33,324 bases of DNA from Gemmatimonadota bacterium. GTDB taxonomy: Bacteria; Gemmatimonadota; Gemmatimonadetes; Gemmatimonadales; Gemmatimonadaceae. This document shows positions 1 through 33,324 of the stretch, piece by piece. Made by a program: the position numbers and the translations under genes. The notes below the pieces were generated by a model that saw only the letters and a program-made list of their open reading frames with translations, made no database searches and was not told where the DNA came from. Positions within the stretch are counted from its first letter, which is position 1. Every line of letters begins with the position of its first letter. The DNA lies in contig CANHNQ010000025.1 of NCBI GenBank assembly GCA_947462095.1, forward strand, positions 1-33,324, written 5' to 3'.

Positions 1-276
1 CGCATCCTCCCGGTGCTCGCCGCGATGCGCGTGCAAACGTCCACGCCGCGACGCGAGCAACAGGTCCCAGTCGCTACGTCGCGCATGCGTGCCCATGGCT
101 TCTTCGTGCTGTGGCGCTCCATGCCCGACGACGATGCCGGGGGCGATCGCCTCGAGATGCTCACGCCACTCGTCAGGGCACCACGGGACGGACGGCGTGA
201 CGACGGTCCACACGGGCCGCGGAGGAAGGGCTGGCGCGGTGACGCTCTCGGGTGAGGCGACGGGCTCGTCGCTCAC
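1..276 (-). CDS. PP2C-like protein phosphatase, N-terminal part (cut by window edge)
   Basis: A reading frame on the minus strand starts with GTG at 274-276 and stays open to base 1, giving the first 92 residues of a longer protein. The GTG overlaps the TGA of the upstream VWA gene (GTGA), which is typical of translational coupling. The N-terminus is Pro/Val-rich, and near the visible end it reads RGRLHAHRGEHREDA. This resembles the opening motif of PP2C_2-type serine/threonine phosphatases, where a Gly/Ser-His stretch leads into a Gln/Glu-Asp-Ala that contributes to the metal site. VWA (TerY-like) proteins are known to occur beside PP2C phosphatases and kinases, which supports the call. The catalytic core lies outside the window, so the family assignment is an inference from a short motif plus context. 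Confidence 0.5.
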   Translation of the reverse strand, partial: MSDEPVASPESVTAPALPPRPVWTVVTPSVPWCPDEWREHLEAIAPGIVVGHGAPQHEEAMGTHARRSDWDLLLASRRGRLHAHRGEHREDA

Positions 277-914
277 GGAACGATCGTGATACCGGGCGGC
301 GGCGGCGGCAGAGTAATGCCGCCTCCGTCTGCCACGGCGCCGACTTTTGCGCTGGTTTGCTTGATCGACGCCGACACGAACCGGAAGAACGCCTTGAACG
401 CATCCGGTGACATGTCCTGCATCTTGATCACGATTTCCGTGACCTGCTTGAGCGCGTCGACATCGGCTTGATCGCCGCAGGCGACCGCGATGATGTTGGC
501 CGGCCGGCGTTCCCGAAGCTGTTGCGCGTACATCGGCCACTCGGCGTCCGTGGGCGCTCCGTCGGAGAGAATAAACACGAGGGGTCTCCAGTCGCCCTTC
601 TGCTCGGCCGTGGTGCGAACCAACTCTCGCTCGAATGAATCCAGCAGGAGGCGCAACCCGGCGCCGAAGTTGGTGGTGCCGCTCGCCGAGAGTTCAGGGG
701 GATTGAACATCGCGACTTCGGTGAGCGGGACGAGTTGCTGTGCGTCGTTGCCGAACGTGAGCACGGACAGATAGGCACTCTCGATAGACTGCGGATCGCC
801 CAACAAGTCGCGATGTAACTGTCGAATGCCGGACTTCACCGACTCGATGGGAGTCCCCTGCATTGATCCTGAGACGTCGGCGAGGATGTAAACGGGAAGG
901 CGACGTGTAGACAT
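273..914 (-). CDS. VWA-domain protein, TerY-like
   Basis: A 213-residue cytoplasmic protein consisting almost entirely of one von Willebrand factor A domain. The metal-ion-dependent adhesion site is intact: DVSGS at residues 13-17, a Thr-Thr pair at 80-81 in SASGTTNFG, and SDG with Asp118. The opening (PVYILADVSGSM) and the SASGTTNFGAGL segment match the TerY/YegL type of stand-alone VWA proteins. It has no signal peptide or membrane segment, and the C-terminus ends in a Gly/Pro-rich tail. The gene overlaps the PP2C-like gene downstream by four bases, so the two probably act together in protein-phosphorylation signalling as in known TerY-PP2C-kinase sets. No direct link to photosynthesis is visible; it lies beyond the puf terminator. 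Confidence 0.8.
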   Translation of the reverse strand: MSTRRLPVYILADVSGSMQGTPIESVKSGIRQLHRDLLGDPQSIESAYLSVLTFGNDAQQLVPLTEVAMFNPPELSASGTTNFGAGLRLLLDSFERELVRTTAEQKGDWRPLVFILSDGAPTDAEWPMYAQQLRERRPANIIAVACGDQADVDALKQVTEIVIKMQDMSPDAFKAFFRFVSASIKQTSAKVGAVADGGGITLPPPPPGITIVP

Positions 915-1039
915 GGGTGTCGTGTTGGGAAAGCGAGAGGCGGGAAGTCCGGTACTCAGGCGGTCGCACCATCAACGCGATACCACGCGCTTCGGTTTCG
1001 CGCGCGTGGCCAGCCGAACGGTCCGGGGGGAACGCGAAA

Positions 1040-1068
1040 CCCCGCAATGCCGACGCGGCATTACGGGG
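1040..1068 (-). terminator. Probable terminator of the puf operon
   Basis: An inverted repeat forms a 12-position stem (1040-1051 with 1057-1068) with a single C-A mismatch and a five-base loop, 50 bases after the pufC stop codon. On the minus strand it is followed by a short GTTTC stretch rather than a long T-run, so termination may be weak. It lies in the 204-base gap between pufC and the VWA gene. I see no other feature in that gap. Confidence 0.55.
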
Positions 1069-1118
1069 CGGGTTGCGCGGTGGGCAAGAGCCCGATGCGC
1101 AGTTCCAGTGCCGCGACG

Positions 1119-2243
1119 CTACGGCCGGTTCATGTTGCCACCACCCACCAGTGCGGCTCCGGTTGCCGGGGCCGCACTGCTGCTGGCCTTCACCGGCGGT
1201 TGCACCGGCGTCGCGGTCTTCGCCGTGCTGTCCGTCGCCGTCGTGGTGTCGGCTGGTGTTCCCAACCCTTGGAAGGGCACGCCGTTCCATTCGGCCCGAC
1301 CCCACAGGGCAGGGTAATGCTTGACCATCTGCGCGCCGTACAACGGCTTGTACGCGCCGTTGTGACACGTCACACACTGGGCCTTCGGCGCATCGCCCTG
1401 GGCGCCCAAACGCACCGCCGGGTAGACCGGCTGCAGCGGCGACAGGTAGTTCTGATTGACGTCGCGAAGCATCAGGATGCCGTGATACGCGGTGACACGC
1501 GCGGGCGGCGCTTCCTTCCAGCTGGCGAACTGACGGCTGTTGTGGCAGTAGGTGCAGTTGACGCCCAACGAACGGGACTGGGACATCATCAGCGCGTACG
1601 TCCACTCCGTCTGCTTCACCGAGCTTCGGTTCATGTTCGTCGGCGTCAACTGCTGCGTGACGACACGAGCACCGTCGCGATCGAGATAGTGCCGGAGGTA
1701 GTCGGTCTGGCTCGAGTAGAACCAGAGGCCGTTGGGCAGCGGCTTGCCCATGTGACACGTGTAGCAGGTGACGCCGGTGTTCTTCACGTGCTGCGAGTAC
1801 TGACCGTTGATCTGGCGGGTCATCTGCAGCATGCGACGGGCCACGAGCTTCGTGTACAGCGGCTTGCCGTTCGGCAGCGTGTCGGACGCGAGATTGGCGA
1901 TGTTGTGGCAGTAGGCGCAGTTGCCGGTGCCGGCCACCCAGGTGCTCATCGCCACCATGGTGCGGTTGAATTCACCCACCGAGATGTCGTTCAGCACCTG
2001 CACGTTCTGCCACGGCAGCGGACCCGGCGGCGACGCGCCCGCAGGGGGGAGCGGCGTGGGGATCTTCACCTGCGCGAACTTCGCCTTCAGGTCGCCATGG
2101 TCGTAATTCTGCTCCATGGCCGTTCCGCGGTACCCGACCTGAACGGAGTCCGTTCGGGCATCGCCGCACGCCCCCAACGACAGCATCGACAGGGGGATGG
2201 CCGCCGCGACGAGGCGGCGGCGCGTGGGTGTCAGGAAACTCAC
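1119..2243 (-). CDS. pufC: Photosynthetic reaction centre tetraheme cytochrome c subunit
   Basis: A 374-residue periplasmic lipoprotein that donates electrons to the photo-oxidised special pair. The start is a GTG overlapping the pufM stop (GTGA), with a GGAGG ribosome binding site nine bases upstream. An N-terminal hydrophobic segment ends in LSLGAC, a lipobox with Cys26 as the lipidated residue. Four CxxCH heme sites are visible: C109-H113 (CAYCH), C160-H164 (CYTCH), C230-H234 (CTYCH) and C290-H294 (CVTCH), in the two-plus-two arrangement of the family. After about residue 328 the chain continues as a Thr/Ala/Pro-rich tail of some 45 residues beyond the expected cytochrome fold. It is the last gene of the puf operon. 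The heme count, the lipobox and the position behind pufM make the call secure. Confidence 0.97.
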
Positions 2244-3409
2244 GGTGACTTTCCTCCAGCAGGAGCGGCGGGCGGCTTCGCGGCAGCGGGACCGGCTGCT
2301 GCCGGCGTCGCGAGGGAGTCAACTCGGGTCGAGTCTGCCGGCAGGGAATCCGCAGGCGTCATCAGGGCCGTCGAGTCGAGCATCATCGCGGGTTGCGGCG
2401 CCACGTATGTGGGGAAGGAGTCCGGTGCGGTCCCCTGATACCGGCCACGCAGCAGTTCCTGCTGTTCGGTCGTGAGGACGTTCTGCGCCGGATAGGGCGA
2501 GACCAAGCCGTGCTTGACACCCCAGAGATACCAGTTGTCCACCACGGTGCCCGTCAGCAGGATACCGATACCGCCGGTAAACGTGGTGAGCACGGCGAAC
2601 CACCAGGACCACCGATGGATCGACTCCATCGTCGCGTTGAAACCCATCGTCCAGCGCCAGAACAGCATGGAGCGTTCCGCGGCCGTCCCACGATCGGTGA
2701 TCTGCTCGATCTCGCGTTCGCCGCCGAGACGGGCCACCGCCAGAATCGTCGCGCCGTGCATGGCGAAGAGCACCGCGCTGCCGTACAAGAAGACGATCGA
2801 GAGCGCGTGGAACGGATTGTAGTACAGGTTTCCGTAGCGAATCGAAAAGGCCGACGTCCAGTCGAGGTGCGGGAAGAGGCCGAAGGGCACCATCTCACTC
2901 CAGCTGCCCACCAGCAGCGGCTGGAAGAAGAACGTGGAGTACAGGAAGATCGCCGAGCCGAACGCCCAGGGCAGATGCGTGCCCATGTTCAACGCGGTGG
3001 CACGACGATACACGCGCAGCCACCAGAGCAGAATGCTGACCGTCAAGAAGAAACCGGCCATCAGATACCAGCCGCCTTGCTGTAGTGGCGGAAGATGCAG
3101 TCCGTACTGTGGTGGTGGCGGCTCGAGCGCCAGCCACGGCAGCTGTCGAATGAATTCGACCGGATCCCAGCCCACCGACGCCCACATGTTCAGGCCGATG
3201 ATCTCGAAGGCGAGGAATCCGAAGAGCAGGGAGAACGTGCCAGCGGTTCCAAGATAGATCGGGCCGATCTGCGCGTCGCCGAGCTTGCCGGCGAGATACG
3301 AGAAGGTCCCCGTGCCCAAGCGTCCGCCCGGCGAATCCTCGATCGGGAGGCCCGCCTCGGGGACTGTACGGACTTGGACGCGCGTGAAGAGATTCTGGTA
3401 CTCAAGCAT
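2240..3409 (-). CDS. pufM: Photosynthetic reaction centre M subunit
   Basis: One of the two membrane subunits that bind the special pair, accessory pigments, quinones and the non-heme iron. The start [14 protein letters not shown] is chosen because it matches the family N-terminus and has AGGAG ten bases upstream; a longer in-frame start adds eight unneeded residues. Conserved ligands are present, each one position below Rhodobacter sphaeroides numbering: His181 and His201 (bacteriochlorophylls), and His218, His265 and Glu233 (iron). Five transmembrane helices are visible. The protein has 389 residues, while family members usually have about 305-330. The excess is a C-terminal tail from about residue 307 rich in Ala, Pro, Ser and Asp. 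It starts 14 bases after pufL and overlaps pufC by four bases. Confidence 0.97.
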
Positions 3410-3423
3410 CAGGTCGATTCTCC

Positions 3424-4248
3424 TCAGCGCCAAATCGGAAGATTAAGCCACCAGCCCCACCACTCCGGCCACCCAGACGACCAGAAGGGGCCTGAGATCA
3501 CGATACAGATCGCGCTCCAAATCGCCGCGCCCATGGCCAAAAACAGACCGAGCCGATGAATGCCAATCGCGCCGATCGAGTAACCCAGGAGATCACGGAA
3601 GAACACGTTCTCCGTTTCGCTCGTGCCCACCGGCGTTCCCTTCTTCGGATTCGTCACCGACAGAATCAGTGACCCGTGCATCGCTAGGGCGAGGCAGTTC
3701 GTGAAGAAGAACGTCACGGCGATCATGTGCGCCGGATTGTAGTGGAAGTGCAGGTACTGATACCCGACGTTCGACACCCAATCGAGATGGGAGAAGATGC
3801 CGTACGGGAAACCGTGTCCCCAGGCGCCGAGCAACACCGGCCGAATCACCACCAGGGTCACGTACGCGAGCACGGCAGCGCCGTAGGCAAATGGGATGTG
3901 CATGCCCATGCCAAGCTTCCGGCTGATCTCGGCTTGGCGGAGTGCCCAGCTGCCAAACGCACCGATCGCACACAGCGTAATGATCTGCCAGAGTCCGCCT
4001 TCGCGGAGCGGAGCGAAGCCCAGACCATACTTCAGGTCAGGCGGCGCAATAGAGATCTGCCAAAGGTTCCAAGTCGGACCCATGGCTGCGCCCCAGACAC
4101 AAAGCACCGTGCCAAGGACGATAAAGAAGATGGCCGAGACGCCGAAAAACCCTACGTAAAACGGACCGAACCAGAAATCGAAGAGATCTCCGCCGATCAG
4201 CGTTCCACCGCGTACACGGTACTTCTTCTCAAAACTGAGCATCGCCAT
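3424..4248 (-). CDS. pufL: Photosynthetic reaction centre L subunit
   Basis: A 274-residue membrane subunit of the type II reaction centre, of normal family length, with five hydrophobic helices. The start [15 protein letters not shown] is the standard PufL N-terminus and has GGAG nine bases upstream; the frame continues upstream to an unsupported start at 4317. Ligands match Rhodobacter sphaeroides shifted by one: His154 (accessory bacteriochlorophyll), His174 in YNPAHM (special pair), and His191 and His231 (non-heme iron). The segment [14 protein letters not shown] is diagnostic. The upstream spacer to the second pufA holds a strong hairpin, and the stop codon lies next to the pufM ribosome binding site. 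Confidence 0.97.
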
Positions 4249-4293
4249 GGGCGATTTCTCCAAGCGAGCGTCGAGGGCTAAGGCTGGCGTCGG

Positions 4294-4336
4294 CCGGAGA
4301 TGGCTTCGCACCGACACGTGCGAATCGCCACTCCGG
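4294..4336 (-). promoter_or_regulatory. pufA-pufL intercistronic hairpin (mRNA processing/stability element)
   Basis: A long stem sits in the 105-base spacer between the second pufA and pufL. Pairing is 4294-4299 with 4331-4336 (6 bp), 4301-4304 with 4327-4330 (4 bp) and 4305-4311 with 4318-4324 (7 bp), interrupted by a one-base bulge on one side and two bases on the other, with a six-base loop. No T-run follows, so it is not a usual terminator. In Rhodobacter capsulatus, hairpins at the same place protect the pufBA part of the mRNA from 3' decay, so antenna peptides are made in excess over the reaction centre. The same role is inferred here from position and strength. Confidence 0.7.
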
Positions 4337-4353
4337 CGTGGACGCGCGAAGAG

Positions 4354-4569
4354 TTACCGGCCGGGCGGGAGCGGCGACATGTCTGCCGCCATCGCCGGAG
4401 CCGACGCTCCAACGGGTGCCTGCACGGCGGACAGCGTCCCGTTCTCAATCCACGAGTAACGCTGCGAACTGAGCAGGATGAAATGAATGACAAACGCGAG
4501 TGCGCCTACAAAGCCGGCGACGGCAACCATCACTCGACGCGGGTCATACATCAGCCAAATACGATGCAT
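4354..4569 (-). CDS. pufA: Light-harvesting alpha subunit, LH1-like
   Basis: A 71-residue single-helix antenna peptide. The N-terminus MHRIWLMYDPRR is the classic alpha signature. His29 in VIHFILLS is the bacteriochlorophyll ligand, and Trp40 lies 11 residues after it, the same spacing as the LH1 alpha His-Trp pair in Rhodobacter sphaeroides. The chain ends in an Ala/Pro-rich tail of about 28 residues. AGGAG at 4575-4579 overlaps the stop codon of the preceding alpha gene. This is the more typical LH1 alpha of the two and most likely surrounds the reaction centre directly. It is the second alpha gene in the operon and directly precedes the intercistronic hairpin. Confidence 0.93.
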   Translation of the reverse strand: MHRIWLMYDPRRVMVAVAGFVGALAFVIHFILLSSQRYSWIENGTLSAVQAPVGASAPAMAADMSPLPPGR

Positions 4570-4578
4570 GACAGCTCC

Positions 4579-4749
4579 TTAACGGGTGGCGGCAGGTGCA
4601 GCCGTATTCGCGTATGTAGCCTTGAGCGAAGCCGGCCAATTGAACTGGCTGTACGCCCACAGGTGCATGAACAGCACGGCGCCTGCGATGAACGAGCCGA
4701 TGCCGCCCATAATCAGGTGTGGATCCAGCCCGATCCAAATGCGATACAT
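4579..4749 (-). CDS. Second light-harvesting alpha subunit, short and divergent
   Basis: A 56-residue peptide, unannotatable by length alone but clear by motif. It begins MYRIWIGLDPH like an alpha antenna subunit, has one transmembrane helix, and carries the ligand His29 in LFMHLWAYS. AGGAG lies at 4756-4760, six bases before the ATG. It differs from the downstream alpha: the aromatic FNW motif after the ligand is two residues closer (His29 to Trp38, +9 rather than +11), the residues after His are Leu-Trp-Ala-Tyr instead of Phe-Ile-Leu-Leu, and the C-terminal tail is short. It may build a distinct antenna ring or position. Sharing the single PufB as partner is an inference. Confidence 0.9.
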   Translation of the reverse strand: MYRIWIGLDPHLIMGGIGSFIAGAVLFMHLWAYSQFNWPASLKATYANTAAPAATR

Positions 4750-4793
4750 ATTGCTCTCCTAAAACGCTGTTGAAAGGGAAGGTCCGGCGAAGC

Positions 4794-4937
4794 CTAGAAC
4801 CAGGGACGCCACGACCACGCCAACAGGTGCGCCATGACGGCGCCCATCACCCACACGCCCGTGCCCGCGATCCAGTACTTGTTGAAGCGGATTGCCTCTT
4901 CCTCCGTCATTCCGCCGCTCTTCTCGTACATCGACAT
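4794..4937 (-). CDS. pufB: Light-harvesting beta subunit
   Basis: A 47-residue beta antenna peptide, the first gene of the puf operon. The core MTEEEAIRFNKYW followed by one helix and AHLLAWSWRPWF is diagnostic, with His37 as the bacteriochlorophyll ligand. GGAGG at 4943-4947 lies five bases before the ATG at 4937, which favours it over a second ATG six bases downstream. The otherwise widely conserved His 18 residues before the ligand is Asn19 here. The stop codon is 44 bases before the short alpha gene. It is the only beta gene seen for two alpha genes. Confidence 0.95.
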   Translation of the reverse strand: MSMYEKSGGMTEEEAIRFNKYWIAGTGVWVMGAVMAHLLAWSWRPWF

Positions 4938-4962
4938 CGAAACCTCCGAGTGTTTTCGAGCT

Positions 4963-5001
4963 GCCGCGCTCGTCCCGCGCGGCTGGGGAGTCGTCCCCCA
5001 G
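4963..5001 (-). promoter_or_regulatory. Two adjacent hairpins in the pufB leader
   Basis: The first is a perfect 7-bp GC stem (4963-4969 with 4977-4983, seven-base loop). The second begins right next to it (4983-4988 with 4996-5001, 6 bp). Both lie between the PpsR-like sites and the pufB ribosome binding site, so they should be in the 5' end of the puf transcript. They may stabilise the mRNA or affect its processing. They could also work as a weak barrier for transcription; no T-run is present. Confidence 0.5.
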
Positions 5002-5033
5002 TCGGGAGACGGCAGGAACCTTTTGAAGACGGG

Positions 5034-5077
5034 TGTAAACTGTGCCTTACAGGAAGCAGCGTCAAGGAAAACTTACA
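5034..5077. promoter_or_regulatory. Paired PpsR/CrtJ-like operators between puf and bchO
   Basis: TGTAAACTGTGCCTTACA at 5034-5051 is a perfect TGT-N12-ACA palindrome with extended TGTAA/TTACA arms, the known PpsR/CrtJ target. A second site at 5060-5077 (CGT-N12-ACA, arms GTCA and TTACA) has one mismatch. The two start 26 bp apart. Read on the minus strand, the second site contains TTGACG (5060-5065), a -35-like element for puf; the hexamer 17 bases on lies inside the first site and is a poor -10. I found no convincing -35/-10 pair for bchO. In purple bacteria paired CrtJ sites bind cooperatively and repress photosynthesis genes in oxygen. Confidence 0.75.
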
Positions 5078-5121
5078 CTAATCCGTGATTTTTTCCGGCT
5101 GGCCGCCCTCATCGCGCTCCC

Positions 5122-6003
5122 ATGACATCAAATTCGTCCCCCTCTCCCCTCGATCAGCTGCCGCCAGAGTGGCCCGATCGGGGCTGCTCCTCGTTCCACA
5201 CGGTTGGTCCCGTACGCTGGCACGTGCAACAGCAAGGGGACGGGCCAACGGTCCTCCTGCTGCACGGCACCGGCGGATCCACACACTCCTGGGCGTCCTG
5301 TACCGCGCCGTTGGCACGCCGGTACCGTGTGGTTGCCATCGATCTGCCCGGACACGGATTTACCCAGCCCGCTGACCGCGATGCCCGAACGCGGCAGCCC
5401 TTTGCCCTCACAGACATGGCCTCGGCCGTGGCCGCGCTCCTGCGGCAGTTGGACGTGCGCCCCCGTTTTGCCGTGGGGCATTCGGCCGGCATGCCCGTCC
5501 TGATGCAACTCGCCCTGCAGGGGGACATCGCGCCGCAGCATCTCCTCGGCGTCTGTCCGGCGCTGGTGCCCCCGCCGGCCTGGTATGTGCAACTCGTCGC
5601 GCCGGTGCTCGCGGCGGTCGTGGAGTCGGACGCCGTGGCGGCCGGTGGTGCCTGGGTCGCGCAGCGCACGCCGCTCGTCCGCCTGATGCTCGAGAGCGCA
5701 GGATCCGCCCTCACGGCGCCCCAACTCGCGCGCTACGAGTGGCTCTGTCGGCAGCCCGACCATGTCCATGCCGCGCTGTCCATGATGTCCCGCTGGGATC
5801 TGCCCGCATTGCTGCGGGAGGCGGCCACGCTACACACGCCGATCACACTGCTCGCGGGGCGTGCCGATCGGTGGGTGCCGTTGGCCGCGCTGCGGCGCGC
5901 CGCCGCCCGGCTGCCGGCGGCGACCTTGGTCGACGTTCCGGGGGGGCATCTCCTCCCCGAGGAGCATCCTGCCGAGGTGCTCTCCCGGATCGAGGGGCCG
6001 TAA
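5122..6003 (+). CDS. bchO: BchO, alpha/beta hydrolase linked to magnesium chelatase
   Basis: A 293-residue alpha/beta-hydrolase-fold protein. The oxyanion region LLLHGTGGSTHSW (about residues 46-58), the nucleophile elbow GHSAG (residues 118-122, Ser120) and a late His in PGGHLLPEEHP are visible. BchO genes travel with bchI and bchD and are thought to assist the magnesium chelation step, although the reaction is not defined. Here it is separated from bchID by about 6.6 kb and instead reads divergently from puf, sharing its control region with the PpsR-like sites. The start ATG has only a weak ribosome binding site. A generic hydrolase is the alternative, but the context and the GHSAG region favour BchO. 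Confidence 0.88.
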   Translation: MTSNSSPSPLDQLPPEWPDRGCSSFHTVGPVRWHVQQQGDGPTVLLLHGTGGSTHSWASCTAPLARRYRVVAIDLPGHGFTQPADRDARTRQPFALTDMASAVAALLRQLDVRPRFAVGHSAGMPVLMQLALQGDIAPQHLLGVCPALVPPPAWYVQLVAPVLAAVVESDAVAAGGAWVAQRTPLVRLMLESAGSALTAPQLARYEWLCRQPDHVHAALSMMSRWDLPALLREAATLHTPITLLAGRADRWVPLAALRRAAARLPAATLVDVPGGHLLPEEHPAEVLSRIEGP

Positions 6004-6046
6004 CGAACAACGCCACCGGAGACGTGCTGCGGTGGCGTTGTTCGTT
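6002..6046. terminator. Bidirectional terminator between bchO and bchZ
   Basis: A perfect 17-bp inverted repeat (6002-6018 with 6030-6046, 11-base loop) starts inside the bchO stop codon and lies between two converging genes. Its outer arm is A/T-containing (AACGAACAA / TTGTTCGTT), so both strands end in a short T-rich stretch. It should end both the bchO transcript and the bchCXYZ transcript. Confidence 0.85.
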
Positions 6047-6075
6047 GTGCGGCAGGTCGTGCGGCCGGACGTGCG

Positions 6076-7530
6076 TTACGCCGTTGCGCCGGCAAGTCCA
6101 CGGCGCGAGGCGAGCACGTGGTCGCGAGTGACCGTGCCGTCGCCAAGCTCGCGGGCGTCCTTCTCCGACTGATCGCGCAGGCGCTTGGCCGCGCTGATGC
6201 GGATCAGAATCGGGTACGTCTCCACGATTTCATCGAACGTGCTCTTGGCCTCGTCGTCCCACGGCAACTCCTTGTGTACACGCGCCGGGGTGGCGTCGAT
6301 CTTGTCCATGTCCGTGCCCAACGGCAGGATGTGAAACAGCGCATCGAACAGCTGGTTGCACACTTCCTGGATCAGGTATGTCGCGCCGGAGTACCCCATG
6401 AACGGCGTCCCGAGATGGCGACGGATGATCGCACCGGGAAACGACGCCGGGATATACATCGATCGGGCACCGGTTTCCGCCAGATACATGCGCTCGTTAT
6501 AGCTGCCGAACATCATCAGCGGCGGCGTGGTGCGGATCGCTTCGCGTACGGCCTGATTGTCGGGCTTCACCCCCGGACGACGGGAGAATGCGAACGTACA
6601 CGGCAGCCCCATCTCCGTCTCCAGGAAATGGCGCACACCGCGGGCATACGTTTCATTGGCCACGATCGCGAAGCTGGCAGTGCCGAAAAAGTCCTGTGTC
6701 ACGCTGCGCCAGAGATCCCACAACGGTTTGATCGTCGTGTGCTTCTCCTTCTCGATGAACGGCTCGGGATCGAGCCCCAGCATCTCGCCCAAGGTCCGCA
6801 AGAACTTCGTCGTGCTGTGCAGTCCGATCGGCGCCTGTAAATACGGACGGTCGAGCGCTTCGCAGAGCATGCGGCCGAACTCGCGATACATGCAGACGTT
6901 GACATCGGCATCGACCAGGCGGGGCACTTCTTCCAAGTGGCTGCCCATCGGGAACACCATGTTCACTTCAGCGCCGATGCCTTCCACCAGCCGACGGATC
7001 TCCGCGAGATCGCTGGCCGAGTTGAAGTAGCCATAAATCGTGCCCACGATGTTCACGCGCGGCTTGTCGCCTTCCTTCTTCTCGCGACGCTTCGGGGCGA
7101 TGCCTTTCTTCAGGCCGTACTCGGTCCAGAGCCAGTACAGTGCCCGTTCGGCCGATTGCCACTGATCTTCATCAATGGTGCGCGGCAGGAAACGCTGGAT
7201 ATTCGTGCCTTCCGGCGTCACGCCACCGCCGATCATCTCAGCGATCGATCCCGTCACGACCACGGCGGGGAGTTCGGGGTCGAGCGTCTTGTGCGCACGG
7301 CGCATGGCGCCTTCGGTGCCATTCCGTCCGAGTTCGTCTTCGCCGAGTCCGGTAACCACAATGGGCAACTCGTGCGGGGGCAGCGCGTCGGTGTAGTGCA
7401 GTACCGACGTGACCGGGAGATTCTCGCAGCCGACCGGCCCGTCGATCACGACCTGCAATCCCTTGATCGCCGTGAACACGTACACCGCGCCCCAGTACCC
7501 ACCCGCGCGATCATGATCGAGCACCAGCAT
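6076..7530 (-). CDS. bchZ: Chlorophyllide a reductase subunit Z
   Basis: A 484-residue subunit of the catalytic (BchY-BchZ) component of chlorophyllide a oxidoreductase, which reduces the C7-C8 double bond of ring B to give the bacteriochlorin ring. It belongs to the nitrogenase MoFe-like family. Cys35 in GPVGCENLP is at the position known to supply the fourth ligand of the shared 4Fe-4S cluster. The N-terminus ([19 protein letters not shown]) is normal for BchZ, and so is the length. The ATG shares one base with the bchY stop (TGATG), so translation is likely coupled. It is last in the bchCXYZ operon, 30 bases before the bidirectional terminator. Confidence 0.97.
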
Positions 7531-9155
7531 CAGACCATCTCCTGCGCCTTGCGCGCCTTGGCCAGCTTGGCGAGATGGCGCTTGTAGTGGTCACGGAACT
7601 CGGGATGATCCTGCGGCACGTCTTCCCACACGCCGCTCGCGAACCCGGTGCCCACGCCCTCGAAGAACGCTGTCATGGTATCGAAGCGTGCCTTGTTGCC
7701 GAGCGCCGCGTTCACGACGGTGGCGAGCGAACCGGCACCGGCCGGGCCCATCAACGGGCGCGCGGAGATCAGATTCGTGAAGTACAGGGACGGGATCGAC
7801 AGCTCCTTCGCCTTCTGCACGACCGGCGTGGTGCCGATGGCGAGATCGGGCTTGAACTCGTGCAGCGCCGCCAGGTCCTGCTCGAGCGACGCGCGATACT
7901 GCACGTGAATGCCACGCGCCGCGAGCCATTCGCGATCGAGTTCGCTGTACGGCGTGCGAGGGCACGCGGTGCCCACATAGCGCACGTCGGCGCCGCTTTC
8001 CACCAGCAGTCGGGCGACGAGCAGCTCGGAGCCTTCGTACCCCGACATCGTGATGCGACCCGTGATCGGCATCTTGGCCAGCGCGCCCTTGATCATCGGC
8101 AAGAACTTGTTCTTGGCGGCATCAATGTGATCGCGCGAGACGCCCGCCATTTGCCCGATGGATTCGAGCCAGCTCTCGGTGCCGTCGTAGCCGACGGGCG
8201 CAGAACCCACGATGGGGCGGCCGGCCGCCGTGAATTCGCGGTACGACGCCGTGTAGAACGGATGAATCGCGGCCACGCCAACGCAGTCGAGTGCCGCGTA
8301 CAGCTCGCGCCACTCACGCGTGGGCACCACGGGGCCCGCCGCGAGTCCCATCGGCTCAAGCATCATGGCGATGCCGATGGGATCGACCGGAAACATTTCG
8401 CCGACCAACGTGACGGTGGGCTTCTCGCTGACGCCACCGCGCGGCGCCGCCACGGGCCCGAGCTCGGCCTCGGTGCGCGCATAGCGCAGCATCGCACCGG
8501 CCAGCACGTCTTTCGCTTCGGCATGCGTGGGCACGCCGAAGCCCGGCACGTCGATGCCGATGATGCGTACCCCGTTGATCTCCTTCGGCAGCAACTGCAG
8601 TGGCACGCCCGACGCCGTCGGAACGCACAGGTTGGTGATCACGATGGCATCGTACAGCGCGGGATCGGCCATCTTGTACACCGCATCGCGGATGTCTTCG
8701 AACAGCTGTCCCGTGACGAGGCTCTCGGAGTTGAACGGCACGTAGCCCACGGTGCGTCGCGCACCGTAGAAATGCGACGTGAACGTGAGGCCATACACGC
8801 AGCAGGCCGAGCCCGAGAGAATGGTGGCCGTGCGGCGCATACGCAGACCGACACGCAACGACCCGAACGCCGGGCACATGCTCTGCGGCTGATCGTGCGG
8901 GCCCTTCGGATAGTCGGCGGCGTAGCGATCCAGGGTCTCGCTCTTGCCGGCCGCTTTCGCTGCGGCAAGCATTTCGTCGGCGCCGGCGTGACAGCCAAGT
9001 CCGTCGGCGGCCGTGGCGGCGGTGTTGATCGCACCGCCGTCGATCACCGGCAGGGCACGGGACGTGGGCTGATCGGCATCGTTCGCCGTGGGCGTGCGGC
9101 CCGCGTCATCGTAGACGACTTCGCGAAGCCCGTCGCCGCTGGAGTGGTTGCTCAT
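7530..9155 (-). CDS. bchY: Chlorophyllide a reductase subunit Y
   Basis: A 541-residue partner of BchZ. Cys94 (QSMCPAFG), Cys119 (SACCVYG) and Cys177 (TNLCVPT) have the same spacing (25 and 58 residues) as the three BchY cluster ligands I recall for the Roseobacter enzyme (62, 87, 145). The pattern is shifted by 32, reflecting a longer N-terminal region. That extra region is Asp/Ala/Thr-rich and probably disordered. The gene begins 13 bases after bchX and ends in bchZ. The substrate is chlorophyllide a (or 3-hydroxyethyl derivatives), and electrons come from BchX. Confidence 0.97.
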
Positions 9156-9168
9156 CGCGGTCTCGTGA

Positions 9169-10185
9169 TCAAACAGTGTCGTACACGACTTCGAGCGACG
9201 GCTTGGTCACGTCTTCGCGGCCGACGAGATCGAACATCGTGGCGGGTTCGAGCACCACGTTGCCGCCCACCTGACTGGCCGCGAACAACCCGAGGAGTTC
9301 GTCCTGCGTGAGCGGCTTCGGTCGCACCGGCGGCGCGTCGGCCACGGCCTGCGCGAGTTCGCCGAACAACGGGCCCCACTCACCACCGGGGAAGCCGATG
9401 ATTTCGTAGTTCGCGCTCTTCTTCCGGATGTCGTCGTTGGCTGGCACCTTCGCCAAGATCGGGATGCCCGCCTTCTCTGCGAAGGCTTCGGCTTCGCCGG
9501 TGCCGTCGTCCTTGTTGATCAGGATGCCGGCCACGCCCACGTTGCCGCCGAGCTTGCGGAAGTACTCCACCGCCGAGCAGACGTTGTTGGCCACGTACAG
9601 CGACTGCAGATCGTTCGAGCCGACGACGATCACCTTCTGGCACATGTCGCGCGCGATCGGCAGTCCGAAGCCGCCGCACACGACGTCGCCGAGGAAGTCG
9701 AGCAGGACGAAGTCGAAGCCCCATTCGTGGAAGCCCAGCTTCTCGAGGATTTCGAAGCCGTGAATGATGCCGCGTCCGCCGCAGCCGCGGCCGACTTCCG
9801 GACCGCCGAGCTCCATGGCGAACACGCCGTCGCGTTTGAAGCAGACGTCGCTGATGGAGACCTGCTGGCCGGCGAGTTTGAGCCGCGACGACACTTCGAT
9901 GATCGTGGGGCAGGCGCGTCCACCGAAGAGCAGCGACGTGGTGTCGCTCTTGGGGTCGCAGCCGATGAGCAGCACCTTCTTGCCCTGCTGCGCCATCATA
10001 TAGGAGAGATTGGCGAGCGAGAAGCTCTTGCCGATGCCGCCCTTGCCGTAGATCGCGATGATCTGCGTTTCTTTGGTCACGGGTCCGGTGTGCACCGCAT
10101 CGGGCGCGGCGGCGGCTTCGCTGCGTACGCTGGAGTGCAGCTGATGCAGGGCGCCGTTGGCGGAGCTGGTACCGTCTTCACTCAT
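9169..10185 (-). CDS. bchX: Chlorophyllide a reductase iron protein X
   Basis: A 338-residue NifH-like homodimeric ATPase that passes electrons to BchYZ. The P-loop GKGGIGKS is at residues 47-54. The two cluster cysteines, Cys135 (GRGCGGRG) and Cys170 (DVVCGGFG), are 35 residues apart as in NifH and BchL. The start at 10185 is chosen because it overlaps the bchC stop by four bases (ATGA) and has GGAG upstream; the frame is open further upstream but runs through bchC. The first 38 residues are a Ser/Ala-rich leader before the core fold. BchX rather than BchL is supported by its neighbours bchC, Y and Z. Confidence 0.97.
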   Translation of the reverse strand: MSEDGTSSANGALHQLHSSVRSEAAAAPDAVHTGPVTKETQIIAIYGKGGIGKSFSLANLSYMMAQQGKKVLLIGCDPKSDTTSLLFGGRACPTIIEVSSRLKLAGQQVSISDVCFKRDGVFAMELGGPEVGRGCGGRGIIHGFEILEKLGFHEWGFDFVLLDFLGDVVCGGFGLPIARDMCQKVIVVGSNDLQSLYVANNVCSAVEYFRKLGGNVGVAGILINKDDGTGEAEAFAEKAGIPILAKVPANDDIRKKSANYEIIGFPGGEWGPLFGELAQAVADAPPVRPKPLTQDELLGLFAASQVGGNVVLEPATMFDLVGREDVTKPSLEVVYDTV

Positions 10186-11150
10186 GCAACCGTTCTCCAG
10201 TCGAGGATCATCTTGACACAGTGAGGATCGCCGAACGCGGTGGTGTAGGCGTCGGCCGCACGGGATACTGCTTCGCGGTGCGTGATCAACCCGTCGAGCG
10301 CGAGCGCTCCCGAGTTGGCCAGGGCCGCGATTGCTTGCAGGTCGGACTCTTTCCATTGCGCGGCAATGCGAAAACGTGCCTGTCGCATGAACGCGGGCGG
10401 AAAGGTGAAGCTGACCGGTTCGCTATAGAAACCGGCGAGACAGATCTCTCCGCCCGGGGCCATGCGGCCCACCAGCGAGTCGATCAGGCCATTGGCCCCG
10501 CTGACTTCGCAGATCGTGCGATAGTCGCGGCGGGTGTCGGTGTCCGGATGGATGACGTCGTAGTCACGCGCGCCATCCATGCGCACCGGGTTGATCTCCC
10601 ACACGGTCGGCCGTTTGCCACCGTACAGCACCACCAAGCGCGCGATGAGCCGACCCAGCGCCCCGTGGCCGACGATCAGTTCGGGCAAGAGCTCCGGCAC
10701 GTCGCGTGGGGACACGCCGGGGGCCACCGCACAGAGCGCGTTGTGCGCCGTCGCGGCCAGGGCGAACAGCGCACCGTTCTCTCCGAGCGATGGGTGGAGC
10801 ACCACGGTCTTCGTGCCCGGAACCACCACCAGCGAGGCTTGCCCGCCAAAGAGGCCGCGGGCGTCGGTGAATCCGCGAGAGCCGGCGATGTACACCAGGT
10901 CGCCGACAGTGCGACCGGACTCGGGACCCGCGTCGATGATCTCGCCTACGCCCTCGTACCCCGGCACCAGAGGATAGCCGAGCCCCGGGAACGGAGGCAT
11001 CGTGCCGCTCCAGAGCATACGCTCGGTGCCCGTGCTGATGCCAGACCAGCGCATCGCCACCAGCACATCGGCGTCGGTGGCGGGGACGAGCGTCAACTCG
11101 CGAACGGAGAGCTGCTGGGGGTGTTCGAAAACGACGGCAGTGGTCTTCAC
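10182..11150 (-). CDS. bchC: Bacteriochlorophyllide a dehydrogenase
   Basis: A 322-residue MDR/zinc-alcohol-dehydrogenase-like protein that oxidises the C3 hydroxyethyl group to the acetyl group of bacteriochlorophyll a. The start is a GTG at 11148-11150 (VKTTAVVFEHP), matching the usual BchC N-terminus (MxTxAVVFE). Diagnostic blocks are RWSGISTGTERMLWSGTMPP, GYPLVPGYEGVG and VGHGALGRL (nucleotide-binding turn). No ribosome binding site precedes the GTG. The paired operator sites lie directly upstream, so the message may be leaderless or nearly so. It leads the bchCXYZ operon. Confidence 0.95.
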   Translation of the reverse strand: MKTTAVVFEHPQQLSVRELTLVPATDADVLVAMRWSGISTGTERMLWSGTMPPFPGLGYPLVPGYEGVGEIIDAGPESGRTVGDLVYIAGSRGFTDARGLFGGQASLVVVPGTKTVVLHPSLGENGALFALAATAHNALCAVAPGVSPRDVPELLPELIVGHGALGRLIARLVVLYGGKRPTVWEINPVRMDGARDYDVIHPDTDTRRDYRTICEVSGANGLIDSLVGRMAPGGEICLAGFYSEPVSFTFPPAFMRQARFRIAAQWKESDLQAIAALANSGALALDGLITHREAVSRAADAYTTAFGDPHCVKMILDWRTVA

Positions 11151-11153
11151 ATG

Positions 11154-11197
11154 TGTAACGTGTTGTTGACACCAGAGGCTGTCAACATTGGATGAGT
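11154..11197 (-). promoter_or_regulatory. bchC promoter region with PpsR/CrtJ-like operators
   Basis: TGTAACGTGTTGTTGACA at 11154-11171 is a perfect TGT-N12-ACA site. A second, weaker site starts exactly 26 bp further on at 11180 (TGTCA left half good, right half TGAGT poor). A consensus -35, TTGACA on the minus strand, lies at 11180-11185; 17 bases on is CACGTT (11157-11162), a poor -10, inside the first operator. The geometry (26-bp offset, -35 in the outer site, inner site over the -10) repeats the puf region. TTGACA and TGTCAA also form an inverted repeat at 11166-11185. Confidence 0.72.
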
Positions 11198-11212
11198 CGA
11201 TTTGTCGGGATT

Positions 11213-11244
11213 CACGTCCGAGGGCGCCAGCGCCCACGGACGTG
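11213..11244 (-). terminator. Terminator after crtF
   Basis: An inverted repeat of two near-continuous 15-base arms pairs 11213-11220 with 11237-11244 (8 bp) and 11222-11226 with 11231-11235, with a single A-A mismatch between and a tiny loop. It begins nine bases after the crtF stop codon and lies before the bchC promoter. It therefore separates crtF from the bchCXYZ operon. The following minus-strand sequence has no strong T-run. Confidence 0.7.
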
Positions 11245-11252
11245 CGTGTCCG

Positions 11253-12488
11253 TCAGGCTTCCGCGACGATCAGTCCAGTCTGGATCGGAAAGCGCGTCGA
11301 GACCTCGCGGCTGCGCTTGAATCCGGCCGCCTGCAGCATCTCGTGCAGTTCGGACGCACGCCGAGCACGGCCTTTCCCCATCGCCATGAGATAGAACGAG
11401 AAGTAGGCGTCGCCCACCGTCTCCGCGCCGCGGACGCCGGCCATCGCTTCCGCGATCAACAGCACACCGCCGCTCGGGAGCGCCGCCCGGACTCGCTTGA
11501 GCAGGCGCATCACCGACTCGTCGTCGTGGTCGAGCAGCACGCGCACCAGCGACACCACGTCGGCACCCGTGGGCAGCGGATCCGCGTGAAAGTTGCCGCC
11601 ATGGCAGTCGACGCGATCGGCAAAGCCCGCGTGACTGAGACGCGCTTTCGCCCGCGCGGCGACGGCCGGCAGGTCGAACAGGCGCAGCTGCAGTTTCGGA
11701 TGCCGCTGCCCGACCAGCGACAAGAAGACACCCTCGCCACCGCCCACGTCCAGCAGGCACCGGTGCTTCGACAGATCGTAGACGTCGAGGACGTCGTTCG
11801 CGACTGGCGGGAGCGTATCGGCCATGATCTCCGAGTACGCCGCCACGCGGGCGTCGTCGATTTGCTGTGGGCGCGGGGCGTCGGCGTACGACCAGTATCG
11901 CGAGAGTTCGGTGCGGAAGTCGGCGCCTTGGCGTAGCAGGGCGACGGGGTTGCTGAGGTCCTGATACGCCATCCGGTGATGACGGATGAGCGCGAGGACG
12001 CCGGTGTTGTCAACGAGCGGCGCGCCCAGCGCGCCCAGCGCGTAGCGCCCGTGCCGGCGCTTCATGAGCAGGCGGAGCGAGACCGCCGCATTCAGCAATC
12101 GCTCCGTACTGGCCCGCGAGAGCTGCGTCTGCTCGGCGATCTCATCGACCGTGCGCGCCCCCGCGGCGAGATACGCGAACAGGTCGAGTTCGACGCACGC
12201 CAGCAGGGTCTGCGTGTACACGAAGCCGGACACGATATCGAACAGCGCGCGGGAGCGCCGCATGGTGACCGGGCGCGTGAGCGGGAATCGGGCGCTCCAG
12301 CGCTGGAACTTGTCGGTCGCGACGAGGGCATTCCACCAATCGCGGATACGCTCATGCCACGCGGGGGGCGGAGTGAGGGCCACGGGGCTCACTCCCGTCA
12401 CGGGGTGCGCGGTGATTGGCGTCTTGGCGCGCTCTGTCGCCAGAGCCGATGCGGTCGGGGCCGTCAGGGCCTGCTCAGGAGGGTTCAC
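11253..12488 (-). CDS. crtF: Carotenoid O-methyltransferase CrtF (hydroxyneurosporene type)
   Basis: A SAM-dependent methyltransferase that methylates tertiary hydroxyl groups of acyclic carotenoids in the spheroidene/spirilloxanthin routes. The dimerisation region (RSRALFDIVSGFVYTQTLLA), a winged-helix part (TVDEIAEQTQLSRASTERLL), the SAM site LLDVGGGEGVFL and SLVRVLLDHDD with EAMAG are typical of CrtF. The end (VGDAYFSFYLMAMGKGR) is also CrtF-like rather than BchU-like. The start is uncertain: GTG at 12486-12488 gives 411 residues and falls at the predicted transcription start. GTG 12536 lies upstream of the promoter and is unlikely. GTG 12383, with GGGAG in front, would also keep all conserved parts. 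The gene has its own promoter and terminator. Confidence 0.9.
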   Translation of the reverse strand: MNPPEQALTAPTASALATERAKTPITAHPVTGVSPVALTPPPAWHERIRDWWNALVATDKFQRWSARFPLTRPVTMRRSRALFDIVSGFVYTQTLLACVELDLFAYLAAGARTVDEIAEQTQLSRASTERLLNAAVSLRLLMKRRHGRYALGALGAPLVDNTGVLALIRHHRMAYQDLSNPVALLRQGADFRTELSRYWSYADAPRPQQIDDARVAAYSEIMADTLPPVANDVLDVYDLSKHRCLLDVGGGEGVFLSLVGQRHPKLQLRLFDLPAVAARAKARLSHAGFADRVDCHGGNFHADPLPTGADVVSLVRVLLDHDDESVMRLLKRVRAALPSGGVLLIAEAMAGVRGAETVGDAYFSFYLMAMGKGRARRASELHEMLQAAGFKRSREVSTRFPIQTGLIVAEA

Positions 12489-12494
12489 GGGCCG

Positions 12495-12523
12495 ACGATA
12501 AGCAGCGGAAACAAGAGTGTCAA
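12495..12523 (-). promoter_or_regulatory. crtF promoter
   Basis: On the minus strand a perfect -35 TTGACA (12518-12523) and TATCGT (12495-12500, four of six -10 positions) are separated by 17 bases. The -35 lies inside the PpsR-like operator at 12518-12535, so repressor binding would block RNA polymerase. The expected transcription start is near 12488, the position of the candidate GTG start codon. Confidence 0.65.
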
Positions 12524-12560
12524 GAAAAGTATACACATCCGGTGTAAGGCTCTTGCGACG
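12518..12560. promoter_or_regulatory. Paired PpsR/CrtJ-like operators between crtF and bchI
   Basis: TGTCAAGAAAAGTATACA at 12518-12535 is a perfect TGT-N12-ACA site. TGTAAGGCTCTTGCGACG at 12543-12560 has one mismatch in the outer triplet. The starts are 25 bp apart. Each site overlaps the -35 of one of the two divergent promoters. The left site resembles the second puf/bchO site closely (GTCAAGAAAAGTATACAC against GTCAAGGAAAACTTACAC). Confidence 0.75.
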
Positions 12561-12581
12561 CCGAGTTCCCGATCCTATCGT
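12553..12581 (+). promoter_or_regulatory. bchI-bchD-puhE promoter
   Basis: TTGCGA (12553-12558, four of six -35 positions) and TATCGT (12576-12581) are 17 bases apart, and the -10 is identical to that of the divergent crtF promoter. The operator at 12543-12560 covers the -35. The expected start of transcription is about 12588. Confidence 0.55.
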
Positions 12582-12637
12582 CGAGGACGGTGGAGTGGCC
12601 CGGACGTGGCCGTCCTATTGAACCTTTTTCAGTCCAG

Positions 12638-13681
12638 ATGCGACCGGTCTTTCCGTTCAGCGCGATCGTTGGCCAGGACGAGATGAAGCTGGCGTTGCTG
12701 CTGGTGGCCGTGGACCCCGCAATCGGTGGGGTCATGGTCTTCGGCGATCGGGGGACCGGCAAGTCGACGGCCGTGCGGGCCCTCGCCGGGCTGCTGCCCC
12801 CCATGAAGGTGGTGGCGGGGTGCCGCTACGGCTGTGATCCTCAGGCCAGCAGGTCCCGATGCGACGAGTGTCAGGCCCGGGCGGCCGCCGGCGTGCATGC
12901 CAAGTCGGCGTTGGCCCCCGTGCCGGTGGTCGATCTCCCGCTCGGGGCCACGGAAGACCGGGTGGTCGGTGCGCTCGACCTCGAGAAGGCGCTGACCACG
13001 GGCGAAAAAGCATTCGAGCCCGGTCTGCTGGCGCGAGCCCATCGCGGCTTCCTGTATGTGGATGAAGTGAACCTCCTCGAGGATCACCTCGTCGACCTGT
13101 TGCTCGATGCCGCTGCCACGGGCGAGAACGTGGTGGAGCGCGAAGGGGTGAGTATTCGCCACCCATCGCGCTTCGTGCTGGTCGGCAGCGGCAATCCGGA
13201 AGAAGGGGAGCTACGTCCTCAACTGCTCGACCGTTTCGGTCTCGCGGTCGATGTGCGCACGCCCACGGTCATCGCGACGCGCATCGACGTGATCAAGCGC
13301 CGGGATGCGTTCGATCGTGATCCGGTGGCCTTCCTGGCGCATTGGCACAAGGCCGATACGAAGGTGCGCCGCCATTTGGAGAAGGCGCGGACGCGACTCG
13401 ATGCGCTCGTGGTCTCCGATGCGGTGCTCGAACGGGCGGCAACGCTCTGTTCGCAGCTCGGGACCGATGGATTGCGGGGGGAACTCACACTGCTGCGAAC
13501 GTCGCGCGCGATGGCCGCGTACGATGGCGACGAGGAAGTGACGCTCGCGCACCTTCGCCGGATCGCGCCGATGGCGCTCCGTCATCGCCTGCGCCGGAAT
13601 GTGCTCGACGACGCCGGGTCGACGACCCGCGTGGAGCGTGCCATCGCGGAGCTGTGGGGCGATGGCGTCAACGCCCGCTGA
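12638..13681 (+). CDS. bchI: Magnesium chelatase subunit I
   Basis: A 347-residue AAA+ ATPase that, with BchD, drives insertion of Mg into protoporphyrin IX on BchH. The Walker [10 protein letters not shown] is at residues 36-44, followed by the BchI-typical Cys-containing insert (GCRYGCDP...SRCDEC), the Walker B region [13 protein letters not shown] and GSGNPEEG. The ATG at 12638 gives the family N-terminus [16 protein letters not shown] and normal length, but it has no clear ribosome binding site. An in-frame GTG at 12590, close to the predicted transcription start, would add 16 residues. bchD starts 20 bases before its stop. Confidence 0.96.
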
Positions 13682-15545
13682 TCTGCCGCGGGGCGGTCCC
13701 GCGCTGACCGCGTTATTGCTGGCGGTCGATGCGCGGGGACTGGGTGGCGCGATCCTCGACCATCCGTTGCACGAGCAGGCGCGGGCCTTCTCGACGCTCG
13801 TGCAGCGTGCGCTCCCCGACGGCGCGCCCCTGCGGCGCGTGCCGTCCAGCGTGACCCCCGACCGGCTCTACGGTGGCGTCGATCTCGCGGCCACGCTCTC
13901 CACCGGACGACTGGTGTCGGAACGCGGCGTGCTGGCGGCGGCCGATGGCGGTGTCATCGTGGTACCGATGGCGGAACGACTGTCCATCGCGGCGCGCACC
14001 GCGTTGTGCGAGGTGCTCGATCATGCCGAAGTGCAGGTGGCGCGCGACGGCATTGGTGAGCAGCACGCCGCGCGCATCTGTGCCATCGTTATGGATGAGT
14101 CGATCCAAGACGAGTCGGTACATGACGCCGTGCGTGACCGACTGGCGTTTGTCGTGCGCATGCGCGGATCGGCGGCCGACGCGCTGTTCGACGACCTCAA
14201 TGCCCTCGACGAACGCGCGGTCGCATCGTGGGAGCGTCTGGCGCGGGACGCACGCCATCGGCTCATGTCGGTGAGTGTGGACGAATCCTGGATCTCGGCG
14301 CTCTGTGAAACGGCCGACGCATTCGGTATCGACTCGGTGCGCGCCCCGCTGATGGCGCTGCGCTGCGCGCGGGCGCACGCCGCGTTGCACGGACGGCTGA
14401 TCCTGGTCGAGGCCGACGCCGAGGTGGCGGCGGCTCTGGTGCTCGCACCGCGGGCGACGCGACTGCCGCCGCCCCCCGAAGAGCCGGCCAACGAGAACGA
14501 CCAACCGGGGGAACCCCCGCCATCGCCGCCGGAGCACACGCCGCCGCCCCCGGCGCCGCCGCCGGAGCCCCCCGATGCGGACTCGGATGACGACGCCCCG
14601 ACGCCGCCGTCGAGTAGCACCGACGTGTTGCGCGAGGCCGTCACGTCGGCTCTGCCACCGGGCATGCTCGCGCAGCTGCTGGAGAAAGTGAACGGCGGCA
14701 CGATGCAGGGACGCGTGGGCGCCGAGAAGCAGAACATGGTGCGTGGCAGGCCGCGCGGTGCGCGCAGTGGCCTCCCACGCGGCGGCTCGCGATTGCACTT
14801 ACTGGAGACGTTACGCGCGGCCGCGCCGTGGCAGCGGGTACGCCTCACACACCCTGCGCCGGCTGCGGCGCTATCCGCCCCGTCCGCCATGCCGTCGGTG
14901 AAGGGACGTCCGCGCGTCAACATCCGCCGCGAAGACTTCCGGATTCGGCGCTTCATCGAAAAGACCGGCACCACGGTGCTCTTCGTCGTGGACGCCTCGG
15001 GGTCCTCGGCCCTCCATCGACTGTCGGAGGCAAAAGGCGCGGTCGAGATGCTTTTGGCGGAGAGCTATGCGCGGCGTGATCGCGTGAGTCTGATCGCGTT
15101 CAGAGGGCAGGGAACCGAATTGCTCTTGCCGCCGACGCGTGCGCTGGCGCGCGCGAAGAAGGTGTTGGCCGCGCTCCCCGGCGGCGGCGGTACGCCGCTG
15201 GCGCACGCCATCGACGCGGCGCTCGAGCAGGCGCTGGCTGCCAAGCGCGCAGGGAGTGCGCCGTTGGTGGTCCTGCTCACGGATGGTCGCGCCAACATTG
15301 CGCGTGACGGGGCGCCGGGGCGTCCGGGTGCCGAGCGTGATGCGCTCATGGCCAGCGCCCGCTTTGCGCAGCAGGGTATTCCCGCGATGTTCGTGGATAC
15401 CTCCGCGCGCGGTGAGCCGGTGGCGCGTCGCGTGGCCGAGGCGATGCGGGCGCGCTACGTGTTGCTGCCGGCCGCGAATGCGAAGGCGCTCGGTGGGCTG
15501 GTGCGCACCGCGATGCACATGGCAGACGGAGCCGATCGTGCATGA
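13662..15545 (+). CDS. bchD: Magnesium chelatase subunit D
   Basis: A 627-residue partner of BchI. The N-terminal AAA+-like part lacks a recognisable Walker A and so probably does not hydrolyse ATP, as in the family. A linker at about residues 268-325 is strongly Pro-rich with acidic stretches (PPPPEEP..., DADSDDDAP). The C-terminal VWA domain carries the metal site DASGS near residue 443 in VLFVVDASGSSALHR and the LLTDGRAN loop. The start ATG ([11 protein letters not shown]) overlaps the bchI end by 20 bases, so the two are probably translationally coupled. The length is within the family range. Confidence 0.96.
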   Translation: MASTPADLPRGGPALTALLLAVDARGLGGAILDHPLHEQARAFSTLVQRALPDGAPLRRVPSSVTPDRLYGGVDLAATLSTGRLVSERGVLAAADGGVIVVPMAERLSIAARTALCEVLDHAEVQVARDGIGEQHAARICAIVMDESIQDESVHDAVRDRLAFVVRMRGSAADALFDDLNALDERAVASWERLARDARHRLMSVSVDESWISALCETADAFGIDSVRAPLMALRCARAHAALHGRLILVEADAEVAAALVLAPRATRLPPPPEEPANENDQPGEPPPSPPEHTPPPPAPPPEPPDADSDDDAPTPPSSSTDVLREAVTSALPPGMLAQLLEKVNGGTMQGRVGAEKQNMVRGRPRGARSGLPRGGSRLHLLETLRAAAPWQRVRLTHPAPAAALSAPSAMPSVKGRPRVNIRREDFRIRRFIEKTGTTVLFVVDASGSSALHRLSEAKGAVEMLLAESYARRDRVSLIAFRGQGTELLLPPTRALARAKKVLAALPGGGGTPLAHAIDAALEQALAAKRAGSAPLVVLLTDGRANIARDGAPGRPGAERDALMASARFAQQGIPAMFVDTSARGEPVARRVAEAMRARYVLLPAANAKALGGLVRTAMHMADGADRA

Positions 15546-16410
15546 CACCCCCGTAGGACACCGCACCGCGTGGCCGTGGCAGTCGTTAGTACGGGTGCGA
15601 CATCCGTCCATGCTGTACGACACGGATATCGCGACGCGCGAAACCTCGCTGCGGGTTGCCCTGCGCTCGCTCGTGGTCGTCGTGTTCTTCTGGTGGAGCG
15701 CCACGGGCATCATCTTCGCCCTCGAGCGCACCGAGGCGACGCGGGCGTTAGGGCTGCTACTGGCCAGCGCGCTCGCCCTCTGGGGGGCCGGGCTCCTCTA
15801 TCTCGAGCGCGACCGCGGGACGGCGTCGGGTGCACGACGCAGCTTCCTGGGCTCGGCGTTTCTGTGGACGTGGGTGCAAGTGGCCTTCTACGGCGGATGG
15901 CTCGTCGGCCCGCGATCGCTCATGGTGCCGGTGCCGGCGCAGTCGCCGAGTTGGGCGTTCGCGGTGCAGTCGGTGCTGTCGATGCTGTGGTATCAACTCG
16001 CCATGGTCGCGGTACTGATCATTACCGGTGTCCTCACGGCCCGTCGGGCCAACCGAGCCGGGTGGTGGTCACTCGTGCTCTTCTGGGTGACCCATCAGGC
16101 GGCCAGCATCAACATCTTCCTTGGCGTCGAAAATCCGGGTCGGGGATTCTTCCCCGAGTCGCTCACCTATCTCGAGTCGTACTTTGGTCCGCAGCGAAAC
16201 AGTTGGTTGCTGCCGATCAGCGTCGCGCTGCTGATCGTCTTCACCCTGCGCACGATTCTGCACGGCCTTCGCGATGCCTCGCCCGTGCGTCGGCAGGGGA
16301 TGATGCTGCTGTCGGTGCTCGGTGTGCTCGGCGTCCTTGAACTCTCGGTGCTCGGGATGCCCGTCACGCTTCCGTTCTGGCAGGCATTTCTCGACGTCCG
16401 CGGTTACTGA
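15538..16410 (+). CDS. puhE: PuhE-like photosynthetic complex assembly membrane protein (DUF3623 type)
   Basis: A membrane protein of about 290 residues with at least six hydrophobic segments. The segment LVLFWVTHQAASINIFLGVENPG followed by FFPESLTYLESYFGP and NSWLLPISV matches the conserved core of PuhE, which helps assemble the reaction centre-LH1 complex in purple bacteria; its mechanism is not established. The GTG at 15538 has GGAG seven bases upstream and overlaps the bchD stop by eight bases. An ATG at 15610 (MLYDTDIATRETSL) is an alternative that gives 266 residues, closer to the family average. PuhE usually sits with puhABC, so its place behind bchID is unusual. Confidence 0.85.
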   Translation: MHDTPVGHRTAWPWQSLVRVRHPSMLYDTDIATRETSLRVALRSLVVVVFFWWSATGIIFALERTEATRALGLLLASALALWGAGLLYLERDRGTASGARRSFLGSAFLWTWVQVAFYGGWLVGPRSLMVPVPAQSPSWAFAVQSVLSMLWYQLAMVAVLIITGVLTARRANRAGWWSLVLFWVTHQAASINIFLGVENPGRGFFPESLTYLESYFGPQRNSWLLPISVALLIVFTLRTILHGLRDASPVRRQGMMLLSVLGVLGVLELSVLGMPVTLPFWQAFLDVRGY

Positions 16411-16419
16411 TCGCCGACC

Positions 16420-17667
16420 TTACTCGTAGCGTAGCGCTTCGATCGGGTCGAGCCTGGCCGCTCGGCGGGCGGGCACCATCCCGAACACGATACCGATGCC
16501 GACCGAGACCACCACGGCGATGGCGGTCAGCTGCACGGGCACCGGTGCCGAGATGTCGAGCGCGAACGAGGCGACCCTGCCCAAGGCGAGGCCCACGACG
16601 ATGCCGATCGCCCCGCCGATACCGGTGAGTGTGCACGCCTCGACCAGGAACTGCAGGAGGATGTCGCCGCGCGTCGCCCCCATGGCCTTACGCACGCCGA
16701 TTTCCCGGGTGCGGCTGGTCACCGACACCGTCATGACCGCCATGACGCCGATACCGCCCACGAGCAGCGCGATGCTGGAGAGTACGACCATGACGAGAAA
16801 GAAGATGCTCGTCATGCCGTTGAAGGTCTCGAGAATCTGGTCCTGCGTGATCAGATCGAAGCTGTTGGGCGTACCCGGACGCAAGCCACGCAGCTCCCGG
16901 AGTGCCATGACGGCGGCCCCTTGGGCGTCGGATACCGTCACACCGGGCCGCGGTTTCACGGGAATCCACATGGCGTTCGTGCGGTCGATGGCGTAGCTGC
17001 GCTCCATGAAGTGAAAGGGCATGATCGCCCCCACCTTCTGACCGGGTGGCGCGAAGATATTACCGGGCTCCAGCCACAGTCCAATGACCTCGAGGGGGCG
17101 ACCACCGATGCGCACCAGACGGCCGATCATGCGCTCGCGACCGAAGAGCGTGCGCGCGGTCTCCTCCTGCAGCACGACGACCGGTGCGCCCGACGTGACT
17201 TCTTTGCGCGTAAACCAGCGGCCCTCCACGAGCTCGCCGCCCTGGATCTGCATGAACCCATCGTCGGCGCCGAAGATGGCCATCGATTGTGATCGTGTGC
17301 CTTCGGACTCAATGCGCGCGAGCATCTGCGCCCAGAGCGCGGCGTAGGCGACCTCGGGAAGACGGCGAAGACGTTCGGCTTCCCGCTCGTTCATATCGGG
17401 GCGGATACGAACGTCTTTGGGAAGATTGTCCGGATTGAGCGGCGTTTTGGAGAACTTCTTCAGCGCGTAGAACGTGGTGGGTCCGGCGATTTCGATCTGG
17501 GTGATGATCTGCGTGCGGATCCCATCCACGATCGCGGCCATCGCCATGACGGTCGCGACCCCGATCACCACGCCAAGAATCGTGAGCGCCGAGCGCAACT
17601 TGCTTACACGCAGGGCGTCGAAGGCAATGCGGACGTTCTCGGTTACCGCACCGACACGGAGTGCCAT
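16420..17667 (-). CDS. MacB/FtsX-type ABC transporter permease (copy 1, last in operon)
   Basis: A 415-residue permease with one N-terminal helix (ALTILGVVIGVATVMAM), a periplasmic MacB-like core domain of about 230 residues, and a C-terminal FtsX domain with three helices. Between them is the conserved SVTSRTREIGVRKAMGATRGDIL motif, and the end is LDPIEALRYE. The ATPase domain is absent, so it must use a separate ATP-binding subunit, probably the one at 21502-22308. It begins two bases after the preceding permease with CGGAG upstream of the ATG. Such proteins transmit ATP energy across the membrane to a MacA/TolC-type channel or to lipoprotein export. The substrate is unknown. It converges on puhE with nine bases between. 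Confidence 0.9.
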   Translation of the reverse strand: MALRVGAVTENVRIAFDALRVSKLRSALTILGVVIGVATVMAMAAIVDGIRTQIITQIEIAGPTTFYALKKFSKTPLNPDNLPKDVRIRPDMNEREAERLRRLPEVAYAALWAQMLARIESEGTRSQSMAIFGADDGFMQIQGGELVEGRWFTRKEVTSGAPVVVLQEETARTLFGRERMIGRLVRIGGRPLEVIGLWLEPGNIFAPPGQKVGAIMPFHFMERSYAIDRTNAMWIPVKPRPGVTVSDAQGAAVMALRELRGLRPGTPNSFDLITQDQILETFNGMTSIFFLVMVVLSSIALLVGGIGVMAVMTVSVTSRTREIGVRKAMGATRGDILLQFLVEACTLTGIGGAIGIVVGLALGRVASFALDISAPVPVQLTAIAVVVSVGIGIVFGMVPARRAARLDPIEALRYE

Positions 17668-17669
17668 GC

Positions 17670-18941
17670 TCAGGTCTCCGCGCGCATAGCCGTGATCGGA
17701 TCAAGCTTGGCGGCGCGGGACGCGGGATAGACGCCGAACGCCACGCCGATGGTGGCGCCGAGCGAGAGTGCCAAGGCCACACTCCACGGCGACACGACGG
17801 CCGGCAGCGGAGAGAATGTGGTGATCAACGCGGACAGCCCCCATCCGGCGATCACACCGAGCACACCACCGCTGAAGGCGAGTGCGATGGCCTCCGCCAG
17901 AAACTGGCGGCGCACATCGGTTGACGTGGCACCCACCGCCTTTCGCAGGCCAATCTCGTGTGTACGCTCGGTGACCGCCATCAGCATGATGTTCATGATC
18001 ACGATGCCACCCACCAGAATGCCGATAGCCACGACTGCCGGTACAACGGCAAACAGCACTTTGGTCAACTGCGTCCAGAACTCGACGAATGCTTCGCCGG
18101 TTCCGATGTCGAAGTTGTCCCGTTCCGAGGGGCGCAGTCGGCGCGCCAGTCGCATCGCCTCCTGCGCGCGCCCCATCGCGGGAGCGACCTCGCCCGCTTC
18201 ACGCATTTTCACCGAGATCGTGCTGTTCTGCCGGAGGCCGTAGATGGACTCGAACGAGGAAATCGGCATGAGCACGAAGCCGTCGAACGACTGTCCGAGC
18301 ACTCGACCTTTCGGAGCCACCACGCCGATGATGGTGAACCGTTGGCCCATGATGCGGACGTCCTGATTGATCGGCGACGCACCTTGGAAGAGGTTGAGCG
18401 CCACGTCACTGCCGATGACAATCACTGGACGCCGCTCCCGGACGTCGAGCTCGTTGAGCGGACGTCCATCAGTGAATCGATAGTCTTGGACGGTCTGATA
18501 GCCTTCGGTCACGCCGAAGACCAGCACGCTGCCCAGCGAACGATCACGCCAGACGACATCGGCCTGCGGCGTCGGCCACCCGGACTGCAAGGCAATGGCC
18601 TGCGCGTCCGGCAGCGCCTTCGCCACGGCGTCCGCGTCACGTTCATCCACACGCGGCCGTCGTCGTAACAGGCTGAATTCGTCGTCGGTGAAGAGTCCGA
18701 GACTGATCGGCAGGCGTCGCACTTGAAAGGTGTTCATGCCGATCATGGCATCGGCGATGTTCTCCTTGACGTACGCGTTCATTCCCTGAATGATCGCCAC
18801 GACCGCCACAAGGAAACCGACCGAAACGACGATGCCCAGCAGCGTGGCGGCGGTGCGCAGCGGATTGACGCGAAGCTGCAAGACCGACAATCGAATGATG
18901 TCGGAGAAGCGCATGCGGGAGGCCGCTTCCCGATTACTCAT
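17670..18941 (-). CDS. MacB/FtsX-type ABC transporter permease (copy 2)
   Basis: A 423-residue permease of the same architecture: helix AATLLGIVVSVGFLVAVVAIIQG, periplasmic MacB core domain, then the FtsX domain with AVTERTHEIGLRKAVGATSTDV and the end LDPITAMRAET. The start ATG at 18941 overlaps the upstream gene by eight bases. A second ATG at 18914 (MRFSDIIRLSVLQLR) would remove nine residues and cannot be excluded. The sequence differs considerably from copies 1, 3 and 4 in the periplasmic part, so this looks like an old paralogue and not a recent duplication. Confidence 0.9.
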   Translation of the reverse strand: MSNREAASRMRFSDIIRLSVLQLRVNPLRTAATLLGIVVSVGFLVAVVAIIQGMNAYVKENIADAMIGMNTFQVRRLPISLGLFTDDEFSLLRRRPRVDERDADAVAKALPDAQAIALQSGWPTPQADVVWRDRSLGSVLVFGVTEGYQTVQDYRFTDGRPLNELDVRERRPVIVIGSDVALNLFQGASPINQDVRIMGQRFTIIGVVAPKGRVLGQSFDGFVLMPISSFESIYGLRQNSTISVKMREAGEVAPAMGRAQEAMRLARRLRPSERDNFDIGTGEAFVEFWTQLTKVLFAVVPAVVAIGILVGGIVIMNIMLMAVTERTHEIGLRKAVGATSTDVRRQFLAEAIALAFSGGVLGVIAGWGLSALITTFSPLPAVVSPWSVALALSLGATIGVAFGVYPASRAAKLDPITAMRAET

Positions 18942-20190
18942 GCCGGAGCGCTTCGACCGGGTCAAGTCGCGACGCACGCATGGCGGGGAGCATGCCGAAC
19001 GCCACGCCGGTGACCGCGCTCGCGATCAGTGCGGTTGCCACGATACTGCCGGGGAGCGTGGCAGGGATCGACGTGTTCGTGCGTATCACCCACGCCAGCA
19101 GCGCACCGAGTGCGAGTCCGACGAAGGCGCCGATGCTGGTCATGGTCGATGCTTCCACCAGAAACTGCCAGCGAATCGTGCCCGACGTGGCACCGAGCGC
19201 CTTTCGTACGCCGATTTCGCGCGTGCGCTCCGTGACCGAAATCATCATGATGGCGACGACACCCACTCCGCCGACCAGCAGGGCGACGGCCGACAGCGCC
19301 AGACCGACGGCGAAGATGGCGCCGAACAGTTGGTTGAAGGTGTCCATCAAGCGATCCTGCTCCACGAGATAGAACGTGGCACGGTCGCCGGGGCGCAGTC
19401 CGCGGCGGGCGCGCATGGACGCCAGCACCTCGTCCATGACCTCCCCTTGCGATACCGTCCGCAGCGGGCGAACCAAAAGACTGAGACTGTTACGCGACAC
19501 ATCAAGACTGCGCACCGCCGCTTGGATGGGAATGATCGCGCGCGGGGTGTCCGGCCCCTTGCCCTCGAGCGACTTCAGAAAGCCGGCCTTGGGCGCGTAG
19601 ATCCCGATGACGGTGAACTGTCGACCGCTGATCATGATCTGTTTGCCGATCGCATCCGACTCGCCGAACAGTTGCACTTTCAACGTATCGTTCACGAGGA
19701 CCACTGGCTGTCCGGCGTCGTACTCGGTACGCGTAAAGTTGCGCCCCGGGAAGATGTCGGAGGCATCGACCGACGGCCATTCCACGCTGTAGGCGTCGTA
19801 GCCGACGTTGTCCACGCGACTGTTGCGATACGCGAAGTTCCCCTGGCCGCCGAGCACGCCGATGACGTTCTCCACGCCCGGGATGCGCTTGATCATCTCC
19901 CACTCGGCGAACGAGATCGCCGGGTTGCTGCGATCCGGGCACTTCTCGTCGGTACCATCGCAGCCGCTGATGCCAGAGCTGCGGCGCTGCACGATGAAGG
20001 TGGTCGCGCCGATCTGCTCGAGGTCCTGCTGGAACGAGGCGCGGATCCCATTCACGACCGCGCCCATGGCGACGACCACGAATACCCCGATAGCCACACC
20101 GGCGATGGTCAGGGCGGCGCGTACCTTGTTCGAGCGGATCGATTCCAGTGCCATTCCGACACCTTCAAAGACCAGTAAGAATCGATTCAT
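18934..20190 (-). CDS. MacB/FtsX-type ABC transporter permease (copy 3)
   Basis: A 418-residue permease: N-terminal helix ALTIAGVAIGVFVVVAMGAVVNG, MacB-like periplasmic domain, FtsX domain with SVTERTREIGVRKALGATSGTI and the end LDPVEALRHE. The periplasmic part has a pair of cysteines (SGCDGTDEKCPD, about residues 77-86) not seen in the other copies, which may form a disulphide. AGGA lies upstream of the ATG. It starts four bases after copy 4 and overlaps copy 2. Confidence 0.9.
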   Translation of the reverse strand: MNRFLLVFEGVGMALESIRSNKVRAALTIAGVAIGVFVVVAMGAVVNGIRASFQQDLEQIGATTFIVQRRSSGISGCDGTDEKCPDRSNPAISFAEWEMIKRIPGVENVIGVLGGQGNFAYRNSRVDNVGYDAYSVEWPSVDASDIFPGRNFTRTEYDAGQPVVLVNDTLKVQLFGESDAIGKQIMISGRQFTVIGIYAPKAGFLKSLEGKGPDTPRAIIPIQAAVRSLDVSRNSLSLLVRPLRTVSQGEVMDEVLASMRARRGLRPGDRATFYLVEQDRLMDTFNQLFGAIFAVGLALSAVALLVGGVGVVAIMMISVTERTREIGVRKALGATSGTIRWQFLVEASTMTSIGAFVGLALGALLAWVIRTNTSIPATLPGSIVATALIASAVTGVAFGMLPAMRASRLDPVEALRHE

Positions 20191-20194
20191 GCGA

Positions 20195-21457
20195 TTAATC
20201 CTGGCGCAGTGCGGTAATGGGGTCCAGTCGCGACGCGCGACTGGCAGGATACAGGCCGGCGGCTATCCCGACGCCCGCTCCGGTGACGAGCGCCGCGACG
20301 ATGGACCACGGTGCCACGGCAGCGGGAAGCGGCGTGAACGCGGCGATGAGTTCGGCGAGTCCGATCCCCAAGCCAATGCCGATCGCGGCACCGAGTGTGC
20401 TGAGGGTGGCCGCCTCGACCAAGAACTGCGACAGGATGTCGGCGCGCTTGGCGCCGAGCGCCTTGCGCACACCGATTTCGCGCGTGCGTTCGGCGACGGC
20501 GACCAGCATGATGTTCATGATGACCATCGCACCGACCACGAGACTGATGGCGGGAAGCGCGGTGCCGAACAGCACGAGACGACCTTTGAGTTGCTTGATG
20601 AAGCCGAACGCGGCGTCCTGGGTGATGAGGCCGAAATCGTCGGGCTCTCCCGCACGAAGGCCGCGAAGCGAACGGAGGGCGCCGCGGGCGGCTTCCATAC
20701 CGTCCGGCAGATCCGCTTGCGTGGGGGCCTGCACGATCAGCGACGAGATGTCACGCAGCGGGCGAATGATGCGCCCCATCGGTGACGTGTACGGCGCGAT
20801 GGCATTGCGGTCGAGTGAGAACCCGAACACCGATCCCTGCTTCTCGATGACACCGATCACCGTGAACGGCACGCCCGCGACACGGAGCTGCCGTCCTTCG
20901 GGGTTGAGCCCCGGGAAAAAATGCTCGGCGACCTCCGTGCCGATCACGATCACCCGCGCGCCGGAACGCACTTCCTGATCTGTGAAGGCCCGGCCAACCG
21001 TTACCGGAAAATTCTTGATATCGAAGTAGTTCGCATCGGTCGCGACGGCCTGGACTTGCCGCGGGCGGGCGCCCGGCGCCGACGCGTACTTGAACGTCTC
21101 GCTTGAGATACTGGACTTCATCGTGGCGGGGATCGCCGCGCGAACGGCCTCGATGTCGGGCATTCTGATCAGCGGCCGCCGCTGGGCGGACCGTGCGTCG
21201 AAGCCGCGATTCCCCCCGGGGCCGACATTGCTGAATCGCCGCAGCGTGAACGTGTTACTGCCGATCAGTCGGGCGGCAAAATCTTCTTCGACGTAGCGCC
21301 CCATCCCTTCAACGATGGAGACCACGGCGATAAGGAACATCACGCCAATGGTCACCCCCAGGAGGGTGAAGGCGCTCTTGAGTTTCTGAACTCGAATCTG
21401 GGTCAGCGCCAGACCGATCGCGTCTCGTGTTTTCACGTTGGATTGAATGACAGCCAC
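20195..21457 (-). CDS. MacB/FtsX-type ABC transporter permease (copy 4, first in operon)
   Basis: A 420-residue permease with the same layout: helix AFTLLGVTIGVMFLIAVVSIVEG, MacB core domain, FtsX domain with AVAERTREIGVRKALGAKRADIL and the end LDPITALRQD. The periplasmic half holds a Gly/Arg-rich stretch (RRFSNVGPGGNRGFDARS). The start is a GTG at 21457 without a clear ribosome binding site; a second GTG at 21436 is possible. It is 44 bases behind the ATPase gene. Copies 2 and 4 share the MGRYVEEDFAARLIG/MNAYVKENIADAMIG type of segment after the first helix, so these two may be the closer pair. Confidence 0.9.
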   Translation of the reverse strand: MAVIQSNVKTRDAIGLALTQIRVQKLKSAFTLLGVTIGVMFLIAVVSIVEGMGRYVEEDFAARLIGSNTFTLRRFSNVGPGGNRGFDARSAQRRPLIRMPDIEAVRAAIPATMKSSISSETFKYASAPGARPRQVQAVATDANYFDIKNFPVTVGRAFTDQEVRSGARVIVIGTEVAEHFFPGLNPEGRQLRVAGVPFTVIGVIEKQGSVFGFSLDRNAIAPYTSPMGRIIRPLRDISSLIVQAPTQADLPDGMEAARGALRSLRGLRAGEPDDFGLITQDAAFGFIKQLKGRLVLFGTALPAISLVVGAMVIMNIMLVAVAERTREIGVRKALGAKRADILSQFLVEAATLSTLGAAIGIGLGIGLAELIAAFTPLPAAVAPWSIVAALVTGAGVGIAAGLYPASRASRLDPITALRQD

Positions 21458-21501
21458 TGCAGGTCCGGCCGGTGGATACCGACCGGGTCGTACCGCACCA
21501 C

Positions 21502-22308
21502 TCAGTGCACGCGCTCGCCGGACAGCTTGACGGCGTATTGAGCGCGTGTTTCGTCGCTTGAGATGACGCCGTCGCGCAGCACGATGATGCGCTGGGCGTG
21601 CACGGCGATGTCCGGTTCGTGTGTGACCATGACCACGGTCTGCCCCTGTGCGGCGAGCTCTTCGAACACGCGCATGATCTCTTCCGAGGTCTGCGAGTCG
21701 AGGTTGCCCGTGGGTTCATCCGCCAGCAGAATGGACGGACGATTCACGAGGGCGCGCGCGATGGCAACACGCTGGCGCTGACCACCGGAGAGTTCGTTCG
21801 GCCGGTGATGCATGCGCTGGCCGAGTTGCACGCGTTCCAACGCTTCCGTGGCGCGCTTCTTCCGTTCATCGGCCGAGATGCCGGCGTACACGAGCGGGAG
21901 TTCGACGTTCTGCAGCGCCGATGCGCGGGGCAGGAGGTTGAACGTCTGAAACACGAATCCGATTTCCTTGTTGCGCACGCGGGCGAGCGCATCGTCGGAC
22001 ATCGTGCTGACCAGCATGCCGTTCAGCCAGTACTCGCCTTCGTTCGGCGTGTCGAGGCAGCCGATGAGATTCATGAGCGTCGACTTGCCGGATCCCGACG
22101 GCCCCATGATCGCGACATACTCGTTGCGCCGGATGGCGAGATCGACGCCGCGGAGGGCGCGGACGATTTCACCACCCATGTCGTACTGGCGCTTCAGCTG
22201 TCGCGTCACGATGACCCAGTCCTTGCCCGGGGCGACGCCGGCGGCGGTGGTGACCGCCTGGCGCTCTCCGGTGGTGCTGAGTCCGATGTCGTCGAGTGCC
22301 TTGCTCAC
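21502..22308 (-). CDS. ABC transporter ATP-binding protein, MacB/LolD type
   Basis: A 268-residue ATPase subunit. Walker [10 protein letters not shown] is at residues 69-77, the signature [15 protein letters not shown] starts at 173, Walker [13 protein letters not shown] at 193-204, and the H-loop His is at about 230 (VMVTHEPD). The sequence follows the MacB/LolD subfamily ([35 protein letters not shown]). About 30 residues precede the usual fold. The start is a GTG that overlaps the adaptor gene stop (GTGA). It is the only ATPase for the four downstream permeases. Confidence 0.95.
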
Positions 22309-23591
22309 GGCGTTTTTCCGGCGGCCGGTGCCTTCTTGTCCTCGACCTTCGCCGTCTTGATCATGGCGCCGTCCTTGAGTTCGCGGATCGCCTGATACGT
22401 GCCGGCCACGATGGTCTCGCCGCTCTTCAGACCGTCGAGCACTTCGAAATGACGCTCGCCGGCGATCCCGACCTTCACGGGGCGGAAGCTGACTTTGTTG
22501 TCGGTCCCCACGACGAAGACGCCTTCCACGTCGCGCTTGCCCACTTCCTTCGTCGGCTGGCGGCCCACCGTCACGGCCGAGTCGCCGTTCGGGAGGTCTT
22601 CATTTTCGCGAACCGTGAGGGCGATGATCGGAATGCTGAGCACCTTGGTCCGCGACGCCGTCACGATCTTGGCCGTGGCCGAAAAGTCGGGGCGGGTGTC
22701 CTGCGGCGGGTTCACGAGCTCGACGCGTACTTCGTAGTCGATGGCCTGGTCGCCGGTGGTCGCGGCGGCCGACTTCGTGACCGAGCTGTTCGAGATTTCA
22801 ACGACGCGGCCGACAAACGTGGTGTCGGGGAAGGCGTCGATCTGGATGAGCGCCGAGTCGCCCACGCTGATACGCGCGACGTCGGTTTCGTCGACCTTCA
22901 CCTTCGTTTCGAGCACACTCATGTCGCTGATCGTCATGAGTGTCGCCGCATCCTTGTTCAGCGTACCCATGATGGCCGTTTCGCCTTCTTCCACATTGAG
23001 GCGGGTAATCTTGCCGCTCATGGGGGCGATGATCGTCGTCCGGTTGAGCGCCTGACGCGCGTCACGTACCGAGGCCACGGCCTGATCCACGCTGAAGCTG
23101 GCGGCCGCCGCCAATTCCTTGTTCACGTCGGCCTGCGTCTTGAGCTGTTCGAGCTGCTCGTCGCTAACGAGTTCCGGCGACTGCTGCTTGATCTTGAGTG
23201 AGCGCTCGTAGTTGCGCTGGGCCTGCAGCAGGCTGGCGCGCGACTGCGCGGCCTGCGCGCGGGAGGACGCCAGAAACGCCTCGGAACGCTGGAGGGCGGC
23301 CGTGACCTGCTCCGGGTCGATCTGCAGCAGGAACTGCCCCTTCTTCACGACGTCGCCTTCCTTCACGGAGAGGCGCACGATCTTGCCGGTCACGTCGGCC
23401 GAGACATCGACTTTGGTGCGCGGCTGAATCTGTCCGCTGGCGGTGACCGACGCGACGAGGTCACGCGTCTCGACCGCTTCGGTGCGCACTTCGACCGGCT
23501 TCGTGCTGTTCTTCTTCGCGCTGATTACGGCAAGGGCGGCAACGGCGATGACTACGACGCCGCCAATCCCGATTTTTACACCTTTCGTCAT
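22305..23591 (-). CDS. MacA/HlyD-type periplasmic adaptor protein
   Basis: A 428-residue membrane fusion protein. One N-terminal helix ([18 protein letters not shown]) anchors it in the inner membrane. It is followed by a beta-barrel/lipoyl half ([23 protein letters not shown]), an alpha-helical hairpin (about residues 110-180, with [24 protein letters not shown]), the second lipoyl half ([20 protein letters not shown]) and a C-terminal barrel. It links the inner-membrane permeases to the TolC-like channel encoded 12 bases upstream. The end is Lys/Ala/Pro-rich. Confidence 0.93.
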
Positions 23592-23603
23592 GACTGGTCT
23601 CTG

Positions 23604-25103
23604 TTAGCGGATGGGACGGCCGACGGCATTTTCCAGCGCCGCGAATGCCCGTTGTACATCGAAGACGGCCGTGATTCGGTCGGTCTCGGCGCGCTCGTAG
23701 TCGCCGCGGGCCTGTACGAGATCGACGATGCTGATAGCCCCGACGCGGTAGCGCTCTTGCGCCAGCGAGAGGGCCGTGCGGGCGGTACGCACGTTCTGTT
23801 CCTGCAGGACCACCGTTTGCTGCGCCGTGCTGAGCGAGAGGTACGCCGCTGTCACGTCAGCCGTGACGCGCAGTTCCTGCGCGCGCACATCATTCTGGGC
23901 GTTGCGGCGCTGCACGCTGGCCTGCTCTACTTGCTGCTCGCGACGCCACCCGTTGAAGACCGGCACGGAGAAGGATGCCGACAGCGAGTACGGGTTGCGT
24001 GTGAAGTCGAACGGATACTTGCTCTGCGCCGCACGGATGGCGGCTTCCTGCGCCGTCGTGAAGGTAACCGCGTTGCACTGGGACAGATTGTTCGGCAGGC
24101 CGAGGCGGTCGCGCACCTCTTCACTGCGGATGCACGAGGCCTTGCCGGCGAGGGTGCTCGTCTGGCTCTGGCTGATGAGCAATCCGGTGTTGGTGAAGCG
24201 GTTCGTGAACGCCGAGACGTTGGCCGACAGCGAGAGCGACGGGAAGTACGCGCTGCGGGCCGAGGCCTGCGTGCGTCGGGCCGATTCTTCGCGGGCGCGG
24301 AAGGCGCCGAGCGCCGGGTTGCTGCGGCGGGCCATCTCAAGAATGGCCGGAAGATCGATGGCTGGCGGAGCGGCAAGGTTGGCGTCCAGTTTTGCCTCAG
24401 CGGGCGCATCGATACCGATGGCCTGGAAGAGGCGGACGATTTCGATGGCGGCCTGATTCCGCGTGTTCAACGAGGCGACGCGCTGCTGTCCGTCGGCCAC
24501 TTCGGCGCGCTGTACGTCGAGCTGCGTGCCGGAGCCGACCTGAAGCCGCGCGCGGGCCAACTGCAGCTGCGTCTGCGTGGTCGCCTGCAGGGTGTCCTGC
24601 AGCGCTGCCCGCGCCTGTGCCTGCAGTGCCGTGAGGTACTGATTGGTGACCTCGTTCCGCACACGCTGCTCGGCCGTGGCGATGTCGGCTTCGGTTGCAT
24701 TCTGGTTCGCCTGCGCCGCACGCTTGTCGTTCAGGGTCGCGAGCGAGAGCTGCAGGTTGGCATTGACCGAGGCGTCCGTCGAGAGCTGGTCGTTGGTGGA
24801 CCCGAAGGCCTGGCCCTGGAGAAAGGTCTGGCGTCCTTCACGATAGCCGCCACCCATGCTCGTGTTGACGCTCGGGAGGAACGCGCCCTTCGCGGAGCGA
24901 ACCGCGGCGGCGGCTGTCCGCCGGGCGTTGATTGATGTCTGCAGCGCGGGATTGTTCCGGCGTGCGAGCGCCAAGGCGTCCGTGAGCGTGATGACAGCCC
25001 CCGGAGCAGGGGCGGTCTGCGCTGTGGCGAGTGTCGGGCCGATCCCGACGACTGCCAGGCTGACCGCGAACGCGTAGGCGAATGCGTATGCGTGAATTCT
25101 CAT
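23604..25103 (-). CDS. TolC-family outer membrane efflux protein
   Basis: A 499-residue outer membrane factor that forms the exit duct of the export system. The start ATG at 25103 gives a signal peptide (MRIHAYAFAYAFAVSLAVV, cleavage near ATAQ); an ATG at 25127 would lengthen it by eight residues. Two internal repeats typical of TolC are visible, each beginning with a helix such as LTDALALARRNNPAL and, in the second half, ILEMARRSNPALGAF. It ends with AFAALENAVGRPIR, common in this family. It opens the seven-gene operon. The 115 bases upstream hold a TTGACT and a weak GGAG/CTCC inverted repeat but no convincing promoter. Confidence 0.93.
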   Translation of the reverse strand: MRIHAYAFAYAFAVSLAVVGIGPTLATAQTAPAPGAVITLTDALALARRNNPALQTSINARRTAAAAVRSAKGAFLPSVNTSMGGGYREGRQTFLQGQAFGSTNDQLSTDASVNANLQLSLATLNDKRAAQANQNATEADIATAEQRVRNEVTNQYLTALQAQARAALQDTLQATTQTQLQLARARLQVGSGTQLDVQRAEVADGQQRVASLNTRNQAAIEIVRLFQAIGIDAPAEAKLDANLAAPPAIDLPAILEMARRSNPALGAFRAREESARRTQASARSAYFPSLSLSANVSAFTNRFTNTGLLISQSQTSTLAGKASCIRSEEVRDRLGLPNNLSQCNAVTFTTAQEAAIRAAQSKYPFDFTRNPYSLSASFSVPVFNGWRREQQVEQASVQRRNAQNDVRAQELRVTADVTAAYLSLSTAQQTVVLQEQNVRTARTALSLAQERYRVGAISIVDLVQARGDYERAETDRITAVFDVQRAFAALENAVGRPIR

Positions 25104-25218
25104 GGGGACGAAGCAGGTGGAGGACATAGTCAAGGGGCGTACGCATCCCGAGCTGTGATGGTTTCATTCGACACGCGCACGGAGGGTGGATCTCTCCGCA
25201 GGCGTCGGCGGCGACGTG

Positions 25219-26013
25219 TCAGCGCGGCACGTCGTCTCGCAGGGCCTCAAGATTCCGTGCGGGAATCGTGAGCCGGAGCAGGCGCCCGTCGGCGTCCGCC
25301 CAGAGGAGCCGCAGGTCGCCACTGCTGGTCGTGACCCGCCAGCGGCGTGCCTCGCGGCGGACACCAGCCACGACGATGGTGTCGGAGTGCGTTTCGAGCA
25401 CGAGACGGACGGCCCCTTGGCTGTTGGCGATGGGGGTGAGGCTGGGGAGCGTCACGCCGGCGCCGTCGGCGAGCCGGCGGTCGCGGACCAGCAGGGCATA
25501 CTGGACGATCCCATCGTCCTCGACGACCACCGCGCCGGGACGCAGCAGATATTCGCGCGCCGCTTCGCCCGTGGAACTGCGGGCCAGCGTCGCGAAGCGG
25601 CCGCGGACGCGCTGCCCGCCGAGGCGGAGCGTGACATCGGCTCCCCGTCGTTCCTCGACCGAGTAGCGCACCGGGGTACCGGCCGAGTCGGCCTCGAGGC
25701 GCATGGCGACCCGTCGATCGCCGAGCGCCGATTCCGAGCGGACTTCCAGTGTCCCGCCGTCCTGTGAGGTGACCCGTTGCACGGAAAACTGCTCGCGCCC
25801 CGCCCGCTGCCCATTCACCACGAGCGTGAAGCTCCCCACGTCGAGACGCAGTTGTGTCGGCGTCTGCGCCTGCACCGGCGGCTGCGTGTGCGACGGCGAT
25901 GGCGATGGCGCCGACGACGGGCGCCGCGCGGCCAGCAATGGCGCGACGAGGATCGTCGCGACGAGTGGCAGCGCCGCGGCAGGCCGTCGGCGGGAGCGGT
26001 GGAAACGGGGCAT
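25219..26013 (-). CDS. Secreted or membrane-anchored protein of unknown function
   Basis: A 264-residue protein that I do not recognise. The start MPRFHRSRRRPAAALPLVATILVAPLLAARRP looks like a signal peptide or anchor with an Arg-rich front, followed by a Ser/Pro/Gln-rich spacer. The rest is beta-rich with many charged residues (LDVGSFTLVVNGQRAGREQFSVQR, GDLRLLWADADGRLLRLTIP), resembling periplasmic domains that appear in outer-membrane or lipid-linked proteins. No catalytic motif is visible. It precedes the TolC operon on the same strand with a 115-base gap, so it may be functionally related. The frame is open far upstream, into the kinase gene on the other strand, but that part has no coding support. 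An outer-membrane biogenesis role is speculation. Confidence 0.65.
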   Translation of the reverse strand: MPRFHRSRRRPAAALPLVATILVAPLLAARRPSSAPSPSPSHTQPPVQAQTPTQLRLDVGSFTLVVNGQRAGREQFSVQRVTSQDGGTLEVRSESALGDRRVAMRLEADSAGTPVRYSVEERRGADVTLRLGGQRVRGRFATLARSSTGEAAREYLLRPGAVVVEDDGIVQYALLVRDRRLADGAGVTLPSLTPIANSQGAVRLVLETHSDTIVVAGVRREARRWRVTTSSGDLRLLWADADGRLLRLTIPARNLEALRDDVPR

Positions 26014-26080
26014 CACCGAAAGATAACCGCAAACGGCGCGCCCCTTCGCCATGGCGGGGTCAGCGGGGTATTGTGGGGCC

Positions 26081-29000
26081 ATGTCCTCCACACCCCGGGC
26101 CGCGCCCGCCGATTCGTGGCCATTGGGCTGGGTCGCCGCGACCTGTACCGCCATCGTCGCCTGCGCGCTCTGGCAGCAGGCGCCGGGGTGGCCGTCGCTG
26201 GCCGTCGCACTGATCGCGAGTGTCGGCGCCGCGTGGCGGCTCCCCACACTGCGGCGCCCGCGCGGGATTGCGGTGGTGACCGTCGTGCTGCTCGCCGTCA
26301 CGGTGACGGTGGCGCTGGGCGAGACGGCCACCCTGTTCTCGGTGCGCCGTGACTGGGCCGCGTGGTCGGCGGGCGAACGGGAAGATCGTGCGCAGCGCGT
26401 GGCAGCGAGTCTGACCGACGTCGCCTCGACCCTGCGACGGGTGGTCGAGGAGCGGGTGCTGGATTCGGCGGGCGTCGTGACGGCGCCGCTGCCGGATGCG
26501 GTGGAATCGGCGCTGCTGGTGTTCCGGAATGGCACCTTGGTGGCGCTTGCGGGGCAGACCCGCACGCCGGTGACCGCCGGAGCGCCGGTTGGCGTCCGTC
26601 TGGTGGACGGCGCGTTTCACACGTCGTTGGTGGCGCGCGCGCGCTCGGGCGACGGGCGGGTCGAGGCGGTGGCCGTCGTGCTGCTCGCCTCGGCGCCGCC
26701 GGCGGATCGCTTTGCGAAGCCGCTGTTGCGGACGCTGTGGGGCCGCGTCGATGTGGCGCACACGATCATCGAGTCTCCTGATTCGACCAGCGTGGCGCCC
26801 GGCGCGACGGTGGTGGTGGTTCCCGATGGCCCGAATCGGCTGGCGCGCGTGCGGACGCTGGATTTTTCAGAAGGCGAGACCCAGCTCGCGTTGCTCCAAC
26901 GTGCGCGCGCGCGCACGAATCTCTCACTCGGCCTCGCGCTGCTCGGGATGCTGATCTGCGCGTGGCGCCGACCGGCGCGCACCGGACAGCGGGTGGCGGC
27001 CGCGGCGGCGGCGCTCCTGGCGATCGCCGTGGCGCCGCTGACCGCGCTGTCGAATGTGTCCGCGCTGTTCGATCCGGCGAGCTACTTCGCCGCGATGGGG
27101 GGGCCGCTCACGTCGAACGTGGCGGCACTGCTCATCACGACCGCGCTCGCCCTCGCCGTGCTGCTCCTGGTGTTGCGCACGCGGCTCACGACGCGGTCGC
27201 GGTGGTTCGCGGTGGCGGTCGTGATGCTCGTGGCGTCGGGCGGTCCGTTTCTGTTGCGCGACCTGGCCCGCGGGATCGCGTTGCCGGCGGCCGGCGCGGG
27301 GTTCGGGTTGTGGATCGCGTGGCAGCTCGCGCTCGCCCTTGCGGGCGTGTCCATCCTGCTGGCTGGTGCCGCCGCGGGGCAGGCGGCACTCGGGTCGCGT
27401 CGCGGCGTGCCCGCGTCCGTCGCCCCGTTGCTCGCGCTCCTGACCGGCGTATTTGCGCCGGTGCTGTGGGACGCACCCGGCGGATGGCCGGCGTGGTATC
27501 CGGCGCTGTGGATTGCCGCGATCGGCTCGCTGGCGCTCACGCGTCGCGGCCTGGCGCAGGTCGCCGCGGCGGCCGTTGTGGCGGGGGCCGGGGCGGCCAC
27601 GCTCACCTGGGGCGCCACGGTGCGCGCCCGGATGGCACTGGCGCAGCACGACCTCGAACGGATCGAAGCGGTCGACGAGAATGCGTACCGTCTGCTCGAA
27701 CGGTTCGCGAGCTCGATGCGCGAAGAAACGCGGCCGGTGCGCAGCGCCGACGCGCTGTTGCGGCGTTATGCCGCGAGTGAGCTCGCCCTTGCCGGTTATC
27801 CGGCGCGGCTGGCGCGCTGGGTGCCGGGCAACACCTCGGCGCCGGTGTCTGATTTGGCGTTGGCCCCGGTGAACGACACGATCGGTGCGCAGGCGGTGAT
27901 CGCCATGATGGCGCGCGAAAGTGGTCTGGTGGAAATCCGCGCCGTTGGTGACGGACCGACCACACTGCTGGTGGCAGCGGTGCCGGCCCCGGACAGTGTC
28001 GTGACGACCATCGCCGTGCCGCCGCGTACGCGCTTGCTGCCGCTCGATCCATTCGCCGCCTTCACCGGCGTCACGGGCGCCCGGGGCACGGAGGCGCCGT
28101 ACAAGCTCGCGCTGGCCACGCCCTCGGCCGGTGACACGATTGCACAGGCGCTGGAGTGGCGCCGCCGTGGCGACGCCATGCACGGGGATGGTGTGGCCGG
28201 CACCGGGATCGACGTGCGTCGTGTGCATGTCGAAGTGGATCTCCGCTCCCTCGACGTGCTCCTCCCGCGCGGGGCACTGCTGGTGTTCCTCGACGTCATC
28301 GCCGTCATGCTCCTCTGGTCGGCCACCGCCCTCGCCGATGGGGCGCTTGGCCGACTGCTGCGACTGCGGCGCGCGCGATGGTCGCGCTCCTATCGCGTGC
28401 GCCTGAGCGGCGCGTTACTCACGTTCTTCATCGTGCCCGCCACGATCTTCGCGGCGTGGGCATGGTATCGCCTGCAGGACGACGACCGCGCGGCGCGCGA
28501 ACTGCTGGTTCGCGAAACGTTGCGGGTGGCGGCGGCCGAACAGGAACGGCGCTCCATCGGCACCGCGCCCTCGAGCACCGGCGCGCCGCTCTTTCTCTAT
28601 CGCAACGGCCAGCTCGTCACGGCCAGCGACTCACTGCTCGACGCGCTCGCGCCGCTCGGCCGATTGCTGCCGTTCTCGCTCGGCACCAGTGGCGTCAGGA
28701 CGGATGACTTCGGCACCGACGACGTGTTCACGACCCGGCGAATCGCGGTAGGCGATGCCCGCACGCTGGTGGGCTTCCGGCATCTGTCGCCGGCGAGTCC
28801 CTCGGTGTTGGCCACCCAGGCGCGCGGCGACGAGTTTGCGCTGGATGCCCGCCGCGAGGACCTCGGTGTGTTGCTCGTGTTCGCGACCATGCTCGGTGCG
28901 CTCGCCGCCCTCTGGTCGAGTGGCGTGGCGGCTCGGTCGCTGGCACGGCCCGTGGGGGCGCTGCGCGAGGCCGCGTTGGCCATCGCCGCGGGTGGCCGTG

Positions 29001-30145
29001 CACCGGTGCTGGGCGTCGCGCCGGCCACGGAATTCGCGCCGGTCTATCGTGCCTTCGGACGGATGGCGGATGATCTCGCCGTCAGCCGTGCCGCGCTCGA
29101 GGCCGCGCAGCAGCGTACGGAGGCGGTCCTCCAGCACGTCGCCAGCGGCGTGCTCGCCCTTCGAGCCGCCGAGAACGGGGGGACACCCGGTGGTGATATC
29201 CTGATCGCCAATCCGCGCGCGGAAGCGATGCTCGGCGTGTCGCTGCGCACGGCGGGCATGTCGTTGCGCGCGTTGCCGGCCACGCTCGCCCCCCTCGTGG
29301 AACGCTCCACCGCATTTCTTTCGGCCACGACTGACGAGGACGCGTTCGAGCTCATGGTCCTTGGGCGACAGATGCGCGCGCGACTGACGCGACTGCCGAG
29401 CGGCGCCGTGCTGACGCTCGATGACGTCACCGAGCTGGCGTCGGCGCAACGCGTGTTGGCGTGGGGCGAGATGGCGCGGCAAGTCGCGCATGAAATCAAG
29501 AATCCGCTCACGCCGATTCGCCTTGGCGTACAGCATCTGCTGCGCGCGTATCGCGATCAGCGTGGCGACTTTGGCACCATTCTGGACACCAACGTGTCGC
29601 GGGTGCTGGCGGAGATCGATCATCTCGACGAGATCGCCCGGGCATTCAGTCGGTACGGGACCGTGCCCGAGGATCGCGAGCCGCCCGTGCCGGTGGACGT
29701 CGCGGCGGTCGTGCAGGACGTCGTGGCGCTCGAGCGACTCGGGGAGGACGGCGAGCGCGAAGCCGGCATTCGCTGGGACATCGATGCGCCAGAACCCGGA
29801 CGGGAGCAGGTCGTCGCGATGGCCCAACGGGACGAGTTGAAGGAAGTGCTGCTCAACGTGCTCGAGAACGCGCGGCTCGCGGAGGCGGGGACGGTGTCGG
29901 TGCGGGTGGAGGGGACGGCGACGCACGTGGTCGTTGACGTGACGGACGATGGGTCGGGTATTGCGGCCGATGTCCTGCCGCAGGTCTTCGAGCCGCACTT
30001 CTCGACCCGCACGAGTGGCAGTGGTTTAGGCTTGGCGATCAGCCGCCGGTTGATCGAAGGCTGGGGGGGGACGATCGGACTGACGAGCACTCCGGGCGCC
30101 GGGACCACGGTTCGTCTCACACTTCGTCGTGCGGGTCGCACATGA
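26081..30145 (+). CDS. Very large multi-spanning NtrY-like sensor histidine kinase
   Basis: A 1354-residue kinase. The first ~530 residues hold about ten hydrophobic segments in two groups around a probable extracytoplasmic region. A second sensor region follows, then two more helices near residues 730-800, another extracytoplasmic segment and a last helix near 930 leading into HAMP (ARSLARPVGALREAALAIA). Next come a PAS-like segment (RTEAVLQHVASGVLAL), the H-box EMARQVAHEIKNPLTPIRLG with His1137, the N-box LLNVLENARLAE near 1257 and the G-boxes DDGSGIA and GSGLGLAISRRL. The H-box and HAMP-PAS order resemble NtrY, which is normally about 730-770 residues. No response regulator lies next to it. 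ATG 26081 is preferred over an earlier start at 26051 in the same frame. Confidence 0.88.
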   Translation: MSSTPRAAPADSWPLGWVAATCTAIVACALWQQAPGWPSLAVALIASVGAAWRLPTLRRPRGIAVVTVVLLAVTVTVALGETATLFSVRRDWAAWSAGEREDRAQRVAASLTDVASTLRRVVEERVLDSAGVVTAPLPDAVESALLVFRNGTLVALAGQTRTPVTAGAPVGVRLVDGAFHTSLVARARSGDGRVEAVAVVLLASAPPADRFAKPLLRTLWGRVDVAHTIIESPDSTSVAPGATVVVVPDGPNRLARVRTLDFSEGETQLALLQRARARTNLSLGLALLGMLICAWRRPARTGQRVAAAAAALLAIAVAPLTALSNVSALFDPASYFAAMGGPLTSNVAALLITTALALAVLLLVLRTRLTTRSRWFAVAVVMLVASGGPFLLRDLARGIALPAAGAGFGLWIAWQLALALAGVSILLAGAAAGQAALGSRRGVPASVAPLLALLTGVFAPVLWDAPGGWPAWYPALWIAAIGSLALTRRGLAQVAAAAVVAGAGAATLTWGATVRARMALAQHDLERIEAVDENAYRLLERFASSMREETRPVRSADALLRRYAASELALAGYPARLARWVPGNTSAPVSDLALAPVNDTIGAQAVIAMMARESGLVEIRAVGDGPTTLLVAAVPAPDSVVTTIAVPPRTRLLPLDPFAAFTGVTGARGTEAPYKLALATPSAGDTIAQALEWRRRGDAMHGDGVAGTGIDVRRVHVEVDLRSLDVLLPRGALLVFLDVIAVMLLWSATALADGALGRLLRLRRARWSRSYRVRLSGALLTFFIVPATIFAAWAWYRLQDDDRAARELLVRETLRVAAAEQERRSIGTAPSSTGAPLFLYRNGQLVTASDSLLDALAPLGRLLPFSLGTSGVRTDDFGTDDVFTTRRIAVGDARTLVGFRHLSPASPSVLATQARGDEFALDARREDLGVLLVFATMLGALAALWSSGVAARSLARPVGALREAALAIAAGGRAPVLGVAPATEFAPVYRAFGRMADDLAVSRAALEAAQQRTEAVLQHVASGVLALRAAENGGTPGGDILIANPRAEAMLGVSLRTAGMSLRALPATLAPLVERSTAFLSATTDEDAFELMVLGRQMRARLTRLPSGAVLTLDDVTELASAQRVLAWGEMARQVAHEIKNPLTPIRLGVQHLLRAYRDQRGDFGTILDTNVSRVLAEIDHLDEIARAFSRYGTVPEDREPPVPVDVAAVVQDVVALERLGEDGEREAGIRWDIDAPEPGREQVVAMAQRDELKEVLLNVLENARLAEAGTVSVRVEGTATHVVVDVTDDGSGIAADVLPQVFEPHFSTRTSGSGLGLAISRRLIEGWGGTIGLTSTPGAGTTVRLTLRRAGRT

Positions 30146-30173
30146 CGTTGCTTGGGGCGTTAAACTGTCTGTC

Positions 30174-31955
30174 ATGAGTCCGTCCGCGCCTCCTCCCGAC
30201 CATCGGCAAACCACGTCGCCGGCTCCGCATCTTGAGGCGTGGACGTTGCCCCCCGGCTGGTCGTGGGGGCACGAAGCAATTCAGCGCGAGCATCGGCACT
30301 ATCAGGAAGTCGTGGACGCCCTGGGGCGATCCCTCTCGCTGGTGAGCGCACCCGATGCGGCTCATCAGGACTGGCTGAAGCACGAGGCGCGCGCGTTGGC
30401 GCATCGCAATCACCCCTCGATTCCGACGACGTACCACTACTGGGCGTCGTATCAGGAGAGCCGACGTGGCCCCGGCTATCTCCGACGCTGGATCGGTGGG
30501 GAAACGGTGTATTCGCGCCTCACCCGCCTGGGGCCGGAGGCCATTCCGTTCGCGCTGCAGGTGCTGCGCGAAGCCGGCAGTACGCTGGCCTATCTGCACG
30601 ACACGGGTGCCTCGCACGGCGCGATTTCGGCGAGCACGATCTGGCTGACGCCCGGTGGGCGATTGTGGGTGCTCGGGTGGGAATGGGTGCTGCCGCGCGA
30701 ACAGCGGCCGGTCGGGCTGCAGCCCGATTCGGCGTACACGCCGTGGCCACCGGAGTGGTCGGCCGCCGAGTGGCGTCCCACGCCGGCCTCGGATCAGTGG
30801 CAGTTGGCGGCGATGCTGTTCACCATGCTCACGGGTGAGACGCCGCCGGAAGCGGATGTGCCGCCCATCTCGCTGCTGCGCCCGGACTGTCCACAGGCGC
30901 TGGCGGCGGTGATGGAGCGCGCCCTCGCCCCCAAGCCCGAGGACCGGTTCCCGAGCGTCGCCGCGATGCTGCGCGACATGGACCGGCACGTGTCGGTGCG
31001 GCAGGTGATGATCGCGCCCGAGGGGGACGAGTTGCCCACCGCGCTCGATTCGTCGGAGGCGCGTTTGCGGTGGGCCACGTCCGACGACTACGAGATTCTG
31101 TCGCCGCTCGGCCGCGGCATGTTCGGCAGCGTGTGGCGGGCCCGTGATCTGTCGCTGTCGCGCGAAGTCGCCATCAAGGTGCTGCATCCGCACATTGCCA
31201 AGGACGACACGGCCGTGGCGCGATTCCGCCGCGAAGCACGACTGGCCGCGCAACTCGCGCATGCGGCGATCGTGCCCATCTACGACACCGATAGCCGTGG
31301 CGACATCGTGTGGTACACGATGGAGCTGGCGGAAGGCGGATCGGTGGCCAGTCTCGTGTCGCGCAGCGGACCGCGTCAGTTTGAAGAGATCGCGCCGCAG
31401 GTGGATGAAGTCCTCGAAGCGCTGCATGCGGCGCACACGAGCGGCATCATCCACCGCGATCTGAAGCCCGAGAACATCCTCATCGATCGGTATCGCCGGT
31501 GGCGGATCGGTGACTTCGGCATCGCGTACGCGCTCGGGGAAGAGGGCGCCGGCACGTCGGGAACGCCGTCATTCGCGGCACCGGAGCAACTGCTGGGCGA
31601 GGCGCAGGGACCGGCGACCGACTGCTACGCGTTGGCGAGCATCGTGTACTTCGTCACGACGGGACGCGCACCGTTCGGCGACGGCCCGGCGGAGTCGATC
31701 CTCGCGCAGCAGCTCTCCGACACCCTTCCGGCGCGCCTTGCGGAAGATGGATGCCCCGAGGCACTCGGTGGCTGGCTACTGCGTGGTCTCGCGGCGCGGG
31801 TGGAAGATCGGTTCGAAGATGCGCTGGAAATGCGCATCGCGTGGCGACAGGTGGTGCGCGCGATGCGCCGGGCGGAAGACCAGCGTCCGTGGTGGCGTCG
31901 GCTTATCGAGGGGCTGCAGGAAGACGACCCCGACGAACCGCCTTCGGGTTGGTGA
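30174..31955 (+). CDS. Tandem pseudokinase-serine/threonine kinase
   Basis: A 593-residue cytoplasmic protein with two kinase-fold regions. The second (about residues 306-560) is complete: Gly loop GRGMFGSV (313-320), Lys335 in VAIKVL, Glu354, HRDLKPEN (427-434), DFG (447-449) and APE (469-471). The first (about 30-280) keeps the general outline (HEARALAHRNHPSIPTTYHYW, YLHDTGASHGAIS, SDQWQLAAMLFTMLTGE, PEDRFPS) but has HGAIS (148-152) where HRDLK belongs and LGW where DFG belongs, so it is likely inactive. No transmembrane helix or PASTA repeat follows. The start ATG is 28 bases after the histidine kinase stop, so the two may be cotranscribed. Confidence 0.88.
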   Translation: MSPSAPPPDHRQTTSPAPHLEAWTLPPGWSWGHEAIQREHRHYQEVVDALGRSLSLVSAPDAAHQDWLKHEARALAHRNHPSIPTTYHYWASYQESRRGPGYLRRWIGGETVYSRLTRLGPEAIPFALQVLREAGSTLAYLHDTGASHGAISASTIWLTPGGRLWVLGWEWVLPREQRPVGLQPDSAYTPWPPEWSAAEWRPTPASDQWQLAAMLFTMLTGETPPEADVPPISLLRPDCPQALAAVMERALAPKPEDRFPSVAAMLRDMDRHVSVRQVMIAPEGDELPTALDSSEARLRWATSDDYEILSPLGRGMFGSVWRARDLSLSREVAIKVLHPHIAKDDTAVARFRREARLAAQLAHAAIVPIYDTDSRGDIVWYTMELAEGGSVASLVSRSGPRQFEEIAPQVDEVLEALHAAHTSGIIHRDLKPENILIDRYRRWRIGDFGIAYALGEEGAGTSGTPSFAAPEQLLGEAQGPATDCYALASIVYFVTTGRAPFGDGPAESILAQQLSDTLPARLAEDGCPEALGGWLLRGLAARVEDRFEDALEMRIAWRQVVRAMRRAEDQRPWWRRLIEGLQEDDPDEPPSGW

Positions 31956-33318
31956 ACTCGCGGAATCCGAGTGCGCCGAGTTCGCGGCCCATGCCGGATT
32001 GCTTTACGCCGCCGAACGGATAGCGCGGGTCGGAGACCACCATCTCGTTCACGAACACCATCCCGGCATCGAGGGCGTCGATGCACTGCGTGGCGAGCGC
32101 GGGGTCGCGGGTCCACACACTGGCGCCCAATCCGAACGGGGTGTCGTTGGCCTTCGCGATCGCCGCCTCGACGTCGGACACGCGGAACACGGACGCCACC
32201 GGACCGAATAACTCTTCGCGTGCCGCAGGCGCGTGGTCCGGAATGTTCACCAGCACCGTCGGCGGATAGAAGAAACCGACGAGGCCGTCGGTGGGGCCAC
32301 CCACGAGCGCGACCGCCCCCGCCGCGATCGAGTCGGCCACCTGCTTCGCGAGGGTATCTCGGACACTCTCGGTGGCGATCGGTCCGATCTGTGTCGCGTC
32401 ATCGCGCGGATCGCCGACGCGCAGGGCGCGCATCCCGTCCACGAAACGCACGAGAAACTCGTCGTACACCGCGTCGCACACGATGAACCGTTTGGCCGCG
32501 ATGCACGACTGCCCGGAGTTCACGGTACGCGCGGCCACGGCCTGTGCGGCGGCCACGGCGACATCGGCATCGGGGAGCACGATGAACGGATCACTGCCGC
32601 CTAACTCCAGCACAACTTTCTTCAGGTACCGCCCCGCCACCGATGCCACGTGTCGGCCGGCACGATCACTGCCGGTCAATGTCACGCCCGCGATCCGGTC
32701 GTCGGCGATGACCCCATCGAGCGCCTCGATCTCGATGAACGCCACATGGCAGGGCGCGTCCGGTATCGACGCCTCAACGGCGCGGACCGCCGCCCGCGCT
32801 TCGGCGAAACAGGTGTCGAGTACGCGGGCACCGGCCGGCACGGAACCCGCCGGCTTGATCAGCACGCCGTTACCTGCGAGCAGCGTGGGGACGGCAAACC
32901 GGAGCGCCTGCCAGTAGGGGAAATTCCACGGCATAATGGCCAGCAGCGTGCCCAGCGGCGCGTACTGAACGCGGACGTCGGTCGTCTCGTCGTGCACAAT
33001 GACGTCGTCCGCGAGTGCGGCCTGCGCCAGGGCCGGTGCCTGGTCGCAAAGGGACACGCACTTGTCGACTTCCGCGCGGGCGGCCACGATCGGCTTTCCC
33101 ATCTCTATCGACAGCCACTCCGCGAGCGCTTCGCGATGTGCCCGCAGGGCCACCCCCAGCGCGTGCACGAAATGCCCCCGCTGCGCCGGCGTGGTGTGAC
33201 GCCACTGCTGCTGCTCGCGATGCACGCGGCTGATGAGCGCCTCGCGTTCGGCGGGCGCGAGCGGCGGGAACTCGTGTAAGGCGACGCCGGTCGCCGGATT
33301 CACTGCGCGGAATGTCAT
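31903..33318 (-). CDS. NAD(P)-dependent aldehyde dehydrogenase, succinate-semialdehyde type
   Basis: A 471-residue enzyme of the aldehyde dehydrogenase superfamily, most like succinate-semialdehyde dehydrogenases of the Sad/GabD group. Active-site parts are present: Asn132 in WNFPYW, Lys155 in IKPAG, Glu238 in LELGG and the catalytic Cys272 in NSGQSCIAAKRF. It is likely to oxidise succinic semialdehyde to succinate, or a related short aldehyde; the substrate cannot be fixed from sequence. The C-terminal end (about 17 codons, RRGRLPAAPR tail) overlaps the kinase gene by 53 bases in antisense. Its upstream region is outside the window. Confidence 0.92.
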   Translation of the reverse strand: MTFRAVNPATGVALHEFPPLAPAEREALISRVHREQQQWRHTTPAQRGHFVHALGVALRAHREALAEWLSIEMGKPIVAARAEVDKCVSLCDQAPALAQAALADDVIVHDETTDVRVQYAPLGTLLAIMPWNFPYWQALRFAVPTLLAGNGVLIKPAGSVPAGARVLDTCFAEARAAVRAVEASIPDAPCHVAFIEIEALDGVIADDRIAGVTLTGSDRAGRHVASVAGRYLKKVVLELGGSDPFIVLPDADVAVAAAQAVAARTVNSGQSCIAAKRFIVCDAVYDEFLVRFVDGMRALRVGDPRDDATQIGPIATESVRDTLAKQVADSIAAGAVALVGGPTDGLVGFFYPPTVLVNIPDHAPAAREELFGPVASVFRVSDVEAAIAKANDTPFGLGASVWTRDPALATQCIDALDAGMVFVNEMVVSDPRYPFGGVKQSGMGRELGALGFREFTNPKAVRRGRLPAAPR

Positions 33319-33324
33319 GCAAAG

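Follow-up and report, generated by a model that had tools for sequence, protein, structure and literature searches.

The photosynthesis genes described here lie in a stretch of 33,324 nucleotides from a Gemmatimonadota bacterium (the window), and they very probably code for a double-ring photosystem (RC-dLH), its antenna as well as its reaction centre. The window is a fresh member of the RC-dLH photosystem already in print for Gemmatimonas phototrophica and G. groenlandica. Its two alpha antenna genes are homologues of the structure-proven alphas of the outer ring (LHh) and the inner ring (LH1), and therefore the assignment of one alpha to each ring, which had been a guess in an earlier sequence-only reading of this DNA, holds by homology and is further supported by the shared beta (PDB; excerpted text of PMC12817894).

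Antenna and reaction-centre genes of the window

The puf genes are arranged on the minus strand in the order pufB, outer alpha, LH1 alpha, pufL, pufM and pufC. They adjoin bchO, bchZ, bchY, bchX and bchC, and thus form part of a photosynthesis gene cluster. The names pufA2 and pufA1 follow the excerpted text of PMC12817894.

1119..2243, minus strand: pufC, reaction-centre cytochrome subunit (NF040706 photo_cyt_PufC, E 4.7e-105)
2240..3409, minus strand: pufM, M subunit of the reaction centre, putative start MLEYQN (TIGR01115, E 5e-154)
3424..4248, minus strand: pufL, L subunit of the reaction centre, putative start MAMLSFEKK (TIGR01157, E 3.4e-126)
4293..4337, minus strand: predicted strong hairpin in the pufA1-pufL spacer (best 48-base window, -32.3 kcal/mol)
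4354..4569, minus strand: pufA1, inner-ring alpha (LH1-alpha), 71 aa (9h19_Aa, E 1.6e-37; 7o0u_aa, E 4.4e-37)
4579..4749, minus strand: pufA2, outer-ring alpha (LHh-alpha), 56 aa (7o0u_AA, E 4.3e-23)
4794..4937, minus strand: pufB, beta polypeptide, 47 aa (best PDB match 7o0u_BA, E 8e-14; PF00556)
5122..6003, plus strand: bchO (TIGR03056, E 2.9e-67)
6076..7530, minus strand: bchZ (TIGR02014, E 3.8e-240)
7530..9155, minus strand: bchY (TIGR02015, E 3.7e-210)

Both alpha frames were found where the sequence-only reading had placed them, and the single beta of its two-alpha, one-beta operon lies just beyond the interval 4354..4749 that it covered. The translations also bear out its description of the two proteins. 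LHh-alpha contains ...MHLWAYSQFNW..., with His29 to Trp38 at +9 and Leu-Trp-Ala-Tyr immediately following His29, and LH1-alpha contains ...IHFILLSSQRYSW..., with His29 to Trp40 at +11 and a tail rich in Ala/Pro. The remaining key residues of LHh-alpha are Gly15, Trp31, Tyr33 and Phe36, and the beta has Asn19 at -18 from its ligand His37. All three antenna proteins pass the cut-off of the Pfam LHC family (PF00556), LHh-alpha barely so (23.9 bits vs 23). Beside the photosynthesis cluster, a run of large minus-strand ORFs at 16420-25133 resembles a MacB/efflux-type transporter set by eye.

Comparison with the alphas of G. phototrophica, which the reading had proposed, was performed with phmmer against the PDB. 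The first alpha is nearest to LHh-alpha, with 9h19_AA of G. groenlandica (2.5e-15) ranking after the G. phototrophica chain and the best other chain at 6e-5. The second is nearest to the LH1 alphas, those of both Gemmatimonas species leading, and the best match of the beta is the single beta of the Gemmatimonas double-ring complexes. Chance is no explanation of the three genes, given these matches (4e-23, 2e-37 and 8e-14) and a gene order conserved in 34 of 34 genomes with an outer-ring alpha. Against the RC-dLH assignment count the moderate similarity of the beta to those of Gemmatimonas and its Asn at -18, where 22 of 34 betas have His.

Two alphas alone are no proof of two rings, since complexes with more than one LH1 alpha exist: 7vrj, a PDB match here, has alpha1, alpha2 and alpha3 in one complex, and multiple LH1 alphas occur in some purple bacteria. 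That both alphas of the window sit in one mixed inner ring without an outer ring is nonetheless improbable, because its LHh-alpha is much nearer to LHh-alpha than to any chain outside the two Gemmatimonas LHh-alphas, and the two species known to have such an alpha pair form double rings. A still smaller probability, close to negligible, is given to a separate LH2-type (puc) antenna having moved into the puf operon, even though the outer ring of G. phototrophica is optically LH2-like (excerpts of PMC12817894 and PMC10214105). Of the 31 PDB matches that the window LHh-alpha gives with E no higher than 1, none carries an LH2 name (B800-850 or B800-820), whereas the LH2-type alpha of a relative (G135) hits chains so named with E-values of 4e-20 to 6e-20. 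The window protein is also without the MNxGKIW-like start of that alpha, and no alpha/beta pair was found elsewhere in the window genome by PF00556. This search of the window's own assembly (3.64 Mb, 215 contigs, 82% complete), which bears on the reading's point that antenna genes elsewhere could account for an outer ring, returned three LHC genes, all of them puf. It is not final at this completeness, and a further antenna gene could be absent from so fragmented an assembly. The double-ring assignment remains the preferred one.

In the window species puhA, the gene of the reaction-centre H subunit, is likewise split into Ht and Hc, as in the known RC-dLH system, and lies on a contig (C37) other than that of puf. 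PF03967 matches two frames, with ORFs of 66 aa and 180 aa in ATGA overlap, and the 180-aa ORF matches PDB chains named 'RC-Hc' or 'reaction centre Hc' at E 3e-98 to 6e-102. A single unassigned ORF from the puh region, compared with the PDB as a speculative candidate for RC-S or RC-U, gave no match.

In the solved complexes the inner LH1 ring has 16 units and the outer LHh ring 24, with one beta shared and the alphas differing (excerpted text of PMC12817894). The description of the G. phototrophica rings in the excerpts of PMC10214105 agrees, and presents the double-ring complex as the largest among RC-LH1 complexes. By analogy, LH1-alpha and beta of the window would form the inner ring round the reaction centre, and LHh-alpha with copies of the same beta would form the outer ring, from which excitation would be passed inwards; one beta would then be common to both rings. 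The way the rings assemble and their unit numbers (16 + 24) would follow the solved Gemmatimonas complexes.

The excerpted text of PMC12817894 links outer-ring colour to the side-chain conformation of Trp31 (816 vs 860 nm) and B800 binding to Ser15. It adds that B800 is absent in G. groenlandica, and that AlphaFold 3 fails to recover the Trp31 conformation of that species. Ser15, the G. phototrophica-type B800 site, is absent from the window LHh-alpha; it is no defining feature of RC-dLH, because G. groenlandica is without B800. B800 is probably weak or absent in the window complex, because Gly15 would remove the sole hydrogen bond that holds B800 in G. phototrophica. Since Trp31 is kept, the outer ring of the window species could be of either type, 816 nm or 860 nm. 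The expectation that an altered hydrogen-bonding residue shifts the colour was misplaced as to position: the residue linked to colour in the excerpts of PMC12817894 is Trp31 (His+2), through its conformation, and not the +9 Trp.

Outer-ring genes, single-alpha relatives and split puhA in the phylum

Among 395 Gemmatimonadota genomes, LHh-alpha was found in 29 and PufM in 44, the 29 included. A search of 30 genomes of the window's genus added five LHh genomes, giving 34 in all, with G. phototrophica (G039) and G. groenlandica (G074) among them; the LHh-alphas of these two are identical to the 7o0u and 9h19 chains, respectively. A tree of PufL+PufM was built from these 34 and from six of 13 single-alpha genomes. 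In it the LHh genomes, including the window's, form one clade (100/99). This clade supports the assignment of the window, and it fits an outer ring that arose once.

All 34 share one gene order, from beta through outer alpha and LH1 alpha to pufL, and in G385 the puf pieces are split over two contigs. The spacer between the alphas takes two forms. It has 9-10 bases in 22 genomes, including the window's and G039, whereas in 12 it has 85-176 bases and is predicted to form a hairpin (G074 is one of these; loci L104, L102, L105, L109 and L103, and seven g2 loci). Downstream of pufA1, the best 44-50-base window reaches -29.7 to -44.2 kcal/mol in all 34, that of G203 not being a single hairpin. For the pufA1-pufL spacer, z was computed in 31 of the 34 genomes and ranges from -1.1 to -4.2; in the window it is -2.8 (100 shuffles). 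In purple bacteria, a hairpin after pufA1 makes the pufBA portion of the transcript more stable. The predicted hairpin at 4293..4337 is a possible mRNA-stability element, and the operon layout, with beta first, then outer alpha, inner alpha, hairpin and L-M-C, may parallel a falling demand of 40 : 24 : 16 : 1.

Fifteen genomes have PufM but gave no LHh-alpha match, and their puf loci were read as well. Thirteen of them show one puf alpha only; the loci of G145 and G337 are cut by contig ends and stand outside this count. Seven of the 13 fall in family f5; these may correspond to the SG8-23 phototrophs that the excerpts of PMC9426454 treat as separate. Five belong to the window's family (G135, G282, G393, G170 and G245), and G320 belongs to the window's order. 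No beta was seen beside the puf alpha of G289. The excerpted text of PMC12817894 writes of the photoheterotrophs of the phylum as two-ringed, and the 13 single-alpha genomes would, on their gene content, depart from this picture. In five of them (G135, G393, G093, G151 and G289) an alpha/beta pair lies away from puf, and LHh-alpha was not found in these five genomes:

L209:2263-2850: LH2-like alpha/beta pair outside puf
L210:2247-2774: LH2-like alpha/beta pair outside puf
L211:2314-2740: LH2-like alpha/beta pair outside puf
L212:2117-2468: LH2-like alpha/beta pair outside puf
L213:1989-2406: LH2-like alpha/beta pair outside puf

The extra alpha of G135 is the one of the five that was compared with the PDB, with the LH2 matches given above. 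An ORF downstream of several of these pairs is PucC-like by eye. None of the 34 LHh genomes, many of them incomplete assemblies, has a PF00556 match outside the puf locus. PF00556 is weak for LHh-type alphas, and the negative result therefore covers only LH2-like genes present in the assemblies. The pucB mentioned in the excerpts of PMC12817894 concerns a purple bacterium, and single-alpha relatives (13 of the 44 phototrophic genomes), five with an LH2-like pair, were not found in the excerpted Gemmatimonas photosystem papers. Such relatives, of which some carry LH2-like genes, set limits on the point at which the outer ring originated. Away from puf, G245 has an LH1-like alpha fused to an OmpA-family domain (L208:2553-3227, minus strand; PF00556 matches residues 46-86 with E 5.8e-13, PF00691 matches residues 125-197 with E 8.5e-14), a fusion that could tether antenna to the cell wall.

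A joint origin of the split puhA and the outer ring is suggested in the excerpted text of PMC12817894. PF03967 was searched in 25 genomes, with ORFs inspected in four. Two-frame matches, which in a draft genome can reflect a sequencing error, were found in nine genomes that lack LHh-alpha, namely G245, G170 and the seven from f5, and also in G145, whose LHh status cannot be judged. One-piece matches were found in G135, G282, G393, G337 and G320, and PF03967 gave no match in G244. The joint origin is not borne out by these matches (puhA loci such as L214, L215, L216 and L217), and the split therefore seems not to be tied to the double ring.

Residue variation in the outer ring and exchange of pufA2

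His29 is invariant in the 34 LHh-alphas, and the surrounding positions vary. Position 31 is evenly divided, with 17 Trp and 17 Phe. At position 33 there are nine Tyr and 25 Phe, the latter including every one of the 17 Phe31 forms. Residue 38 is Trp in 29 and Tyr in five, and residue 15 is Ser in 12 and Gly in 15, as in the window. The beta residue at -18 from the ligand His is His in 22 and Asn in 12, the window included. On the PufLM tree, residue 31 changed at least six times and residue 33 at least eight times. The window (Trp31/Tyr33/Phe36) falls in a clade of nine (support 97/95), the other eight of which are all Phe31/Phe33/Leu36 (G290, G400, G395, G399, G397, G297, G269 and G172). Outside this clade stand G396 (Phe/Phe/Leu) and G219 (Trp/Phe/Phe). 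These differences would have consequences for colour. The Trp31/Phe31 variation was not found in the excerpted Gemmatimonas photosystem papers. The 34 gene sets provide a natural series at residues 31 and 33 that is useful for testing outer-ring tuning, and since close pairs differ mainly in pufA2 within puf, the published Trp31 colour claim can be tested without mutants.

Exchange of pufA2 between relatives is clear in the case of G339. Identity between G339 and G352 is about 98% in both pufL and pufA1, but 78% (126/162) in pufA2; their synonymous divergence is 0.70 in pufA2 and 0.07 in pufL, and somewhat raised (0.23) in pufB. The LHh-alpha of G339 is identical in protein to that of G. phototrophica (G039), with pufA2 DNA 96% identical and pufL only 90% (differences at 6/162 sites in pufA2 vs 111/1143; Fisher 0.012). 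With groups chosen after the alignments had been seen, pufA2 data reject the grouping of G339 with G352 and G366 (AU p 1.8e-12), and pufL+pufA1 data reject its grouping with G039 and G079 (AU p 1.3e-6). In 200-base bins over 11.6 kb, the mismatch between G339 and G352 is highest in the pufA2 bin (0.18; next 0.10).

The evidence for exchange in G079/G055 and in the window is suggestive. Synonymous divergence between G079 and G055 is 0.48 in pufA2 vs 0.05, and 29/162 vs 18/1143 sites differ. The two still group together, weakly, on the pufA2 tree, and in bins over 18 kb the mismatch is 0.15 in pufA2 and up to 0.16 elsewhere; the swap is therefore suggestive only. Between the window and G290, 16/75 bases differ in pufA2 codons 21-45, a tract chosen after looking, compared with 10/423 in the flanks, which comprise pufA1, pufB and the remainder of pufA2 (Fisher 2.5e-8), and the tract changes are synonymous in eight codons and replacing in four. 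The same excess was found against four other close relatives (p about 1e-8 to 2e-8), and none against G297 and G269 (p 0.19 and 0.27). Among themselves, the five close relatives show more difference in the tract than in the flanks in seven of ten control comparisons (p < 0.05), and a regional scan for the window case has its maximum elsewhere, upstream of pufB. No donor of the tract was found among 22 other same-genus sequences, the nearest (G303) being 12/75 bases off. So short a tract in a fragmented assembly could also be a choice between strain variants.

We suggest, with somewhat less than even confidence, that pufA2 is an exchangeable colour module in phototrophic Gemmatimonas. The whole gene, or short stretches of it including the codons of residues 31-36 around the bacteriochlorophyll, would be replaced through recombination between lineages, with pufA1 and the reaction-centre genes left in place. 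Such replacement would help to switch residue 31 between Trp and Phe and residue 33 between Tyr and Phe, such that near-identical species would differ in outer-ring colour, the window being the Trp31/Tyr33/Phe36 form in a Phe/Phe/Leu clade. If this is true, Trp31 forms would be able to make the hydrogen bond linked to the red shift and Phe31 forms unable. A title-level literature search found no paper title on such recombination in Gemmatimonas.

Comparison with known photosystems

LH2 and LH3 (B800-850 and B800-820) of purple bacteria are likewise peripheral antennas whose colour is set by aromatics near the bacteriochlorophyll. The residues concerned are alpha Tyr44/Tyr45, changed to Phe/Leu. 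They differ from the system of the window in their separate pucBA genes and separate small rings (excerpts of PMC12817894 and PMC10214105), and the window LHh-alpha is without a match to LH2-named chains.

The RC-dLH of G. groenlandica (PDB 9H19/9H22), with a single 860 nm band, has the same double-ring architecture (excerpted text of PMC12817894) and the same gene set as the window, and its LH1 alpha is the top PDB match of the window LH1-alpha. Its LHh-alpha is 50% identical to that of the window and has an SITGWPK motif and Ser15/Phe19, and the spacer between its alpha genes has 85 bases with a predicted hairpin, which the window is without.

The RC-dLH of G. phototrophica (PDB 7O0U-7O0X; LH1 16 + LHh 24), in which the ring is held by subunits RC-S and RC-U, differs from the window in Ser15, which binds B800 and is replaced by Gly15, and in the beta residue at -18, which is Asn in the window for His. 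The two LHh-alphas are 70% identical, with His29, Trp31, Tyr33, Gln35 and Trp38 in common. The operon content is the same, in the order B-A2-A1-L, and the 9-base spacer between the alpha genes and the split puhA are as in the window.
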